From contig NZ_RAPR01000001.1 of assembly GCF_003610235.1 (NCBI RefSeq), positions 5,766,001-5,830,000 of the forward strand: DNA of 64,000 nt, in the 5' to 3' direction. Shown in pieces: positions 1 to 64,000 of this stretch (the first letter of the stretch is position 1; the number at the start of each line of letters is the position of its first letter). The translations under genes and the position numbers were made by a program. The DNA is from Catellatospora citrea. GTDB taxonomy: Bacteria; Actinomycetota; Actinomycetes; Mycobacteriales; Micromonosporaceae. The notes under the pieces are model-generated. The model was not told where the DNA came from. It did not search any database and was given only the letters and a program-made list of their open reading frames with translations.

Positions 1-147
1 GCGGACGAAGTGGAACTTGGACACACCCGCCACCCGGGCCAGCCGGTCCAGGTCGAGCGCCTCGGCGTAGTGGCGGTCGATGTGATCGCGCGCCCGCCGC
101 AGGTGGGGCAGCAGGTCCACCGCCACCGGCCGGGACACCCTCGCCAT
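1..147 (-). CDS. AraC-family regulator, N-terminal fragment
   Basis: The gene starts with ATG at 147 and runs off the left edge, so only 49 residues are visible. The reading contains ARDHIDRHYAEALDLDRLAR followed by VAGVSKFHFVR, which is the first helix-turn-helix of an AraC/XylS DNA-binding domain, placed right at the N-terminus as in short AraC regulators whose HTH comes first. A VOC-family protein lies just downstream of the ArsR gene to the right, on the same strand, but the gap and the reading order (VOC is upstream of this gene in transcription) leave a functional link open. Seen: the HTH motif. Inferred: transcription regulator of unknown ligand. Confidence 0.75.
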   Translation of the reverse strand, partial: MARVSRPVAVDLLPHLRRARDHIDRHYAEALDLDRLARVAGVSKFHFVR

Positions 148-227
148 GCGTCCGAGCCTAGGCCCGCCCACCGACGAATCCGACCGGGCCACCGAGCCTG
201 GCCGGGCACAGGGCCCGGCCTGCGCTC

Positions 228-587
228 TCAGGCTGCGGCGTCGTACGCGTGCAGGCCGATCAGCAGCCCCGCCGGGTCCGTGATGTAGCAGCCCTGGCCG
301 ACCCCGGTGATGGTGAACGGCTCGACCACGACGGTCCCGCCGTGGAGACGCACCCGCTCGATCGCCGCCGCCATCTCCTCGACCCGGATCACCGGAACCG
401 CCCGGGGCTGCCCGTCACGCGACGGCATGATGCCGGTGTCGACACCGGCGGCGTCGCCGTGCGCCGCGACCAGGTAGTCCGGGGCGGCGAACGGCTGCGG
501 CCGCCAGCCGAACGCGGCCGACAGGAACGACGACGTCGCATCGAGGTCCGGACTGTTGAGCTCGACGTAGCTGATGGGCTGGATCAT
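228..587 (-). CDS. VOC-family (glyoxalase/bleomycin-resistance fold) protein
   Basis: A 119-residue single-domain protein. The N-terminus (ISYVELNSPDLDATSSFLSA, then FGW) and the C-terminal ITDPAGLLIGLH strand are typical of one vicinal-oxygen-chelate module of the glyoxalase/dioxygenase superfamily; such proteins act as dimers in the cytoplasm. The start ATG overlaps the stop of the upstream ArsR gene as ATGA, so the two are translationally coupled and co-transcribed. ArsR plus VOC pairs are common in actinobacteria, where the regulator controls its partner. Substrate cannot be told from the sequence. Confidence 0.85.
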   Translation of the reverse strand: MIQPISYVELNSPDLDATSSFLSAAFGWRPQPFAAPDYLVAAHGDAAGVDTGIMPSRDGQPRAVPVIRVEEMAAAIERVRLHGGTVVVEPFTITGVGQGCYITDPAGLLIGLHAYDAAA

Positions 588-910
588 GGTTTCTCCTTGT
601 CGGGCGCTGCCGGCAGGCGCAGCTCGGGTGCGGTGCGGGCGATCTGCGCGATGCGGTGCGCCCAGTTCTCGACCGCGGCCAGGGCCCCGGTGTCGAGCTG
701 ATGCCAGCGGTGCCGGCCGATCAGCGTGGTGCGCAGCAAACCCGCCTCCTGCAGCACCTTGATGTGCTGCGAGACGGCGGGACGGCTCATCGGCACCAGC
801 TCGGCGAGCTGACCCGTCGTCGCGGGGCCGTGGGCGAGCCGCTGCACGATCGCCCGCCGGGTGCCGTCGGCGACCGCGTTGAGGATCTCGTCGAGCCCGG
901 CCACCACCAC
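584..910 (-). CDS. ArsR-family winged-helix repressor
   Basis: The core reads LDEILNAVADGTRRAIVQRL, then an HTH with PMSRPAVSQHIKVLQEAGLL and the wing RHRWHQL: a standard ArsR/SmtB winged helix of about 100 residues. No cysteine metal site is visible, so it is probably not a metal sensor. The GTG at 910 puts the start just before the conserved DEILNAV; an ATG at 955 would add 15 Arg-rich residues and cannot be excluded. It is followed by the VOC gene with an ATGA overlap and AAGGAG as the ribosome site for that gene. A perfect palindrome about 100 bp upstream is its likely operator. Confidence 0.85.
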   Translation of the reverse strand: MVVAGLDEILNAVADGTRRAIVQRLAHGPATTGQLAELVPMSRPAVSQHIKVLQEAGLLRTTLIGRHRWHQLDTGALAAVENWAHRIAQIARTAPELRLPAAPDKEKP

Positions 911-980
911 CCCCGCGCCGCGGCAGGCCCGCCGCCGTTCCCTGCGCGACCGCATGATGCCGTGCCGTCTCCGGCTTGGT

Positions 981-1023
981 CGCGGCAGATCTGCTGCCGC
1001 GAATCGCGTAAGCTGTAGCTTAC
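981..1023. promoter_or_regulatory. Operator-like palindromes upstream of the ArsR-VOC operon
   Basis: Positions 1008-1023 read GTAAGCT-GT-AGCTTAC, a perfect inverted repeat with 7-bp arms and a 2-bp centre, the usual form of ArsR-family operators. A second inverted repeat, CGCGGCAG (981-988) and CTGCCGCG (994-1001), lies between it and the ArsR start. The spot is between the divergent ArsR and GNAT genes, so binding could affect both. Seen: the repeats. Inferred: autoregulation by the ArsR protein. Confidence 0.55.
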
Positions 1024-1099
1024 CTATCGGGTGACCGGTGCGCCAATCCACCCGCTCGGGTGTGCTGCGGCTGCCTGGCAGAGGTGGCAGACTCGCGCG

Positions 1100-1666
1100 A
1101 TGACCGACGGACTGGTGATCCCCGAACTCGACGCGGGACCGTTCCTGCTGCGCCCGTTCCGGGCCGGCGACCTGCCGCTGCTCGCGGAGGCCGCCGCGGA
1201 TCCGTACATCCCGGTGATCAGCTCGGTGCCGGTGCCGTACAGCGAGGCCGACGGGCTGGCGTTCGTGCAGCGCCAGCACGACCGGGCGCGGGAGGGCGTC
1301 GGATACTCCCTGGCGATCGTCGACCGCGCCGAGGACCGGGCAGTCGGCCAGATCGGCCTGTGGGTCACCGAACTGGCCGAGGGCCGGGCCGCGACCGGCT
1401 ACTGGATCGCGCCCTCCGGCCGCGGACGCGGCGCGGCCGGGCACGCGCTGGCGGCGGTGGCCCGCTTCGCGCTGACCGATCTCGCGATTCCGCGGGTGCA
1501 TCTGCACGTCGAGCCGTGGAACACCGCGTCGGTGCGCACCGCCGAGCGCGCCGGGTTCCGGCGCGAGGGCCTGCTGCGCAGTTGGATGGAGCTGGGCGGG
1601 ACACGCCGCGACATGCTGCTGTTCGCCCGCCTGGCCGCCGACGAGCCCAGCCCGGCCGCGCCCTGA
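1100..1666 (+). CDS. GNAT acetyltransferase, RimJ/RimL type
   Basis: 188 residues. The pattern LLRPFRAGDLPLLAEAA near the N-terminus, GYWIAPSGRGRG (acetyl-CoA pyrophosphate loop) in the middle, and VRTAERAGFRREG near the end is that of the RimJ/RimL branch (Acetyltransf_3), which acetylates N-terminal amino groups of ribosomal proteins or small molecules. The ATG at 1100 is chosen because a -10-like CAGACT ends 6 nt before it (leaderless pattern) and because the conserved fold begins there; an upstream ATG at 1031 adds sequence unlike the family. Divergent from the ArsR gene. Substrate unknown. Confidence 0.85.
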   Translation: MTDGLVIPELDAGPFLLRPFRAGDLPLLAEAAADPYIPVISSVPVPYSEADGLAFVQRQHDRAREGVGYSLAIVDRAEDRAVGQIGLWVTELAEGRAATGYWIAPSGRGRGAAGHALAAVARFALTDLAIPRVHLHVEPWNTASVRTAERAGFRREGLLRSWMELGGTRRDMLLFARLAADEPSPAAP

Positions 1667-1767
1667 CCACCGGGCCTTGGTCGACCCTGGTCCGTCGCCC
1701 GCGCGCTGATTCTGACTTCATGGCAGGCGGTGCACTGGGGCGCTTGCCCAGCGGAGCGCCGCGCGGC

Positions 1768-2271
1768 TCAGCCGTTCAGCGCGTCGAGCAGCAGGTCGCG
1801 GGCGGCAGCGTCGAAGGCGACCAGGCGTACGCGGTGCACCCGGGTGGGGGTGGACCGGATGGTCGCGACCGCGATGCGGGCGGCGCGCTCGGGCGGGAAG
1901 CCGTAGACACCGGTGGCGATCGCCGGGAAGGCAACCTCGGCCGCGCCGAGCTCGTCGGCCACCTCCAGGCAGCGGCGGTAGCAGGAGGCGAGAGTGTCGT
2001 CCTCGCCGTACGTCCCGCCCTCCCAGACCGGGCCGACCGTGTGGATGACGTGGCGCACCGGCGGGTCCAGGTCGAACGCCGGGGTCGCCTTGGCGTCGCC
2101 GGGGTCGCACGGCGCGATCGCCCCGCCGGCCCGCGCCAGTTCCGGGCCGGCCGCGCGATGGATGGCCCCGTCCACTCCGCCGCCGCCCAGCAGCGATTCG
2201 TTGGCCGCGGTCACGATGGCGGCGACATCCTCGGCGGTGATGTCGCCGAGCACGACCTCGATGACGGTCAT
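1768..2271 (-). CDS. Macrodomain protein, O-acetyl-ADP-ribose deacetylase type
   Basis: 167 residues forming one macrodomain. The stretches VLGDITAEDVAAIVTAANES, LLGGGGVDGAIHRAAG and IATGVYGFPPERAARIA are the ADP-ribose-binding loops of the MacroD/YmdB group, which hydrolyses O-acetyl-ADP-ribose and removes mono-ADP-ribose from acidic residues. The start at 2271 has a CATCAT hexamer ending 7 nt upstream, again a leaderless pattern. It is divergent from a DUF5522 gene with only 58 bp between them. A second ADP-ribose enzyme (ADP-ribosylglycohydrolase) is found at 35-36 kb. Confidence 0.92.
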   Translation of the reverse strand: MTVIEVVLGDITAEDVAAIVTAANESLLGGGGVDGAIHRAAGPELARAGGAIAPCDPGDAKATPAFDLDPPVRHVIHTVGPVWEGGTYGEDDTLASCYRRCLEVADELGAAEVAFPAIATGVYGFPPERAARIAVATIRSTPTRVHRVRLVAFDAAARDLLLDALNG

Positions 2272-2329
2272 GGTGTCGATGATGTCACCAAGCGTCGATG
2301 CGCCGCGCCCCGCACGATATCGTCGCCGG
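2272..2329. promoter_or_regulatory. Compact divergent promoter region
   Basis: Only 58 bp separate the macrodomain start (minus) from the DUF5522 start (plus). On the plus strand TATCGT (2318-2323) ends 6 nt before the ATG; on the minus strand CATCAT (2284-2279) ends 7 nt before the ATG. Both genes thus look leaderless, and their -35 regions must overlap, so RNA polymerase probably serves one at a time. Inference from spacing only. Confidence 0.45.
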
Positions 2330-2575
2330 ATGGTCGAACCCCGGCAGCGATGGCCGCTGGCACCGCGTGAGCTGGACGAACCGCATCCGTCGCGGCTGCG
2401 CGAGGACCATCCGGGCCGTGCCGAAATCCTGGCCCGGCATGCCGAGGCGCTGCGCGACGGCACCCCTGGCTACCTCGACCCGTCCTCCGGCCTGTTCGTG
2501 CTGAGCGCCGGGTTCCTCGCCAAGCGCGGGTTCTGCTGCACCCGGGGCTGCCGCCACTGCCCGTACGTGACCTGA
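2330..2575 (+). CDS. DUF5522-like small Cys-rich protein
   Basis: 81 residues ending in AKRGFCCTRGCRHCPY. This C-terminal R-G-x-C-C-x-x-G-C-R-H-C-P-Y signature after a GYLDPSSGLFVLSA stretch is the hallmark of the small DUF5522 family, widespread in actinobacteria and also in eukaryotes; the four cysteines suggest a bound metal or cluster. Function is unknown. Start chosen at ATG 2330 from a -10-like TATCGT 6 nt upstream. Divergent from the macrodomain gene. Confidence 0.8.
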   Translation: MVEPRQRWPLAPRELDEPHPSRLREDHPGRAEILARHAEALRDGTPGYLDPSSGLFVLSAGFLAKRGFCCTRGCRHCPYVT

Positions 2576-2617
2576 TCGGGCAGGCGCGGTCGGCTCGTCT
2601 CGGCTAGCCTGCGGGTC

Positions 2618-3097
2618 GTGATCGAGACGCGGCGAGCGGTGGCGGGGGACGCGGCGGAGCTGGTCAGGCTGCGGGCGGTGATGCTCGGCGCGATGGCGGG
2701 GCAGCCGGTCGAGCCGGGGCCGTGGCAGCAGGAGGCGCTGGCGATGCTGCGGGCGCGGCTGGCGGAGCCGGCGCCGACGACGGTGGCGTACGTGGTGGAC
2801 GCGCCGGACGGGGTCGGCCTGGCCGCGTGTGCGGTGGGCGCCGTCGACCTGCGGTTGGGCGGGCCGGCGAACCCGTCGGGGCGGACCGGGTACGTGTACA
2901 ACGTGGTGACGGACGCGGCGTACCGCCGCCGGGGTTTCTCGCGGGCCTGCATGAGCGCGTTGCTGGACTGGTTCGCCGACTGCGGGGTGTCGACGGTCGA
3001 TCTGCGGGCGACGGCCGACGGCGAGCCGCTCTACCGGGAACTGGGCTTCGCGCCGGTCTCGCACACCTCGCTGCGGTGGGTCGCCGGGCGGCGGTGA
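2618..3097 (+). CDS. GNAT acetyltransferase
   Basis: 159 residues starting with GTG. The signature VYNVVTDAAYRRRGFSRACM is the acetyl-CoA-binding R-x-x-G-x-S/A loop, and LYRELGFAPVSHTSLRW is the usual C-terminal strand of this group. TAGCCT ends 7 nt upstream of the GTG with no Shine-Dalgarno sequence, consistent with a leaderless mRNA. Substrate is unknown. Followed by a short hairpin and a larger one in the convergent gap. Confidence 0.85.
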   Translation: MIETRRAVAGDAAELVRLRAVMLGAMAGQPVEPGPWQQEALAMLRARLAEPAPTTVAYVVDAPDGVGLAACAVGAVDLRLGGPANPSGRTGYVYNVVTDAAYRRRGFSRACMSALLDWFADCGVSTVDLRATADGEPLYRELGFAPVSHTSLRWVAGRR

Positions 3098-3109
3098 CCC
3101 CGTCCGAAG

Positions 3110-3133
3110 CCCGTCCGCACATGGTCGGACGGG
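3110..3133 (+). terminator. Hairpin after GNAT gene
   Basis: CCCGTCCG (3110-3117) and CGGACGGG (3126-3133) form an 8-bp stem with an 8-nt loop, 13 bp after the stop at 3097. There is no T-run, as is usual for high-GC actinomycete terminators. Confidence 0.5.
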
Positions 3134-3253
3134 GGACGCGCCGGTAATCGCCGGGTGTGATGATGGCGCCAGATCTCAGCCGCGCCGCGCCCGGGTCCCA
3201 CGAGGTCCCCGGACGTGGCGCAACCACGCTGGGCACGACCTTCAGGCGTCAGG

Positions 3254-3287
3254 CGGGACCTGTCTCTGCATGGTGAGACAGGTCCCG
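3254..3287. terminator. Strong perfect hairpin between convergent genes
   Basis: CGGGACCTGTCTC (3254-3266) and GAGACAGGTCCCG (3275-3287) are a perfect 13-bp inverted repeat with an 8-nt loop. It lies in the 243-bp convergent gap that also holds a copy of repeat family 1. It could end transcription from both sides. It is not related in sequence to the other palindromes of the window. Confidence 0.45.
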
Positions 3288-3320
3288 GACTGTATACGCC
3301 CAGGTCCCGCAGGGTCAGCC

Positions 3321-3374
3321 GTTAAGAAGGCGCCCTTCCTCTACGCGGAGCGATAAGAAGGTGCCCTTCCTTTC
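3321..3374. repeat. Palindromic intergenic repeat family 1, copy 1
   Basis: Begins GTTAAGAAGG and ends AAGGTGCCCTTCCTTT; the two halves are imperfect 18-bp palindromes (AAGAAGG...CCTTCCTT) joined by a TACGCGGAGCG linker. Near-identical copies lie at 7501-7552 (inverted) and 39681-39734. All three sit between convergent genes. This copy supplies the stop codon and last residues of the minus-strand gene that ends at 3341, so it overlaps coding sequence. Confidence 0.85.
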
Positions 3375-4096
3375 CTCAGGGTGTGGGGTTGGAGGTCGAG
3401 GCGGCCGGTGAGGGTGGCGGTGGCGCGGAGGGGGGCACCGGGGCTGGGGCTGGTGGGCAGGGTCGAGGCGGGGGCTGCCACGTCGATGTCGATGTGGGGG
3501 TGCACGCGTAGGCGCAGCCAGTGGAACGGCTCGCCGGTGAGGGTGTTGGTGCGCAGCTCGGCCAGGCGGACCGTGCCCCGCAGGCGGGCTCGGGCGGTGG
3601 GTGTCCAGCCGGGTGCGGCCAGTCCGGGACGGACCAGGTCGTCGCAGATCAGGCCGCAGGTCGCGGTCGGGGCGGCGTCGTCACCGGGCGGCAGCTCGAC
3701 GGTCTCGGCCAGGGCGGACAGGGTGACCTGGCCGCGGGCCAGCCCTCCGCCGGCGACGTGCAGTGCGGTGTGGTCCTCCAGGTGCACGGCCACCGGGCAG
3801 ACGAGGCCGCCGTCGGTCTCGTCGAGCAGGTCCATGACCGCGGTGCGGTCGTCGATGAGCCGGATGTTCGCGCAGGCCACGGCCACCGCGCCGCCGGCCA
3901 GCGAGGGCTGCATGTGGTGGATGCGGCCCCAGCGGGCCCGCGCGATCACCCGGGCGCCGGAGGCGTCGGTCCATACGTGGTCGCAGAAACGGCGGGACAG
4001 GGTCACCGCGACGCCCGCGGCGACGACCGACATCGTGAACTGCCGCAGGTCTTCCCGGGCGAGGTCGACGCCTATCGAAGCGAAAAGGCCTGTCAC
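3341..4096 (-). CDS. Hypothetical protein of about 250 residues
   Basis: I do not recognise a family. The GTG at 4096 is chosen because GGGGAGG lies 5-11 nt upstream; longer readings run into the promoter region of the divergent gene. The protein has a two-part look: an N-terminal half with RRFCDHVWTDASGARVIARA and two later beta-rich segments (VCPVAVHLEDHTALHVAGG; FHWLRLRVHPHIDIDV), with no signal peptide or membrane segment. The last dozen codons lie inside repeat family 1, so the C-terminus (RKGRAPSYRSA) is repeat-derived. Divergent from a small gene at 4214. Confidence 0.6.
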   Translation of the reverse strand: MTGLFASIGVDLAREDLRQFTMSVVAAGVAVTLSRRFCDHVWTDASGARVIARARWGRIHHMQPSLAGGAVAVACANIRLIDDRTAVMDLLDETDGGLVCPVAVHLEDHTALHVAGGGLARGQVTLSALAETVELPPGDDAAPTATCGLICDDLVRPGLAAPGWTPTARARLRGTVRLAELRTNTLTGEPFHWLRLRVHPHIDIDVAAPASTLPTSPSPGAPLRATATLTGRLDLQPHTLRKGRAPSYRSA

Positions 4097-4213
4097 CTTG
4101 CCCTCCCCAGTGAGGCCGGTCGTTCTTCCAACGTACCTCGCAACCGAGGGCTGTCCCGTTAAACGCGCCACGGTACGGTGGGCACTCGGCGCACGCGGGA
4201 TACGGAGGCAGAG

Positions 4214-4453
4214 ATGTTCTGGTGGAGGAGGCGAAAGGCGGCCGCAGGCAAGTGGATTGTCGTGGTCAGCCGCGTTCGTCCGCTTGACCCGAATGGTGGT
4301 GGACGCGACGAGCTGCGCTGGCCGGAGCAGCGCGATGCCGAGCACACCGCCGATTCGCGTGACGCCGCCGACACCCTCGCCGGTCGGCTGACCGCCGAGG
4401 CCGGGGTGCAGCAGGGCCAGCGCCGGGTGAAGGTGCTCTTCACCGGCCACTGA
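4214..4453 (+). CDS. Small basic hypothetical protein
   Basis: 79 residues starting MFWWRRRKAAAGKWIVVVSR. GGAGG at 4204-4208 is well placed for the ATG at 4214, better than the in-frame ATG at 4178. The N-terminal WW-RRR patch followed by VVVSRVRPLD suggests a soluble or membrane-peripheral protein. No family recognised. Codon usage fits the neighbours. Confidence 0.55.
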   Translation: MFWWRRRKAAAGKWIVVVSRVRPLDPNGGGRDELRWPEQRDAEHTADSRDAADTLAGRLTAEAGVQQGQRRVKVLFTGH

Positions 4454-4535
4454 CCTGATCGGACACCCGTTCGCCGTCCGAAAGGGACGGAGCTGTCCGC
4501 ATCAGTGGCGAGGAGCGCCGGCCGGGCCGTCCTCG

Positions 4536-4766
4536 TCAGCCGACGGGGCGCAGCCGCCGCGGATCGGGATCGCGTTCGGGGAACCGCCGCAGGTATTCCA
4601 GTTCCAGCTCGCGGCTGCGCTGATCATGGTTGGCCAGCGCGCTGTCCGAACCGTGCACGAACGTGTCGTGCCGCGTGCGGTGCAGCGACGCCAGCTCGCG
4701 GGACAGCTCGTGGTTGCTCAGCGCGGCGGCCGGTATGCCGCTGCGGTCGGCCACGTCGGACCTCAT
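4536..4766 (-). CDS. DUF6158-like small protein
   Basis: 76 residues. The pattern GIPAAALSNHELSRELASLH, RTRHDTFVHGSDSALANH and ELEYLRRFPER is the highly conserved core of a small actinobacterial family that I believe is DUF6158. It is entirely helical with no membrane segment; function unknown. Two adjacent ATGs occur (4769, 4766); the second has GGAGG 6 nt upstream and is preferred. It is divergent from the CBS-BON gene. Confidence 0.7.
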   Translation of the reverse strand: MRSDVADRSGIPAAALSNHELSRELASLHRTRHDTFVHGSDSALANHDQRSRELELEYLRRFPERDPDPRRLRPVG

Positions 4767-4913
4767 CATGCACCTCCGGGTGGGTCAACCGGGCCGGACG
4801 GGCACGTCCGGCTCGGTACGATCACAGTGGGCACCTACCCACCGGCCGCGGTGGCTCACCTCCAGTCTGGCCTGCGCGGGTGGGTCACACCGGCCGAACG
4901 AGGGGGTACGTCG

Positions 4914-5651
4914 ATGACGGTGCGGACCGTGCGGGAGGTGATGTCCGCACCGGTGATCAGTGTGGGCACCGCGACGCCGTACAAGGAGATCATCGACCGG
5001 CTCGCCGAGCACGGGATCAGCTCCGTGCCCGTGCTGGACCCCGGCGGTGTGGTGGTCGGCATCGTCTCCGAGGCCGACCTGCTGCACAAACTGGCCCTGT
5101 CCGGCGAGGAGCCGCAGCGGCACCTGTTCGAGCGCCGGCGGCGGGCCGTGGCGCGGGCCAAGGCCGAGGGCGACCAGGCCGAGGATCTGATGACCAGCCC
5201 GGTGATCACCGTCGCGCCGGACGCCTCCGTCGTTGCGGCCGCCCGGATCATGGAGGACGAGCACCTCAAGCGGCTGCCGGTGGTCGACGTCGAGGGCATG
5301 CTGGTCGGCATCGTGTCGCGGCGTGACCTGCTGCGCACGTACCGCCGCTCGGACGAGGCCATCCGGCACGACGTGGTGCACGACATCATCCAGGGCATGC
5401 TGTTCGTGCAGCCGCCCGAGATCGACGCGACCGTCGACGAGGGCGTGGTGACGCTGACCGGCGGCACCGGCCGGCGCAGCTCGGCCCAGATCGCCGAGCG
5501 CCTGGTGCGCGGCGTGCCGGGCGTGATCGACGTGGTCAACGCGCTGACCTTCGAGTACGACGACACCGACCGCCTCAACCGGCGCTACGAGTTCAACGCC
5601 GAGGTGGACGGACCCGAGCGTCCCCGCGACGGCACGCTGGGGATCGAGTAG
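4914..5651 (+). CDS. CBS-pair and BON domain protein
   Basis: 245 residues. Two CBS domains at about 7-60 (VREVMSAPVISVG ... GIVSEADLLHKL) and 90-145 (EDLMTSPVITVAPDASVVAA ... GIVSRRDLLRTY) form a Bateman module that binds adenine nucleotides. A BON domain follows at about 150-214 (GVVTLTGGTGRRSSAQIAER). CBS-CBS-BON proteins are common in actinobacteria, often in dormancy or stress regulons such as DosR in mycobacteria; that role here is inference. The ATG at 4914 starts the conserved VREVM motif; a GGGGG tract precedes it. A 61-residue gene follows after 26 bp and may be co-transcribed. Confidence 0.9.
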   Translation: MTVRTVREVMSAPVISVGTATPYKEIIDRLAEHGISSVPVLDPGGVVVGIVSEADLLHKLALSGEEPQRHLFERRRRAVARAKAEGDQAEDLMTSPVITVAPDASVVAAARIMEDEHLKRLPVVDVEGMLVGIVSRRDLLRTYRRSDEAIRHDVVHDIIQGMLFVQPPEIDATVDEGVVTLTGGTGRRSSAQIAERLVRGVPGVIDVVNALTFEYDDTDRLNRRYEFNAEVDGPERPRDGTLGIE

Positions 5652-5677
5652 GCAGGATCGAACGAGCGGGAGGCCCG

Positions 5678-5863
5678 ATGCCGATCCAACGGGAGATGCG
5701 CAGCAAGCTGCGATACCAGTCGAACCAGACCAAGGAGCAGCTGCTCGGCATGGCCAAGAAGCTGAACATCACCGGCCGCTGGCACATGACCAAGGTCGAA
5801 CTGGTGCGCGCCATCGAGAAGGCGAACAACCCGGCGCGCCGCAACCGCCGCGACGAGGGCTGA
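5678..5863 (+). CDS. Small Rho-N/SAP-like protein
   Basis: 61 residues, basic. The centre (TKEQLLGMAKKLNITGRWHM, then TKVELVRAI) resembles the helix-loop-helix of Rho-termination-factor N-terminal or SAP-like nucleic-acid-binding motifs, and the C-terminus is rich in arginine (PARRNRRDEG). A small nucleic-acid-associated protein is the best guess; only the motif is seen. It follows the CBS-BON gene by 26 bp with a GGGAGG ribosome site. Confidence 0.7.
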   Translation: MPIQREMRSKLRYQSNQTKEQLLGMAKKLNITGRWHMTKVELVRAIEKANNPARRNRRDEG

Positions 5864-5888
5864 CCAGGCACGGGCGTACCCTCGGTCG

Positions 5889-6449
5889 GTGCTGATCCCG
5901 CTGCTGCCCGGCGACATCGCTCCGGGCTCGCCCGTGCTGGCCGAGCTCGCGGAGCTCTACGCCGGCAACGCCGCCTTCCACCGCCTCAGCGGCGAGTTCG
6001 GCCCGGAACCGGAGTCGGTGAGCCCGACCGAGGTCGCCGGAGCGCTGACCGAGGAACTGGCGACGCCCGGCGTCGGGGTGTTCCTCGCCCGCGTCCCCGG
6101 GTCCGGCGTCCCGACCGGTCGGGACGAGGCGGATGCCGCCGGAGGTGACCCGGGCGCGCCGCTCGCCGGGGTGGTGGCGCTGCTGGAGGCGCACCCGGTC
6201 GACGGGTTCCCGTGGATCGGGCTGCTGATGGTCGACGCCCGGCGCACCGGTCGCGGGCTGGGCCGCGCGGTGGCCGAGGAGGTCCACGACCGGCTGCGCC
6301 GGGCGGGCCGGCCCGGGGTGCGGCTGGCCGTGCTGGCGAACAACCCGGCCGCGCTCGCGTTCTGGACCCGGCTCGGCTACACCGAGATCGACCGCCGCCC
6401 GGACCTCCAGGCCGGGCGCGACTGCATCGTGATGCACCGGGACCTGTGA
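5889..6449 (+). CDS. GNAT acetyltransferase
   Basis: 186 residues from a GTG. The C-terminal half carries IGLLMVDARRTGRGLGRAVA, the acetyl-CoA P-loop, and VLANNPAALAFWTRLGYTE, the beta5-alpha4 region of the fold. The N-terminal half is less conserved and has an Asp/Gly/Pro-rich insert around residue 75-95. TACCCT ends 6 nt before the start codon and no ribosome site is visible, so this looks leaderless. Substrate unknown. Confidence 0.85.
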   Translation: MLIPLLPGDIAPGSPVLAELAELYAGNAAFHRLSGEFGPEPESVSPTEVAGALTEELATPGVGVFLARVPGSGVPTGRDEADAAGGDPGAPLAGVVALLEAHPVDGFPWIGLLMVDARRTGRGLGRAVAEEVHDRLRRAGRPGVRLAVLANNPAALAFWTRLGYTEIDRRPDLQAGRDCIVMHRDL

Positions 6450-6508
6450 CGCGGCCGCCGTGGTGGCGCGCCGGGGGCGGCCGCCGCCGGTCGCCGTAGG
6501 CTGTCGAG

Positions 6509-7495
6509 GTGCAGCAGCGAATCCTCGGCCGGACAGGCCGGAACGTGAGCGTGGTCGGGCTCGGCGCATGGCAGCTCGGCGCGGACTGGGGCAGCGTCAG
6601 TGAGGACGACGCCCTGGCGGTGCTCGCGACCGCGGTCGACGCGGGCGTGAACTTCATCGACACCGCCGACGTGTACGGCGACGGCCGGAGCGAGACCCTG
6701 ATCGGCAGGTTCCTGCGCGAGCGCGGCCCCGGCCACGGGATCACCGTGGCCACCAAGATGGGCCGCCGGGTCGCCCAGGAACCCGCCAACTACTCGATGG
6801 ACAACTTCCGGGCCTGGAACGACCGGTCCCGGGCCAACCTGGGCGTGGACACGCTGGACCTGGTACAGCTGCACTGCCCGCCGACCGAGGTCTACTCCGA
6901 CGAGGCCGTCTACGACGCGCTGGACACGCTGGTGCAGGAGAAGCGCATCGCCGCGTACGGCGTCAGCGTGGAGACCTGCGACCAGGCGCTGACCGCGATC
7001 GCCCGGCCGAACGTGGCCTCCGTCCAGATCATCTTCAACGCGCTGCGGCTCAAGCCGCTGGAGCGGGTGCTGCCCGCCGCCGCGGCCGCCGGGGTGGGCA
7101 TCATCGCCCGGGTCCCGCTGGCCAGTGGCCTGCTGTCGGGGCGCTACGACGAGCACACCACGTTCTCGGCCGACGACCACCGCACCTACAACCGCCACGG
7201 CGAGGCGTTCGACGTCGGCGAGACGTTCTCCGGCGTCGACTTCGCCACCGGCCTGGCCGCGGTGCGCCGGCTGGCTCCGGTGGTGCCCGCCGGCGCGACC
7301 ATGGCCCAGTTCGCGCTGCGCTGGATCATCGACCAGCCCGGCGTCAGCGTGGTCATCCCCGGCGCCCGCAACCCGGAGCAGGCGCGCGCCAACGCCGCCG
7401 CCGCCGACCTGCCCGCCCTCCTGCCGGACCAGCTCCGCGTCGTCACCGAAACCTACGACGACCTGATCCGCCCCCAGATCCACCACCGCTGGTAG
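6509..7495 (+). CDS. Aldo/keto reductase
   Basis: 328 residues, a full-length NADPH-dependent TIM-barrel reductase. The start reads LGRTGRNVSVVGLGAWQLG; FIDTADVYGDGRSE holds the catalytic Asp and Tyr, VATKMGRR the Lys and LVQLHCPP the His; GVSVVIPGARNPEQ is the cofactor loop. It belongs to the group acting on small carbonyl compounds or sugars (YajO/PdxI-like). GTG start with TAGGCT ending 6 nt upstream: leaderless. It converges on the GH51 gene across a family 1 repeat. Confidence 0.92.
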   Translation: MQQRILGRTGRNVSVVGLGAWQLGADWGSVSEDDALAVLATAVDAGVNFIDTADVYGDGRSETLIGRFLRERGPGHGITVATKMGRRVAQEPANYSMDNFRAWNDRSRANLGVDTLDLVQLHCPPTEVYSDEAVYDALDTLVQEKRIAAYGVSVETCDQALTAIARPNVASVQIIFNALRLKPLERVLPAAAAAGVGIIARVPLASGLLSGRYDEHTTFSADDHRTYNRHGEAFDVGETFSGVDFATGLAAVRRLAPVVPAGATMAQFALRWIIDQPGVSVVIPGARNPEQARANAAAADLPALLPDQLRVVTETYDDLIRPQIHHRW

Positions 7496-7500
7496 AAGCA

Positions 7501-7552
7501 AAGGAAGGGCACCTTCTTATCGCTCCGCGTATAAGAAGGTGCCCTTCTTAAC
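7501..7552. repeat. Palindromic intergenic repeat family 1, copy 2 (inverted)
   Basis: Reads AAGGAAGGGCACCTTCTTAT, a CGCTCCGCGT centre, then AAGAAGGTGCCCTTCTTAAC; it is the reverse complement of copy 1 with a handful of changes. It begins 5 bp after the stop of the aldo/keto reductase and lies between this gene and the convergent GH51 gene. Two successive hairpins can form on either strand, suiting a bidirectional terminator. Confidence 0.85.
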
Positions 7553-7636
7553 CTCAGGTGGGCCGCTACCTGCGGCTATGGTGCGAGGGAGGTCGCGGGT
7601 GCGGGCCCGCACCCGCGTGGCGGTGCCGGCGCGGCG

Positions 7637-9154
7637 TCAGTGTGCCGCCGCGAGCGGCAGCCGGATCACGTTCCAGGACAGCGGCGGCAGCGTGGCCGTG
7701 AAGCGTCCGTTCTCGACCACGGGCGCGGCCAGGTTATGCGGCGTCACCCGGTGCGGTTCGGCCATCGTGTTCGCGGCCGCGGGATCGTCGTCGGCCAGCA
7801 CGGAGTGGCTCACCGGCCCGGCGGTGCGGAATCCGCCGAGGTGCACGGTCAACGGCAGGCTCGCCGCGGGGTCGCGGTTGACCGCGAAGACGGTCAGCAC
7901 GCCGTCCTCGCCGTGCACCGCCGTGGCATGCAGCAGCGGCACGTCGCCGTACTTCGGGGTCTCGTACGTCGGTGACGCGACGTGCAGTTGCAGCACCTGG
8001 CCGCGGGCATACCGGGCGGCCTGGGCGAACGGGTGGAAGGTGGTCTGCCGCCAGGCGGGCCCGCCCGGCTCGGTCATGATCGGCGCGATGACGTTGACCA
8101 GCTGCGCCAGGCACGCCGCGGTGACCCGGTCGCAGTGGCGCAGCAGCGTGATCAGCAGGCTGCCCAGCACCACCGCGTCGGCGACCGTGTAGACGTCCTC
8201 CAGCAGCCGCGGCGCGCGCGGCCACTCGCCCTGGCCGGGCCGCTGCCGGGACATGTACCAGATGTTCCACTCGTCGAAGGCCAGCGACAGCCGCTTGGTC
8301 GAGCGGTGGCGGGCGCGAGCCGCGTCGCACAGGGCGATCACGTCGGTGATGAACCCTTCCATGTCCTGCGCGCTGGCCAGGTAGGAGGCCTGATCGGTCG
8401 CGTCGGGGTCGTAGTAGGCGTGCAGGGACAGGTAGTCGACCTGGTCGTACGCGTGCGAGAGCACCGTCGACTCCCACTCGCCGAACGTCGGCATGCCCGA
8501 TCCGGAGCTGCCGCAGGCGATCAGCCGCACCGACGGGTCGATCATCCGCATGAGCCGGGCGGTCTCGGCGGCCAGGCGGCCGTACTCGTCGGCGGTCTTG
8601 TGCCCGACCTGCCACGGCCCGTCCATCTCGTTGCCCAGGCACCACAGCCGGATGCCGTACGGCTCCGGTGCGCCGTGCGCGCCGCGCAGGTCCGACAGCG
8701 TGGTGCCGCTCGGATGGTTGCAGTACTCCAGCAGGTCGCCGGCCTCGCTGATGCCCCGGGTGCCGAGGTTGACCGCCATCATCGGCTCCAGCCCGGCGGC
8801 GCGGGTGAAGGCCGTGAACTCGCCGAGGCCGAACCGGTTGGTCTCGATCGTGCGCCAGGCCGGGTCCAGCCGCCGCGGCCGCAGGTCCGCCGGGCCGACC
8901 CCGTCCTCCCAGCGGTATGCCGACACGAAGTTGCCGCCCGGGTAGCGGACCATGGTCACGCCCAGCTCGCGGATCAGTGCCAGCACGTCGGTGCGCAGGC
9001 CGGCGGCGTCGGCGGCGGGGTGGTCGGGTTCGAACAGTCCGGTGTACACGCACCGGCCGAGGTGCTCGACGAACGAGCCGAACAGCAGCGGGTCCACCTC
9101 ACCGGTGGTGAAGTGCGGGTCGAGGAAGATCTCGGCGGTATGGGGTGCGGGCAT
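7637..9154 (-). CDS. GH51 alpha-L-arabinofuranosidase
   Basis: 505 residues, full length for the family, with no signal peptide, so intracellular: it removes arabinose from imported arabino-oligosaccharides. The conserved LLFGSFVEHLGRCVYTGLFE opens the barrel; WCLGNEMDG carries the acid/base Glu176 and LAFDEWNIWY the nucleophile Glu295. C-terminal beta-sandwich ends SWNVIRLPL. The ATG at 9154 starts the family core; readings further upstream run through non-conserved sequence. The IS30 element begins 94 bp upstream of this start, so its promoter may be altered. An AbfB-domain protein at 62.8 kb is the only other arabinose-related gene. Confidence 0.93.
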   Translation of the reverse strand: MPAPHTAEIFLDPHFTTGEVDPLLFGSFVEHLGRCVYTGLFEPDHPAADAAGLRTDVLALIRELGVTMVRYPGGNFVSAYRWEDGVGPADLRPRRLDPAWRTIETNRFGLGEFTAFTRAAGLEPMMAVNLGTRGISEAGDLLEYCNHPSGTTLSDLRGAHGAPEPYGIRLWCLGNEMDGPWQVGHKTADEYGRLAAETARLMRMIDPSVRLIACGSSGSGMPTFGEWESTVLSHAYDQVDYLSLHAYYDPDATDQASYLASAQDMEGFITDVIALCDAARARHRSTKRLSLAFDEWNIWYMSRQRPGQGEWPRAPRLLEDVYTVADAVVLGSLLITLLRHCDRVTAACLAQLVNVIAPIMTEPGGPAWRQTTFHPFAQAARYARGQVLQLHVASPTYETPKYGDVPLLHATAVHGEDGVLTVFAVNRDPAASLPLTVHLGGFRTAGPVSHSVLADDDPAAANTMAEPHRVTPHNLAAPVVENGRFTATLPPLSWNVIRLPLAAAH

Positions 9155-9247
9155 GACGGCCAGCTTCGCGCACCAGGCGCGCCCCGTCCACAGCCGCGAG
9201 ACTATCGCTCCGCCGAACCCCGGGAACAGCGCGGGCACACCCGTCCC

Positions 9248-10500
9248 TTGATAGACGTTGGCCTATCTGGATGAGAGTTCGGCGGGCGGTTTCTAGCGGC
9301 AGTTGCAACGGGGTACGGATCTTGGAGGATGTGGTCCGTGCCTGGCAGACGACTGACATCAGAAGAACGTGCTCAGATCGAGGTGTTGTACGGCCAGGGG
9401 CTGCGGTTCCCGCAGATCGCGCAGGCGATCGGGCGGGACCGCAGCACCGTGTGGCGTGAGGTCCAGCGCAACAACGCCCGCCATGGCGGCACGCATGCGC
9501 CGGGGGCGCCGGCCCACGGCGGGCGGGCCGGTGGTGTTCGGCCTGGTGGTGTGTTGCGGCCGCGGGCGTACCGGTTCAAGTACTGCCACCGGTTCGCGCA
9601 GCGTCGTGCGGGTGAGCGGGCGTTGCGGCCCCGTGAGGGCAGGCTGCGCGCCCGGCGTGGTCGTACGATGGCCCCGCTGTGGGACGTGGTCCGTGAGCGG
9701 CTGGCGCAGCGGTGGTCACCGGTGCAGGTCGCCCGGTCGTTGCGTGCCGATTTTGCTGACCGGCCGGAGCATTGGGTGTCGCACGAGACGATCTACCAGG
9801 CGATCTACTTCCAGGCCCGGGGCGGGATGCGTGAGGAGCTGGCCCGGCAGGTCGCGCTGCGTTCGGGTCGTGCGGTGCGAAAGCCGCAGTCGCGTGTGGC
9901 GGCGGCCGGGCGTGGGGCCAAGCCGTGGATCCGGGACCTGAACATCTCGACCCGCCCGGCCGAGGTCACCGACCGGGCCGTGCCCGGGCACTGGGAAGGC
10001 GACCTGATCATCGGCGCACGAGGCACCAGCGCGATCATCACCCTCGTCGAACGCGCGACCCGGTACGTCATGCTCGGCGCGCTGCCCGACTCACGGGTCA
10101 GCGAACAGGTCGTCGACGTGCTCACCGCCCTGATGGGCCGCCTGCCGGCCGAGCTGCGCAAAACGTTGACCTGGGACCAGGGCGCCGAGATGGCCCGCCA
10201 CGCCCGGTTCACCCTGGCCACCGACTGCAAGGTCTACTTCTGCGACCCGCACTCACCCTGGCAGCGCGGCAGCAACGAGAACACCAACGGACTGCTCCGC
10301 CAGTACTTCCCCCGCTCCAGCACCGACTTTCGCACCATCAGCCAGGACGAACTCGACGCGGTCGCCCGAGAACTCAACGGACGACCGCGCCAAACCCTCG
10401 ACTGGTCAAACCCAGCCAAAGAACTCAACAAGTACCTCGTTGCAACAACCGCTTGAGCCCAAGTCGATCGAACTCATCCAGATAGGCCAACGTCTGTCAA
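9248..10500. mobile_element. IS30-family insertion sequence
   Basis: The ends are inverted repeats: TTGATAGACGTTGGCCTATC (from 9248) matches, at one mismatch, the reverse complement of the sequence ending at 10500; the match runs to GGATGAG, 28 bp in all. Subterminal sequences GTTGCAACGGGGTAC (left) and the complement of GTACCTCGTTGCAAC (right) also mirror each other. One intact transposase fills the element. No clear target duplication is seen (left flank ccc, right flank aag), so the insertion may be old or rearranged. It sits between an LPXTG gene and the GH51 gene, both transcribed leftward. Confidence 0.9.
9329..10456 (+). CDS. IS30-family transposase
   Basis: 375 residues, intact. An N-terminal HTH (SEERAQIEVLYGQGLRFPQI, then AIGRDRSTVWREV) is followed by the DDE core: GHWEGDLIIGA with Asp225, LTWDQGAEMA with Asp283 and NENTNGLLRQYFP with Glu317; the 33-residue D-E spacing is standard for IS30. 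The C-terminal LNGRPRQTLDW is also typical. It may start at 9329 (ATG) or slightly downstream. All catalytic residues are present, so the element could still be active. Confidence 0.95.
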   Translation: MWSVPGRRLTSEERAQIEVLYGQGLRFPQIAQAIGRDRSTVWREVQRNNARHGGTHAPGAPAHGGRAGGVRPGGVLRPRAYRFKYCHRFAQRRAGERALRPREGRLRARRGRTMAPLWDVVRERLAQRWSPVQVARSLRADFADRPEHWVSHETIYQAIYFQARGGMREELARQVALRSGRAVRKPQSRVAAAGRGAKPWIRDLNISTRPAEVTDRAVPGHWEGDLIIGARGTSAIITLVERATRYVMLGALPDSRVSEQVVDVLTALMGRLPAELRKTLTWDQGAEMARHARFTLATDCKVYFCDPHSPWQRGSNENTNGLLRQYFPRSSTDFRTISQDELDAVARELNGRPRQTLDWSNPAKELNKYLVATTA

Positions 10501-10524
10501 AAGCGGTCGGGGGTGGCGCCGGGC

Positions 10525-11133
10525 TCAGCCCCGAGGGCGCGGGCTGGGGCGGCGGCGCAGCGCGGCGACGGCTCCCGCGGCCTGCGCCTGCAGGCGGGTC
10601 CCCTCGAGGCGGCGGGACATCGCGGCCGCCAGCCACAGCGCGCCCGCGCCGAGCAGCAGCACGGTCAGGCCGGTGAGCAGGATCGTCGCCGTCGACGGAC
10701 CCGAGACGCCGGTCCGCGGCAGCTCGTCGTCGCCACCGCCACCGCCGCCGCCGTCGTGGTCGCCACCGTCGTCATCGTCGTCGTCGTCATCGCCACCGTC
10801 GTCATGGTGGGTGCCGGATACTCCGGTCGACGGGGTCGCCGATTCGGAGGGGCCTTCCGACGGCCACTCGGACGGGCCGGTGCTCGGTCCGGTCGACGGG
10901 CCGTCGCTCGGTGCGGGGGACGGGCCATGGCTCGGGCGGGTGGACGGGCCGTCGCTCGGGCGGGCGGACGGGCTGTGCGAGCCGTAGCCGCGGTGCTTGG
11001 TCCGGTCGTCGGGGCCGGCGGTGTGGCCGGGCGCGACGAACAGGAACATCACGGACGCGACCACCATCGCGGTGAGCGCCGTCGCGAGAGCGGCGAGGCA
11101 GGCCAGACGGGACTGCTCTCGGGTCATACGCAT
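10525..11133 (-). CDS. LPXTG-type sortase-anchored surface protein, low complexity
   Basis: 202 residues. A membrane-spanning N-terminal segment (about 9-36) acts as signal or anchor. Then comes a Pro/Ser-rich repeat (DGPSTRPSHG, TGPSTGPSEW), a run of aspartates and glycines at 111-136, the sortase motif LPRTG at 138-142, a hydrophobic helix at 150-172 and an arginine-rich tail. This is the plan of a small stalk-like cell-wall protein whose acidic Asp/Gly tract could bind cations. AAGGA lies 6 nt before the ATG. No globular domain is present. The gene is 24 bp from the right end of the IS. Confidence 0.8.
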   Translation of the reverse strand: MRMTREQSRLACLAALATALTAMVVASVMFLFVAPGHTAGPDDRTKHRGYGSHSPSARPSDGPSTRPSHGPSPAPSDGPSTGPSTGPSEWPSEGPSESATPSTGVSGTHHDDGGDDDDDDDDGGDHDGGGGGGGDDELPRTGVSGPSTATILLTGLTVLLLGAGALWLAAAMSRRLEGTRLQAQAAGAVAALRRRPSPRPRG

Positions 11134-11341
11134 GGGTCGTCCTTCTCTGGCCGTCCGGGCGGGCGGCGGGTAGGAGGGCTGGCCGGGCTGCTGCACCACC
11201 TGGTCAACGCGGATCTTCTGTCCTGGATACGTGCCATCACGGATGAGACCCCATAAAACGGGCGCGCGTGATACCACCGATCGGCGGCCGTTTCTATACC
11301 GATATGTCCCGAGTTGAGCCCGCAGAGCGAAGGGGCGGGCG

Positions 11342-12328
11342 ATGGCGGATGCAGGGCGGTCAGCGCGAGGAAGCGGGCGGGCCGCGCGGGTCCTGGCTGC
11401 CGTCGCCGTGCTGGTCGGCGTGGGGCTGGCCGGGTGGTGGGCAACCGGGGACACCGGCGGCGGATCCGCGGGCCTGGCCGAGGACGGCCACGACCACGGG
11501 CTACTGCTGGGGCGGCTGACGGCCGAGTTCGCGGGGTTGGTCGGGCGGCAGGAGCTGACGCCGGGGTTCGCTCTGCCGGCGATGGGGGTCGCGCTGGCGC
11601 TCGGCGCGGGCCACGCGCTGGCCCCCGGGCACGGCAAGTTGCTGATGGCGACGTACCTCGTGAACGAGCGTGGTTCGCTGCGGCAGGCGGTCTCGGTGGC
11701 GGGCACGGTCGCGCTCACCCATACCGCCGGGGTGCTCGTGCTGGGCGTGGTGCTGGCCGCCGGGCTGCATTTCGTCCCGCACCGGGTGTACACGCTGCTC
11801 ACCGTGCTGAGTGGAGCCCTGGTCGTCACCGTGGGGCTGTCGCTGCTCCGCCGGGCCTGGCGCGACCGTGACCGGGTCGGCGAGCACGGGCACGGTGCCC
11901 CCGCACCCAGCGCGGGCGGCCACGGCGGGCACGCCGGCCAGGACGGACTCGGCAGGCACGACGGACACGGTGTCGGCGGGCATGACGGCTGTGCCGGGCA
12001 CGGTGCGCGGCGGCCCGGTGGTCGGGGGGTCGTGGCGATGGGGCTCGCGGGCGGTCTGATGCCGAGCCCGTCGGCCGTGGTGGTGCTGCTGGGCGCGGTG
12101 GCGCTCGGGCGGGCCTGGTACGGCGTGCTGCTGGTGGCGGCGTACGGGGCGGGCATGGCGGCGTCGCTGCTGGGGATCGGCCTGCTGCTGACCCGGATGC
12201 GCGACCGGCTGGAGCGGGCGCCGCGCGCCTGGATGTCGCACCGTGCCTGGCGGCTGCTGCCGCTGGTCACCTCGTCCGCGGTGATCGTGGTCGGGGTCGG
12301 GGTGGCGACCACGGCGCTGCTGGCCTGA
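11342..12328 (+). CDS. NicO/RcnA-family nickel-cobalt transporter
   Basis: 328 residues with six or so membrane helices. GAGHALAPGHGKLLMATYLV carries the H-x4-PGH metal motif of the NicO family (high-affinity Ni/Co transport proteins, including RcnA and NreB-like exporters). A long cytoplasmic loop at about 180-225 is rich in histidine (GHGGHAGQDG, RHDGHGVGGHDG), a metal buffer. LMPSPSAVVVLLGAVALG is the second conserved helix. The direction, export or import, is inferred from the RcnA-like loop. The gap to the divergent LPXTG gene holds a -10-like TATACC at 11295-11300. Confidence 0.88.
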   Translation: MADAGRSARGSGRAARVLAAVAVLVGVGLAGWWATGDTGGGSAGLAEDGHDHGLLLGRLTAEFAGLVGRQELTPGFALPAMGVALALGAGHALAPGHGKLLMATYLVNERGSLRQAVSVAGTVALTHTAGVLVLGVVLAAGLHFVPHRVYTLLTVLSGALVVTVGLSLLRRAWRDRDRVGEHGHGAPAPSAGGHGGHAGQDGLGRHDGHGVGGHDGCAGHGARRPGGRGVVAMGLAGGLMPSPSAVVVLLGAVALGRAWYGVLLVAAYGAGMAASLLGIGLLLTRMRDRLERAPRAWMSHRAWRLLPLVTSSAVIVVGVGVATTALLA

Positions 12329-12359
12329 AACTCCACAATGGAGCTTCATCAATCTGGCA

Positions 12360-12412
12360 TGGACATTAACAGTTAAGAGAGTTAATAATCAGGGCCATCC
12401 ATCAAGAGGAGG
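12360..12412 (+). promoter_or_regulatory. Chitinase promoter and ribosome site
   Basis: TGGACA (12360-12365), an 18-bp spacer and AATAAT (12384-12389) form a good housekeeping-type promoter in an AT-rich patch that stands out from the GC-rich surroundings. GAGGAGGG (12405-12412) is a strong ribosome-binding site 4 nt before the GTG start at 12417. The spacer holds a repeated GTTAA motif. I see no DasR-like site or the direct repeats known from Streptomyces chitinase promoters. Confidence 0.6.
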
Positions 12413-12416
12413 GCCC

Positions 12417-14717
12417 GTGACCAGAAGACCACTCTCACTCGCCGCCGCCCTGTCGCTGCTGGTCGCGGTCGGCGTCCTCGCCGTCGCCACCCCGGCGTCG
12501 GCGGCCAACCTGCTGGCCAACCCCGGTTTCGAGACCGGCACACTGTCCCCGTGGAGCTGCACCGGCGGCCTCGGCTCCGTGGTGGGCACCCCGGTGCGCA
12601 GCGGCACCAAGGCGCTGCAGGGTGCGGCGTCGGCATCGGACAACGCCAAGTGCAGCCAGACCGTCGCGGTGCAGCCGAACACGGCGTACGCGCTGACCGG
12701 CTGGGTACGCGGCAACTACGTGTACCTCGGCGTCGACGGCGGCGCGTCCACCTGGACCCCCGGCGCGGCCGCGTTCACGCAGCTCACCGTGAACTTCACC
12801 ACCGGCGCGTCGCAGACCAGCGTGGTCGTGTACACGCACGGCTGGTACGGCCAGGGCACCTACTTCGCCGACGACATCAGCCTCGACGGCCCGGGCGGCA
12901 CCGGCGTGCCCGGCGTGCCCGGCAACCCGTCCGTCGGCGCGATCACGAACACCTCGATCGCCCTGTCGTGGGGCGCGTCGAGCGGCACGGTCACCGGCTA
13001 CCGGGTGTACGAGGGCACGACCGTGCGGGCCACCGTGACGGGCACCTCGACGACGATCACCGGCCTGGCGGCGTGCTCGGCGCACAGCTACACGGTCGCG
13101 GCGTACAACGCGACCGGGGAGTCGGCCAAGACCTCCGCGGCGAGCGCGACCACCACCGGCTGCACCTCGGTGCCGCCGACCCCGGGCGGCCTGGCCGTCG
13201 GCACGATCACGAACACGTCGATCGCGCTGTCCTGGAACGCCTCGTCCGGCGCGACCGGATACCGGGTGTACGAGGGCACGACCCTGCGGGCCACCGTGAC
13301 GGGCACCTCGACGACGATCACCGGTCTGGCCGCGTGCTCGGCGCACACCTACACGGTCGCCGCGTACAACGCCTCCGGCGAGTCCGCCAAGAGCGGCGGC
13401 GTCAGCGCCACCACCACGGGCTGCACCACGGTCCCGCCGACGCCGAGCGGCCTGACGGTCACCGGCGCCACCAACACCTCGGTGTCGCTGTCCTGGTCCG
13501 CCTCGTCCGGCGCGACCGGCTACCGCGTGTACGAGGGCACCACCCAGGTCGCCACGGGCACCGGGACCACGGCCACGGTCAGCGGCCTGGCCACCTGCTC
13601 GTCGCACAGCTACACGGTCGCGGCGTACAACGCCTCCGGCGAGTCGGCCAAGAGCGGGGCGGTCAGCGCGACCACCACGGGCTGCGTCAACACCGGGCTG
13701 CCCAAGCACGCGCTCATCGGCTACCTGCACGCCAGCTTCGCCAACGGGTCGGGGTACCTGCGGATGGCCGACGTGCCGTCCTCGTGGGACATCATCAACC
13801 TGGCCTTCGGCGAGCCGACCTCGGTGACCTCGGGTGACATCCGGTTCCGGCAGTGCCCGGTGGCCGAGTGCCCCAATGTGGAGAGCGAGGCCGACTTCAT
13901 CGCCGCCATCCGGGCCAAGCAGGCCCTGGGCAAGAAGGTGCTGATCTCCATCGGCGGCGCGAACGGGCAGGTCCAGCTCACCTCGACCGCGGCCCGGGAC
14001 ACGTTCGTCAGCTCGGTCAGCGCCATCATCGACAAGTACGGCCTGAACGGCCTCGACATCGACTTCGAGGGCCACTCGCTGTTCCTGAACGCCGGTGACG
14101 GCGACATCCGGAACCCCACCACCCCGGTCATCGTCAACCTGATCTCGGCGCTGCGCACGCTGAAGGCGCGCTACGGCTCGGGCTTCATCCTGACCATGGC
14201 GCCGGAGACGTTCTTCGTGCAGCTCGGGTACCAGTTCTACGGCGGCACCTGCAGCGGCTGCGACAACCGGGCCGGGTCGTACCTGCCGGTGATCTACGCG
14301 CTGCGCAACGACATCACGGTCCTGCACGTGCAGGACTACAACTCGGGCCCGATCATGGGGCTGGACAACCAGTACCACAACATGGGCGCGGCGGACTTCC
14401 ACATCGCCATGACAGACATGCTGGCCGCGGGCTTCCCGGTGGCCAACACGGGCGTCACGTTCCCCGCGCTCCGCGAGGACCAGATCGCGTTCGGCGTGCC
14501 GGCCGCGGTGTCCGCGGGCGGCGGCTACACCACCCCCGCCCAGGTCCAGCAGGCGGTGAACTGCCTGGTCAAGAACCAGAACTGCGGCGGCTACACCCTG
14601 CGCGGCGGCACCAGCCCCGACTTCCGCGGCCTGATGACCTGGTCCATCAACTGGGACCGCTACTACAACTGGGAGTTCAGCAACTCCCACGAACCCTTCC
14701 TCAACGCCCTCCCGTAA
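12417..14717 (+). CDS. Secreted GH18 chitinase with CBM and three FnIII domains
   Basis: 766 residues. A signal peptide (1-29, ending TPASA-AN) is followed by a carbohydrate-binding module at about 30-160 (NLLANPGFETGTLSPW ... YFADDISLDG), three fibronectin type III domains at about 165-425 and a GH18 catalytic barrel to the end. NGLDIDFEG carries the DxDxE motif with catalytic Glu551, and FILTMAPETFF is the usual chitinase strand. It hydrolyses chitin outside the cell. The FnIII repeats share GYRVYEGTT and SYTVAAYNASGESAKSG nearly verbatim with a period of about 261-264 bp, pointing to recent duplication. GTG start with strong ribosome site; followed by an intrinsic terminator. Confidence 0.95.
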   Translation: MTRRPLSLAAALSLLVAVGVLAVATPASAANLLANPGFETGTLSPWSCTGGLGSVVGTPVRSGTKALQGAASASDNAKCSQTVAVQPNTAYALTGWVRGNYVYLGVDGGASTWTPGAAAFTQLTVNFTTGASQTSVVVYTHGWYGQGTYFADDISLDGPGGTGVPGVPGNPSVGAITNTSIALSWGASSGTVTGYRVYEGTTVRATVTGTSTTITGLAACSAHSYTVAAYNATGESAKTSAASATTTGCTSVPPTPGGLAVGTITNTSIALSWNASSGATGYRVYEGTTLRATVTGTSTTITGLAACSAHTYTVAAYNASGESAKSGGVSATTTGCTTVPPTPSGLTVTGATNTSVSLSWSASSGATGYRVYEGTTQVATGTGTTATVSGLATCSSHSYTVAAYNASGESAKSGAVSATTTGCVNTGLPKHALIGYLHASFANGSGYLRMADVPSSWDIINLAFGEPTSVTSGDIRFRQCPVAECPNVESEADFIAAIRAKQALGKKVLISIGGANGQVQLTSTAARDTFVSSVSAIIDKYGLNGLDIDFEGHSLFLNAGDGDIRNPTTPVIVNLISALRTLKARYGSGFILTMAPETFFVQLGYQFYGGTCSGCDNRAGSYLPVIYALRNDITVLHVQDYNSGPIMGLDNQYHNMGAADFHIAMTDMLAAGFPVANTGVTFPALREDQIAFGVPAAVSAGGGYTTPAQVQQAVNCLVKNQNCGGYTLRGGTSPDFRGLMTWSINWDRYYNWEFSNSHEPFLNALP

Positions 14718-14737
14718 CCCCCACCCCCAGCACCACC

Positions 14738-14780
14738 GAGCCCCGCCCGGCCCCGGCCCGGCGGGGCTCACCCCTTTTTC
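14738..14780 (+). terminator. Intrinsic terminator of the chitinase gene
   Basis: GAGCCCCGCC (14738-14747) pairs with GGCGGGGCTC (14760-14769), followed by ACCCCTTTTTC. A stem of 10 bp with a T-run 21 bp after the stop makes this one of the clearest intrinsic terminators of the window. Confidence 0.8.
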
Positions 14781-14783
14781 CGC

Positions 14784-14844
14784 GTTGATCATGAACTTAT
14801 GTACGTGTTCGACGGTGTGTCGCTGCCCTAACTTCATGATCAAC
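14784..14844. repeat. Palindromic repeat family 3, copy A
   Basis: A 61-bp element with ends GTTGATCATGAA (14784-14795) and TTCATGATCAAC (14833-14844), centre TTCGACGGTGTGTC. A copy in the opposite orientation lies at 15157-15217; aligned as reverse complement, the two differ at roughly a dozen positions. Together they flank a single small gene. Confidence 0.85.
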
Positions 14845-14886
14845 CCGGCGGCGGGTGGCCGGCGGCGGGTGGCGGGTGGGCGGTGG

Positions 14887-15075
14887 TCAGTCGAGGAGGC
14901 GGAGGCGTTTCATGTCCATGCCGCCCAGGCCGTGCGGTATGTCCGAGCCTGAGTGCAGGTCCTCGCCGGCGCTGACCGCCTCGCTGGTGCTGGTGCGCGA
15001 ATGCTCGCTGGCGAAGTCGGCCTCCTCGGCGAGCACCTCGTCCAGGCTCAGCGATTCGCGGGGTTCGGGCTGCAT
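14887..15075 (-). CDS. Small acidic hypothetical protein between inverted repeats
   Basis: 62 residues, starting MQPEPRESLSLDEVLAEEAD and ending DMKRLRLLD. It is Glu/Asp/Ser-rich, lacks cysteine, and has no signal peptide or membrane segment. I do not recognise it. It is the only gene between two inverted copies of repeat family 3 and points away from the ergothioneine operon. A peptide-precursor role is possible from its size, but there is no modification enzyme nearby. Confidence 0.5.
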   Translation of the reverse strand: MQPEPRESLSLDEVLAEEADFASEHSRTSTSEAVSAGEDLHSGSDIPHGLGGMDMKRLRLLD

Positions 15076-15156
15076 GCGGCCATTGTCCGCCCGCCGGATG
15101 GTTCGAGTTCGCCTGATCGGGGAATCCCAGGGGCAGCCCCGCCGAACCCACCCGGC

Positions 15157-15217
15157 ATCGATCATGAAGTTAGGGCCATGACACACCGTCGAGCCGTGCC
15201 ATAAGTTCATGATCAAC
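15157..15217. repeat. Palindromic repeat family 3, copy B (inverted)
   Basis: Starts ATCGATCATGAAGTTAGG and ends ATAAGTTCATGATCAAC; reverse complement of copy A with ACACACCGTCGA in the centre. Lies about 100 bp upstream of egtA in the 240-bp gap between the small minus-strand gene and the operon, so it could affect the egtA promoter region. Confidence 0.85.
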
Positions 15218-15315
15218 GGGAAAAGGGGGTGGGTGAGTGAGGGGGAATCATGGGGTGGGGGTGGGGTTGGGGGAGTAGGTTGGGCGGTCTCACGTACCGG
15301 TGGTGATGGGCGGGG

Positions 15316-16542
15316 GTGAATGTGGTGGTGCAGCAGCAGGTCGTGCGGGACGCGGGGGTGCGGATCGCGGATCGGGCCGAGGCCGAGGGGTATGTGGCCA
15401 AGGTGTGCTTCAAGACCGGGCCGCCTGGGCGGGTGGGCATCGAACTGGAGTGGACCACGCACCACCTGGACGATCCGGCACGGCCGGTCGATCCGGGTGC
15501 ACTCGGCTCGGCGCTGGGCGAGCACGCCCCGCGGAGCCTGGTGCCGGACAGCCCGCAGACCCCGCTGCCGCACGGCGGCCGGGTCACCCTCGAACCGGGC
15601 GGGCAGGTGGAGATCTCCACCGAGACCAGCGACTCCCTTGCCGGGCTGCTCGACGCCACCACGGCGGATCTTCGGCAGCTGACCGGCCTCCTCGAACACG
15701 CGGGCCTGGCACTGGACGGGCGGGGCTGCGACGCCCACCGCCGGCCGGGCCGGATTCTGGACACCCCGCGGTACGCGACCATGGAGCGCGTCTTCGACCG
15801 CTTCGGCCCGTACGGCAGGCAGTGGATGTGCGGGACGGCCAGCGTGCAGGTGTGCCTCGACGTGGGCCTGCCCGAGCGGGTCGCGCCGCGCTGGCGGGCG
15901 TTGCACGCGGTGGGCCCGGCGCTGGTCGCCGCGTTCGCCAACTCGTCCCGGCACGCCGGGGTGGACACCGGCTGGGCGTCGGCGCGGATGCGGGCCTGCC
16001 TGGCCGCCGATCCGATGCGCAACGGGCCGCCCGCCGACGACGCCGATCCGGTGGCCGCCTGGGCACGGCGGGTGCTGGACACACCCTTGCTGTGCGTACG
16101 CCGCGACGTCTCGTGGGAGGCGCCGCCCGGCGTCACGTTCGCGGACTGGATCGGCGGCGCGATCCCCCCGGGGCCGACCTATGCGGACCTCGACTACCAC
16201 CTCAGCACGCTGTTCCCGCCGGTGCGGGCGCGCGGCTACTTCGAGGTGCGCTACCTGGACATGCAGTCCGGGATGGACTGGGTGGCCCCGGTGGCGGTGC
16301 TGGTCGCGCTGTTCGCCCGGGAGGAGACCGTCGACGCGGCGGCGGCGCTGGCCGCCCCCGCGGCGGGGCGCTGGGTGCAGGCGGCCCGGCACGGCCTGGC
16401 CGACCCGGCGATCGCCGCGGTGACCCCGCCCCTGCTCGACCTGGCCTGCGCCGCACTGGACCACACCGACCTGCCGCCCGCGACCGCCGAGGCGGTGCGG
16501 GACGTGGTGGGGCGGCGACTGCGGGAGGGAGGCGTCAGATGA
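15316..16542 (+). CDS. egtA: EgtA, glutamate-cysteine ligase of ergothioneine synthesis
   Basis: 408 residues from a GTG. GIELEWTTHHLDDPARPV is the ATP/glutamate-binding start of the GCS2-like fold; VTLEPGGQVEISTE and the later YFEVRYLDMQSGMDWVAPVA complete the active site. EgtA makes gamma-glutamyl-cysteine, the sulfur donor for EgtB. First gene of an egtA-B-C-D operon; its stop overlaps the egtB ATG by ATGA. Identity is firm from the order of neighbours. Confidence 0.95.
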   Translation: MNVVVQQQVVRDAGVRIADRAEAEGYVAKVCFKTGPPGRVGIELEWTTHHLDDPARPVDPGALGSALGEHAPRSLVPDSPQTPLPHGGRVTLEPGGQVEISTETSDSLAGLLDATTADLRQLTGLLEHAGLALDGRGCDAHRRPGRILDTPRYATMERVFDRFGPYGRQWMCGTASVQVCLDVGLPERVAPRWRALHAVGPALVAAFANSSRHAGVDTGWASARMRACLAADPMRNGPPADDADPVAAWARRVLDTPLLCVRRDVSWEAPPGVTFADWIGGAIPPGPTYADLDYHLSTLFPPVRARGYFEVRYLDMQSGMDWVAPVAVLVALFAREETVDAAAALAAPAAGRWVQAARHGLADPAIAAVTPPLLDLACAALDHTDLPPATAEAVRDVVGRRLREGGVR

Positions 16543-17900
16543 GCGTGCGATCCGCGCACCCGGTCCGCGCCGCCGATGAGCGGAACGAGGTGAAGCTGAT
16601 GAGCACCGGACTGCGGGAGCGGGCCGCCGCCGAACTGGCCCGGACCCGGCAGCGCAGCATCGGGCTGACCGACGCGGTGGACGACGACGACCTGGTCCGG
16701 CAGCACTCCCGGCTGATGTCGCCGCTGGTCTGGGACCTGGCGCACGTCGGCAACCAGGAGGAGCTGTGGCTGGTGCGCGACGTGGGCGGCCGTGAGCCGG
16801 TCCGCGCCGACATCGACCAGCTCTACGACGCGTTCAAACACCCGCGCGGGGAGCGCCCGCAGCTGCCGCTGCTGGGGCCCGCCGAGGCGCGGGCGTACGT
16901 GCGCACCGTGCGCGAGAAGGTGCTCGACCTGCTGGACACGGTGCAGCTGGAGGGCCGCCCCCTGGTGGAGCAGGGCTTCGCGTTCGGCATGATCATCCAG
17001 CACGAGCAGCAGCACGACGAGACCATGCTGGCCACCCATCAGCTGCGCGCCGGTGACCCGGTGCTGGTCGCCGCGCCGCCCCCGCCGTCGCAGGCGATCG
17101 TGGCGGGCGAGGCGCTGATCCCCGGCGGCCCGTTCGAGATGGGCACCTCGTTGGAGCCGTGGGCGCTGGACAACGAGCGGCCCGCGCACCAGGTCGACGT
17201 GCCGCCGTTCTTCCTCGACCGCGCGCCGGTCACCAATGCGATGTACCAGGCGTTCATCGACGCGGGCGGGTACGACGACCCGCGCTGGTGGAGCCCGCGG
17301 GGCTGGGCGCACCGGCAGGAGGCCGGGCTGACCGGCCCGGGGCACTGGCACGGCGACGGCACGTACACCCGGTTCGGGCGGCGGGAGCCGATCGTCGGCG
17401 ACGAGCCCGTGGTGCACGTGAGCTGGCACGAGGCGTCCGCGTACGCGGCCTGGGCCGGGCGGCGGCTGCCCACCGAGGCCGAGTGGGAGAAGGCGGCCCG
17501 CTTCGACCCGGCGACCGGGCGCTCGCGCCGTTACCCGTGGGGCGACGAGGATCCGACGCCCGAGCACGCCAACCTGGGCCAGCGGCACCTGTCCCCGGCG
17601 CCGGTCGGCGCGTACCCGGCGGGCGCCTCACCCGCGGGCGTGCACCAGCTGATCGGCGACGTGTGGGAGTGGACCAGCTCACCGCTGTACGGATACCCGG
17701 GCTTCCGGGCGTTCCCGTACCGGGAGTACTCCGAGGTCTTCTTCGGCGACGACTACCGCGTGCTGCGGGGCGGCTCGTTCGGCACCGACGCGGCGGCCGT
17801 CCGGGGCACGTTCCGCAACTGGGACTACCCGATCCGCCGGCAGATCTTCAGCGGCTTCCGCTGCGCCCGCGATCCGCGCCCGGGGGAGCTGGCCGACTGA
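16539..17900 (+). CDS. egtB: EgtB, hercynine oxygenase (sulfoxide synthase)
   Basis: 453 residues. A DinB-like N-terminal domain holds the iron ligands His69 (WDLAHVGNQEE) and His155/His159 (HEQQHDE); the C-terminal FGE-sulfatase domain runs from GGPFEMGT to FSGFRCARD. It couples gamma-glutamyl-cysteine and hercynine with O2 to the sulfoxide. The ATG at 16539 overlaps the egtA stop and has GGAGG 6 nt upstream. The family core begins only at the ATG at 16599; the 20 residues between (with DERNEV) resemble the mini-ORF unit at 22142-22283 and look like an inserted repeat read in frame. Confidence 0.95.
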   Translation: MSVRSAHPVRAADERNEVKLMSTGLRERAAAELARTRQRSIGLTDAVDDDDLVRQHSRLMSPLVWDLAHVGNQEELWLVRDVGGREPVRADIDQLYDAFKHPRGERPQLPLLGPAEARAYVRTVREKVLDLLDTVQLEGRPLVEQGFAFGMIIQHEQQHDETMLATHQLRAGDPVLVAAPPPPSQAIVAGEALIPGGPFEMGTSLEPWALDNERPAHQVDVPPFFLDRAPVTNAMYQAFIDAGGYDDPRWWSPRGWAHRQEAGLTGPGHWHGDGTYTRFGRREPIVGDEPVVHVSWHEASAYAAWAGRRLPTEAEWEKAARFDPATGRSRRYPWGDEDPTPEHANLGQRHLSPAPVGAYPAGASPAGVHQLIGDVWEWTSSPLYGYPGFRAFPYREYSEVFFGDDYRVLRGGSFGTDAAAVRGTFRNWDYPIRRQIFSGFRCARDPRPGELAD

Positions 17901-18634
17901 TGTGCCGCCACCTGGTCTACCTCGGTCCGCCGGTGCCGCTGGCGGCCCTGCTGGTGGAGCCGCCGTACGGGCTGCAGCACCAGTCCTGGGCCCCCCGCGA
18001 CATGCGCGGCGGCGGGACGATCAACGTGGACGGTTTCGGGGCGGGCTGGTACACCCCGGCCGGTCCGGTGCGCTACCGCCGGGCGGTGCCGATCTGGACG
18101 GACCGCAACTTCGCCGCGCTGGCCCGGGTCACGGTCACCGGGTCGCTGCTGGCGGCGGTGCGCTCGGCGACGCCGGGCCTGACGGTGACCGACGACGCGT
18201 GTGCCCCGTTCAGCGGGGACGGCTGGTTCTTCAGCCACAACGGGTTCGTCGCGGGCTGGCCGGACACGGTCGCGAAGCTGGCCGAGCGGCTGCCGGTGAC
18301 GGATCTGCTGACCATGGACGCGCCCACGGACGCGGCGTTCGTGTGGACGTTGGTGCGCAACCGGCTGCGCGCCGGTTACGGCCCGGCCGAGGCGCTGCAC
18401 GCGACGGTGGCGGAGGTGAGCGCCACCGCGCACGGCTCCCGGCTGAACCTGCTGCTCACCGATGGCGACAAGGCGTACGCGACGACCTTCGGGCACGCCC
18501 TTGCGGTCCACCACTCGCCCGGGCGGGTGGTGGTCGCCTCCGAGCCCTTCGACGACGACCCCGGCTGGGTGCAGGTGCCCGACCGCCGACTGGTGGTGGC
18601 GCACCCGGCCACGTACACCGTGGAGGAACTGTGA
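17900..18634 (+). CDS. egtC: EgtC, gamma-glutamyl hercynylcysteine sulfoxide hydrolase
   Basis: 244 residues, class II glutamine amidotransferase fold. After removal of Met the nucleophile Cys2 (MCRHLVYLG) is exposed; HQSWAPRDM, FGAGWYT and WFFSHNGFV are the conserved substrate loops. It cuts off the glutamate from the EgtB product. The start overlaps the egtB stop (TGATG) and the stop overlaps the egtD GTG (GTGA), so translation is coupled throughout. Confidence 0.95.
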   Translation: MCRHLVYLGPPVPLAALLVEPPYGLQHQSWAPRDMRGGGTINVDGFGAGWYTPAGPVRYRRAVPIWTDRNFAALARVTVTGSLLAAVRSATPGLTVTDDACAPFSGDGWFFSHNGFVAGWPDTVAKLAERLPVTDLLTMDAPTDAAFVWTLVRNRLRAGYGPAEALHATVAEVSATAHGSRLNLLLTDGDKAYATTFGHALAVHHSPGRVVVASEPFDDDPGWVQVPDRRLVVAHPATYTVEEL

Positions 18635-19596
18635 AACTCGACGTCTACCTCACACCCGACGACCTGAGTGAGCAGCTGCGCGAGGACGCCCGCGAGGGCC
18701 TGACCGCCTCTCCGAAGTGGCTGCCGCCGAAGTGGTTCTACGACGCGTACGGCAGCGACCTGTTCGAACGCATCACGCAGCTGCCCGAGTACTACCCGAC
18801 CCGGGCCGAACGCGCCGTGCTGGCCGAGCACGCCGCCGACATCGCCCAGGAGACCGGTGTGAAGACACTGGTGGAGCTGGGTTCCGGGTCGTCGGACAAG
18901 ACCCGGCTGCTGCTCGACGCCATGCACGACACCGGCACGCTGGCCCAGTTCGTGCCGCTGGACGTGTCGGAGACGGCGCTGCGTTCGGCCGCCAAGGCGA
19001 TCGACGGCGACTACCCCGACCTGGAGGTGCACGGCATCGTCGGCGACTTCAGCCACGACCTGCACCGCATCCCGGAGGGCGGGCGCCGGATGGTGGTGTT
19101 CCTGGGCGGCACGATCGGCAACCTGCCGCCGGTGGAGCGGGCCGCGTTCCTGGAGGAACTGCGCGACGTGCTGCACGAGGGCGAGTGGCTGCTGCTCGGC
19201 ACGGACCTGGTCAAGGACCCGCAGACGCTGGTCGCGGCGTACGACGACGCGGCGGGGGTGACCGCCGAGTTCAACCTGAACGTGCTGCGGGTGCTCAACC
19301 GCAACCTGGGCGCCGACTTCGACCTGACCGCGTTCGAGCACGTGGCGCTGTGGGACCCGAAGCACAGCTGGATCGAGATGCGGCTGCGGGCGACCCGGGA
19401 CATGCGGGTGGAGGTGCCCGCGCTCGACCTGGACGTGGACTTCAAGGCCGGCGAGGAGCTGCGCACCGAGGTGTCGGCGAAGTTCGACCGGGTGCGGGTG
19501 GAGGCCGAGCTGGCCCGGGCCGGGTTCAAGGCGGCGCGCTGGTGGACCGACCCGCAGGGCCGCTTCGCGGTGACGCTGGCGCGGGCGGTGGAGTAG
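18631..19596 (+). CDS. egtD: EgtD, histidine N-alpha-trimethyltransferase
   Basis: 321 residues. PPKWFYDAYGSDLFERIT and LPEYYPTRAE open the family; VELGSGSSDKTRLLLDA (81-97) is the SAM loop, VVFLGGTIGNL the next, and FEHVALWDPKHSWIEMRL the histidine-binding part. It makes hercynine from histidine and three SAM. GTG start with GGAGG and an overlap with egtC. No egtE (lyase) follows: the next gene is a histidine kinase, so that step is encoded elsewhere or done by another PLP enzyme. Confidence 0.96.
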   Translation: MKLDVYLTPDDLSEQLREDAREGLTASPKWLPPKWFYDAYGSDLFERITQLPEYYPTRAERAVLAEHAADIAQETGVKTLVELGSGSSDKTRLLLDAMHDTGTLAQFVPLDVSETALRSAAKAIDGDYPDLEVHGIVGDFSHDLHRIPEGGRRMVVFLGGTIGNLPPVERAAFLEELRDVLHEGEWLLLGTDLVKDPQTLVAAYDDAAGVTAEFNLNVLRVLNRNLGADFDLTAFEHVALWDPKHSWIEMRLRATRDMRVEVPALDLDVDFKAGEELRTEVSAKFDRVRVEAELARAGFKAARWWTDPQGRFAVTLARAVE

Positions 19597-19633
19597 CCGG
19601 GTTCGGCCCCTCCGTCGTGCCGTTGGTGGTGAG

Positions 19634-20884
19634 ATGTCGGGTATGGGGGATCTGCGGCCGCGCATGCCGGGCGACGCCGCCGACAAGCCCCGCCTGACCT
19701 GGTTCGACTTCGTCATCACCGCCGTCGCGCTGATCGTCGGCCAGATCGACGAGCTGGTCGCCGCCGGCTCGCCGGGGCTGCTCGGCCACTCGGTGACCGC
19801 CGAGGTGCTGACCCTCGCCGCAGGCCTGTCCCTGCTCGCCCGGCGGCGCTGGCCGCTGCTCGTCACCCTGTTCGTGGCGGCCTGCCACCTGCTGGCGTTC
19901 ACCCCGTTCGTGTTCGCGGTGATGATGTACACGATGGGCGTCATCACCCGGCAGTGGTGGCAGCTGGGCGTGCTGTCCGTGTTCGGGGTGGGCGTGCAGG
20001 CGCTGTCGGCGGCGGAAGGGCTGGCCCCCGATGTGCGCGCGTGGGCGTACACCCTGTCCTTCGCCCTGGGGCCGCTGCTGCTGGGGTATGCCGCCGGAAT
20101 CCGCCAGGACCTGGTGGTCAGCCTGCGGGCGCGGGCCGGGGACCTGGAGCGGGAACGGGACATGATGGCGCAGACCGCGCGCCGGGCAGAGCGCGCGCGG
20201 ATCGCCCGCGAGATGCACGACGTGGTGGCGCACCGGGTCAGCAACATGGTCGTCACGGCCACCGCGCTGCAGAGCGTCCCGGAGGCGCAGGCGCCCACGG
20301 TGCGCCCGGAGGTGGACCGCATCCGCGACGAGGGCCGCGAGGCGCTGACCGAGCTGCGCGGCCTGCTCGGCCTGCTGAACGCCCGTGGTGCGCCCGGTGA
20401 CAAGGCCCCGCTCGCCCCGCAGCCGGCCGCGCGTGACCTGCCCGCTCTCGTGGAGCGCATGCGCGGGGTGGGTCGGATGCAGGTCGAGCTGGACGTCACC
20501 GGCTTCCCCGAGCTGCTGGCCGACCGGACCCAGCGGGCGGTGTACCGGCTGGTGCAGGAGTCGCTGACCAACGCCGTCAAGCACGCGCCGGGCGCGCCGG
20601 TGCGGGTCGGGGTGCGCTGTGCCGCCGACGGGGTGCACGTCACGGTGGAGAACGACGGGCCGCCCGGCGGGCGGGGGGCGGGTCTGCCCAGCTCCGGCCA
20701 CGGCCTGATCGGGCTGAGCGAGCGGGTCGACCTGCTCGGCGGCGAGTTCGCCGCGTCGCCGCTGCCCGGTGGCGGGTTCCGGGTGACCGCGGTCATCCCG
20801 CCCGCCGGGCAGCCCAAGGCTGTCCCGCCGGGCGGCGGTGTCGCGGCGCAGCCGCAGGTCAGCGCGGGGGAGGGCAACTCATGA
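19634..20884 (+). CDS. NarL-type sensor histidine kinase
   Basis: 416 residues. Four to five membrane helices (about 23-160) with little outside the membrane, then a HisKA_3 dimerisation domain with the phospho-accepting His195 (ARIAREMHDVVAH) and an HATPase domain with ESLTNAVKHA and GHGLIGLSER. Such DesK-like kinases sense membrane or cell-envelope state; the signal here is unknown. It is coupled by ATGA to the response regulator that follows. The gene starts 38 bp after egtD but has a different role. Confidence 0.93.
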   Translation: MSGMGDLRPRMPGDAADKPRLTWFDFVITAVALIVGQIDELVAAGSPGLLGHSVTAEVLTLAAGLSLLARRRWPLLVTLFVAACHLLAFTPFVFAVMMYTMGVITRQWWQLGVLSVFGVGVQALSAAEGLAPDVRAWAYTLSFALGPLLLGYAAGIRQDLVVSLRARAGDLERERDMMAQTARRAERARIAREMHDVVAHRVSNMVVTATALQSVPEAQAPTVRPEVDRIRDEGREALTELRGLLGLLNARGAPGDKAPLAPQPAARDLPALVERMRGVGRMQVELDVTGFPELLADRTQRAVYRLVQESLTNAVKHAPGAPVRVGVRCAADGVHVTVENDGPPGGRGAGLPSSGHGLIGLSERVDLLGGEFAASPLPGGGFRVTAVIPPAGQPKAVPPGGGVAAQPQVSAGEGNS

Positions 20885-21534
20885 TCAAGATAATGATCGT
20901 GGACGACAACGACATCATCCGGCGCGGCCTGCGCACCATCATCGACGCGGCGGACGACCTGCGGGTGGTGGCCGACGCGGGCGACGGGCGCAGCGCGATC
21001 GAGGCGGCCCGGCGGGCCAGGCCGGACATCGCGCTGGTGGACATCCGCATGCCGGGCATGGACGGGCTGACCGCCACCCGCCAGCTGCTGGAGCTGGACA
21101 CCCCGCCCCACGTGATCATCCTGACCACGTTCAACACCGACGAGTACGTCGACGAGGCGATCCGCTCGGGGGCGGCGGGCTTCCTGCTGAAGGACTCGCC
21201 GCCCGAGGAGCTGCTGCGGGCGCTGCGGGCCGTGCACGAGGGCCACGCGATGCTAGACCCGGCGGTCACCCGGCAGGTCATCGACGCCATCGCCGACCAG
21301 GCGCCGCGGCTCAGCCCGCAGGAGAAGGCACAGCTGGAGTCGCTGACCGCGCGGGAGGTCGACGTGCTGCGGCTGATCGGCCGGGGACTGTCCAACGCCG
21401 ACATCGGCGCGGAGCTGTTCATGACCGAGGGCACGGTGAAGGGTTACGTCAGCGCGATCCTCACCAAACTGGCCGCGGAGAACCGGGTCCAGGCCGCCCG
21501 GGTGGCCTACCGGGCGGGCCTGGACAGCGGGTGA
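20881..21534 (+). CDS. NarL/LuxR-type response regulator
   Basis: 217 residues. The receiver domain has the acidic pair VDDND, phospho-acceptor Asp54 (LVDIRMPGMDG), the switch Thr in ILTTF and Lys in LLKDS. The LuxR HTH is TAREVDVLRLIGRGLSNADI followed by EGTVKGYVSAILTKL. It is the partner of the preceding kinase. A hairpin at 21589-21604 follows. Confidence 0.94.
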   Translation: MIKIMIVDDNDIIRRGLRTIIDAADDLRVVADAGDGRSAIEAARRARPDIALVDIRMPGMDGLTATRQLLELDTPPHVIILTTFNTDEYVDEAIRSGAAGFLLKDSPPEELLRALRAVHEGHAMLDPAVTRQVIDAIADQAPRLSPQEKAQLESLTAREVDVLRLIGRGLSNADIGAELFMTEGTVKGYVSAILTKLAAENRVQAARVAYRAGLDSG

Positions 21535-21588
21535 GACGGGAGCGCCCCCGCCGGGAAGGGGGACGCCGAGGCGCTGCCTGTTCATGGG

Positions 21589-21604
21589 GGTGACCGGGGT
21601 CACC
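21589..21604 (+). terminator. Hairpin after the two-component operon
   Basis: GGTGAC (21589-21594), CGGG loop, GTCACC (21599-21604), followed by an AT-rich CGCGAATATTTCATC. A short stem but a tetraloop, 55 bp after the response regulator stop and just before the MarR promoter. Confidence 0.4.
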
Positions 21605-21623
21605 GCGAATATTTCATCAGGCG

Positions 21624-21684
21624 TTGACTTGGTGCCGAGGCGGCGCGTTAAGCTTGCGTTAACGCATTAGTTGCGAAGTCGCAA
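21624..21684 (+). promoter_or_regulatory. MarR-gene promoter with two palindromic operators
   Basis: TTGACT (21624-21629), about 19 bp, TAAGCT (21649-21654) make a promoter. It is overlaid by GCGTTAACGC (21656-21665, perfect palindrome, with a half-copy GCGTTAA at 21645-21651) and TTGCGA-AG-TCGCAA (21671-21684). MarR proteins bind such short palindromes at their own promoters, so repression by the MarR gene just downstream is likely. AAGGGAGG precedes the GTG start. Confidence 0.55.
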
Positions 21685-21699
21685 GCAAAGGGAGGTGCC

Positions 21700-22176
21700 G
21701 TGGAGCCGCAGCACGACCAGCTCGCCGAGGACATCGGGCTGTTCCGGCGCGCGCTCATCCCGGACTTCCTGCTCGGCCTGCTCCGCAGGATGGGCGACGA
21801 GGAGCCCAACCTGCTGCAGATGGCCAGCCTCTACGCCCTGGACGCCGGACCGCACCCCATGGTCCGAGACCTCGCCGAGCAGGTCGGCCGATCGATGTCG
21901 GTGACCAGCAGGCTGATCGACCAGATGGTGCGGCGCGGCTGGGTCGAGCGCGCGGAGGACCCGGTCGACCGGCGGGCCAAGCGGCTGCGCATCACCCCGG
22001 CCGGGCGCGACTACCTGCGCGCGTTCGAACGCGTACGGGCGCAGGCGCAACGGCAGCTGATGACGTACCTGACCGACGACGAGCAGCGCCAGGTGAGCGA
22101 GGCCATGGCGCTGCTCGGCAAGGCTTCCAGGAGACATCTCGATGAGCGAGCACAGGGAGCAGATCATGTGGCCTGA
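21700..22176 (+). CDS. MarR-family transcription regulator
   Basis: 158 residues. The winged HTH runs from PMVRDLAEQVGRSMSVTSRL, IDQMVRRGWVERAEDPVDRR (wing) to KRLRITPAGRDYLRAFERV. GTG start with GGGAGG. It is upstream of, and on the same strand as, the rph-like gene and probably controls it. Odd: its last 12 codons (DERAQGADHVA) lie in the first of two tandem 71-nt units that carry mini-ORFs in another frame. Confidence 0.92.
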   Translation: MEPQHDQLAEDIGLFRRALIPDFLLGLLRRMGDEEPNLLQMASLYALDAGPHPMVRDLAEQVGRSMSVTSRLIDQMVRRGWVERAEDPVDRRAKRLRITPAGRDYLRAFERVRAQAQRQLMTYLTDDEQRQVSEAMALLGKASRRHLDERAQGADHVA

Positions 22177-22216
22177 GACCCGGGCCGGAGCCGAGCGGAA
22201 CGAGGTGCGGGCATGA
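22142..22216 (+). CDS. Mini-ORF 1 of a coupled leader chain
   Basis: 24 codons, MSEHREQIMWPETRAGAERN then EVRA, overlapping the end of the MarR gene in another frame. Its TGA overlaps the next ATG as ATGA. Whether it is translated is not shown by sequence, but the frame is intact and the spacing to the next unit is exactly coupled. No similar protein is known to me. Confidence 0.35.
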   Translation: MSEHREQIMWPETRAGAERNEVRA

Positions 22217-22283
22217 GCGAGCGCAGCGAGCGAATCATCATGACGATGACTCGTGCCGGAGCCGAGTGCGGCGAGGCGACGGT
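22142..22283 (+). repeat. Tandem pair of 71-nt units
   Basis: Unit 1 starts ATGAGCGAGCACAGGGAGCA at 22142, unit 2 starts ATGAGCGAGCGCAGCGAGCG at 22213, and the rph-like gene starts ATGAGC at 22284: exact 71-nt steps. Shared blocks are ATGAGCGAGC, GATCATG/AATCATC and GCCGGAGCCGAG; identity overall is about 65-70% by eye. A related block (GAGCGGAACGAGGTG) is seen at 16573-16605 before egtB. The units are both repeats and open reading frames. Confidence 0.75.
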
Positions 22284-22287
22284 ATGA
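22213..22287 (+). CDS. Mini-ORF 2 of a coupled leader chain
   Basis: 24 codons, MSERSERIIMTMTRAGAECG then EATV, with its TGA overlapping the ATG of the rph-like gene at 22284 as ATGA. GAGGTG lies 5-10 nt upstream of its ATG and GCGAGGCGACGGT lies before the next, weak ribosome sites that make coupling plausible. The alternative is that the units are only a repeated ribosome-loading sequence. Confidence 0.4.
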   Translation: MSERSERIIMTMTRAGAECGEATV

Positions 22288-24980
22288 GCGCGACGTTGAC
22301 CCCTACGACCGACCTTGTCCTCGACTTCGCCGACATCGACGCCGGGATGCTGCCGGTGGTCGGCGGCAAGGCCGGCAACCTGGGCGTGCTGACCCGGGCC
22401 GGGCTGCCGGTGCCGCCCGGACTGTGCCTGACCACCGAGGCGTACCGGCTCGTCGCCGACACCGCGCACCTCGACGAGATCCACGAGGAGCTGGCGCGCA
22501 CCGCGCCGACCGACGTGCCCGCGCTCACCGCGCTGGCCGGGCGGGCGCGGGCGGCGCTGCTGGCCGCCCCGATCCCGGCGGGCATCGCCGCCGCGGTCGC
22601 GGCCGGGTACGCCCGGCTCGGCGACGACGTGCCGGTGGCGGTGCGCTCCTCGGCCACCGCCGAGGACCTGCCGTTCGCCAGCTTCGCCGGGCAGCAGGAC
22701 ACCTACCTCAACATCGTCGGCGGGGACGCCGTGCTCGACGCCGTACGCCGCTGCTGGGCGTCGCTGTGGACCGACCGGGCGGTGGTCTACCGGGCCACCC
22801 ACGCCATCGACAACCGCACGGTGCGCCTGGCCGTGGTCGTGCAGCGGATGGTCGACTCCGCCGTGGCCGGGGTGCTGTTCACCGCGAACCCGGTGACCGG
22901 GCGCCGGCGCCAGGCCGTCCTCGACGCCAGCCCCGGCCTCGGCGAGGCCGTCGTCTCCGGCGCGGTCAACCCCGACCACTTCGTGGTGGACACCGTGAGC
23001 GGGGTCATCCTCGACCGGCGGTTGGGGGACAAGCGGCTGGCCGTCCGGTCGCTGCCCGGCGGCGGCACCGAGCACGTCACGCTGCCCGCGGGCGGCGACA
23101 CCGCATGCGTCACCGACGCGCAGGTGCTCGCGCTGGCCGCGCTCGGCGACCGGGTCGAGGCGCACTACGGCGCGCCGCAGGACACCGAGTGGGCCATCGA
23201 CGGCGACGGGGCGCTGTGGCTGACCCAGGCCCGTCCCGTCACGACACTGTTCCCGCTGCCGGCGCACGCCCCGTCGGCCGGTGCGGACACCCGGGCCTAC
23301 TTCTGCTTCAGCGTCGCCCAGGGCCTGTACCGTCCGATCACGCCGATGGGCATGGCCGCGTTCCGGGTGGTCGCCTCGTCGGCGGCGCGCTTGTTCGGCT
23401 TCGGCGTCGCCGACCCGCTCGCCGGTCCGGCCGTGTTCGCCCCCGCCGGGCAGCGCCTGTTCATCGACGTCACCACTGCCGTACGCAGCACCATGGGCCG
23501 CACCCTGATCCCGAAGATCCTCGGGGTCATGGAGGCCCGCTCCGCGGCGATCTTCCTGGAGCTGTTCGAGGACCCGCGGTTCACGGTGACCCGCCGCTCG
23601 CGCCTGCCGTTCGTGCGCGTCGTCGGCCGGACGGCCGCGAAGCACCGGGTGCCGGTCCGGCTGGTGCAGGCGCTGGCCAAGCCGCAGCGCGGGCTGGCCG
23701 CGGTGGACCGGGTCGGGGCCGAGCTGGAGAGCCGGCTCGCCGCGCCGGAGCGGGCCACCGCCGCGCAGCGGCTGGACTTCGTCGAGCAGGTGCTCGGCAC
23801 CGAGGTCATTCCGCTGCTGCCCCGGGTCATGCCGGTGGCCGCGGCGGGCTTCGCCGCGCTCGGCATCGCCGACCGGCTGCTCGGGGCCGACGCCGCGGTC
23901 GGCGACGTGCAGGCCGTGCTGCGCGGCATCCCGCACAACGTCACCACCGACATGGACCTGGAGCTGTGGCACCTGGCGGTCCGACTGCGCGCCGACGACG
24001 CCACGGCGCGGCTGTTCGGCACGGCGAAGGTGGACGAGCTCGCGCACCGGTACACCGCCGGCACCATGCCCGCGCCGGCCCAGGCCGGGATCGCCGAGTT
24101 CCTGGCGCGGTACGGCCACCGCGCCGTCGCGGAGATCGACATGGGCATGCCGCGCTGGTCCGACGACCCGCGCTACCTCCTCGGCGTGCTCGCCAACTAC
24201 CTGCGGACGGACCCGGCAGACGGGGCCGCGCTGACGCCCGACCGGCTGTTCGCGCAGGGCGCGGCCGAGGCCGAGGCGATGGTGGACACCCTGGCCGGCC
24301 GGGCCGCCAAGCGCAGCCGCCTGCGCGGCAGGCTGGTGCGCGCCATGCTCGGCCGGGCGCGGCTGCTGGCCGGGGTGCGCGAGCTGCCCAAGTACTACAT
24401 GGTGCGGATCATCGCGGCCTGCCGGCAGCAGGTCGCCCTGGTCGGGGCCGAGCTGGCCAAGGAGGGGCGGCTCGCCGAGGCCGACGACGTGTTCTTCCTC
24501 GACCTGGCCGAGACGCGCGCGGCACTGTCCGGAACGGACCAGCGGGAGCTGGTCGAGGCGCGCCGCCGGGCGTACGACGAGGAGCTGCGCCGCCGTCACA
24601 TCCCGCGGGTGCTGCTGTCCGACGGCACCGAACCGTCGGCGAAGGCGGCCGCGGGCACCGCGGACGGCGCGTTGACGGGCACGCCCGCCTCGGCCGGGAC
24701 GGTCACCGGCACCGCCCGGGTGATCCTCGACCCGGTCGGCGCGCACCTGGAGCCCGGCGAGATCCTCGTCGCGCCGTCCACCGACCCCGGCTGGACCCCG
24801 CTGTTCCTCACCGCGGGCGGCCTGGTCATGGAGATGGGCGGGGCGAACTCGCACGGGGCCGTGGTCGCCCGCGAGTACGGCATCCCCGCGGTGGTCGGCG
24901 TCCCCGACGCCACCGCCCGCATCACCACCGGCCAGCAGATCACCGTCGACGGCGCCACCGGCACCATCACCCTCACCTGA
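22284..24980 (+). CDS. Rifampin-phosphotransferase-like PEP-utilising enzyme
   Basis: 898 residues. An ATP-grasp PPDK_N domain (about 10-320: VVGGKAGNLGVLTRAGLPVP, AVRSSATAEDLPFASFAGQQ, VVVQRMVDSAVAGVLFTANP), a long middle domain, and a C-terminal swivelling His domain with catalytic His857 (GGANSHGAVVAREYGIPAVV). This plan and these motifs match rifampin phosphotransferase (about 870 residues), which uses ATP to phosphorylate the drug's ansa-chain hydroxyl. Related proteins of unknown substrate exist, so resistance is inferred. I find no rifamycin-associated element upstream; control by the adjacent MarR protein is more likely. ATG 22284 chosen from the ATGA overlap. Confidence 0.85.
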   Translation: MSATLTPTTDLVLDFADIDAGMLPVVGGKAGNLGVLTRAGLPVPPGLCLTTEAYRLVADTAHLDEIHEELARTAPTDVPALTALAGRARAALLAAPIPAGIAAAVAAGYARLGDDVPVAVRSSATAEDLPFASFAGQQDTYLNIVGGDAVLDAVRRCWASLWTDRAVVYRATHAIDNRTVRLAVVVQRMVDSAVAGVLFTANPVTGRRRQAVLDASPGLGEAVVSGAVNPDHFVVDTVSGVILDRRLGDKRLAVRSLPGGGTEHVTLPAGGDTACVTDAQVLALAALGDRVEAHYGAPQDTEWAIDGDGALWLTQARPVTTLFPLPAHAPSAGADTRAYFCFSVAQGLYRPITPMGMAAFRVVASSAARLFGFGVADPLAGPAVFAPAGQRLFIDVTTAVRSTMGRTLIPKILGVMEARSAAIFLELFEDPRFTVTRRSRLPFVRVVGRTAAKHRVPVRLVQALAKPQRGLAAVDRVGAELESRLAAPERATAAQRLDFVEQVLGTEVIPLLPRVMPVAAAGFAALGIADRLLGADAAVGDVQAVLRGIPHNVTTDMDLELWHLAVRLRADDATARLFGTAKVDELAHRYTAGTMPAPAQAGIAEFLARYGHRAVAEIDMGMPRWSDDPRYLLGVLANYLRTDPADGAALTPDRLFAQGAAEAEAMVDTLAGRAAKRSRLRGRLVRAMLGRARLLAGVRELPKYYMVRIIAACRQQVALVGAELAKEGRLAEADDVFFLDLAETRAALSGTDQRELVEARRRAYDEELRRRHIPRVLLSDGTEPSAKAAAGTADGALTGTPASAGTVTGTARVILDPVGAHLEPGEILVAPSTDPGWTPLFLTAGGLVMEMGGANSHGAVVAREYGIPAVVGVPDATARITTGQQITVDGATGTITLT

Positions 24981-25056
24981 CCCACCCATCCCCACCCGGG
25001 CGGCCCGCCACCCCAGCGGGCCGCCCCGCACTGCCGCCCTCCGCCGCTCCACCTGC

Positions 25057-25119
25057 CGCAACTCTTAAAGAGTCGCGGTCTCAGCAGGCCGGTGAGGGCG
25101 CGACTCTTTAAGAGTTGCG
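25057..25119. repeat. Palindromic repeat family 2, copy 1
   Basis: Perfect 21-bp arms, CGCAACTCTTAAAGAG at the start (25057) and CTCTTTAAGAGTTGCG at the end (25119), with a 21-nt loop and a GCCAGAGGG tail. Other copies lie at 32122-32180 and 41902-41964. It lies in the gap where the rph-like gene (plus) and the DUF6232 gene (minus) converge, so it probably ends both transcripts. Confidence 0.85.
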
Positions 25120-25145
25120 CCAGAGGGCGGGGGCGGGGGCGGGGG

Positions 25146-25643
25146 TTATTGGCCGAGGGCGCGTTGGAGGGCTCGGTAGATCTTGCCGAAGCGGGCGGCG
25201 TCGTCGATGCGCAGCAGGAGGATCTGGGTGCCCTGGGTCTCGGCCCAGACCTCGTAGATGGCGTTGCCGCGGTCGTAGCTGTCGTCGACGCGGTGCAGGG
25301 CCCACTCCCAGAGCAGCGGCACCAGGCCGAGCACCAGTAGCAGCACCGCCACCAGCAGCAGGGTGTCACGCGGGAACGGCAGTTTGCCGAGTGCGGCGGC
25401 GACGCGGGACTCGCCGTACGCGGATGCGATCAGCCCGATCAGCGCGACGAACCCGGCGAAGGCGGACAGGATCATCAGCAGGTTGAGGATCCCGCGCCCG
25501 GCCGTGCGGCGGCGCACCTGCCAGTCGGGGCGCTCCTGGCGGTGCCAGACGTAGCGCAGCTCGGAGAGGCGGAACCGGCGGTCCTCGACCTGTATGTACG
25601 TCGAGGTCACCGCCACCGTCTCATCACGATAGTAGGTGATCAC
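25146..25643 (-). CDS. DUF6232 membrane protein
   Basis: 165 residues. N-terminal YYRDETVAVTSTYIQVEDRR and FRLSELRYVWHRQERPDW, two membrane helices at about 50-75 and 90-115, then a C-terminal domain with SYDRGNAIYEVWAE and DAARFGKIYRALQRAL. This is the actinobacterial DUF6232 family, often found next to effector or antibiotic loci; function unknown. Stop 26 bp from the family 2 repeat. Confidence 0.8.
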   Translation of the reverse strand: MITYYRDETVAVTSTYIQVEDRRFRLSELRYVWHRQERPDWQVRRRTAGRGILNLLMILSAFAGFVALIGLIASAYGESRVAAALGKLPFPRDTLLLVAVLLLVLGLVPLLWEWALHRVDDSYDRGNAIYEVWAETQGTQILLLRIDDAARFGKIYRALQRALGQ

Positions 25644-25723
25644 GACCCCTCCGACGCTTCAGCGTTGTCTTAGGATCGCGCAGAGTGACCAAGTCGTCCG
25701 TGAGTGAATCCGCCCCGCCCTCG

Positions 25724-25800
25724 ATCAGCGGACTTGCCGGGCACCTGTGCGTATCTTGGTCGCGCTTTCGCACACCTGCCTGGCAAGTCGGGCGATCTTG
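25724..25800. repeat. Large imperfect palindrome in 228-bp gap
   Basis: GATC..., GACTTGCC (25731-25738) and TGTGCG (25746-25751) pair with CGCACA (25769-25774), GGCAAGTC (25782-25789) and GATC (25793-25796), in nested order. Single copy in this window. It lies between the divergent DUF6232 and DUF2203 genes, so it is not a terminator; a regulatory site or another dispersed repeat is possible. Confidence 0.5.
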
Positions 25801-25871
25801 CGAGACGCCGCGGCCCGCGACGGCGAGGGGGTGTCGCCCGGGAGCTGGCGCGGGGTCGACATACTGGGACG

Positions 25872-26222
25872 ATGTTCACCCTGGACGAAGCGCGCACCCG
25901 GCTCGCCGCGCTGATGCCGCAGCTCGAAGAGCTCATCGGCGTACGTGCCGACCTCGCCGAGCTGCGCGCCGATCTGGACGGCGGCGGGCACAGCGAGCTG
26001 GGCGGGCTGGCCGAGGCCAAGGCGCTCGAAGCGCGGCTCTACGCCGCGCTGGAGGAGATCGCCGACGCCGACATCGAGGTCAAGGGCTTCGCCCCGCTGC
26101 TGCTGGACTTCCCCGGCGAGCTCGACGGCCGTCCGGTGCGCTGGTGCTGGCTGGAAGGCGACGACGGCATCGACTGGTATCACCGCAGCGACACCGGCTT
26201 CGCGGGCCGCCGCCCCTGCTGA
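25872..26222 (+). CDS. DUF2203 protein
   Basis: 116 residues. MFTLDEARTRLAALMPQLEE opens and VRWCWLEGDDGIDWYHRSDT then GFAGRRP closes: the DUF2203 family, a small helical protein with a conserved C-terminal W-H motif, function unknown. ATG at 25872 chosen because CATACT ends 6 nt upstream. It converges on the GGDEF-EAL gene with only 8 bp between the stops. Confidence 0.88.
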   Translation: MFTLDEARTRLAALMPQLEELIGVRADLAELRADLDGGGHSELGGLAEAKALEARLYAALEEIADADIEVKGFAPLLLDFPGELDGRPVRWCWLEGDDGIDWYHRSDTGFAGRRPC

Positions 26223-26230
26223 CGGCGGGG

Positions 26231-28525
26231 TCAGCCGCCGCGCTGGGCGCGGGCGGGCATCTGCTCCTGGGGGCGCAGCAGCAGCCCCGCCTGGGCGGCG
26301 GGCAGCGGCCGGGACAGCAGGTAGCCCTGTCCGAGGCGGCAGCCCAGGGCCCGCAGTGCCGCGCGCTGGTCCTCGGTCTCGATGCCCTCGGCGATGGCGA
26401 CCAGCCCGAGCGAGTCGGCGATGGCCAGGATGGCCCGCACGATGCTCAGGTCGAGGTGGCCGCCCCCGGGACCGGTGACCCCGCTGACGAAGGACTTGTC
26501 GATCTTCAGGATCTCGATCGGCAGCCGCTTGAGGTAGCTCAGGTTCGAGTACGCCGTGCCGAAGTCGTCGAGCACCAGGTGCACCCCGGCCGCGCCGAGC
26601 GCCCCGGCGTACTCGGTGACCTCGTGGCGCAGGTAGCTGTGCTCGGTGATCTCCAGCCAGATGTCGGCGGGGTGCAGCCCGGCGGCCCGGATGACGTCGA
26701 GCGTGCGCTCGGCGGCGCGGGACTGGTGCAGCTGCACGGGGGAGAGGTTGACGCTCATGCCCAGGCCGCGGCCCTCGGGCAGGCGGTGCCACTGGGCGAG
26801 CTGGCGGCAGGCCTGCGCCAGCACCCACTGGCCGATCTCGACGATGGCCCCGGTCTCCTCGGCCAGCGGGATGAACACGTCCGGCGGCACCGTGCCGTGG
26901 TGCGGGTGGGTCCAGCGCAGCAGCGCCTCGAAGGCGACGATGGCGCGGGTGTCCAGCGCGAAGATCGGCTGGTACGCCAGGTGCAGCTGGCCGCGGGAGC
27001 GCGCGAGCAGCAGCTCGGAGCGCAGGTCCAGCCGGTCGCGGGAGCGGTGCGAGGCGTCCTCGTCGAACACCTCGACCTGGCCGCTGCCGCGGGCCTTGGC
27101 CACGTACATGGCCGCGTCGGCGTCGCGCAGCATGGTGCTCGGCGTCGCCTGCCCGCGGATGCCGAGCACACCGCCGATGCTGGCGGACACGTGCACCTGC
27201 TCGCCGCTGACCACGAGCCGGTCGTCCAGGTCGGCGCAGACCCGGGCCCCGATCTCGGCGACCTCGGACAGCTGCTTGACCCCGTCGAGCACGATGACGA
27301 ACTCGTCGCCGCCGAACCGGGCGAGCAGGTCGTCGGGGCGTACGCTGCTGCGTAGCCGGTCGGCCACCTGCATCAGCAGCTCGTCGCCGGCCTCGTGGCC
27401 GAGCAGGTCGTTGACGGCCTTGAACCCGTCGAGGTCGCAGAAGAGCACGCCGACCCGGGTCGCCTCGTCGGCGGACAGCAGCGTGTCCAGGCGCGACACC
27501 AGCGCGCTGCGGTTGGCCAGGCCGGTGAGCGGGTCGCGGGTGGCCCGGTCGGCGAGCGCGCGGTACAGCTCGGCGTTGGTGAGCGCGACGCCGAGGTAGT
27601 TCGCGAAGATCGTCATGATTTCGAGGGTGCCCTTGGCGAACAGCCGGGGGCGCTCGCGTCCGGCGCACAGCAGGGTGGTCGCGCCGTTCTCCCGGGAGAC
27701 GGCGACCTTCAGCATCTCGGGCAGCCCGGCATCGCAGGTGGGCAGGTCGTCGAGGCTCTTCGCGGGGACCGGCCAGGCCGCGACGTGCTCGGGTGGCAGG
27801 CCGCGGTGGGCGCGCAGCTGCCCCTGGCCGCCCTCGACGGTGACCACCCAGGCCCGGTCCGCGCCGGTGAGCCGGAGCAGCAGCCCGGCGGCCTCGTCGA
27901 GCAGCGGCTCCACCTCCAGGTGACGGGCCAGCAGGTGGCCGTAGTGGGCCAGCTGCTCGATGATCGCGTGGCGCTCGCGCTCCTCCAGCGCCATGTGCAG
28001 GCGCGCCGCCACCGAGGTCAGCATGCGCAGGTCGGCGACGGCGAACGGCTGGTCCAGGCTGCGGAACAGGATGAGCAGGGTGTCGGCGTACGGCTCGGTC
28101 GACAGCGGGATCCACGCGGCCGACCGGATGCCCAGTCCCGCCACCGAACCCGGGGCGTCCTCGCCGGGCATGTCGCCGTGCAGGGCGGCCGGCTCGGCGG
28201 TGGTCAGCGTGCGGCGGGCGGCCTCGCCCACCGGCCAGCCCTCGGTGTATGCCGGGTCGTCCTCGGGCAGCCCGCACGACGCGGACACGATGAGCCGGTC
28301 CTCGGTCACCCGGGCCATGCAGACGACGTCGGCGAAGAAGGCGTCGGACAGCTCGTTCAGCATGTCGCCGATCAGCTCCGCCGAGCCGGCCGGGCGGCCC
28401 AGCAGGTCCAGCAGCTGGATGAGCCGCGTGGTGTCGCGGTAGGCGTCGCGGGCCGCGTCGACGGCCTCGGCAAGCTGCCGCCTGAGCTGCTCGGTCTCGC
28501 TGTCGGCGGGCACGGCGGCGGTCAC
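26231..28525 (-). CDS. GAF-GAF-GGDEF-EAL cyclic-di-GMP enzyme
   Basis: 764 residues. A coiled start, two GAF-like domains (about 40-185 and 200-320), a GGDEF domain with intact RFGGDEF at 404-409, and an EAL domain with EALLRW at 533-538, NLSPVQL, LEITEHS, LDDFGTAYSNLSYLKRLPIE and AEGIETED. Both active sites are complete, so it may make and break c-di-GMP depending on the signal. No membrane segment. Its ATG overlaps the stop of the FIST gene (ATGA), making one operon; in Streptomyces c-di-GMP controls development via BldD, and a similar role is inferred. Confidence 0.95.
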   Translation of the reverse strand: MTAAVPADSETEQLRRQLAEAVDAARDAYRDTTRLIQLLDLLGRPAGSAELIGDMLNELSDAFFADVVCMARVTEDRLIVSASCGLPEDDPAYTEGWPVGEAARRTLTTAEPAALHGDMPGEDAPGSVAGLGIRSAAWIPLSTEPYADTLLILFRSLDQPFAVADLRMLTSVAARLHMALEERERHAIIEQLAHYGHLLARHLEVEPLLDEAAGLLLRLTGADRAWVVTVEGGQGQLRAHRGLPPEHVAAWPVPAKSLDDLPTCDAGLPEMLKVAVSRENGATTLLCAGRERPRLFAKGTLEIMTIFANYLGVALTNAELYRALADRATRDPLTGLANRSALVSRLDTLLSADEATRVGVLFCDLDGFKAVNDLLGHEAGDELLMQVADRLRSSVRPDDLLARFGGDEFVIVLDGVKQLSEVAEIGARVCADLDDRLVVSGEQVHVSASIGGVLGIRGQATPSTMLRDADAAMYVAKARGSGQVEVFDEDASHRSRDRLDLRSELLLARSRGQLHLAYQPIFALDTRAIVAFEALLRWTHPHHGTVPPDVFIPLAEETGAIVEIGQWVLAQACRQLAQWHRLPEGRGLGMSVNLSPVQLHQSRAAERTLDVIRAAGLHPADIWLEITEHSYLRHEVTEYAGALGAAGVHLVLDDFGTAYSNLSYLKRLPIEILKIDKSFVSGVTGPGGGHLDLSIVRAILAIADSLGLVAIAEGIETEDQRAALRALGCRLGQGYLLSRPLPAAQAGLLLRPQEQMPARAQRGG

Positions 28526-29745
28526 AGCGCGATCGCGGTCAGGGTCGCGTTGTGGTATCCGGCGACGCGGGTGGTCCGGGCGAACTCGCCGTAGGTGTAG
28601 AAGCCGAACGTCGCCACGTCACCGGCGGCGTCCTGGATCAGCGCCGCCTCCTCGGCGCCCTGCTCGGCCAGCACGTCGAGGCGGGCGACGCAGCTGAACG
28701 CCAGCAGCACCGACGCGTCGCGGTCGGCCAGGCTCCGGCGGACCACGTCGCCGGTGACCCGCAGCAGGTCCTCGGCGCGGCAGGACACGATCTGGACCGG
28801 GGCGTACAGCGGCAGCGGGCTGAACGTCTTGAGCAGGCCGTCGTCGTCGATGTACGCGCCGCGGATCAGCTTGCTCCCGTCGGGCTGGATGAGCCCGAAG
28901 GCGTACGCCGACAGGTAGCCGGGCGCGGGTTTGATCAGGCCGGGGCGTTCGAAGTTGACGTCGTCGTGGAAGTGCTCGCGGAACACCTCGACCGCGGGGC
29001 GGCCGGCGATCTCCTGGATCTCCAGGCCGTCGGACTTGGTGACCAGCAGCGGCAGGCCCACGTCGTGCCAGCCGTGCTCGGCGACGACCGACAGCGGCAC
29101 CGGTGCGGCGATCCAGACGGCGGTGGCCCCGCCGTCGGTGAGCACGTTGTCGTTCTCGAACACGCAGGTGCGGATGAGCAGGCGGTCGTCGCCGGCGCTG
29201 CCGCCGACCACGGGCACCGGCGCGCCGAGCACCTTGTGCACGCCGTTGAGCAGCTCCTGCTGGTGACCGGCCAGTCCGGTGGTGAGCAGCAGCAGCGCGG
29301 CGTGCGCGGCCGGTTCGGGCCCGGCGGCGGCGCGCGCGGCCCGGGCCAGGCGCTGCCCGGCCTGATCGCCGTCCTCGGTGACGCCGGTGACCGAGGCCAC
29401 GCCGAAGCGGTACGGCCCGGCCGACAGCGCGAGCACGGACACCCCGAGGCCGGGGTTGATCAGCCGGCCGTCGTGGAACTGCCCGCTGGTCGTGGCGCCG
29501 ACCAGGGGCGCCTTGCCGGTGGCCCGCCGCACCGCGTGCAGCAGGGCGATCAGGTCGTAGGAGACGGAGGCGTACATGATGATCAACTCTGGTGGCGTGC
29601 CGTGCAGGCCGGCCAGGGCCTCGGCGGCGGCGGCCCGCCCGGCCGTGACCGCGTCGGCGGCGTCGCTGTAGCCCACCCCGACGCGCAGTGGCTCGGTGGC
29701 GGTCGCACAGGCGCCGGGCCGGGGTGCGGGTATGTCGACAGGCAT
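28522..29745 (-). CDS. FIST-domain sensor protein
   Basis: 407 residues made of FIST_N (about 20-240: VGVGYSDAADAVTAGRAAAA, LVGATTSGQF, VLALSAGPYRFGVASV, VVGGSAGDD) and FIST_C (about 240-385). FIST domains bind small ligands, proposed to be amino acids, or haem/NO in NosP proteins. No transmitter of its own; the coupled GGDEF-EAL gene downstream is the natural output. AGGAG lies 6 nt before the ATG at 29745. Confidence 0.92.
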   Translation of the reverse strand: MPVDIPAPRPGACATATEPLRVGVGYSDAADAVTAGRAAAAEALAGLHGTPPELIIMYASVSYDLIALLHAVRRATGKAPLVGATTSGQFHDGRLINPGLGVSVLALSAGPYRFGVASVTGVTEDGDQAGQRLARAARAAAGPEPAAHAALLLLTTGLAGHQQELLNGVHKVLGAPVPVVGGSAGDDRLLIRTCVFENDNVLTDGGATAVWIAAPVPLSVVAEHGWHDVGLPLLVTKSDGLEIQEIAGRPAVEVFREHFHDDVNFERPGLIKPAPGYLSAYAFGLIQPDGSKLIRGAYIDDDGLLKTFSPLPLYAPVQIVSCRAEDLLRVTGDVVRRSLADRDASVLLAFSCVARLDVLAEQGAEEAALIQDAAGDVATFGFYTYGEFARTTRVAGYHNATLTAIAL

Positions 29746-29768
29746 GATCACTCCTAGCGCCCGACGGA

Positions 29769-29782
29769 GGCCCGTACGGGCC
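29769..29782. promoter_or_regulatory. Perfect palindrome upstream of the FIST operon
   Basis: GGCCCGTACGGGCC, a 14-bp perfect palindrome 24 bp upstream of the FIST start, in the 103-bp gap before the transporter gene. As DNA it could be an operator; it could also help end transcripts of the upstream gene. Seen only once. Confidence 0.35.
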
Positions 29783-29848
29783 GCCTGACCTGGCACTTCA
29801 CAAAGCGACCATAACTCGCTAACCGGTCAGTACGCCAAAGATCACGCC

Positions 29849-31534
29849 TCATGGCAGCGCCCCCGCCAGTGCCACGATCAGCGGTCCCAGCAGCGGCAGG
29901 AGCACCGCGGAGAAGGCATAGACGATGGTGTACGCCATCAGGGGTGTGCTGTTGCCCGCGGCCTTGCGCACCGCGTCGACCGCGGGCGTGCTGCACTGCT
30001 GGCCCGCGATGGCCCCGGCGACCAGCGGCGCGGGCAGCTTCATCAGCCGACCGCCCACCCACAGGCTCAGCAGCGCCGGGATCACGGTGACCAGCACCGC
30101 GATCACCGGCAGCAGCACGCCGTACCGCTTGAGCAGGGTGATCGCGGCCGGGCCCGCGCTGAGCCCGACCGCGCAGACGAACGTGGCCAGCCCGAACTGC
30201 TGGATCACCTGCGCGGCGGCGGGATGGTACTGCCCGTAGGTGGGGTGCCGGGCCCGCAGCCAGCCGAAGAACAGCCCGCTGAACAGGCAGCCCCCGCCGA
30301 TGCCCAGCGACAGCGGCACCCCGCCCATCGGCACCGACAGCTGTCCGACCAGCATGCCGACCACGACGCCGAGCGCGATGAAGCTCAGATCCGCCTTGAC
30401 CGCCGGGTCGATGCGCACCCCCAGCAGCGGGGTGTACGCGTCCAGGTCGTGCGCCGCGCCGGTGAGCCGCACCGTGTCGCCGGTGGTGATGCCGGTGTGC
30501 GGCTTGATCGGCAGGTCGTGCTCCATCCGGGACAGGCCGGTGACGAACACGCCGCGTGGCGGGACCTGCTGGTGCAGCCGTTCCAGCGTCCAGCCGCGAA
30601 AGCGCGGATCGGTGATGACGACCTCGGCCACGTCCAGGCTCAGCGGGTCGCCCCCGCTGCCGAGGGTCTCCGGCCCGATCAGCTCCTCCGCCTGCAGCAG
30701 CGCCTCCCGCCTGCCGACCAGCACGATCCGGTCCCCGGTCTGCAGCACCATGCCGGGCTCGACCGGCGTGATCTCGCCACCGCGACGCAGCCGCTCCACC
30801 GCCGCGTCCGGGCCCAGCGCCTCCGCCAGCTGCGTGAGAGTGCGCCCGTGCGCCGCCGTGACCTCGTACACCCGCCCCACGACGCCGGGCACCGCCCGGG
30901 TCGTGCTCTCCGACCGCTCGGGCTCGCCGCCCAGCTCGCGCCACAGCGCGAGGGCCTGCTCGCGCAGGTCGACCCGCATCAGCATGGGCACGAACTGGCT
31001 GGTGAACAGGATGAGCGTGACCAGACTGAAGATGTACGCGATCGAGTACGCGGTGGCCAGGTTGGACTGCAGCTCGTGGATCCGCGCGGGGCCGACGGGC
31101 AGCGCGCCGATCGCCTCCCCGGCGGTGCCGAGGACCGACGACGACGTCGTCCCGCCGGCCAGCAGCCCGGCCGCGGTGCCCTGGTCCAGCCGCAGCGCCA
31201 CGGTCGCCACGCAGACCAGCGCGACCAGCGTGACCACCTGGATCACGGTGAAGACGGCATACCGCAGCGCCTTGCGGTTGAGGCTCGCGAAGAACGACGG
31301 CCCGGCCAGGTAACCCAGCGTGAAGATGAACAGGGCGAACGCGACGTTGCGCAGCTCCGGGCTCAGGGTGACGTCGAGCATGCCGACGGCGAGCGCGACC
31401 AGCAGCGTGCCGGCCACCCCGCCGAGCGTGATTTTCCAGAAGTGCGCCCGGCCGAGCGTGAAGCCGGCCGCCAGGCAGGTGAACAGGGCCAGCCCGGGGA
31501 TGCTGCGCAGCAGGTCGCCCAGCCAGTCGAGCAC
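29849..31534 (-). CDS. AspT/YidE-family transporter with RCK_C domains
   Basis: 561 residues. Two blocks of about five membrane helices (1-170 and 365-555) flank a soluble centre with two TrkA_C/RCK_C modules (about 200-285 and 290-370; GDRIVLVGRREALLQAEELI, GDTVRLTGAAHDLDAYTPLL). GLLAGGTTSSSVLGTA and AGQQCSTPAVDA are the conserved re-entrant loops of the aspartate:alanine exchanger family. Substrate unknown. An earlier in-frame GTG at 31561 exists, but TAATAT (31571-31566) ends 3 nt before it, so the start at 31534 is preferred. Confidence 0.88.
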   Translation of the reverse strand: MLDWLGDLLRSIPGLALFTCLAAGFTLGRAHFWKITLGGVAGTLLVALAVGMLDVTLSPELRNVAFALFIFTLGYLAGPSFFASLNRKALRYAVFTVIQVVTLVALVCVATVALRLDQGTAAGLLAGGTTSSSVLGTAGEAIGALPVGPARIHELQSNLATAYSIAYIFSLVTLILFTSQFVPMLMRVDLREQALALWRELGGEPERSESTTRAVPGVVGRVYEVTAAHGRTLTQLAEALGPDAAVERLRRGGEITPVEPGMVLQTGDRIVLVGRREALLQAEELIGPETLGSGGDPLSLDVAEVVITDPRFRGWTLERLHQQVPPRGVFVTGLSRMEHDLPIKPHTGITTGDTVRLTGAAHDLDAYTPLLGVRIDPAVKADLSFIALGVVVGMLVGQLSVPMGGVPLSLGIGGGCLFSGLFFGWLRARHPTYGQYHPAAAQVIQQFGLATFVCAVGLSAGPAAITLLKRYGVLLPVIAVLVTVIPALLSLWVGGRLMKLPAPLVAGAIAGQQCSTPAVDAVRKAAGNSTPLMAYTIVYAFSAVLLPLLGPLIVALAGALP

Positions 31535-31589
31535 CCCGCACCCCCGCCCCCATGAGTCCACCTCATATTAGGACAAATGGTGACGGAGG

Positions 31590-32078
31590 TTACGGCATCT
31601 CCACCGTCTCGGCTCGCATGATCTCCGCGAAGGCGGCCGAGAGGTAGGGGTCCAGCCGCCGGCCCGAGACCGTCAGCAGGTATGCGAGCAGCACCGGCGC
31701 ATGCCAGGCCAGCAGCCGCGCGTCGGGCCGGGGCGCCCCGTCCTCCTGCTGGTGCACGCCCAGCGCCCCGGTCAGCACCACGACCAGGGTGTCGACGTCC
31801 AGCTCGGCGGTCCACACCAGGGTTTCGCGTACGCACTGCTCCAGCACGTCCTGGATGTCCTCGCCGGCCAGCCCGTCCGGGTGCAGGTCCTCCAGCAGCG
31901 AGCGGACGACGCTGCCCAGCACCAGTCCCACGTGCTCCGAGTCGGCCGCCGCGAGCCGGTCCGCCGCCTCGCGCAGCCCCTCGGCGTCGCGCGCCCGCGC
32001 CGCGTCCACCGCGTCGACCGCCGCCTCGGCGATCCCCCGCGCCACCCCCGGCAACCCCCGCAGCTCCTGACTCAGCAC
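31590..32078 (-). CDS. Hypothetical helical protein
   Basis: 162 residues beginning with a GTG in the family-typical MLSQELRGLPGVARGIAEAA. All-alpha composition with GLREAADRLAAADSEHVGLV and DPYLSAAFAEIMRAETVE; no membrane segment. I do not recognise a domain. An upstream in-frame ATG at 32174 lies inside repeat family 2 and would add repeat-encoded residues (MKTCGLRSLRR), so it is rejected. It lies 28 bp upstream of the transporter gene and could be co-transcribed. Confidence 0.6.
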   Translation of the reverse strand: MLSQELRGLPGVARGIAEAAVDAVDAARARDAEGLREAADRLAAADSEHVGLVLGSVVRSLLEDLHPDGLAGEDIQDVLEQCVRETLVWTAELDVDTLVVVLTGALGVHQQEDGAPRPDARLLAWHAPVLLAYLLTVSGRRLDPYLSAAFAEIMRAETVEMP

Positions 32079-32121
32079 CCCCGGATACTCCCACGCCCCA
32101 CCGACCCGGCCCCACGGGCCG

Positions 32122-32180
32122 CAACTTTTAAAGACTTGCGGCCTCCGGAGTGATCGGAGGCCGCAAGTCTTCAAAAGTTG
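32122..32180. repeat. Palindromic repeat family 2, copy 2
   Basis: Arms of 26 bp with one mismatch: starts CAACTTTTAAAGACTTGCGG (32122), ends CCGCAAGTCTTCAAAAGTTG (32180), 7-nt loop, TGCCAGGGG tail. It lies after the stop of the VWA gene (32222, minus strand) and upstream of the next minus-strand gene, so it probably acts as that gene's terminator. Confidence 0.85.
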
Positions 32181-32221
32181 TGCCAGGGGAAGGGGCGGCT
32201 GGGAGGCTGCCCGCCGGTGGG

Positions 32222-33964
32222 TCAGCTGGGCTGGGTGGAGCGGAGGGAGATGGCCTTGAGGAAGATCTCGCCGATCTTGGCGGGGTCCTTGGCGGAGAAG
32301 ACGCCGCCGCCGGTCAACTTGGTGATCTTGTTGAGCGGGTCGGTGCTGACGTCGCCGATGGTCAGGATCACGACCTGGATCGGCCGAGCCGGGTCGGCGA
32401 TCTCCTTCAACTTGTTCAGCAGCGCGTCGTGCGAGATGCCGTTGGCGTCGTCGTTGTCGCCGTCGGTCATCAGCACCACGGAGTTGACGCGGCCGGGATC
32501 CCAGTCCTTCTGCACGGTCTGGTACGCGGCCAGGATCGTGTCGTAGAGGCCGGTGTCACCGGTCGGCTTGGGCTGGATGGCGGCCAGGGTCGACAGCATC
32601 TTCGTCCGGTTCGACGACAGCGGCCCGATCGGCATCAGCTGCTTGTAGTCCTTGCTGCCGTCCAGCTCGGTGGAGAAGGTCCACAGGCCGACCGCCCACG
32701 AGTCGTCGAACAGTCCCAGCCCGCGCCGTGCCGCCTCCAGGGTCACCTGGGCGCGGGTCGCGCCGCCCGCGGTGGCGACCTGCTGCAGCATCGAGCCGGA
32801 CACGTCGATCACGGCCAGCATGCGCGCCGGCAGCGTCACGGCCACCCAGGTGGACAGGATCCGCTCGACGGCGGCCGTGGTGGTGGCCGCGGTCGGCGAG
32901 GCGGCGGGCGCCGGGGCGCCCATCACCTCGGGCGCGCCGCGCGGGGTCGTCGCGCCCGCGCCGAAGCCGCCGTCCGGCCCGCGCAGGCCGATCTTGGCGA
33001 GCCGGTCGCGGAACGAGGGCGTCTGCAGCGCCTCCAGCAGGCGGGCCGCGGTGGCGTGGCGCTCCGGCTCGATGCCGGGCATGACGGCGTACGGGTAGTC
33101 CAGGGCGATCGGGGCGGGCTCCAGGTAGAGCCCGGCCAGCGGCACCGGCGGCTTCGCCGCGTTGTACGCGATGACGGCCTGCTCGGACAGCGGGGCCGCG
33201 CTCAGCCCGGAGGCGATCGCGGCGGGGTCGCCGGCGCGCGGGAAACGCGCCAGCACGTCCTGGCGCAGCGCGGAGCGGCCCGCGGCCAGGGAGCGCAGCG
33301 CGCCGGTCGTGGCGGCCTGGGCGTTGGGCGAGGCGCCCGCCGCCTGCGCCATGGCCAGCAGGCCGGACAGGCCGGCGGAGTCGCGGGTCGGCTCGACGAT
33401 GCCGACGTGCAGCTTGGTGCCGGCGGTCATCTGCTGCAGCAGCGCCGGCCAGGTCAGCTTCGCCGCCGGCCAGCCGAGGCCGGTCGCGATCGGCTCCGGC
33501 ATGGCCACCACGATCGGGCTGCGCGCGATCGAGGGCGACTCCTGGACCGCGGTGTTGGGCGCGGCGGCGCTCACCCGGGCCAGCCAGGTCGCGGAGTCCG
33601 GAATCCACACGTCGGGCACCTCGGTGCTGCCGCTGGGCTGGCCGACGCCGGTCAGCGAGAGCCCGCGCAGCGCGGCGACCGCGGCCGCGACGTCGGCGGG
33701 GTCGGCCGCCTTCACCTGCACGGCGATGCAGGCGCCGTCGACCTCGGCCTTCTGCGCGGTGAGCGCGGCGGCGGTCTCCTGCAGCGCCGGCGCCAACTCC
33801 GCGGGCGCGGCCACGGTCAGCGGCGCCTCCCCGGCGCAGCCCGGCTCGGCGAGCTGGCGATAGACGAGAAAGGCACCCGAGACGACCAGCGCGACCGCGA
33901 AGACCGCGGCAATGGCGCTGGTGACGGGGTGGAAGCGGCGTACGTTGCGATGGCGGCCCGGCAC
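32222..33964 (-). CDS. Membrane-anchored solute-binding-like plus VWA protein
   Basis: 580 residues from a GTG. A membrane anchor at about 15-37, then an extracellular periplasmic-binding-like part (40-330: LTVAAPAELAPALQETAAAL, DVWIPDSATWLARV) and a von Willebrand A domain (380-560) with the MIDAS start LAVIDVSGSM and later VVLMTDGDNDDANG. Extracellular binding-protein/VWA chimeras are frequent in actinobacteria; their ligand is unknown. Cys43 may be a disulfide partner rather than a lipid site. Terminated by repeat family 2. Confidence 0.85.
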   Translation of the reverse strand: MPGRHRNVRRFHPVTSAIAAVFAVALVVSGAFLVYRQLAEPGCAGEAPLTVAAPAELAPALQETAAALTAQKAEVDGACIAVQVKAADPADVAAAVAALRGLSLTGVGQPSGSTEVPDVWIPDSATWLARVSAAAPNTAVQESPSIARSPIVVAMPEPIATGLGWPAAKLTWPALLQQMTAGTKLHVGIVEPTRDSAGLSGLLAMAQAAGASPNAQAATTGALRSLAAGRSALRQDVLARFPRAGDPAAIASGLSAAPLSEQAVIAYNAAKPPVPLAGLYLEPAPIALDYPYAVMPGIEPERHATAARLLEALQTPSFRDRLAKIGLRGPDGGFGAGATTPRGAPEVMGAPAPAASPTAATTTAAVERILSTWVAVTLPARMLAVIDVSGSMLQQVATAGGATRAQVTLEAARRGLGLFDDSWAVGLWTFSTELDGSKDYKQLMPIGPLSSNRTKMLSTLAAIQPKPTGDTGLYDTILAAYQTVQKDWDPGRVNSVVLMTDGDNDDANGISHDALLNKLKEIADPARPIQVVILTIGDVSTDPLNKITKLTGGGVFSAKDPAKIGEIFLKAISLRSTQPS

Positions 33965-34163
33965 AAGAAGCTATGTTTCGTCAACATGAAGGCGTCTCGC
34001 CACATACGTTCGGACGAATGTTACCGGAGAGAAACATGTCACACCGGCCTTCTGTACTGCCTGATCACCGCTAACCCGGCGGAAAGATCACCCGTTACTC
34101 CTTCTGGCGGACAGGAATTCATCCCGTCCCGTCCCATTGCCCGGGACCCCAGGAGGTGCGCCG

Positions 34164-34940
34164 ATGTGGGCGTCACGACAGCGAGCTTCGACCGCGCGGC
34201 GCGAGGACGATCCCGTGCCCGGGTCGGGCGGGGTCGCCGTCGAGGAGCTCCCGTACGCCGGGGACGCGCCGCACCGCGCCCGGCACGGGGCTGACCTCGG
34301 CCCGCAGGAGGAGACGGCACTCGCCGAGTCCTACGACCGGCAGGTGCGCATCGGCCGGCGGCGGGCGTACGCCGAGCCGGACGACACCGAACCGGGCCTC
34401 GCCGAGCAGTGGGACGACGACGCCGACCGGCCCGCCGAGTCCTGGGACGGGCCGTCGGACGGCGGGTCCTGGCCGTCCGACGAGCCCGACGCGCAACGGT
34501 GGGACGGGCGGTCGCGGGACGAGGCGGGGCGGCCGGCGGGCGTCGAGCTGACCCGGGCGCGGCTGCTCAGCTTCACGCCGTACCAGCCCAAGCGGGACCG
34601 GTTGTGCACCGACACCGCGTCGCTGCTGCGGCCGCTGGTCCGGGCCGGGATCATCGACACCTGGGCCACCGATCACAGCTACCCGTCCCACCGGGCGTGG
34701 AAGCTGCTGCCCTCCCGGCTGGCGATGCCCCGGCAGCTGCCGCTGGACGGATACGTCGAACCCGACGGCGGCATCACCCTGCTCCCGCTGCCCGAGGCCT
34801 ACGACGAGCCGCCACTGTGCATGCTCGACTGGGTCATCGACTGGACGTCCGCGGGCCGCCTCGACAGCGGCTGGTGGACCACCGCCGTCCACGTCACCGC
34901 CTCCGCCGGCCTCCCACCCACCGGCACCGTCCGCCCCTGA
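34164..34940 (+). CDS. Hypothetical protein with disordered N-terminus
   Basis: 258 residues. The first 130 are Asp/Glu/Arg/Pro/Trp-rich and probably disordered (DDADRPAESWDGPSDGGSWP). The C-terminal 120 form a conserved-looking domain (LLSFTPYQPKRDRLCTDTAS, LLPSRLAMPRQLPLDGYVEP, LCMLDWVIDWTSAGRLDSGW). No family recognised. AGGAGG lies 7 nt before the ATG at 34164. Upstream about 200 bp is AT-richer and holds the divergent promoter shared with the VWA gene. Confidence 0.65.
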   Translation: MWASRQRASTARREDDPVPGSGGVAVEELPYAGDAPHRARHGADLGPQEETALAESYDRQVRIGRRRAYAEPDDTEPGLAEQWDDDADRPAESWDGPSDGGSWPSDEPDAQRWDGRSRDEAGRPAGVELTRARLLSFTPYQPKRDRLCTDTASLLRPLVRAGIIDTWATDHSYPSHRAWKLLPSRLAMPRQLPLDGYVEPDGGITLLPLPEAYDEPPLCMLDWVIDWTSAGRLDSGWWTTAVHVTASAGLPPTGTVRP

Positions 34941-34968
34941 CTCCGCCCCCCACCCGGCCCGTCGGCCG

Positions 34969-35049
34969 CCCGCGACATGATCGCCGCTTCGTGTCGGAAC
35001 CTCAGTCCAGACCCCGGGTCCTGACATGAAACAGCGATCATGTCGCGGG
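34969..35049. repeat. Long palindrome between convergent genes
   Basis: Perfect 16-bp arms CCCGCGACATGATCGC (34969-34984) and GCGATCATGTCGCGGG (35034-35049); the inner sequence continues the pairing imperfectly (CTTCGTGTC with GACATGAAA). Single copy here but the same layout as repeat family 3, with GATCATG near the ends. Sits between two convergent genes, so a bidirectional terminator is likely. Confidence 0.7.
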
Positions 35050-35078
35050 GCAGTGACCGTGGCCGGCGACCGCGGCGG

Positions 35079-35972
35079 TCAGGCGGCCGCGACCCACGCG
35101 GGTAGTGGTTCGCAGGCGTCGAGCCAGGTGGCGGGGACCGCGTCGAGGCCGGTGCGGGCGGCCACGATGCCGCCCACGATGGCGCACGTCGTGTCGATGT
35201 CACCGCCCGCCGAGGCGGTCGCCCAGAGCGCCTCGGTCAGGTCGTCGAGGTGCCGCGCGGCGCACCACACGGCGTACGGCACCGTGTCCGGCGCGGAGAT
35301 GCGCGCACCGCAGCCGACCTCGCCGGCCACCCAGGTCGGATGCCGGTCGAACGGCAGCCGGGCCACCCGGCGCAGCCCCGAGGCGACCTCGCCGTCCGGC
35401 GTGCGGGCGAGCACGCCCTGGATCAGTTCGTCGGCGGCGATCCCGGCGGTGGCCAGGGCCGCAGCCACGGCGACCGCCACCGCGCCCGCCACCGCCTCGG
35501 GGTGGGCGTGGGTGACCTCGGCCGAGGCGCGGGCCTGCGCGACGACCCGGTCAAGGTCGGCGGCGAACCAGGCGCCCAGCGGCGCGACCCGCATCGCCGC
35601 GCCGTTGCCCCACGATCCCTGGCCGCCGAACTGGCGCCCGGTGACCTCGCGCCAGTGCCCGCCCTCGTACACCGCGCGCAGCACGCCGTGCATCGACGGG
35701 CCGTAGTTGCGGTACGGGTCGGCGTCGTACGCGTTCGCGAACGCCGCCGCCAGCGCGTCCTGGTCCACCTCGCCGTGCTCGGTCAGCACGCGGAGCAGCG
35801 ACAGCGCCATCGCGGTGTCGTCGGTCCACGGCCAGGGTCCGGAGCGGGCCTGCCGCTCGGACACCAGCCACTCGAACTTGTCGGCAGGCTGGAAGAACCA
35901 GGTCTCACCGAAGGCGTCGCCCAGGGCCAGCCCGCGCAGCGAGCGCAGGGCCGCGGTGCGGTTCGGGGTCAT
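35079..35972 (-). CDS. ADP-ribosylglycohydrolase family protein
   Basis: 297 residues, all-helical DraG/ARH fold. RGLALGDAFGETWFF opens; TDDTAMALSLLRVL holds the first metal-binding Thr-Asp-Asp; GQGSWGNGAAMRVAPLGAWF and GGDIDTTCAIVGGIVAART hold the second metal site. It would cut ADP-ribose from arginine or another acceptor. GATCAT ends 6 nt upstream of the ATG (leaderless pattern). Possible partner in ADP-ribose metabolism of the macrodomain at 1.8-2.3 kb, though far away. Confidence 0.93.
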   Translation of the reverse strand: MTPNRTAALRSLRGLALGDAFGETWFFQPADKFEWLVSERQARSGPWPWTDDTAMALSLLRVLTEHGEVDQDALAAAFANAYDADPYRNYGPSMHGVLRAVYEGGHWREVTGRQFGGQGSWGNGAAMRVAPLGAWFAADLDRVVAQARASAEVTHAHPEAVAGAVAVAVAAALATAGIAADELIQGVLARTPDGEVASGLRRVARLPFDRHPTWVAGEVGCGARISAPDTVPYAVWCAARHLDDLTEALWATASAGGDIDTTCAIVGGIVAARTGLDAVPATWLDACEPLPAWVAAA

Positions 35973-36023
35973 CCCTCGATGATCTCGTGCGCCGCAATCG
36001 GATTCCGGCGACCGGCGGACCCG

Positions 36024-37430
36024 TCAGGACACCGTGCGGCGGGCTTCGTCCTGGAGGTCGCGGCGGATCCGGTCGACGGCACGGGACATGCCGAACAGCA
36101 GCAACAACGCCACGGCCGACGCGCCGGCCAGGCCGGGCAGGGTCAGCGGGAGGTCGGCGCCGTAACCGGTGGAGCTCGCGGCCTCCACGATCAGCGGTCC
36201 GAGGGCCTGCCCGGCGAGCAGCACGGTGACGAGGCCGAGCACCGCCGAACCGGCGACGTCGACCGGCGTGCCCTGGGTGGTACGCAGCACCCGGGCCAGC
36301 CCGGCGGCCAGTGCGAACCCGGTGCCGGTCGCGACGAGCACCGCTGACGCGTAACCCCAGGACGGGCCCAGCCGGTAGGCGGCGGTGCTGACCGCGATCC
36401 CCACCCCGGCGAGGCAGACACCCAGCGCGTCCGCGGGCAGCCAGCGGTCGGCGTAGGCGGTCGCGGCGACGCCGAGAGCCGCCGCGGCGACGGCCGCCAG
36501 CAGCATCACGTACGGCGCCGACGGCAGGTACAGCCCTCGTACCAGCCCCATGTGCAGCGGCGCGGCGAGCGCGAGGCAGAGCAGCGTCCAGCGGGCCAGG
36601 TCCGCGCGGCCGCGGCGGTAGGCGTACCCGGTCAGCACGAGGCCGACGGCCACCGCGACGGCGAGCATGCCGTAGCGGGCGAGGTCCTGCACGAAGTCGA
36701 TGCGCCGCTCCGAGGCGAGACCGTCGCGGCTGAGCCGCAGCGCGTCGACGGTGGCGGCGAGCGCGGCGTCGCCCGCGTACAGCACGGCGACGGCGACGGC
36801 GGTCGCGACCGCGGGCCCCCAGACACGCGCGGTGGGCGGGGTGGCGGGAACGGGGCGGGTCATCGCGGTGACCGCCGCGGCCACCACCAGCGCGAGTGCG
36901 GTCCCGGGCAGGTAGACGTCCGGGCCCAGCGCCTCGGGATCGTAGTTCCGCGGGGCGAGCAGCAGGAGGACCGGCGAGGCCAGCCCGAGGCCGGCGGCGA
37001 ACCCGCCCGCGGTGGCGAGCCGCCCGGCGAGCTGCTGCTGTCCGGCCGCGACCAGCAACCCGCCGCACATGACGCCGAGCCCCGCGGCGACGAGAGCCGT
37101 CGAGACGATGCCCTGGTCCGGCACGCCCGCGTTCGCGAACTGCAGACCCGCCAGGGTCAGCAGCACCCCCGCCGCGCTGACCGCCCAGCCGCTGAGCCGG
37201 GCGATTGCGGCGGCCGACCCGGCGGCGAGTACGGTCAGCACCGCTGCCAGCGCGATCACGCCCGGCTCGAACGCGCCGACGGCCAGCTCCCCGTTCGGGT
37301 AGCCGGCGAACAGCCGCCGCGGGACCGCGACCAGGCCCCAGCGGGCCAGCATGATCCCGACGGCGCAGGCGGCCAGTCCGGCCACGACGACGGTCGACAT
37401 AGACGTACGACGATCTGATTCCCCGTTCAT
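36024..37430 (-). CDS. Polytopic membrane protein, unknown
   Basis: 468 residues with about 12-13 hydrophobic helices, Ala/Val/Leu/Gly-rich, and short charged loops (ALRLSRDGLASERRIDFVQD between helices 6 and 7). No transport or enzyme motif stands out. Starts at ATG 37430 (MNGESDRRTSM) or 37400. It ends with a charged tail (SRAVDRIRRDLQDEARRTVS). Divergent from the alpha/beta hydrolase, convergent with nothing. Confidence 0.75.
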   Translation of the reverse strand: MNGESDRRTSMSTVVVAGLAACAVGIMLARWGLVAVPRRLFAGYPNGELAVGAFEPGVIALAAVLTVLAAGSAAAIARLSGWAVSAAGVLLTLAGLQFANAGVPDQGIVSTALVAAGLGVMCGGLLVAAGQQQLAGRLATAGGFAAGLGLASPVLLLLAPRNYDPEALGPDVYLPGTALALVVAAAVTAMTRPVPATPPTARVWGPAVATAVAVAVLYAGDAALAATVDALRLSRDGLASERRIDFVQDLARYGMLAVAVAVGLVLTGYAYRRGRADLARWTLLCLALAAPLHMGLVRGLYLPSAPYVMLLAAVAAAALGVAATAYADRWLPADALGVCLAGVGIAVSTAAYRLGPSWGYASAVLVATGTGFALAAGLARVLRTTQGTPVDVAGSAVLGLVTVLLAGQALGPLIVEAASSTGYGADLPLTLPGLAGASAVALLLLFGMSRAVDRIRRDLQDEARRTVS

Positions 37431-37546
37431 GACGGGTGATCGTGCCACAGCGCGCCGTGCCGCGCCGCCCCGTGACCCGGGCTGCGCCCGGCGCGGGGAT
37501 CGGTGGACCGGTCGTGGCGGGCCGGGCCGGGCGGCAGAATCGAGGC

Positions 37547-38440
37547 GTGGGCCTCGCGGTGACGGAGCCGGATCGGTTCGGGCAGGTGCGGCTGGCCGAC
37601 GGCCGCCGGCTGGGCTGGGCCGAATGGGGTCCGCCGGGCGGCGCGCCGGTGCTGTTCTGCCCGGGTGCGGGCACGAGCCGCCGGCTCGGGTTCGGGGCCG
37701 ACGCCGTCGACGCGTTCGGCGTACGCCTGATCTCGCTGGACCGGCCCGGCCTGGGCGCCTCCGATGCCGCGCCCGGGCGCACGCTGATCGACTGGGCCGC
37801 CGACGTCGCCGAGTTCGCCGGCCTGGCGCGGCTGCGGCGGCCCGCCGCGGTGGGTTTCTCGCAGGGGGCGCCGTTCGCGCTGGCCTGCGCCGCGGTCGGG
37901 GCGGTGAGCGCGGTCGCGGTGGTGTCCGGCACCGACGAGCTGGCCCGGCCGCAGGTGACCGCGGCGCTGCCGGAACAGGTGCGCTGGCTGGTGGGCGCGG
38001 CCGCCGACGACCCCGACGAGGCCGAGGCACACTTCGCCCAGCTCGACGCCGAGCGGCTGCTGCACATGGTGACCGCCACGTGCGGCCCGTCCGATCGCGA
38101 GGTGTACGAGGAGGCGGCGTTCGCGGCGCAGTTCCGCCGGGCCCTGGTGGAGGGCTTCGCGCAGGGGTCGGCCGGGTACGCCCGGGACACGCTGCTGTCG
38201 ATGACGCCGTGGCCGTTCGACCCGGCCGCGATCCGGGTCCCGGTCGAGTTCTGGTACGGGGCGCTGGACACCAGCCCGGTCCACTCGCCCGACTTCGGGG
38301 AGGTGCTGGCCGCCCGGATCCCGCACGCGCGGCGCCACCTGCTCGCCCAGTCCGGTGGGGCGCTGCTGTGGACGCAGAGCGAGCGCATCCTCGTGTCGCT
38401 GCTGCGCCTGGCCGGCGTGCTGGCGTCACCGGACTTCTGA
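37547..38440 (+). CDS. Alpha/beta hydrolase
   Basis: 297 residues. VLFCPGAGTSRRLGFG is the oxyanion-hole region, ISLDRPGLGASD the next loop, and VGFSQGAPFALACA holds the nucleophile Ser elbow (G-x-S-x-G). A C-terminal part with RIPHARRHLLAQSGGALLW carries the catalytic His region, although the usual His is replaced around GGA, so the triad His may be one of the preceding HARRH. Start GTG 37547 chosen from CAGAAT ending 6 nt upstream. Substrate unknown. Confidence 0.88.
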   Translation: MGLAVTEPDRFGQVRLADGRRLGWAEWGPPGGAPVLFCPGAGTSRRLGFGADAVDAFGVRLISLDRPGLGASDAAPGRTLIDWAADVAEFAGLARLRRPAAVGFSQGAPFALACAAVGAVSAVAVVSGTDELARPQVTAALPEQVRWLVGAAADDPDEAEAHFAQLDAERLLHMVTATCGPSDREVYEEAAFAAQFRRALVEGFAQGSAGYARDTLLSMTPWPFDPAAIRVPVEFWYGALDTSPVHSPDFGEVLAARIPHARRHLLAQSGGALLWTQSERILVSLLRLAGVLASPDF

Positions 38441-38526
38441 CCGGCGTCCCCGGATCCGGGCCGCCACCGGGCGGGATCGGGCGGGCCGGGTTCCTTGCCG
38501 CCGGGGTGAGGGGTGATGCTGGTCGG

Positions 38527-39633
38527 GTGGACATGACCCTGAACGACGTCAGCCGCCCCGGCCGCCTGGCCGAGCCGGACGAGGGCATCAGCGCCGAGGA
38601 GCTGGCGCTGGCCGCCCGCAACCACGGCATGCCGCTGGAGGCGCTGCGCTACGACGTGACCCCGGCCGGGCTGCACTACCTGCTGATCCATTACGACATC
38701 CCGTACGCCGAGGAGGGGTCCTGGCAGATCGCCGTCGGTGGGCTGGTCGACCGGCCGGTGACGCTGGACCCGGCGGCGCTGCGGGCGATGCCGGCGCGCA
38801 CGGTGCGGGTCACCATGGAGTGCGCGGGCAACGGCCGGGCCCGGCTGCTGCCCCGCCCGGTCAGCCAGCCATGGCTGGTGGAGGCGGTCGGCACCGCGGA
38901 GTGGACCGGCGTGCCGCTGCGCGACGTGCTGGCGGCGGCCGGGGTGGACCCGTCCGCGGTCGAGGTGGTGTTCACCGGCGCGGATCACGGGGTCGAGCGC
39001 GGGATCGAGCAGGACTACCAGCGCAGCCTGCCGGTGGCGGAGGCGCTCGGCGAGGACGTGCTGCTGGCGTACGAGATGAACGGCTCGCCGCTGCTGCCGC
39101 AGCACGGTTTCCCGGTGCGCCTGGTGGTGCCCGGCTGGTACGGCATGGCTCATGTGAAGTGGCTGCGCGAGATCACGCTGGTCGACCGGCCGTTCGAGGG
39201 CTTCCAGCAGGCCGTGGCCTACCGGGTGCGCCGCGACGCCGCGGACCCGGGCGTGCCGGTGACCCGGATCGCGCCGCGGGCGCTGCTGGCCCCGCCCGGT
39301 TTCCCCGACTTCATGTCCCGCACCCGGGTGGTACGCCCCGGACCGGTGCTGGTGCAGGGGCGGGCCTGGTCCGGCCGGGCCCCGGTGACCTCGGTGGAGG
39401 TCAGCGTGGACGGCGGCGAGACCTGGTCGGCGGCCGAGCTGGAGCCGGACAACGGGCACCGGTGGGCGTGGCGGCGCTTCACGTACGCCTGGGACGCGGT
39501 GCCGGGCCGGCATCTGCTGACCGCCCGCGCCGTCGACGCGCTGGGCGGGGTGCAGCCGGTAGAGCAGGCCTGGAACCGCGGCGGCTTCGCGAACAACGCG
39601 GTGCAGCAGGTCCCGGTGGCCTGCCTGGACTAG
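38527..39633 (+). CDS. Sulfite-oxidase-type molybdoenzyme
   Basis: 368 residues. A Mo-molybdopterin domain with Cys99 in VRVTMECAGNGRARLLP (the Mo ligand), HGVERGIEQDYQRSLPV and LPQHGFPVRLVVPGWYGMAH; a C-terminal Mo-co dimerisation domain (VSVDGGETWSAAELE ... RFTYAWDA). No Tat signal or haem domain, so cytoplasmic and of the SorA/YedY-like plant-type plan without its partner. Oxidises sulfite or a related S/N-oxide; not certain. GTG at 38527 chosen because GATGCT ends 6 nt upstream. Confidence 0.9.
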   Translation: MDMTLNDVSRPGRLAEPDEGISAEELALAARNHGMPLEALRYDVTPAGLHYLLIHYDIPYAEEGSWQIAVGGLVDRPVTLDPAALRAMPARTVRVTMECAGNGRARLLPRPVSQPWLVEAVGTAEWTGVPLRDVLAAAGVDPSAVEVVFTGADHGVERGIEQDYQRSLPVAEALGEDVLLAYEMNGSPLLPQHGFPVRLVVPGWYGMAHVKWLREITLVDRPFEGFQQAVAYRVRRDAADPGVPVTRIAPRALLAPPGFPDFMSRTRVVRPGPVLVQGRAWSGRAPVTSVEVSVDGGETWSAAELEPDNGHRWAWRRFTYAWDAVPGRHLLTARAVDALGGVQPVEQAWNRGGFANNAVQQVPVACLD

Positions 39634-39680
39634 TCCTCACGGCTGCTGGACCAGCCGCCGCAGGTCACACGTGGTCGACC

Positions 39681-39734
39681 GTTAAGAAGGGCACCTTCTA
39701 CAACGCATAGCGATGTGAAGGTGCCCTTCCTTTC
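39681..39734. repeat. Palindromic intergenic repeat family 1, copy 3
   Basis: GTTAAGAAGGGCACCTTCTA, CAACGCATAGCGATG, AAGGTGCCCTTCCTTTC: same orientation as copy 1. It lies between the SUOX gene (stop 39633) and the MMPL gene, whose stop at 39733 abuts its end. The centre has diverged more than in the other copies. Confidence 0.85.
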
Positions 39735-41787
39735 ATGGGTGGCGGGGCCACCAGGTGCGGGGGCCTACGTGGTGGACCAGGGCGGGGACGAGGAGGGTGC
39801 GGACGATGAAGGTGTCGAGGAGGACGCCGATGCCGACGAGGATGCCGACCTGCATCATGAAGACGACCGGCATCAGGGAGAGCACCGAGAACGTCGCGGC
39901 CAGCACCACGCCCGCGCTCGTGATGACGCTGCCGGTGACGGACAGGGCGCGGGTGACGCCCTCGGCGTGGCCGTGCGTGGCGACCTCCTCGCGGGCCCGG
40001 GTCATCAGGAAGATGGTGTAGTCGACCCCCAGCGCGACCAGGAACAGGAAGCCGTGCAGCAGCACGGACCGGTCGATCGCGGGGAAGCCGATCGCGTGGT
40101 AGACCAGCGCGGCCGCACCCAGCGCCGCGCCGAAGGACAGCAGCACGCTGCCCAGCAGGAGCAGCGGCGCGACCAGCGAGCGCAGCAGCACGATCAGCAC
40201 GCCCAGCACCACCGCCAGGATCAGCGGGATGAGCAGGCGCAGGTCGGCGTCCATGGTGGTGTTCTCGTCGAGTTCCTGTGCGGTCGCGCCGCCGACCAGG
40301 GCCGAGGGGTCGACGGTGTGCACGGCGTCGCGCAGCCGCAGCACGGTCTGCTCCGCGCGGTCGCTGGAGGGCGCGTCGGCGAGCACGATGCGCAGCCGGG
40401 TCCAGCCGCCCGCCAGGGACGGCTCCGCCTGGCCGACCTCGGCGACACCGGGCAGGGCGCGCAGCGTGCCGGTCACCCGGTCGGCGGTGGTGGTGTTGAG
40501 GTACACCTCGGTGGGGTCGCCGGAACCGGCGGGGAAGTGCGTCGCGAGCACCTCGAAGCCGCGTACCGAGTCGGGTTTGGTCACGAACGACTCCGACTGG
40601 CGCAGGCCGGTGTCGAGCGTGGTCGCGCCGAGGCTCAGCGCGGCCAGCCCGAGCGCGGTGACGATCCAGATCGGACGGGCATGCCGCGACACGAACCCGG
40701 CGGTGCGCGCCCACAGGCCCGGCCCGCGGGCCGGCTCGGCGGCGTCGCGCACCGCGGGGATCAGCGGCCAGAACACCCGCCGCCCGCACATCACCAGCAG
40801 GGCGGGCAGCAGCGTGGTCATCACCAGCAGCGCCGAGACGATGCCGAGCGCGGCGACCGGGCCCAGCCCGCGGGTCGAGTTCAGGCCCGCGGCGAGCAGG
40901 GTGAGCAGCGCCAGGATCACCGTGACGGCGGACGCGATGATCGCGGGCAGGCTGTGCCGCAGCGCCAGGCGCATCGCCTGCCGGTGGTCGGCGTGACGGG
41001 TCAGCTCCTCGCGGTAGCGGGAGATCAGCAGCAGCGCGTAGTCCGTGCCCGCGCCGAACACCAGCACGGTGAGGATGCCCGCGCTGGCCCCGTTGACGAC
41101 CAGGCCGAGATACTTCGCGCCGACGTAGACCAGCGCGCTCGCGAGCTGGCTGGCGACGCCGACGGCGAACAGCGGCACCAGCAGCAGCACCGGGCTGCGG
41201 TAGGTGAGCAGGAGCAGCAGCGCGACCACGCCGACGGTGACCCCGAGCAGCGTGGTGTCCAGCGAGTCGAAGGCCGCGTCGAAGTCGGCCCCGGCCGCCG
41301 GTCCGCCGGTCATCCACGCGCCCAGGCCCGCGGGCAGACCCTCGGTCAGCACCGATCTGGCCCGGTCCAGCACCGGTCCGACGGCTTCCTCGGCGGTCTG
41401 CTCCGGGCTGAGCGGCACGGTGACCAGCAGGGCCGCCCCGTCCTGGGACGGGATCGGCGGGGGCACCGGGTCCGCGGCCAGCGCCGCCAGCGCGGTGGCG
41501 TCGGCCGCGGCCGCCTCGCGGTCGGCGGTGGTCAGGCCGCCTTCGCGGGCGTACACGAGCAGCAGCTGCTCCGGTTCGGCGGCCGGGAACTCGCGTTCGG
41601 CCAGTTCGAGGGCTCGGGTCGACTCGGCCGAGGCGGGCAGCCAGGAGCTGAGGTCGTTGGTCTCCACGTCGCCGGTCTTGGCGAACATGGTGGCGGCGAC
41701 GGCGATGAGCAGCCACGCGGTCAGCACGGACCACGCGGTGCGGCGGCCGGCGGGGGCGGTGGCGATCCGCTGCCAGGCGGAGGACAT
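39733..41787 (-). CDS. MMPL/RND-superfamily transporter
   Basis: 684 residues, a full MMPL protein with 12 helices in two halves and two extracellular domains (about 45-170 and 380-500). The helices carry GAGTDYALLLISRYREEL and LGVDYTIFLMTRAREEVA, the conserved Asp-Tyr motif of proton-driven MmpL/YdgH transporters. They export lipids, siderophores or drugs. GGAAGG lies 8 nt before the ATG. No biosynthetic gene is adjacent, so the substrate is open. Confidence 0.93.
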   Translation of the reverse strand: MSSAWQRIATAPAGRRTAWSVLTAWLLIAVAATMFAKTGDVETNDLSSWLPASAESTRALELAEREFPAAEPEQLLLVYAREGGLTTADREAAAADATALAALAADPVPPPIPSQDGAALLVTVPLSPEQTAEEAVGPVLDRARSVLTEGLPAGLGAWMTGGPAAGADFDAAFDSLDTTLLGVTVGVVALLLLLTYRSPVLLLVPLFAVGVASQLASALVYVGAKYLGLVVNGASAGILTVLVFGAGTDYALLLISRYREELTRHADHRQAMRLALRHSLPAIIASAVTVILALLTLLAAGLNSTRGLGPVAALGIVSALLVMTTLLPALLVMCGRRVFWPLIPAVRDAAEPARGPGLWARTAGFVSRHARPIWIVTALGLAALSLGATTLDTGLRQSESFVTKPDSVRGFEVLATHFPAGSGDPTEVYLNTTTADRVTGTLRALPGVAEVGQAEPSLAGGWTRLRIVLADAPSSDRAEQTVLRLRDAVHTVDPSALVGGATAQELDENTTMDADLRLLIPLILAVVLGVLIVLLRSLVAPLLLLGSVLLSFGAALGAAALVYHAIGFPAIDRSVLLHGFLFLVALGVDYTIFLMTRAREEVATHGHAEGVTRALSVTGSVITSAGVVLAATFSVLSLMPVVFMMQVGILVGIGVLLDTFIVRTLLVPALVHHVGPRTWWPRHP

Positions 41788-41901
41788 GGGCGGGCCTTCC
41801 TGTTCGGGTCACAGAACCCGGCCAGGCTCGCCTCCCGCCTCCGTCGCGCACATCAGCCCAAGCACGTATCCCGCCCTACGTCCCACCGCGCCCCGTCCCG
41901 C

Positions 41902-41964
41902 CGCAACTCTTAAAGAGATGCGGCCTCGGGCCGGTCAGGTAGGCCCACCTCTTTAAGAGTTGCG
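41902..41964. repeat. Palindromic repeat family 2, copy 3
   Basis: Arms CGCAACTCTTAAAGAG (41902-41917) and CTCTTTAAGAGTTGCG (41949-41964), perfect 16 bp, then less perfect inward (GCGGCCT with AGGCCCA), tail GCCAGGAGGGGG. It lies 17 bp after the stop of the response regulator (41982, minus) and about 115 bp upstream of the MMPL start. Likely terminator of the two-component operon. Confidence 0.85.
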
Positions 41965-41981
41965 CCAGGAGGGGGCAGGGG

Positions 41982-42635
41982 TCAGGGGTGGGGGATGGGG
42001 AGGTTGGACTGGTAGGCGATGACGACGAGTTGGGCGCGGTCGCGGGCGTGGAGTTTGATCAGGGCGCGGCTGACGTGGGTGCGCACGGTGGCGGGGCTGA
42101 CCACCAGGCTGGCCGCGATCTCGTCGTTGGACAGACCGGTCGCCACCCAGCCCACGATCTCCCGTTCCCGCTCGGTGAGCAGGTGCAGATCAGGGTGTAC
42201 GCGTTGCAGCGGGGCCGCGCCCGGCGTCGCGCCGAACCGCTCGATGACCCGGCGGGTCACCGTGGGCGACAGCAGCGAGTCCCCGGCCGCCACCACGCGT
42301 ACCGCGCGCAGCAGCTCGGCCGGCTCCGCGTCCTTGGTGAGGAAGCCGGACGCCCCGGCCCGCAGCGCTTCGAAGACGTACTCGTCCAGCTCGAACGTGG
42401 TCAGCATGATCACGCGGGTGGGGCCGTCGAGGCGGCGCAGCACCTCCAGCCCGTCCATCCGCGGCATGCGGATGTCGAGCAGCAGCACGTCCGGCCGGTG
42501 GGCGGCGACGAGGTCCAGCGCCCCGATCCCGTCCTCGGCCTCGCCGACGAGTTCGAGGTCGGGTTCGCAGCTCAGCAGGGTGCGCATGGCCAGCCGTAGC
42601 AGCGCCTGGTCGTCGGCGAGCGCGACCCGGATCAT
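41982..42635 (-). CDS. NarL/LuxR-type response regulator
   Basis: 217 residues. Acidic pair ADDQ, phospho-acceptor Asp54 (LLLDIRMPRMDG), ITMLTTF-like switch and FLTKD lysine; the HTH reads TEREREIVGWVATGLSNDEI followed by SPATVRTHVSRALIKL. Its start overlaps the kinase stop (42632-42635). Partner of the following kinase; target unknown, though the MMPL gene downstream in the same direction is a candidate. Confidence 0.94.
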   Translation of the reverse strand: MIRVALADDQALLRLAMRTLLSCEPDLELVGEAEDGIGALDLVAAHRPDVLLLDIRMPRMDGLEVLRRLDGPTRVIMLTTFELDEYVFEALRAGASGFLTKDAEPAELLRAVRVVAAGDSLLSPTVTRRVIERFGATPGAAPLQRVHPDLHLLTEREREIVGWVATGLSNDEIAASLVVSPATVRTHVSRALIKLHARDRAQLVVIAYQSNLPIPHP

Positions 42636-43840
42636 GCGACTCCGCCCGGGACCGGGTCCAGCACTTCGCGGGGGCGCAGCGTGGCGGGCTGCGGGTCTGG
42701 GTCGGGGGCGTCGCCGTAGGGGAGGACGGCGTGCACACGGAAGCCGCCGCCGGGCAGCGGGCCCGCGTCGAGGACGCCGTGCAGGGCGCGGGCGCGCTCG
42801 CGCATGCTGTCCAGCCCGGAGCCGCCGGGCTGCGGGGCGCCGCCGCGGCCGTCGTCGGCGACGGTCAGCGCCACCCGGTGCGGGCCGTACGCCACCTCGA
42901 CCGTGGCCTGCCGGGCCGCGGCGTGGCGCAGCACGTTGGTGAGCGCCTCCTGCACGATGCGGTATCCGGCCAGGTCGACCGCGTGCCGGACGGGCCGGGT
43001 CGGGCCGTGCACGGTCAGCCGGACCGCGAGCCGCTCGGACGTGGTCGCCGCGACCAGCTCGGGCAGCAGGCCCAGCCCGGCCGCGGGGCGGTCGGGGGCG
43101 GGGCACGCGCCGGTGAACGCGGACAGGGTGACCCGCAGCTCGTCCAGGGCGGCGGTGCTGGTCTGGCGGATGGCCCGCAGCGACTCCTCGACCTGCGGGG
43201 CGGTGTCCGGGCGGCGGCTGAGCACGTGCAGCGCCGCGCCGGCGTTCATGCTGATCACGGCGAGGCTGTGCCCGACGACGTCGTGCACCTCCTGGGCCAT
43301 GCGCAGCCGCTCCTCGTACGCGTGCCGCCGCCGCTCCTCGATCGCCGACTGCTCCAGCGCCAGCCGCCGCATCCGCACCGCGATGCCCGCGACCAGCGGG
43401 GTGGCCAGCCAGAAGGTGGTGGTGGCCATGTTGAACAGCACGCCGTCGGGTTCCTTCTCGACCCACGCGCTCAGCCAGACGTAGAGCGCGACGAGCACCG
43501 CGGTCACCGAGACGGACCAGCGGGTGCTGCGCCAGGCCGCCAGCGAGTACACGGTGATCATCACGTAGAGGAACAGCGGTCCGTAGGGGTAGCCGGCACC
43601 GATGAACACGGCCACCACGGCGAACGTGGTGGCGCAAGCGAGCACCGCCCACCGGCGGCGCACCACCAGGGCCAGGGCGCCGAGGGCGAGCAGCGCCAGC
43701 GCCGCCGTGTCCAGCCGGAGCCGGTCAGGTTGCTCGCTCTGCGTGGGGAATGAGCAGCCGATCACCAGCACGCCGACGACCAGCGCGAACAGTGCGTCGG
43801 CGCGCTGAGGGCGGGCGGTCAGGCGATGGAGCAGGGGCAC
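42632..43840 (-). CDS. NarL-type sensor histidine kinase
   Basis: 402 residues. About six membrane helices (15-155), then HisKA_3 with His186 (RMAQEVHDVVGHSLAVISMN) and an HATPase domain (EALTNVLRHA, VADDGRGGAPQPGGSGLDSM, then RERARALHG). GTG start at 43840 with TAACCT ending 6 nt upstream (leaderless). Second DesK/LiaS-like two-component system of the window. Signal unknown. Confidence 0.93.
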   Translation of the reverse strand: MPLLHRLTARPQRADALFALVVGVLVIGCSFPTQSEQPDRLRLDTAALALLALGALALVVRRRWAVLACATTFAVVAVFIGAGYPYGPLFLYVMITVYSLAAWRSTRWSVSVTAVLVALYVWLSAWVEKEPDGVLFNMATTTFWLATPLVAGIAVRMRRLALEQSAIEERRRHAYEERLRMAQEVHDVVGHSLAVISMNAGAALHVLSRRPDTAPQVEESLRAIRQTSTAALDELRVTLSAFTGACPAPDRPAAGLGLLPELVAATTSERLAVRLTVHGPTRPVRHAVDLAGYRIVQEALTNVLRHAAARQATVEVAYGPHRVALTVADDGRGGAPQPGGSGLDSMRERARALHGVLDAGPLPGGGFRVHAVLPYGDAPDPDPQPATLRPREVLDPVPGGVA

Positions 43841-44009
43841 AGGGCGAGGTTACGGAGTCCGCCCGCCCGGCCGCATCCGCGCGGGGGCGTACGTCGGGCT
43901 GCGTACGCGCTGATCACGCCCGGGGCCTGGGCAAATGGGTCGTTTTGCTGCTGTTGGGCGGTGACGCACCCGACACTGTTCATGGATACGCCGATGGGAG
44001 GGATTGTCT

Positions 44010-44270
44010 GTGGGCACGTGTGAGGTCTGCAAGAACGACTACTGGCTGTCGTTCGAGGTGCACACCGCGGGTGGCGCGGTGCACGTCTTCGACTCGTTCG
44101 AGTGTGCGGTGCACATGCTGGCGCCGGTGTGCGAGCACTGCGCCTGCAAGATCATCGGACATGGGGTCGAGGTGTCCGGCCACTTCTACTGCTGCGCGCA
44201 CTGCGCCCGTTCGGCCGACGCGCGGGAGGGCTTCAAGATCCGGGACGCGGTGGGCGTGCATCCGGGCTGA
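44010..44270 (+). CDS. Small Cys/His-rich metal-binding protein
   Basis: 86 residues. CEVCKNDYWLSFEV, DSFECAVHMLAPVCEHCACK and GHFYCCAHCAR give at least four paired Cys/His clusters, a zinc-ribbon or bacterial metallothionein-like pattern common in actinobacteria. GGGAGG lies 7 nt before the GTG at 44010, which is preferred over the TTG at 44004. Followed by an intrinsic terminator. Metal buffering or a zinc-finger adaptor role is inferred. Confidence 0.75.
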   Translation: MGTCEVCKNDYWLSFEVHTAGGAVHVFDSFECAVHMLAPVCEHCACKIIGHGVEVSGHFYCCAHCARSADAREGFKIRDAVGVHPG

Positions 44271-44287
44271 GCCGGTGCGCGATCGGG

Positions 44288-44327
44288 GCTCCGTTCCTGC
44301 CGAACCAACGTCATGAACGGAGCTTTT
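44288..44327 (+). terminator. Intrinsic terminator with T-run
   Basis: GCTCCGTTC (44288-44296) pairs with GAACGGAGC (44315-44323), followed by TTTT. It ends the Cys-rich gene. A TATAAA follows at once (44330-44335) in an AT-rich patch and may be the promoter of the small gene at 44510. Confidence 0.7.
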
Positions 44328-44509
44328 CCTATAAAAAGTGAATGAGTCGGGCATGTAGTACCGCCGGGTGGCGGATGTTTCGGTCTGCCGGGTGCCGGAT
44401 CGTGGATGTCACGGAAGCACCGGCGCCTCTCCGGCCGCGTCAGCGGGCGAGCGGAAGCGGGCGGTGCCCCAACCGATCATGACGACGAGCCGGCAGCTGG
44501 GAGATGAGC

Positions 44510-44725
44510 ATGTACGTCACCGCGGACCACGCGCTGTGCCTGATCGACCAGGCCGTGGCCACGGGCGGCGGGACCGCCCATGACGCCGGCTCGCTGCGCT
44601 CGGCGATCCGGGAGGCGTTCGCCAGCAACGCGCCCGTCGAGCACATCGCCACCCGTGCCCGCACCTCCATCCATGACGTGCTCACCGTCGTCAACGAGAT
44701 GTACGCCGGACGCGCGGACCACTGA
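44510..44725 (+). CDS. Small hypothetical protein
   Basis: 71 residues: MYVTADHALCLIDQAVATGG ... RTSIHDVLTVVNEMYAG. Helical, mildly acidic, with a C-terminal stretch like a small helix-turn-helix (IATRARTSIHDVLTVVNEM). GGGAG lies 6 nt before the ATG at 44510; an ATG at 44504 overlaps this site. No family recognised. Confidence 0.55.
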   Translation: MYVTADHALCLIDQAVATGGGTAHDAGSLRSAIREAFASNAPVEHIATRARTSIHDVLTVVNEMYAGRADH

Positions 44726-44861
44726 CGTTCCTCGCACCCATCCCACCCCACCCCGGACACGGTGTGGCCCGGTGAAGCCGCCCATGGCGGCCCGCCCCGG
44801 GACACCCCACGTTCGGCCCCATGGCGCCGCCTGGGACCTGCCTGAAGACTAGGCTTGTCCC

Positions 44862-47672
44862 ATGGCGGCGCCTGTGTTCGTGGGCCGCGATCCCGAGGTC
44901 GAGCGCCTGCGTGGGCTGGCCCGGGCGGCGGCCGAGGGAACCGGTGCCGCGGTCCTCGTCGAGGGCGAACCCGGCATCGGCAAGACCAGCCTGCTCGACA
45001 CGACCGCCGCGGAGTGCGCGCGGCTGGGCATGCGGGTGCGGCGCGGCGCGGCCGAGGACCTCGAACAGCAGCTGCCCTTCTCCGCCATCGGGGCGTGCCT
45101 CGGCCTGCTGGTCGTCACCGACGACCCGGCCCAGGCCCGGGTGGCGCGCCTGCTGCGGGGCGAGGACGCGCTGGCGCTGCGCGCGGCGGCGGCCAACCAC
45201 CAGCTCGCGGTCACCGAGGCGATCCTCGATCTGGTCGACACCTGGTGTGCGGCCGGTCCGGTGGCGGTGCTCGTCGACGACGTGCAGTGGGCCGACCCGG
45301 CCAGCCTGGTGGTGCTGCACCGGATGGGCCGCGGCATCGAGGAGTACCCGCTGCTGGTCGTCGTCGCCGCCCGGCCCGCCACCCGGGCCGAGGCCGCGGG
45401 GCTGCTGCGCAGTCTGCAGGCGCGCGGCGCGGACCTGGTCGAGCTGGCCGCACTGCCGGACGCCGCGGTGACCGCGCTGGTCACCGACCGCCTTGGCGCG
45501 CCGCCCGGTCCCCGGCTGGCCCGCCTGGTCGCCGGCGCGGGCGGTCACCCGTTCTACCTGACCGAGCTGCTGGCCGCGCTGATGCGCGAGGGCTGGATCC
45601 GGGTGGACCGCGGCAGTGCCGAGCTGACCGCCGACGCCGCGGAAGCGGGTATGCCGCGCTCGCTGGTCGACATGATCCTGCGTCGGCTGGCCTTCCTGCC
45701 GCGCAAGGAGCGCGAGACGCTGCAGCAGGCCGCCGTGCTGGGCCGCGCCATCGACGTGGCGGAGCTGGCGGCGGTGCTGGAGATGCCGGTGATGACCCTG
45801 TCGGAGATCATGTTCGCGGCGCTGGACGCCGGCGTGATCGTCGACGCCGGGCCCTACCTGGAGTTCCGGCACGCGCTGATCCGCGAGGCGCTCAGCGATG
45901 GTGTCCCCGAGCAGATGCGCACCGCGCTGCACCTGCGCGCCGGGCAGGTGCTCACCTCGTCCGGGGCCTCCGTGGAGCGGGTCGCCGAGCACCTGGTCGC
46001 CGGGACGGCGCTGGACGCCGCGACGCTGGACTGGCTGGTGGCCTCCGCCGACGAGCTGATCACCAAAGCGCCCGGCGCGGCGGTGCGGCTGCTGCGCCGG
46101 GCGCTGGCCGAGGTGTCCGAGGAGCGCGCCGGCGACCTGCGCTTCCACCTGGTACGGGCGCTGATCTGGGAGAGCAGCTTGCGCGAGGCCGAGCAGGAGG
46201 CCCGGGAGGCGATCAGCCACGACCCCGACCCGCACCGACGCAGCGCGCTCTACTGGCTGCTGATGGACGCGTTGTTCCGGCAGGGCCGGCAGGCCGAGGC
46301 GGTGCAGGTCGCGACGGTCGCGCTGGCGGCCGACGACCTGCCCGCGGCCGACGCCGGGCGCTTCCACGGATTCTGCGCCAAGTGCCGGTTCTTCCTGCGC
46401 CAGCACGAGGCCGCCGCGTCCGCCGCCGCGCTGGCGATCGAGCACGGGGCGCGGGCCGGTGACGGGTATGCGGTGGGGCTGGGCAGGCTGGTGCAGGCGG
46501 GGCTGCGGTTCATCGAGGGCGACGTCGGGCAGGGCCTGGCCCTGAGCGAGCAGGCCGTCGCCGACGTCGGCCAGGGCGTGCTGCCCGACATGCCCGCGGG
46601 CCAGAGCGTGCTGCGCGGCTACTGCCTGCTGCAACTGGACCGGCTGGACGAGGCGGAGCAGGTGCTGGCCGACGCGCTGGAGAGCAACCAGCGCTACGGC
46701 GGGCCGTACCTGGCGCTGATCCACGCGCTCCGGGCGCAGCTGCGCTTCCTCACCGGGGCCTGGGACGACGCGCGCGCCGAGATCGAGGCGGGGCTGGAGT
46801 ATCCGGATCCGCTGGGCGACGGGCCGTGGCTGCGCGGCCTGGGCCGGCTCATCGCGATCCACCGCGGCGAGCCGGCGACCGAGGCCACGATCGTGGCGCA
46901 GGGCCAGGGCGGCGCGGCCGAGGCACAGTACGTCTACCTGGACACCTGGGCGCGGGTGCTGCTGGAGGAGCCCGCGCGGGCGGCGCACTGCCTCGACCTG
47001 TTCTTCCCGTGCTGGGAGCACGCATCCGCATTGGAGCACCTGCCGCACCGGGTGATGTACCACATCTGCCCTGATCTGGCCCGGCTGGCGGCCGCGGCGG
47101 GCGACCGGGACCGGGCCGCCGCGCTGGTCGCCAAGACGGAGGAGCTGGCCGCCGCGCAGCCCGCGGTGAGTCTGACCGCGACCGCGCTGCTGTGTCGCGG
47201 GCTCGCCGAGGGCGACGCGGATCTGCTGCTGGCGGCCGAGGAGTCCTACCACGCCTGCGGCTGGCGGCTGTACGAGGCACAGGCCGCCGAGGACGCCGCG
47301 GTGGCGCTGGCCGCGCGGGGCGACCTGGACCCGGCGCGGTCCGCGCTGGGCCGGGCGCTGGACCTCTACACCGCGATGGACGCCAGCCGGGACATCTTCC
47401 GTGCCGACGCCCGGTTGCGCCGGCTCGGGGTGCGCCGCGGCCGGCAGGGCCCGCGCAAGCGCCCCAAGCACGGCTGGGAGGCGCTCACCCAGACCGAGCA
47501 CCGGGTCGCGGCCCTGGTCGCCGCGGGCATGTCCAATCCCGAGATAGCGGCGCAGCTGTTCCTGTCCCGGCGCACCGTCCAGTCACACGTGTCGAGCATC
47601 CTCGCCAAGCTCGGCGTGCACTCCCGGGTGGAGCTGGCGGTCAGCGCCCACCAGCGCGCGGCCGCGGCCTGA
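44862..47672 (+). CDS. LAL-family LuxR transcription activator
   Basis: 936 residues. An AAA/STAND ATPase with Walker A VEGEPGIGKTSLLD (about 33-46) and Walker B VLVDDVQWADPASL, a long TPR-like helical centre, and a C-terminal LuxR HTH (TQTEHRVAALVAAGMSNPEI then RRTVQSHVSSILAKLGV). LAL (MalT-like) regulators activate pathways in actinomycetes, often secondary-metabolite clusters. TAGGCT ends 6 nt before the ATG: leaderless. It converges on the P450 gene with 4 bp between the stops, its possible target. Confidence 0.94.
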   Translation: MAAPVFVGRDPEVERLRGLARAAAEGTGAAVLVEGEPGIGKTSLLDTTAAECARLGMRVRRGAAEDLEQQLPFSAIGACLGLLVVTDDPAQARVARLLRGEDALALRAAAANHQLAVTEAILDLVDTWCAAGPVAVLVDDVQWADPASLVVLHRMGRGIEEYPLLVVVAARPATRAEAAGLLRSLQARGADLVELAALPDAAVTALVTDRLGAPPGPRLARLVAGAGGHPFYLTELLAALMREGWIRVDRGSAELTADAAEAGMPRSLVDMILRRLAFLPRKERETLQQAAVLGRAIDVAELAAVLEMPVMTLSEIMFAALDAGVIVDAGPYLEFRHALIREALSDGVPEQMRTALHLRAGQVLTSSGASVERVAEHLVAGTALDAATLDWLVASADELITKAPGAAVRLLRRALAEVSEERAGDLRFHLVRALIWESSLREAEQEAREAISHDPDPHRRSALYWLLMDALFRQGRQAEAVQVATVALAADDLPAADAGRFHGFCAKCRFFLRQHEAAASAAALAIEHGARAGDGYAVGLGRLVQAGLRFIEGDVGQGLALSEQAVADVGQGVLPDMPAGQSVLRGYCLLQLDRLDEAEQVLADALESNQRYGGPYLALIHALRAQLRFLTGAWDDARAEIEAGLEYPDPLGDGPWLRGLGRLIAIHRGEPATEATIVAQGQGGAAEAQYVYLDTWARVLLEEPARAAHCLDLFFPCWEHASALEHLPHRVMYHICPDLARLAAAAGDRDRAAALVAKTEELAAAQPAVSLTATALLCRGLAEGDADLLLAAEESYHACGWRLYEAQAAEDAAVALAARGDLDPARSALGRALDLYTAMDASRDIFRADARLRRLGVRRGRQGPRKRPKHGWEALTQTEHRVAALVAAGMSNPEIAAQLFLSRRTVQSHVSSILAKLGVHSRVELAVSAHQRAAAA

Positions 47673-47676
47673 CCGG

Positions 47677-48891
47677 TCAGGACCAGCGCACCCGGACGGG
47701 CAGCACGCGGGCGCCGGTCATCATGCGCGGGTCGTAGAGCTGCACGCCGTCGTCGACGGCCAGGTCGGCGCAGCGCCGCAGCAGGACCTCCATGGCGATC
47801 CGGCCCTCCAGCCGGGCCAGCGGCGCGCCGATGCAGAAGTGGATGCCGTGGCCGAAGCTCAGGTGCGGGTTCGGCGTACGCGTGACGTCGAAGGTGTCCG
47901 GCTCGACGAACTGCGCGGCGTCCCGGTTGGCCGAGGCCACCCACAGCATCAGCACCTTGCCCGCGGGCACCCGGCGGTCGCCGACCGTGGCGGCGGTGGT
48001 GGTGAGTCGGGCCAGCCGCGGGAACGGCGAGCGGTAGCGCAGCACCTCCTCCAGCGCGGCCGGGATGCGCTGCGGGTCGGCGCGCAGCGCGGCGGCGGCG
48101 TCGGGGTTCGCGTCCAGGGACAGCACGGTGTTGGTGAGCAGCGTCGTGGTGGTGATGTGCCCGGCGATCAGCAGCACGCCGAGGAAGCCGACGATCTCGG
48201 AGTCGGTCAGGCGTTCGCCGTCGACCTCGGCTTCGATCAGGGCGTTGGTGAGGTCGTCGGCGGGGTTGGCGCGCCGGTGCCGGATGTGCGCCAGCAGGTA
48301 GTCGATCATGCCGCGCAGCCGGGCGCCGGCCTGCTGCATCGTCTTCTCGTCGGGGATCACGGTGTCCGGCACCTGCGCGTTGAGCAGCTCGTCGGCCCAG
48401 CGCCGGAAGGTGTCGCGGTCGCTGCCGGGCACCCCGATGAGTTCGGCGATCACCGTCACCGGCAGCGGGTATGCCAGCGCCTGCACCAGATCGACGCGCT
48501 CGCGTCCGGCCACCTGGTCGAGCAGCTCGTTCGTGATCGCCTCGATGCGCGGGGCCAGCCCGGCGACGACCCGCGGGGTGAACGCCTTGCTCACGATGCG
48601 GCGCATCTTGGTGTGCCGGGGCGGGTCCATGCGCACGAAGTTGCCCCGGCTGAACAGCTCGATCTCCTCCTGCGGCGGGACCAGCCCGGTCAGGTCGGAG
48701 GAGAAGGTCGCCGGATCGGAGAGCACCTTCTCGATGTCGGCGTACCGGAAGACGTGGTATGCCCCGTAGTGCTCGTCCCAGCTGACCGGGTCGCCCTCCC
48801 GCATCCGGGCGAACCAGCCCAGCACCTCGTCCACCTGCGCGGGCACCGCGGCGAAGCCCGTGCTCTTGTCGACCGTCACCACAGCCATCAC
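47677..48891 (-). CDS. Cytochrome P450
   Basis: 404 residues, typical bacterial class I size. I-helix AGHITTTTLL, K-helix EEVLRYRSPF (E-x-x-R) and haem loop FGHGIHFCIGAPLARLE with Cys353. The usual acidic residue before the I-helix Thr is replaced (AGHITT instead of AGxDTT/AGxETT), seen in some biosynthetic P450s. GGGGAG lies just before the start; TAAGAT (48916-48911) may be its -10 box. No ferredoxin or pathway gene is adjacent. Substrate unknown. Confidence 0.94.
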   Translation of the reverse strand: MMAVVTVDKSTGFAAVPAQVDEVLGWFARMREGDPVSWDEHYGAYHVFRYADIEKVLSDPATFSSDLTGLVPPQEEIELFSRGNFVRMDPPRHTKMRRIVSKAFTPRVVAGLAPRIEAITNELLDQVAGRERVDLVQALAYPLPVTVIAELIGVPGSDRDTFRRWADELLNAQVPDTVIPDEKTMQQAGARLRGMIDYLLAHIRHRRANPADDLTNALIEAEVDGERLTDSEIVGFLGVLLIAGHITTTTLLTNTVLSLDANPDAAAALRADPQRIPAALEEVLRYRSPFPRLARLTTTAATVGDRRVPAGKVLMLWVASANRDAAQFVEPDTFDVTRTPNPHLSFGHGIHFCIGAPLARLEGRIAMEVLLRRCADLAVDDGVQLYDPRMMTGARVLPVRVRWS

Positions 48892-49315
48892 TCCCCGTCG
48901 ATAACTTTGTCATCTTAGCGGGGGATCAAAGGTGATTTGCCGGAATCGGCGAACCGTGCCGGTTGGTCCTGTCTGATCATGGTTTCTGCGGTCGGCGGAC
49001 CGGTGTGCGACTCGCCCTCGGCCGTCGCATTCATGACTCGGGGCGCTCCGCTTACCATTTGTCACAGTCGATGGATAGCCGCCTGCTGTCAGGGAGATTG
49101 CTCGCACCGGCCGTACGCTCCAGAACGGAATGATCGTGAGTCGTAAATGGAAGATCCGATGACAAACACTGTCCGTGTGGCTATTCCTCACCCCTTGTTA
49201 TATCGGCGGAGTTCATCGTACGATCGGCCGTCTGATGCGGGGGGATCCGCTTACACGGCAACAACTTCTGGCAGGTGAAGGACTCAGCGAGGCTCGTCGG
49301 GGACGAGGGGGGCGC
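48892..49315. other. 424-bp divergent gap between P450 and Tad operon
   Basis: No convincing gene. It is AT-richer than its surroundings. Minus strand: TAAGAT about 20 bp upstream of the P450 start. Plus strand: TTATAT at 49199-49204 is the best -10 candidate for the pilus operon, leaving a leader of about 105 nt with GAGGGGGG before the ATG at 49316. No clear inverted repeat or riboswitch is seen. Confidence 0.4.
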
Positions 49316-49909
49316 ATGATTCCGTACAGCCGAAGAGGACGGTCGGTCGCTGCCGCGGCCCTGCTGGCCGCTGCCTCTTTTCCGGTGCTCGCCGGGTGCT
49401 CGGCCGAGCTGCCGGAGCCCTCGGCGCTGCCGACCGCCGCCGCCGTGCGGCAGTCGCCCGGCCCGGTGCTCAGCGACGACCAGCAGCGCACGGTCGACGC
49501 CGCGTGGACGGCCTTCCAGCAGTTGAACGGCATCTACCTAGCGGCCGGCCAGACCGGCAAGTACGACTGGACCAAGGACCCCACCCGGCGCCCCCTCTAC
49601 AGGTACGCGGGCGGCCGCTACATGGCCCAACTGGAGCGCGACCTCGGCCTGCTGTCCGAGCAGGGGCTGGTGCGCATCGGAAAACCCACCGTCACGCTGC
49701 GCCGGGTCGTCTCGGTCAGCGCCACCTCGATCGTCGTGGAGGCCTGCGTGGACGACGCCGGCACGGACACCGTCAACAAGAAGACCCGCAAGTCCGTCGC
49801 GGCACCCGGGCAGAACAAGCGCTACCCGGTGACGCTGCGCGCCGGGCTCTACCCGGACAGCCTCTGGCGCTGGGTGGACTCGCACACCGACCGGGCGGCG
49901 TCGTGCTGA
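49316..49909 (+). CDS. Lipoprotein at head of Tad operon
   Basis: 197 residues. A lipobox signal (SRRGRSVAAAALLAAASFPV then LAGCS) with lipid-modified Cys of mature position 1, then a linker and a conserved alpha/beta domain (SDDQQRTVDAAWTAFQQLNG ... IVVEACVDDAGTD). The domain resembles the NTF2-like secreted proteins of actinobacteria. Overlaps the next gene by 7 nt, so it belongs to the operon. Role in pilus assembly is inferred from position only. Confidence 0.8.
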   Translation: MIPYSRRGRSVAAAALLAAASFPVLAGCSAELPEPSALPTAAAVRQSPGPVLSDDQQRTVDAAWTAFQQLNGIYLAAGQTGKYDWTKDPTRRPLYRYAGGRYMAQLERDLGLLSEQGLVRIGKPTVTLRRVVSVSATSIVVEACVDDAGTDTVNKKTRKSVAAPGQNKRYPVTLRAGLYPDSLWRWVDSHTDRAASC

Positions 49910-50871
49910 CCCGGTCCCGCGCGCTGGCCGCGCTCGCCACGACCGTGCTCACCCTGGCGCTGACCCTGGTCGTGACGCAGAGCCCGGCGTACGCCGACTA
50001 CATCTACTGCCCGCCCAACAACGGCCCCTGCGTCCTCATCGTCACCGGTGGCGGCGGGGGAGGCGGCGGCGGTGGCGGCGGGGGAGGCGGCGGTGGCGAC
50101 GGCATCGACTGCGAGCACGAGGACCTCGGTCCCATCCCCTGCCACGACCTGAGCATGGGCTGGTTCAACCACACCGACAGCTGCTACTACAGCCGCCTGG
50201 AGCTGACCGACGACGACCCGCTCTGGGGCGGCAACGACCCGGACGACGGCTTCATGTACGCCGTCTGGTGCTGGGGCGGCCTGTCGGCCGGCTGGCAGCA
50301 GGGCACCGACGAGTACCTGACCGACCCGCCACCGGGCTACGGGGCGATGCCCTCGCCGATGGCGCTGGCCGTGCGGGCGATCAGGCTCATGCCCATCGCC
50401 GGGCCGGACATCCACATGGCGCCCCGCCCCAACGGCGCGGGCCTGGTCGGCCTGCCGGTCTGGATGTGGACCCCGGTGACCGAGAGGACCTGGGGGTCGG
50501 TCACCCGTTCGGCGTCCGTGCCGGGACTGACGGTCACGGCCACCGCCACGGCCAGGGTGATCCGCTGGAACATGGGCGACGGCACCACCCCCGTCCCCTG
50601 CTCGCGCCGTGTCGGGACGGCGCCTGACTACTTCGTCGGCACGCCGTACACGGCCGCGGCGGGCAACGCGCCGTCACCGGACTGCGGACACCGGTACGCC
50701 GCGCCTTCCCGCGGCCAGGAGGACGGCACCTACGACATCGAGGGCGTCACGACCTGGCACGTGGAGTGGTCCGGCGGCGGCGAGTCCGGCGTGATCGACA
50801 TCGAGCGGTCGTCCAACACCGAGGTCCGGATCGACGAGATGCAGGTAGTGAACTCACCGGCCGTCAGCTGA
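49903..50871 (+). CDS. Secreted protein with poly-glycine tract
   Basis: 322 residues from a GTG. Signal peptide to about residue 27 (TLVVTQSPAYADY), a Cys pair (YCPPNNGPC), then 17 consecutive glycines at 49-65 (50047-50097), Cys-rich EDLGPIPCHDLSMGWF, and a C-terminal domain with YDIEGVTTWHVEWSGGGESG, a PKD/Ig-like strand pattern. No family recognised. Its place in the operon suggests an extracellular pilus-associated protein. The Gly tract is a simple repeat prone to slippage. Confidence 0.75.
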   Translation: MLTRSRALAALATTVLTLALTLVVTQSPAYADYIYCPPNNGPCVLIVTGGGGGGGGGGGGGGGGGDGIDCEHEDLGPIPCHDLSMGWFNHTDSCYYSRLELTDDDPLWGGNDPDDGFMYAVWCWGGLSAGWQQGTDEYLTDPPPGYGAMPSPMALAVRAIRLMPIAGPDIHMAPRPNGAGLVGLPVWMWTPVTERTWGSVTRSASVPGLTVTATATARVIRWNMGDGTTPVPCSRRVGTAPDYFVGTPYTAAAGNAPSPDCGHRYAAPSRGQEDGTYDIEGVTTWHVEWSGGGESGVIDIERSSNTEVRIDEMQVVNSPAVS

Positions 50872-50905
50872 CCGGCCGGAGCGTCGAGAAACGAGGCAAG
50901 GCGGT

Positions 50906-51571
50906 ATGAGCGTCAACACGAGTGCACCGGCGCGGGCCCTGCCCGCGGCGCCGATCCCGGTGCCCCGCACCGCTCCCCGACGGCGGTCGGTGGCACAGGG
51001 CGCGCTCGCCGTGCTCCTGATCATCGTCGGTGCGCTGACCGCGGCGTACGTCGCGCAGCGCATCGGCGGAACGCACGACTACCTGGCGATGGCCCGGCCG
51101 GTCGGCAAGGGCGCGCAGATCAGCCGCGACGACCTCGTCGTGGTCCGGGTCAACCAGGCGGTCGGCCTGCGCCCGATCCCCGCCGCGAACGCCGCGCAGG
51201 TGATCGGCAAGCGGGCCGTCATGGCGCTGGTCCCGGGCACGCTGCTGACCCTGGACCAGGTCACCGAGACGCCCGTGCCCGCGCCCGGCCACCAGCTGAT
51301 CGGCATCGCCCTCGGCGAGGACAAGATGCCCTCGGCGTCCCGGCTGGCCGTCGGGGCGAAGGTGCTGCTCGTGGTCGTGCCCGTGCGCAGCAACACGGAC
51401 GGCCCGGACCTGGTCCCGCCGCGCACCATCACCGCCACGATCGTCCAGCTGGCCGCCGGCAGCAGGTCCGGCCAGTGGGTGATCAACGTGGAGGTGGCCA
51501 CGGTGGACGCGCCCACGGTGGCGGCGCTCGCCGCCGGCGACCGCATCGTGCTCGTCCTCGACGGATCGTGA
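50906..51571 (+). CDS. CpaB-like SAF-domain pilus protein
   Basis: 221 residues. A membrane helix at about 32-52, then an SAF domain (YLAMARPVGKGAQISRDDLV, VIGKRAVMALVPGTLLTLDQ) and a C-terminal beta region, the plan of RcpC/CpaB proteins. In Gram-negatives CpaB lines the secretin channel; actinobacterial Tad loci keep a short version without the C-terminal domain. Position before CpaE and TadA supports the call. Confidence 0.85.
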   Translation: MSVNTSAPARALPAAPIPVPRTAPRRRSVAQGALAVLLIIVGALTAAYVAQRIGGTHDYLAMARPVGKGAQISRDDLVVVRVNQAVGLRPIPAANAAQVIGKRAVMALVPGTLLTLDQVTETPVPAPGHQLIGIALGEDKMPSASRLAVGAKVLLVVVPVRSNTDGPDLVPPRTITATIVQLAAGSRSGQWVINVEVATVDAPTVAALAAGDRIVLVLDGS

Positions 51572-51581
51572 GCGGCCGCCG

Positions 51582-52379
51582 ATGACCCTGATCGCGATCG
51601 TCTCCGCCAAGGGCTCCCCGGGGGCCTCCACCGCCGCGCTGGCGTTCACGCTGACCTGGCCGTCGCCGGTGCTGCTGGCCGAGTGCGACCCGGCCGGCGG
51701 CGACCTGCTGGCCGGCTACCTGGCCCGCTACGAGCTGCCCGCGAACCGCGGGGTGCTGCCGCTGGCCTCGGCGGCGCTGCGCGGCACGGCCGAGGCCGAG
51801 CTCGCCGGCAACCTCATCGACCTGGACGCGCCGCGCCAGCAGCGGATGGCGCTGCCGGGCCTGACCGAGCCCGCCCAGAGTGCCACCCTGGACCTGGCCT
51901 GGACCAGCCTCGGCGAGTTCTTCGCCCGGATGGCGGCGCAGATGGTGATCGCCGACTGCGGGCGGCTGTCGGCGGCACACCCGCCGTGGGCGCTGCTGGC
52001 CAAGGCAGACCTGGTGCTGCTGGCGCTGCGGCCGCACTCGCTGCGCACGGTGTCGCCGGCGATGTCGGCGGTCACCGCGATGCGCCGCCAGCTCCCGGCC
52101 GGTTTCGTGGAGAACAGCCTCGGCCTGCTGCTCATCGGCGGCGGGATCGGGGGGCGGGAGGTCTCCCGGCACCTGGGCGTGCCCGTGGTGGCGTCGCTGC
52201 CCTGGGACACCGCGACCGCGGGCGCGCTGTGCGGTGACGGCCGGGGCCGTCGCCGGGCCCCGCTGATGCGCAGGTCCGCCGCGGCGTACGAGAGCATCAC
52301 CGCGCTGATCGCCGCGCGCCGCATGGACAGCGCGCTGTCCCGGCGCGACACCGAGCCGCTGACACCGGTGCTGCCATGA
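51582..52379 (+). CDS. CpaE/TadZ-like MinD-type ATPase
   Basis: 265 residues. The deviant Walker A SAKGSPGASTAAL at residues 8-20 and ECDPAGGDLLAGYLARYELP are MinD/ParA-like; the signature Lys of the KGG motif is replaced by KGS. TadZ/CpaE proteins place the pilus machine at its cellular site. The stop overlaps the tadA ATG. No receiver domain is attached, unlike proteobacterial CpaE. Confidence 0.85.
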   Translation: MTLIAIVSAKGSPGASTAALAFTLTWPSPVLLAECDPAGGDLLAGYLARYELPANRGVLPLASAALRGTAEAELAGNLIDLDAPRQQRMALPGLTEPAQSATLDLAWTSLGEFFARMAAQMVIADCGRLSAAHPPWALLAKADLVLLALRPHSLRTVSPAMSAVTAMRRQLPAGFVENSLGLLLIGGGIGGREVSRHLGVPVVASLPWDTATAGALCGDGRGRRRAPLMRRSAAAYESITALIAARRMDSALSRRDTEPLTPVLP

Positions 52380-53875
52380 CGGCTCCGCGCTTCATCCCGA
52401 TCCCGCCGGAGGCGGCGGCCGTGCCCCGGGTCAACGGCCATGCCCGGGTGCACTCCGCGCAGCCTCCCGGCGCGCATGCCGCGCCCGCGACGCCCGTGGA
52501 CTACGCGGTGGTGCGCCAGCTGCAGGGCCGGGTCACCGAGACGCTGACCCGGCTGCTCGCCGACTCGGCCAACGTCACCGCGGCATACCGGCGGGAGACG
52601 GCGGCGCGGATCGGCCGCGAGGTGATCGCCGACTACGCGGTGGCGATGGCGCACGCCGGCCAGCCGGTGAGCCCGGCGTACGAGCAGGCGCTGCTCGACG
52701 CGGTGGTGGCCGGCATGTTCGGAGCCGGCCGGCTGCAGCGGCTGCTGGACGACCCGAAGATCACCAACGTGCACATCATCGGCTGCGACCAGGTGCTGCT
52801 GCACCACGCCGACGGCAGCCGCAGCCGGGGCGAGCCGGTCGCCGACACCGACGACGAGCTCATCGGCATGCTGCAGGTGCTGGCGATGCGGGTGGCGGCC
52901 ACCGAGCGCCAGCTGTCGGAGTCCAATCCCGAGCTGGACATGCAGCTGCCCGACGGCTCCCGGATGACGGTGCTGTACAAGGTGTCGCCGCGGCCGATCG
53001 TCTACATCCGCAAGCACAGCCTGTTCTCTGCGACGCTGGAGGAGCTGCGCGACCGCTGGGGCATGATCGACCTGCTGCTCTACCGGTTCCTGATCAAGGC
53101 GCTGGAGTCCGGTGCCAACATCATGATCGCGGGGCTGGCCGCGTCCGGGAAGACCACCCTGCTGCGCGCGCTCGGCCGCACCATCCCGCCGGGGGAGCCC
53201 TACATCACCCTGGAGGAGTCGCGGGAGCTGGGCCTGCACGAGTCCCTGTACCCGACGGACGAGAACTGGGTGATCAGCCTCGAAGCCCTGCAGGGCCACG
53301 GCGAGTACGACAACAACGGCAAGCGCCGCGGTGAGAAGACCCTGCACGACATGATGCCGATCACCCAGCGGCTCGGCGTGCGGCGGGTGATCGTCGGCGA
53401 GACGCGCGGCCGCGAGATCGTGCCGATGCTGCGCGCGATGACGGTCAGCCGCGGTGCGATGTGCACCATCCACGCCCGGCAGGCCCGCGAGGTGATGGAC
53501 TCGATCGTGCAGCTCGCCTGCTCGTACGGCAACGACATCGGCGCGGAGCAGGCGCTGCGCATGGCCGCGCAGGGCATCGACCTGATCGTGTACACCGCGG
53601 TGGTCGACGAGCGCGCCATCGGCGGCGGCGAGCACCGCTTCGTCTCGCACGTCATCGAGGTCGGCGGGATGCGCGAGGACCGCGTGGTCACCACGACGGT
53701 GTTCGGTCCGGGTCCGGACGGCCGGGCGGTGCCGCGGCACCTGCCGGAGCGTATCCGCGACGACCTGATGGACGTCGGCTACGACCCGCGCGAGCTGGTG
53801 CCCTACATCGAGGCCGGATCGCACAACCGGGGCTCCTGGACCAGGGAGATGCACGTCAAGCGGGTGCGGCAATGA
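52376..53875 (+). CDS. tadA: TadA/CpaF secretion ATPase
   Basis: 499 residues. N-terminal domain to about 230 (INVHIIGCDQVLLHHADGSR-like CpaF region: FGAGRLQRLLDDPKITNVHI), then the hexameric ATPase with Walker A GLAASGKTT at 253-261, Asp box YITLEESRELGLH, Walker B VRRVIVGETRGREI and the His box MCTIHARQAREVMDSI. It drives pilin assembly from the cytoplasmic face. Overlaps both neighbours by ATGA. Confidence 0.95.
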   Translation: MTAPRFIPIPPEAAAVPRVNGHARVHSAQPPGAHAAPATPVDYAVVRQLQGRVTETLTRLLADSANVTAAYRRETAARIGREVIADYAVAMAHAGQPVSPAYEQALLDAVVAGMFGAGRLQRLLDDPKITNVHIIGCDQVLLHHADGSRSRGEPVADTDDELIGMLQVLAMRVAATERQLSESNPELDMQLPDGSRMTVLYKVSPRPIVYIRKHSLFSATLEELRDRWGMIDLLLYRFLIKALESGANIMIAGLAASGKTTLLRALGRTIPPGEPYITLEESRELGLHESLYPTDENWVISLEALQGHGEYDNNGKRRGEKTLHDMMPITQRLGVRRVIVGETRGREIVPMLRAMTVSRGAMCTIHARQAREVMDSIVQLACSYGNDIGAEQALRMAAQGIDLIVYTAVVDERAIGGGEHRFVSHVIEVGGMREDRVVTTTVFGPGPDGRAVPRHLPERIRDDLMDVGYDPRELVPYIEAGSHNRGSWTREMHVKRVRQ

Positions 53876-54777
53876 TCCAGATCATCGCGGCGCTGTCCGT
53901 GCTCACGGCCGGCACCGGCATCGTGCTGGCGGTGCTGTTCGTGATCGGCACCCGCCGTCCGCCCGGCCCCGCCTCGCCGACCCGGCTGTGGCTACGCGGG
54001 TTCTGGCGCGGGCAGGGACGCACCGCCGTCCAGCGCCGTACGCACCAGGGTGTGCTGATCTTCGCGGTGTGCGCGGGGGCGGCGGCCTGGCTGGTCACCG
54101 GATGGCCGGTGGGCGGGATCATCGTCGCGCTGGCGGTGCCGGGGGTGCCGTGGCTGTTCTCCGCGGCCACCGCCGAGAAGAAGGCGCTGACCCGGCTGGC
54201 GGCGCTGGAGGCGTGGACCCGGCGGGTCAGCGACTACGTGCGCAACGGCATCGGCCTGCAGGCCGCCATCGTGGCCACGGCCCGCACCGCCCCGCCGCTG
54301 CTCGCGACCGAGGTGCGCACGCTGGCCGCCCGCCTGCAGGCGGGCACCGACCTGGCCACCGCGCTGCGCGCGTTCGCCGACGAACTCGACGACCCCAGCT
54401 GCGACGAGGTGGTGGCCCCGCTCATCCTGCAGTCGGCGGACGGCGGCGAGGGCCTGCACCTGGCCCTGCTGGACATCGCCAGTGGACTTGGCGAGGAGAT
54501 CGTGGCCAGGGCCACGGTGGACAGCGAACGCTCGTCGGCCCGGTTCACGGTGCGCTTCCTGACCGGGGTGACCGTGGTCATGGTGCTGTTCGGCGCGCTG
54601 AACCCCGGCTACGCCGCGCCGTATCGCACCGGCCTGGGCCAGCTGATCCTCGCCCTGCTGGCAGCCCTGTACGTGGGACTGATGATGTGGATCCGCGGCC
54701 TGTCGCTGCCGGAGCGCCTGCCACGGCTGCTGCGCTCGGACGCGGCCGCCACGGCCCCGGCGGAGGTGACCTCATGA
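53872..54777 (+). CDS. tadB: TadB pilus platform protein
   Basis: 301 residues. Membrane helices near 5-27, 58-95 and 230-280 flank a cytoplasmic T2SSF domain (LAALEAWTRRVSDYVRNGIG ... ADELDDPSCDEVVAPLILQS ... GLGEEIVARATVDSERSSAR). TadB and TadC together form the inner-membrane platform on which TadA acts. Start at 53872 from the ATGA overlap. Confidence 0.92.
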   Translation: MIQIIAALSVLTAGTGIVLAVLFVIGTRRPPGPASPTRLWLRGFWRGQGRTAVQRRTHQGVLIFAVCAGAAAWLVTGWPVGGIIVALAVPGVPWLFSAATAEKKALTRLAALEAWTRRVSDYVRNGIGLQAAIVATARTAPPLLATEVRTLAARLQAGTDLATALRAFADELDDPSCDEVVAPLILQSADGGEGLHLALLDIASGLGEEIVARATVDSERSSARFTVRFLTGVTVVMVLFGALNPGYAAPYRTGLGQLILALLAALYVGLMMWIRGLSLPERLPRLLRSDAAATAPAEVTS

Positions 54778-55655
54778 TCGGCGGCAATCTGTGGCTCGCG
54801 CTGGGCATCACCGGCGGCGCGGTGGCCGGGTTCGGGGTGTATCTGCTGGTCAGGCAGTTCGTGCCGGCCACGCCCGCGCTCGGACCGGCGCTGCGGCGGC
54901 TGCACCCGGGCGTGGACCCGCACTATGCCGCGCCGGCCGACCTGCCCGTCGTCACCGGCGACTGGCTGTCGAGGCTGCGGCTGCCCATGGCCGACCTGGC
55001 GATCCTCGACAAGACACCGGAGCGGCACGTGACCAGCGTGGTGGTGTCGGGCCTGCTCGGCCTGGCGCTGCCGGTGGTGGTGACGGTGCTGCTGGTCGCG
55101 ACGGGCCGCTCGCTGCCGGTGGTCGTGCCGGTGGCGCTGACCCTGGTGCTGGCGCTGGGCATGAGCGCGCTCGCGCACTACGACATGCTGGCCAAGGCGA
55201 AGTCCGCGCGGGCCGAGTTCGTCCGGGCCCTGTGCACGTACGCGACGCTGACCGCGCACCAGGTGCGCTCCGGGCACGGCGCGGTCGAGGCGATGGAGCG
55301 CTCGGCACGCATCTGCGACGGCTGGCCGTACGTGCGGCTGCGGACCGCCCTGCTCAGCGCGCAGCTGCAGATGCGCGCGCCCTGGGACGAGCTGAAAGGG
55401 CTCGCCACCACCATCGGCGTGGTCGAGCTGACCAGCTTCGCCGACATCATGCGCAGCGCCGGCAACGACGGCGCGCAGGTGTACCAGACGCTGCGCGCCC
55501 AGGCGGCGTCGCTGCGGGACCAGATCCGGGTGCGCGCGCTGGAGACGGCCAAGACTCGTACCTCCAAGCTGGACATCCCCTCGACGATGATGATCATGAT
55601 CTTGCTGATCCTGGTCGGATATCCGCTGATGGTGAGTCTGTTCAACCAACGATGA
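54774..55655 (+). CDS. tadC: TadC pilus platform protein
   Basis: 293 residues. N-terminal helix, two central helices (about 85-130), T2SSF domain with FVRALCTYATLTAHQVRSGH and FADIMRSAGNDGAQVYQTLR, and a final helix STMMIMILLILVGYPLMVSL. Partner of TadB. Start overlaps the tadB stop (ATGA). Confidence 0.92.
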   Translation: MIGGNLWLALGITGGAVAGFGVYLLVRQFVPATPALGPALRRLHPGVDPHYAAPADLPVVTGDWLSRLRLPMADLAILDKTPERHVTSVVVSGLLGLALPVVVTVLLVATGRSLPVVVPVALTLVLALGMSALAHYDMLAKAKSARAEFVRALCTYATLTAHQVRSGHGAVEAMERSARICDGWPYVRLRTALLSAQLQMRAPWDELKGLATTIGVVELTSFADIMRSAGNDGAQVYQTLRAQAASLRDQIRVRALETAKTRTSKLDIPSTMMIMILLILVGYPLMVSLFNQR

Positions 55656-55669
55656 GGAGTAGGAGCAAC

Positions 55670-55903
55670 ATGTTCACGACGTTATGCGCGGCGATCGAGG
55701 TCCGCTTGCGCACCCTGCTGTCCCCGGCGGTCCGCGACCGCGGAGAGGGCCCGGTGCCGCACATCGTGCTGGTCGCCATCATGGCGCTCGCCGCGGCCGC
55801 CATCGCCGCCGCGGTGTGGGAGATCGCCGACGGCTGGATGCAGCAGGTCCCGACGGACGCGCCGGCCGGCCCGGGCGGCGGTGCCCCACCGGCCGGCGAC
55901 TAG
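55670..55903 (+). CDS. Flp-like small pilin candidate
   Basis: 77 residues with one hydrophobic helix (about 32-52). RDRGEGPVPHIVLVAIMALA resembles the class III signal of Flp pilins, in which a Gly-Glu-type site precedes the hydrophobic segment; a Glu at position +5 is missing here (PVPHI rather than PVEYA). The tail APAGPGGGAPPAG is Gly/Pro-rich. GGAGTAGGAG lies before the ATG. Probably the major pilin, but the missing Glu leaves a doubt. Confidence 0.7.
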   Translation: MFTTLCAAIEVRLRTLLSPAVRDRGEGPVPHIVLVAIMALAAAAIAAAVWEIADGWMQQVPTDAPAGPGGGAPPAGD

Positions 55904-56328
55904 TGCGCAGGCACCTGATCCGTGACCGGCTCCGGCGACGGAGCCGGTCACGGGCGTGCCCGGATCGCGGCGGCGGCGCCGTCGAGTTCGCCATCATCGC
56001 CGCGCCGCTGCTGCTGGTGTCCATGATGGTCCTGCAGACGGGCCTGGTCTTCTACGCCCGCTCGATCGCGCTCGCCGCAGCGACCCAGGGCGCCAACGCC
56101 GGACGCCAGCAGGGCAGCACCGATGCCACGGCGAGGGCCAACGCCGACGACTTCCTGGGCGTGATCGGACCGGGTCTGCAGAGCCCCACCGTCACCGTGG
56201 CCCGCAACGCGGCCAACACCGAGGTCACCGTGGTCGTCACCGGGCGGGCGGTCAGCCTGATCCCGTTCCTGGACCCGTTCGAGATCTCGCAGCAGGCGCA
56301 CGGACCGGTGGAGAGGTGGGTGCCGTGA
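55903..56328 (+). CDS. TadE-like pseudopilin
   Basis: 141 residues from a GTG that overlaps the previous stop (TAGTG). DRGGGAVEFAIIAAPLLLVS is the TadE motif with Glu at position +5 of the hydrophobic helix; then a small extracellular domain (NADDFLGVIGPGLQSPTVTV). TadE/TadF are minor pilins needed for assembly. A short basic region (RDRLRRRSRSRACPDRG) precedes the processing site. Confidence 0.88.
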   Translation: MRRHLIRDRLRRRSRSRACPDRGGGAVEFAIIAAPLLLVSMMVLQTGLVFYARSIALAAATQGANAGRQQGSTDATARANADDFLGVIGPGLQSPTVTVARNAANTEVTVVVTGRAVSLIPFLDPFEISQQAHGPVERWVP

Positions 56329-56762
56329 GGACGACGATGCGGCGCGGGGACCGCGGCTCGGCCGCCATCGAGCTGGCCATCCTGGTGCCCTCCGTGCTGC
56401 TGTTCTTCGCCGCCGTCATCGTCGCCGGCCGGTACAGCCTGGCCCGCCAGGCGGGCGAGGCGGCCGCCTACGACGCCGCGCGCACCGCGAGCCTGGCCCG
56501 CACCGAGGCCGCCGCCCGCACCGAGGCGCGCACCGCCGCGCTCAACGCCTACCAGGCCGCGGGTCTGACCTGCGACCCGCTGGACGCGCGGCTCGTCGAT
56601 CCCACCGGTTTCCAGGAGCCGGTGGGCGTGGCCGCGACGGTCACCGTGCTGGTCGTGTGCGAGGTCCAGTACGCCGACATCTCGATGCCGGGCGTGCCGG
56701 GCAGTTTCCGGATCGAGTCGACGTTCACCAGCCCGCTCGACACCTACCGGAGCCGCGGATGA
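56325..56762 (+). CDS. TadE/TadF-like pseudopilin
   Basis: 145 residues from a GTG. DRGSAAIELAILVPSVLLFF is a clean class III prepilin-like signal with Glu+5 in the helix; the ectodomain has a Cys pair (LTCDPLDARL, VVCEVQYADI). Overlaps both neighbours by 4 nt. Second of three TadE/TadG-like genes. Confidence 0.88.
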   Translation: MRTTMRRGDRGSAAIELAILVPSVLLFFAAVIVAGRYSLARQAGEAAAYDAARTASLARTEAAARTEARTAALNAYQAAGLTCDPLDARLVDPTGFQEPVGVAATVTVLVVCEVQYADISMPGVPGSFRIESTFTSPLDTYRSRG

Positions 56763-57169
56763 CCAGGTGGCGCGGTGACGCGGGCAAGGCGACAGTGTTC
56801 GTGGCGATCATGGCGCTGGGCTGGGTCGTCATGTTCGGGATGGTCGTCGTCGGCGGCGGGCGGCTGCGTGCCTACCAGCGCGCCGACAACGTCGCCGCCG
56901 AGGCCGCCCGCAGCGCCGGACAGGCCATCAACCCGGCCCAGGCCATCCAGGGCGACGGCAGGGTCATCGACGGGACGCTGGCGCGCGCCGCCGCGCAGGC
57001 CTACCTGGACGACGTCGGCGCGACGGGCACGGTCGTCGTCGCGCCCGACGGCGCCTCGGTCACCGTACGCGCCACGATCAGCTATCAGAACCCCTCCGGC
57101 CTGGCCTTCCTCGGCGGGGCGACCTGGACCGCCACCGGCGAAGCCACCGCGACACTCCTCATCGGATAG
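56759..57169 (+). CDS. TadG-like minor pilin protein
   Basis: 136 residues. DAGKATVFVAIMALGWVVMF at the N-terminus matches the TadG-like (DUF4244/Rv3654-like) start; then AYQRADNVAAEAARSAGQAI and a small ectodomain. No Glu+5. Third minor subunit of the operon. Ends 40 bp before the LysM gene. Confidence 0.82.
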   Translation: MTRWRGDAGKATVFVAIMALGWVVMFGMVVVGGGRLRAYQRADNVAAEAARSAGQAINPAQAIQGDGRVIDGTLARAAAQAYLDDVGATGTVVVAPDGASVTVRATISYQNPSGLAFLGGATWTATGEATATLLIG

Positions 57170-57209
57170 ACCTGCTCGCCGGTCGAGCAGCACACGAAAG
57201 GGCGCAATC

Positions 57210-59351
57210 ATGGCACCAGTCCGGCGTAACCGGCCCCACTGGACGCTGCGCCTGCTCGCCGGCCTGGCAGCGCTGTCCGGGATCGTGGCGATCGTCGCGG
57301 GCGTGCCCGTGCTGCTGGTGGAGTTCGCGGGCAACCCGCTGCCCCGGCACGTGCCCTCGCTCGACGAGATAACCACCCTGCTGACCTCCGCCGACAACGG
57401 CGACCTGTTCCTGCGGGTGCTCACGCTGGCCGGCTGGGTCGCCTGGGCCACCTTCACGCTCAGCATCCTGGTGGAACTCGGGGCGCGGATCACCGGCCGC
57501 CGCGCGACCCGGCTGCCCGGCCTCGGCCTGCAGCAGCGGGTCGCGGCAGTGCTGGTGGGTGCGCTCATCGCGGTGTTCGCCGGCGCGAGCGTGGCGACCG
57601 CGGCGCTGCCCACGCTGCCCGTGCCCAGTGCCGCCCGGGCGACGGTCACCGTCGCCGCGCCGTACGCCGGGACGCCCATGGCCGCGCAGGCGCTGCCCCG
57701 TGCCGCGCCCGCCCTGGCGTACGCCGCTCCGGCCCCGGCCCAGGCCGCACCGGTCGCCGCCGCCGCACCCGCGGCCGCGCCGATGGTGCAGCACCAGGCC
57801 CCGCCGCCCCGCCAGCGCGTCGAGCGCCCCGTGTACGTCGTCAAGAAGGGCGACTACCTCGGCTGCATCGCGCAGCGCTTCACCGGCGACTTCGACCGCT
57901 ACCAGCAGCTCGCGGCGCTGAACCCGCAGCTGATCCGCAACCCGAACCACATCGAGCCGGGCTGGCGCATCGTGCTGCCCGCCGACGCGCACGACCGCGG
58001 CGCGATCCGCCACGCGACCGGCCGCGTGCTGCTGCCCGCCGTCGAGACGCCCGCCCCGCAGCAGCCCGCCACCCCGCCACCGCCCGCCACCCCGGCACCG
58101 GTCGCGCCGTCCACCCCGGCGAGCCCGCCCCCGGCGTCACCCGCGCCGTCGACCGCCGCGACACCCGCGGCGACACCGTCGCCCGCAGCCCCGGCCACGT
58201 CCGCGGTGCCCGCCCCGGCCACCCGGCCGAACATCACCCCGCTGGACGAGACCGACCCCGGCACCGGCCGGACCAGGGTGCTCGCCGCCGGCGCCGGGCT
58301 GGCGCTGGCCGGCGTGCTCGCCGGGCACGTCGTGGTGCGCCGCCGGATCCGCCGCCTGCACCGGATGCGCGTCGGCCGGCGCCGCGGCGTCGGCGGCGTG
58401 CGCAGCCCGCTGGGCTACCGGTCGCGGGAGATGCCGCCCCGGCACCTCGCCGCCGAGCGCCTCGACGCCGGCCTGCGCCAGCTCACCGCCGGGTTGCGCG
58501 GCCGCGCGCAGTGGGAGATGCCGGACATCGCAGCGGCCTGGGAACACGGCGGCGACCTCGCGATCATCCTCGCCGCCCCGTGCGCGGACGCGCCGGAACC
58601 GTTCGACGTGCAGTGGCCCAACACCTGGTCGCTGTCCGCGTCGTCCTGGCTGCCCGACCGCGTCGACACGCCGTCACTGCTGCCCGGCCTGCTGAAGATC
58701 GGCACCTGGCCGCAGGGCGGCGAGCTGTTCGTCGACGGCGAGCGCACCGGCCTGCTGACGCTGCTCGGCGACCCGCAGCGCTGCGACGACCTGCTGCGCT
58801 ACCTGGTCGCCGAGGCCGCCACGGCGACCTGGGCCGACGGCGCCGCGGTCACCGTCGCGGGACTGAGCAGCGCCGACATGCGTGCGCTCGGCGCGCTCAG
58901 CGACCGGGTGCGCACCAGCTCGTCGGTCAGCGACGCCATCGCCCGCATCGGCCGCCGGGCCGCGGCCAACGCCGCCGTGCTGCACGACTCGCAGACCGCG
59001 GACATGCCCACCGCCCGCATCAACAACGTCACCGGCGACGCCTGGGGCATCCAGCTGCTGTTCGTTGCCGACCCGTGGGGCGAGCACACCGAGCAGCTCC
59101 GCGACCTGGACGCGCTGCTGGCCGACCTGGGCCGGGTCGGCGTCGCCGTGATCGCCACCCACCCCACCGGCACCCGCTGGTCGGCGAGCATCTCCTCCGA
59201 CGGCGGCGTGCACATGTCCTGGCTCGCCGTCACCGACATCACCGCCTGCGAGCTGACCAGCGCCCGGCTGGCCGCACACGTGGCCGGGCTGGCCCAGGTG
59301 GCCCGCGTGCCGGTGCAGGCGACGAGCGGGCCGCGCCACCGGCTGCGCTGA
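57210..59351 (+). CDS. LysM-domain multi-pass membrane protein of the Tad operon
   Basis: 713 residues. Three membrane helices (about 16-38, 68-90, 110-132), an Ala/Pro linker, a LysM domain at about 208-257 (PVYVVKKGDYLGCIAQRFTG ... EPGWRIVLPA), a second Ala/Pro/Thr linker, a fourth helix (about 353-372) and a 330-residue C-terminal domain that resembles the middle part of the AfsR-like BTAD/LysM proteins found at this position in Streptomyces Tad loci, here without the BTAD domain. It may tether the pilus machine to peptidoglycan. Confidence 0.8.
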   Translation: MAPVRRNRPHWTLRLLAGLAALSGIVAIVAGVPVLLVEFAGNPLPRHVPSLDEITTLLTSADNGDLFLRVLTLAGWVAWATFTLSILVELGARITGRRATRLPGLGLQQRVAAVLVGALIAVFAGASVATAALPTLPVPSAARATVTVAAPYAGTPMAAQALPRAAPALAYAAPAPAQAAPVAAAAPAAAPMVQHQAPPPRQRVERPVYVVKKGDYLGCIAQRFTGDFDRYQQLAALNPQLIRNPNHIEPGWRIVLPADAHDRGAIRHATGRVLLPAVETPAPQQPATPPPPATPAPVAPSTPASPPPASPAPSTAATPAATPSPAAPATSAVPAPATRPNITPLDETDPGTGRTRVLAAGAGLALAGVLAGHVVVRRRIRRLHRMRVGRRRGVGGVRSPLGYRSREMPPRHLAAERLDAGLRQLTAGLRGRAQWEMPDIAAAWEHGGDLAIILAAPCADAPEPFDVQWPNTWSLSASSWLPDRVDTPSLLPGLLKIGTWPQGGELFVDGERTGLLTLLGDPQRCDDLLRYLVAEAATATWADGAAVTVAGLSSADMRALGALSDRVRTSSSVSDAIARIGRRAAANAAVLHDSQTADMPTARINNVTGDAWGIQLLFVADPWGEHTEQLRDLDALLADLGRVGVAVIATHPTGTRWSASISSDGGVHMSWLAVTDITACELTSARLAAHVAGLAQVARVPVQATSGPRHRLR

Positions 59352-59393
59352 CACCGTGGCGGCCGGCCCGCGGCGGTCGCTACGGTGTCGGCC

Positions 59394-60335
59394 ATGCCGA
59401 AGATTCTGGTCGAACGCGCCATGGAACTCATGTGCGCCAACTATGTGTTCCCCGAGCGCGCCGTCCCGGCCGCGGCCGACGTGCGCCGCCGCCTGACCGA
59501 GGGGGAGTACGACGGCATGGACGAGGCGGCGCTCGCCGACGCCCTCACCCTGACGCTGGCCGAGCACTGCGCCGACAAGCATCTGCGCGTACGCACCCGC
59601 GACGCCCGCCTGCACGCCACCGTCGACCCCGCCGAGGCCGACGCGGTGTACCGGGAGCACCTGCGGGTCACCAACCACGGCATCGCCCGGGTGGAACGCC
59701 TCGACGGCAACGTCGGCTGCCTCGACCTGCGCGGCGTCACCGCGGCGGGCCTGGGCGGCCGGGCGATCGCCGCAGCGATGGAGCTGGTCTCGCAGACCGA
59801 GGCGCTGATCATCGACCTGCGCCGCAACCGGGGCGGCTCACCGGACGGCGCGATCTTCTGGACCAGCTACTTCTTCCCCGACGGCGAGACCCACCTCAAC
59901 AGCATCGAGTCCGGCGCGGGCAGCTCGCTCCGCCAGTACTGGAGCATCGCCTACCTGCCCGGCGAGCGTTACCTCGACCGTCCGGTGTACGTGCTGACCA
60001 GCGGGTTCACTTTCTCCGCCGGTGAGGAGCTCTCGTACAACCTGCAGACGCAGGGCCGGGCCACCCTGATCGGCGAGACCACCCGCGGCGGCGCGCACCC
60101 CACCGACCGCTTCCCGATCACCCCCACCCTGGAGATCACCGTCCCGGTCGCCCGCTCCATCAACCCGGTGACCGGCACCAACTGGGAGGGCACCGGTGTC
60201 GTGCCGGACATCGCCGTCCCGTCGGAGCAGGCGCACACGGTGGCCTACCGGCTGGCCCTGGAGCACGTGCTGACCGGCTCGGCATCCCCGGTGGTGCGCG
60301 ACGAGGCCCGCGAGGCCATGGCCGGGCTGAGCTGA
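59394..60335 (+). CDS. S41-family serine protease (CtpA/IRBP-like)
   Basis: 313 residues, no signal peptide and no PDZ domain. GCLDLRGVTAAGLGGRAIAA and LIIDLRRNRGGSPDGAIFWT precede the nucleophile Ser208 in SGFTFSAGEELSYNLQTQGR, followed by GETTRGGAHPT. This is the short IRBP-like branch of S41 peptidases found as single-domain proteins in bacteria. ATG 59394 chosen from TACGGT ending 7 nt upstream; a GTG at 59385 is possible. Substrate unknown. Confidence 0.9.
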   Translation: MPKILVERAMELMCANYVFPERAVPAAADVRRRLTEGEYDGMDEAALADALTLTLAEHCADKHLRVRTRDARLHATVDPAEADAVYREHLRVTNHGIARVERLDGNVGCLDLRGVTAAGLGGRAIAAAMELVSQTEALIIDLRRNRGGSPDGAIFWTSYFFPDGETHLNSIESGAGSSLRQYWSIAYLPGERYLDRPVYVLTSGFTFSAGEELSYNLQTQGRATLIGETTRGGAHPTDRFPITPTLEITVPVARSINPVTGTNWEGTGVVPDIAVPSEQAHTVAYRLALEHVLTGSASPVVRDEAREAMAGLS

Positions 60336-60337
60336 CC

Positions 60338-60667
60338 ATGAAGCTCTGGGAACTGGTCTCGGTCTGCCGCTCGGAACCACACCTCGTCGACCGTCTCGGT
60401 GACCGCGCGGAGTGGGCCGTCCACCTGGACCGGGCTCGACGGGCGGGCGAGCTGACGCGCGACCAGCTCGATCAGGAGCTTCCGGACGAGGCATGTGCGC
60501 ATGTGCTGGAAGCCAGCAGCCTCGTCCTGTGGCTCGGCGGCGGATACGTCCGGCTCAGTGACCCGGGATCCGGAGGGGTCTCGCTGTCGGCGGCGGAGGT
60601 GTTCCGCCGGTACGGCGGCAGGTTCCTCGAAGACGTCTGCGAATACGGGTTGGTGCGGATCCCGTAG
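60338..60667 (+). CDS. Hypothetical protein
   Basis: 109 residues beginning MKLWELVSVCRSEPHLVDRL and ending VCEYGLVRIP. Alpha/beta mix without membrane segment; QLDQELPDEACAHVLEASSL in the middle. Two nt after the S41 stop, so co-transcribed. No family recognised; it may be a small immunity- or stress-type protein, but nothing in the sequence proves this. Confidence 0.6.
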   Translation: MKLWELVSVCRSEPHLVDRLGDRAEWAVHLDRARRAGELTRDQLDQELPDEACAHVLEASSLVLWLGGGYVRLSDPGSGGVSLSAAEVFRRYGGRFLEDVCEYGLVRIP

Positions 60668-60727
60668 CGGAATGGACCGCGTCGGCTGCCGCCGCGTAGC
60701 CTGGCCCAGGTCGGGGGAGGGTTGCCT

Positions 60728-61489
60728 GTGCGGGCAGATGTGATCACCACTTTGCGGGCGGCGGGCTGCGTATTCGCCGAGGACGAGGCCGATCTGCTGA
60801 TCTCGGCAGCGGCCGGTCCGGACGAGTTGGACGAGATGGTCGCGCGGCGGGTCGCCGGGTTGCCGCTGGAGCACATCGTCGGGTTCGCCGAGTTCTGCGG
60901 GCGGCGCATCGCCGTCGACCCGGGGGTGTTCGTGCCCCGTTGGCGCACCGAACTGCTGGTCGAGGAGGCCGCGCGGCTGCTGTGGCCGGGGGCCGTCGTG
61001 CTGGACATGTGCTGCGGGTCGGGTGCGGCCGCGACCGTGCTGGCCGGGTACGGCGACTACGAGGTGCACGCCGCCGACATCGAGCCCGCCGCTGTGGCCT
61101 GCGCACGGCGCAACCTGGAACCGCTCGGCGGCCACGTCTACGAGGGCGACCTCTACGAGCCCCTGCCCGAATCCCTGCGTGGCCGGGTCGACGTGCTCGT
61201 GGTGAACGTGCCGTACGTGCCGACCGACGCGATCGCGCTGATGCCGCCGGAGGCACGGCTATACGAGCCCGCGGTCGCCCTGGACGGCGGCCCCGACGGC
61301 CTGGACATCGCCCGCCGGGTCCTGTCCGGCGCGGCGGACTGGCTCGCCCCGCAGGGGCACCTGCTGCTGGAGACCAGCGACGAGCAGGCCGACACGGCCT
61401 GCGCCGAGTTCACCGCCGTGGGCCTGACCCCGCGGCTGGCCCACTGCGACGAACGCGGCGCGGTCGTGGTGGTCGGGCAGAAAGCCTGA
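60728..61489 (+). CDS. PrmC/HemK-like N5-glutamine methyltransferase
   Basis: 253 residues. VARRVAGLPLEHIVGFAEFC and GVFVPRWRTELLVEEAARLL are the PrmC N-terminal signature; VLDMCCGSGAAATVL is the SAM loop and VVNVPYVPTDAIALMP the catalytic motif, with NVPY where PrmC has NPPY. Such variants form a separate group of putative protein glutamine methyltransferases of unknown substrate. GGGGGAGGG lies 6 nt before the GTG at 60728. A -10-like TAGCCT is at 60697-60702. Confidence 0.85.
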   Translation: MRADVITTLRAAGCVFAEDEADLLISAAAGPDELDEMVARRVAGLPLEHIVGFAEFCGRRIAVDPGVFVPRWRTELLVEEAARLLWPGAVVLDMCCGSGAAATVLAGYGDYEVHAADIEPAAVACARRNLEPLGGHVYEGDLYEPLPESLRGRVDVLVVNVPYVPTDAIALMPPEARLYEPAVALDGGPDGLDIARRVLSGAADWLAPQGHLLLETSDEQADTACAEFTAVGLTPRLAHCDERGAVVVVGQKA

Positions 61490-61628
61490 ACGACGGGTCG
61501 CTCGCTCGGCGAAGGACACTTCTGCGGCCCGTGCTCGTGTGAAGCCGAGATAGGGAAGCAGCCGACCTGTCGACGGCGCTCAACACCGGATTCCGCCGTG
61601 CCTTGCGCGGTGCGGGTATCGTTGCCGC

Positions 61629-61931
61629 GTGCCGATCGCCGCTGCCTCCAACTGGGCGCTGACCCTGTGGGTGGCCGTGCTGTGCACCGGCGCGGCGGTG
61701 GATCAGCCGAGCCTCGGCGGCATGCTCGCCGGTGCGGCGGCCCTGCTGCTCGTCACCGCCCTGGCCGTGGCCGCGGTGCACGGTTTCGGCCGTGGCCCGT
61801 CCGGCCGGGCCGCCCTAGACCTCGCGCTGCGCGAGCTGTCCCGGCGCACCGGCGTGCTGCGTCAGCGTGACCCCGACGCGGCGGGCCGCCCCCGCCCCCG
61901 AGCACCCGGATTCACCCCTCTGCCCTGCTGA
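61629..61931 (+). CDS. DUF6412-like small membrane protein
   Basis: 100 residues from a GTG with TATCGT ending 6 nt upstream. Two hydrophobic helices (about 5-22 and 30-50), then a basic C-terminal region (RELSRRTGVLRQRDPDAAGR). I place it in DUF6412, usually next to a YidC homologue as here. Probable partner of the following insertase. Confidence 0.65.
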   Translation: MPIAAASNWALTLWVAVLCTGAAVDQPSLGGMLAGAAALLLVTALAVAAVHGFGRGPSGRAALDLALRELSRRTGVLRQRDPDAAGRPRPRAPGFTPLPC

Positions 61932-62027
61932 CCCGGCATTCCCGAGTCACGGGCACCACGGTCCTCATCCACGCCCGCCGGCCCATGCCCGGCTGGGCGA
62001 CCGTACCCGCAGAGGGGTTCTTCTTCC

Positions 62028-62765
62028 ATGTTCGACGCACTGTTCCATGCTGCCCACACCGCCGTCATCCACCTGTCCACCGTGCTCGCGCCCGTCGGCG
62101 GCGCGGCCGCGGCCGTCGTCGCGGTCACGATGGGAGTCCGCCTGCTGGTGCACCCGCTGACCCGCGCCGCCGTACGCGGGGAGCGGGCGCGTGCCGTGCT
62201 CGCGCCGCAGCTGGCCGCGCTGCGCAAGAAGCACGGCAAGGACACCGCCGCCCTCGCCCAGGCCATGACGGACCTGCATCGCGAGGCGGGTGTGTCGCCG
62301 CTGGCCGGGTTCGCGCCGATGCTGCTCCAGGCGCCGGTCTTCATCGTGCTCTACCAGCTGTTCGCCAGCGCCACCGTGGCCGGTCAGGCCAACGTGCTGC
62401 TCGACAGCACGCTGTTCGGGGTGCCGCTGAGCGCGCACCTGCTCGCCCCGGCGGCCGCGTGGCTGCCGCATCTGGCCGTGTTCGGCGGTGTGGTGGCGGT
62501 GCTGACGGCACTGGCGTGGGTATCGTCACAGCGGGCCGTGCGGCTGGCGGCGCTGCAGGAGACGCCGGCGACGGGTCTGCTGGCGGCGCTGCCGCGGGTG
62601 CTGCCGTACGCCATCTTGGTCAGTGCCGTGGTGTTGCCGCTGGCAGCGGTGCTGTACCTGGCGACCTCGACCGCGTGGACGGTGGCCGAGAACGCGCTGC
62701 TGCGGCGCGGCTATCCGGCCCGTGCCGCGAGCGGGCTGCCGGCCTCGGGCGGTGCGGTGGCGTGA
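62028..62765 (+). CDS. YidC/Oxa1-family membrane insertase
   Basis: 245 residues, shorter than the main YidC. AVTMGVRLLVHPLTRAAVRG is the first conserved helix with the groove Arg, KKHGKDTAALAQAMTDLHRE the cytoplasmic coiled region, and GFAPMLLQAPVFIVLYQLFA the next helix. It inserts membrane proteins, perhaps as a second, regulated copy. Downstream of the DUF6412 gene in the same direction with 96 bp between. Confidence 0.92.
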   Translation: MFDALFHAAHTAVIHLSTVLAPVGGAAAAVVAVTMGVRLLVHPLTRAAVRGERARAVLAPQLAALRKKHGKDTAALAQAMTDLHREAGVSPLAGFAPMLLQAPVFIVLYQLFASATVAGQANVLLDSTLFGVPLSAHLLAPAAAWLPHLAVFGGVVAVLTALAWVSSQRAVRLAALQETPATGLLAALPRVLPYAILVSAVVLPLAAVLYLATSTAWTVAENALLRRGYPARAASGLPASGGAVA

Positions 62766-62818
62766 CTTCGGTCGGACAGCCGATCGCGATCATCGTGGGG
62801 CGTGGGTAGCGTCCTGGC

Positions 62819-63673
62819 GTGACCAAGCATCGGCTCAACGAGGACGACGCGACCACGATCATGCCCAGGCTGAGCCTGCCGGCGACCGTCGAGGAGCTCG
62901 CGGCGCAGGAGCGGGAGCCCGAGGCGAGGCGGTCCCGGCGGCCGGTCGTGATCGTCGCCGCGGTCACGACCGTGCTCACCACCGCGGCGACGGGCTGGGC
63001 GCTGGCCCAACCCGCGGACCAGCCGGTGTCGCCGCCGGTCGCGCTGGCCACCGCGGGATCACGCGGGTTCGTCGACGGTTTCGGCGAGGTCAGCGCGTCG
63101 GTGGAGGCGCCATCGCGGTCGTGGCCGCGAAATCCTTCGGCACGGCCGTCGGTGCAGCCGTCGTCGCAGCCGTCGGCGGCCGCGTCGCCGTCGGTCGCGC
63201 CCGCGTCGCCGGGCCAGCCGCTGGCCGTTTCGGAGCTGGTGGCCGGCAGCCTGCGGTCGCTGCGGGCGGCCGACCGGCCCGACCGGTTCGTGCGGCAGAG
63301 CGGCGGCCTCGCGTCGCTGGTCAGCGTCACGCAGGCCAGCACCGGCCAGGTGCGGCAGGCGGCCACGTTCACGGTGGCGAAGGGGCTGGCCGACGCGAAC
63401 TGCTTCTCGTTCGTGGGCGTCGACGGCGGCTACCTGCGCCATTACGACTGGCGCATCCGCCACGACAAGAACGACGGGTCCGCGCTGTTCCGGGCCGACG
63501 CGACGTTCTGCGTCCGGCCGGGTTCCCAGCCCGACACGGTCTACCTGGAGTCGCACAACTACCGCGGCTACTTCATCCATCTGCGCGGTGACGAGCTGTG
63601 GATCGACCGGTGGCGCGACCGGGACAGCTTCAAGCGCGAGAGCGCCTTCACCGTCACCACTCCCTGGGGCTGA
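62819..63673 (+). CDS. Membrane-anchored AbfB-domain protein
   Basis: 284 residues from a GTG with TAGCGT ending 6 nt upstream. A short cytoplasmic segment, one helix at about 43-62, a Ser/Pro/Arg linker (RPSVQPSSQPSAAASPSVAP) and a C-terminal AbfB (CBM42-like) beta-trefoil with SLRAADRPDRFVRQSGGLAS, GGYLRHYDWRIRHDKNDGSA and SHNYRGYFIHLRGDELWI. It would display an arabinofuranose-binding domain on the cell surface. No hydrolase is attached. Confidence 0.85.
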   Translation: MTKHRLNEDDATTIMPRLSLPATVEELAAQEREPEARRSRRPVVIVAAVTTVLTTAATGWALAQPADQPVSPPVALATAGSRGFVDGFGEVSASVEAPSRSWPRNPSARPSVQPSSQPSAAASPSVAPASPGQPLAVSELVAGSLRSLRAADRPDRFVRQSGGLASLVSVTQASTGQVRQAATFTVAKGLADANCFSFVGVDGGYLRHYDWRIRHDKNDGSALFRADATFCVRPGSQPDTVYLESHNYRGYFIHLRGDELWIDRWRDRDSFKRESAFTVTTPWG

Positions 63674-63955
63674 CCTGCAATTTGCATGTTCCGCGGCCAT
63701 CCGTAGGTAGGCACGGTTACTTGCGTATGGCTACGTAGCGCTCTACGGATTGTCGCCACAGGGCCGCTCGGCGATCGTTGAGGGCATGGGTGGACCACCT
63801 GGGAACCGCCGAGCGACTCCCCAGCGGCACGTGACATCGTCTCCGTGTCGCTGGGTGGATTCGCACCCCCGTCGGGGGTTCCCGAACGGTTTGGGGTAAC
63901 GGCCGGTCACCGCCGGTCGGAACCAGTGCGCTCGCTGAGCGGTGTGGCAGGGAGA
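63674..63955 (+). ncRNA. Structured 5' leader, possible riboswitch
   Basis: No gene in the last 327 bp until a possible start at 63956. Four stems lie in order: GCTCGGCG (63766) with CGCCGAGC (63814); CCCAGCGGCAC (63820) with GTGTCGCTGGG (63855), one G-U pair; ACCCCC (63865) with GGGGGT (63879), 3-nt loop; and GGCCGGT with GCCGGTC (63901-63918). Conserved-looking single-stranded blocks such as GGGAACC, GGTGGATTCG and TTCCCGAACGG lie between. The density of stems is typical of a riboswitch or ncRNA; I cannot assign a class. Confidence 0.5.
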
Positions 63956-64000
63956 TGCGTCGTCATCCAGAGCTGACGGCGTACGACCCTGAGGTGGGGG
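63956..64000 (+). CDS. Possible start of a gene cut by the window edge
   Basis: ATG at 63956 opens MRRHPELTAYDPEVG to the edge. GGCAGGGAG directly precedes it, closer than normal for a ribosome site, so the true start may be further right. It lies just after the structured leader, as expected for the gene it controls. Confidence 0.25.

Follow-up and report, generated by a model that had tools for sequence, protein, structure and literature searches.

In Catellatospora citrea, two very short reading frames lie between the gene of a MarR-family regulator and that of an enzyme of 898 residues, and they raise the question of what they do there and whether they belong to this junction only. The window, i.e. 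the whole stretch of DNA analysed, comprises 64,000 nt. As stated by the first-pass annotation of this DNA, the ATG codons at 22142, 22213 and 22284 are spaced by 71 and 71 nt, and its description of a chain of 71-nt mini-ORFs with ATGA overlaps, running into an 898-residue enzyme and overlapping the MarR gene in another frame, proved exact. Unit 1 is translated as MSEHREQIMWPETRAGAERNEVRA and unit 2 as MSERSERIIMTMTRAGAECGEATV. Both have 24 codons in 71 nt, the TGA of each overlaps the following ATG, and they are chained in this way to the 898-codon enzyme ORF starting at 22284. The two units are identical at 50 of 71 bases. Within the window the 21-mer at 22213 occurs once at up to three mismatches (0 occurrences in 100 shuffles), and an Rfam 15 search of 21400-22500 gave no match at E up to 1.

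Features of the junction between the MarR gene and the enzyme gene (positions of the window)
Feature	Position	Strand	Remarks
MarR-family regulator gene, 158 aa	21700..22176	+	stop codon within unit 1, 32 nt beyond its first base, in a different frame
AGGAG, Shine-Dalgarno-like site	22129..22133	+	8 nt upstream of unit 1
Mini-ORF 1, 24 codons + TGA	22142..22216	+	unit 1 = 22142-22212
GAGGTG, Shine-Dalgarno-like site	22202..22207	+	in unit 1, 5 nt upstream of unit 2 start
Mini-ORF 2, 24 codons + TGA	22213..22287	+	unit 2 = 22213-22283
Left hairpin of unit 2	22213..22235	+	GC pairs alternating with tandem GA mismatches, GNA loop, R1-Y23 closure (here A-T)
Right hairpin	22250..22288	+	9-bp stem CTCGTGCCG/CGGTATGAG, GA/GA internal loops; predicted to pair the enzyme start codon
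GAGG, Shine-Dalgarno-like site	22273..22276	+	in right hairpin, 7 nt upstream of enzyme start
Enzyme, 898 aa	22284..24980	+	PPDK_N and PEP-utilizers domains; PEP-synthase/rifamycin-phosphotransferase-like

The enzyme had been called rph-like. It does resemble rifamycin phosphotransferase (Rph), but it scores 627.9 bits, under the curated NCBIfam cut-off of 999, so that "rph-like" is a fair label while antibiotic inactivation is not established. Its closest named relatives are all from Catellatospora (75-96% identity).

Compared by BLAST with its own genome (9.33 Mb), the 146-nt stretch covering both units has at least 45 matches, itself included (40 of 157 candidates were scored; best non-self match E 2.6e-15). 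The core pattern with at most one mismatch was found 38 times in this genome, against 1 match for the reversed control. BLAST and core pattern combined yield 48 separate loci, some of them a partial unit. In 46 of the 48, the unit is in sense orientation and has a co-directional gene on either side; 45 of these were counted by a GC3-based script and L044 by a separate check. The exceptions are L018, where no sense gene was found on either side, and L022, which lies just beyond a gene end and has a neighbour that is convergent by eye. We read the genes flanking units as hisD-hisC, purK-purE, argF-argR, opcA-6PGL, rimI-tsaD, RNase PH and ABC transporters, all names being our own assignments from the translations. 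The strict pattern is present in 76 of 300 genomes of the family (own genome included) and in 15 of 44 genera; the reversed pattern scored zero in the same table. A slightly shorter pattern was found in 6 of 394 genomes of a class-wide sample, the own genome being one of the six. The other five genomes contributed seven loci. Three of these (L093, L094 and L096) overlap the upstream gene at exactly -4, and L095 is broken by eye. Judged by their sequence, the two mini-ORFs are thus members of a dispersed repeat family at gene junctions, in the own genome and in its relatives. The suggestions of the first-pass annotation that MSERSER-like units precede many genes of the family, and that they are dispersed, are borne out by these counts. 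The special role in antibiotic inactivation that it also considered is not, as the units equally precede what we read as hisC, purE, argR, the gene of 6-phosphogluconolactonase and transporter genes, and the enzyme is only Rph-like.

To describe the units, we detected them by motif without consulting the frame, at 36 own-genome loci and 86 loci of relatives among the matches listed; 12 own-genome loci found later are left out of this set. After 12 of 142 left anchors were dropped for want of a right end, 130 units remained (38 own, 92 from relatives); being related copies, they do not count as independent events. Their length is 3n+2 (2 modulo 3) in 125 of 130, with five main size classes of 68, 71, 74, 77 and 80 nt and single cases of 62 nt (a shifted anchor within another unit) and 83 nt. 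In 122 of 130 the stop of the unit ORF overlaps the next start as RTGA, and four units begin with neither ATG nor GTG. Frame 0 is free of stops in 127 of 130, compared to 2 and 87 in the remaining sense frames. As the antisense frames are also often open (80, 33 and 118 of the 130 units), an open frame by itself is weak support in DNA of this kind; the main evidence is the length rule. The annotation had proposed that ribosomes are handed along the chain, a reading against which random frameshifts and stops would have spoken; these are not seen, and the 3n+2 rule and RTGA overlaps suggest the hand-over as the best reading. Among the strict-pattern matches listed, the matched part is 3n+1 by eye with three exceptions.

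Five units break the 3n+2 rule. Two of them, L030 and L135, appear to represent a single locus in orthologous form, and in L132 two units are read through as a single 141-nt frame that again ends in an overlap. The stop of the upstream gene coincides with the RTGA of the first unit in 80 of 121 locus-strand entries, which include one spurious weak anchor (L029 minus). In 34 entries it precedes the unit by 3-90 nt, and in 7 it falls within the unit or beyond it. At L030 and L135, in two species, even shorter ATGA-linked ORFs trail the frameshifted unit (of 4 and 6 codons in L030, by eye). A simulation of the relay succeeded on 103 of 104 real arrays, but also on 2759 of 3120 shuffled units (88%). 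It therefore discriminates little, and we set it aside as proof of a relay.

Comparison of junctions revealed both empty and filled sites. Between the MarR and enzyme genes, C. tritici lacks a unit and C. bangladeshensis lacks a complete one; a single unit is present in C. sichuanensis, C. vulcania and C. coxensis, a fused one in C. paridis and two in the own genome. In Catellatospora sp. KI3 the sequence upstream of the enzyme differs. The enzyme start of C. tritici, an empty site, directly follows a site matching AGGAG 22129-22133, and for this reason AGGAG was probably the enzyme's own ribosome-binding site originally and would now feed the chain. hisC had a match in 61 of 61 genomes of the family, and 30 hisD-hisC loci were fetched, 29 of them readable. 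In all 29, hisD terminates in RTGA, and in 27 that RTG directly opens hisC (an empty -4 site); the own genome has a 68-nt unit in between. Dispersed copies together with empty sites imply gain of units. Neither a mobilising enzyme nor a fresh insertion was found in the genomes compared. Since genera differ in unit type at common junctions (71 versus 80 nt, each type being genus-specific), their sequences point to repeated insertion at the same junctions or to homogenisation of copies within genomes.

Such genus-specific types were seen at one junction each for L082/L077 versus L112, L062 versus L140, L024 versus L063 and L083 versus L101. At the hisD-hisC junction of L253 (G019) there is a different mini-ORF of 56 nt (3n+2), whose start resembles the hisC start as if locally duplicated; local duplication of this kind is a possible route by which relay cassettes originate. 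In L239, the unit and the downstream gene have identical, unusual first 24 bases (by eye), which suggests that cassettes gave rise to the N-termini of some genes (MSERSE...), or vice versa.

Besides frame and length, the units share a potential for folding. Both motifs, GAGCGNAGCGAG, can be folded symmetrically into a hairpin with a GNA loop, in whose stem tandem GA mismatches alternate with GC pairs; GNA mini-hairpins are specially stable. Among 122 distinct units, the symmetric positions at offsets 9-18 form Watson-Crick pairs in 870 of 1220 cases, compared to 221-449 if slid by 1-3. Shuffling of partners between units, in which kinship is not kept, gave P < 0.001 at offsets 10-15 and 19; offsets 16-18 did not reach this level. 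The first base of the next start codon corresponds to offset 15, where T-A was found 78 times, C-G 30 times and other combinations 14 times (n = 122). The downstream start base and its partner are thus Watson-Crick in 108 of 122 units versus 66.9 expected from partner shuffling among copies that are related, again without keeping kinship. The R1-Y23 closure of the left hairpin (A-T 82, G-C 31, other 11; n = 124) is Watson-Crick in 113 of 124 versus 70.6 expected, with the same limit on the shuffle. The covarying columns were not fixed by the strict search pattern. Among the columns compared, none is associated with the start base more strongly than the predicted partner in either size group (association V 0.83 and 0.87 in the shorter type, 0.87 and 0.86 in the longer type, where the runners-up reach 0.79 and 0.82). 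Two old lineages alone would not yield the predicted partner as top associate in both groups. At one orthologous junction, L012 and L114 differ from L128 by a double change in the hairpin. Over six stem offsets, G-T pairs exceed A-C mismatches by 35 to 6, and therefore the coding strand is the folding strand. A further covariation, at offset 19 of the right hairpin, links an internal stem base to a base beyond the element, the fifth of the downstream gene (P < 0.001).

The predicted probability of the start codon being unpaired has a median of 0.02 at the 122 cassette junctions versus 0.48 at 105 cassette-free -4 junctions (P = 3.3e-13). Predicted openness of the Shine-Dalgarno region is 0.50 at cassette junctions versus 0.36 at cassette-free ones. 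In the window, the enzyme start is predicted to be closed (0.00), and the starts of unit 1 (0.63) and unit 2 (0.89) are predicted to be open; the prediction for the enzyme start at the empty site of C. tritici is 0.51. Because the start of unit 2 is open and mini-ORF starts are generally unmasked in the predictions (median 0.52, n = 134), a gate is supported here only at the last start; folding predictions thus support gating for the last step and not for the first. Folding energies of whole units are unremarkable and not significant (z -0.98, -1.62, 0.76 and -1.50); the hairpin pieces alone gave z -2.05 (right) and 0.33 (left).

From location, orientation, frame-keeping length, empty sites and hairpin covariation, we infer a relay and a gate. 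We consider it probable that the units are tandem copies of a dispersed mobile coupling cassette, similar to the mycobacterial interspersed repetitive units (MIRUs), that combines a mini-ORF relay with a start-codon gate. Insertion of the cassette would take place at a start-codon RTGA, in most cases one that overlaps an upstream stop, and would replace one stop/start hand-over by two or more. A ribosome would enter at unit 1, here probably via the old enzyme site AGGAG, translate mini-ORF 1, terminate at its TGA and restart on the overlapping ATG of mini-ORF 2, from which a second hand-over would lead to the enzyme start. This last start codon would be held in the hairpin with its Shine-Dalgarno region partly open. 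Translation of the mini-ORF would melt the hairpin, so that the next gene would be expressed chiefly in the wake of a translating ribosome. A point against feeding from the MarR gene is that its stop lies within unit 1, so that MarR termination may not supply unit 1.

Why an insert at such a site should keep a frame may be explained by the cost of gaps. When six gene pairs were studied with reporters, reinitiation was nearly abolished by a gap of about 20 nt, according to excerpts of PMC10666635, and a 71-nt insert without a mini-ORF should therefore harm coupling. The length rule would then be explained, because only a relay-carrying insert would be tolerated at a coupled junction. Other studies, as cited in excerpts of PMC12548453, observed coupling up to +25 nt without loss and a 3- to 10-fold loss at about +40, and since coupling persisted over these wider gaps the argument from gap length is weakened. 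More broadly, and tentatively, the cassette may be a portable gate plus relay made of RNA, in which the hairpin of a mobile repeat locks the start codon of any gene behind it, compensatory change matches the lock to ATG or GTG, and the mini-ORF unlocks it. Throughout actinobacterial operons, accessible starts would thus become translation-dependent, and insertion or retention would show a strong bias towards translational junctions. This wider reading may well hold, but we stop short of calling it probable.

The annotation had offered a peptide-sensing leader as another possibility, and a leader or attenuator for the enzyme gene would suit short ORFs located directly upstream of that gene and downstream of a regulator gene. 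For 18 orthologous unit pairs of equal length, which share species and are not independent, pN was 0.127 and pS 0.116 (pN/pS 1.09), with 43, 85 and 32 changes at the three codon positions; read in other frames, the same pairs gave pN/pS of 1.30 and 0.39. As far as these sequences tell, the unit peptide is not conserved, while frame and RNA shape are kept. The units of L006 have an extra base in the left motif, so that the middle is read in a shifted frame (by eye), and still total 71 nt, and the fused unit of C. paridis, 116 nt long and open for 39 codons, is still 3n+2; because of these cases, the frame appears to matter and the residues do not. The peptide itself would then have no role. Like units also precede unrelated genes, and on this diversity and the pN/pS of 1.09 we reject a peptide sensor, which we regard as highly improbable. 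If a gene start had been duplicated in tandem by chance, with no broader significance, the local duplications that may have occurred in L239 and L253 (both by eye) would be parallels. This reading is ruled out by copy number, given dozens of dispersed copies in the own genome and a strict form present across the family against a reversed pattern that is absent from the table, and its probability is next to negligible. An element acting on DNA or transcript without translation, such as a promoter, a protein-binding site or an RNA stability element, has a parallel in the MIRUs of senX3-regX3, which can drive senX3-independent expression of regX3 according to excerpts of PMC4213456. Such an element would leave 3n+2 length and stop/start overlaps unexplained, and we consider it very unlikely.

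The hairpins could instead serve movement. The units would then be a selfish repeat whose hairpins act in single-stranded DNA, as in IS200/IS605 or REP elements, with the R-Y pairs as guide-to-target pairing, an open frame that is merely harmless in operons, and no gating. Empty sites and tandem arrays show that gain and multiplication are possible, the covarying bases sit exactly at the RTGA of each end, the stem covaries even with a base beyond the element (offset 19), and the excess of G-T over A-C fits single-stranded DNA as well as RNA. REP elements with RAYT and the short derivatives of IS200-IS605 are likewise short dispersed repeats with hairpins. The cassette differs from these by its frame-keeping ORF and its position at sense junctions, and no Y1 transposase was detected in the copy-rich genomes G037, G058 and G073. 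By a crude gene call, intergenic RTGA sites outnumber -4 junctions in the window by about 125 to 4; the concentration of copies at junctions (46 to 2) in spite of this argues against movement alone, and may reflect either targeted insertion or decay elsewhere with retention at junctions. Predicted burial of the start codon next to an open Shine-Dalgarno region also suits a translational role. On balance, we regard a purely selfish repeat as unlikely, though worth keeping in view, and prefer relay and gate.

A Y1 transposase was considered as mobiliser. In 12 hand-picked genomes Y1_Tnp was found in 6, namely in 6 of 6 with at least 9 strict copies versus 0 of 6 with at most 7. A further search found it in 6 of 28 genomes (two of the 28 were already among the 12), and the correlation failed there. 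The six Y1 loci with 1.5 kb around them contained only single motif matches with one or two mismatches; none had the exact motif or was flanked by repeats, and the candidate was rejected.

MIRUs, reportedly described by Supply et al. in 1997, are oriented so that they are translated in the direction of the two genes around them. Termination-reinitiation at -4 (NTGA) gene overlaps is said to have been studied by Huber et al. The cassette has the MIRU-like traits of a small NTGA-overlapping ORF, sense direction, start-codon insertion with empty sites and variable tandem number. Excerpts of PMC12548453 describe MIRUs as mobile, inserted at start codons and containing an ORF that is coupled to the following gene at -4 nt; on this description both repeats are short, dispersed and often in tandem, and the cassette may likewise be mobile. 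Units of MIRU04, of 77 and 53 bp in excerpts of PMC2453075, are also 3n+2. Hosts of MIRUs are given as M. leprae and the M. tuberculosis complex only in excerpts of PMC4213456 versus many mycobacteria in those of PMC12548453, and the Micromonosporaceae cassette differs in having other hosts. It also differs by its covarying start-codon hairpins, which the excerpts of PMC12548453, PMC2453075 and PMC4213456 do not mention for MIRUs. A published MIRU primer site had no exact match in 396 genomes of the genus taken for Mycobacterium; with one mismatch it was found in 17 genomes, and in the 12 of these that were inspected the match read by eye as other coding DNA. The cassette is therefore called MIRU-like and not MIRU, by analogy of architecture as described and not of compared MIRU sequence.

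With termination-reinitiation at -4 (Huber et al.; excerpts of PMC10666635), the cassette has in common the stop/start geometry and presumed re-use of the ribosome, but its junction is a portable, multiplied repeat. In phage f1 VII/IX and MS2 coat/lysis, known for translational coupling by RNA unfolding (excerpts of PMC12548453), a downstream start is likewise closed by RNA structure and opened by upstream translation. Those are single native gene pairs, whereas the cassette repeat would carry the structure to many junctions. Leaders of bicistronic design (cited in PMC12548453) also use a short ORF to bring the ribosome to a coupled gene; they are engineered, while the cassette is a natural dispersed repeat. 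The architecture is already known from mycobacterial MIRUs. Searches of the open-access literature brought up neither a hairpin gate with a covarying start base nor this repeat family in Micromonosporaceae and, scattered, in other actinobacteria. The hairpins and the likeness to MIRUs are points beyond the first-pass annotation.

What MIRUs do to their operons becomes testable through the many copies, the empty sites and the double hairpin change at an orthologous junction, which allow one to ask whether a mobile repeat preserves, or tightens, the coupling of the genes that it separates. The cassettes offer themselves as natural coupling modules, and annotators should be aware that relay cassettes may account for some of the tiny genes or MSERSER-like N-termini in these genomes. 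MIRUs are well-known typing markers. In L066 (G088), the minus strand carries at 1189-1577 a tandem array of five 77-nt units that are nearly identical, with five seed matches spaced by 77 nt, a natural VNTR at a single junction.
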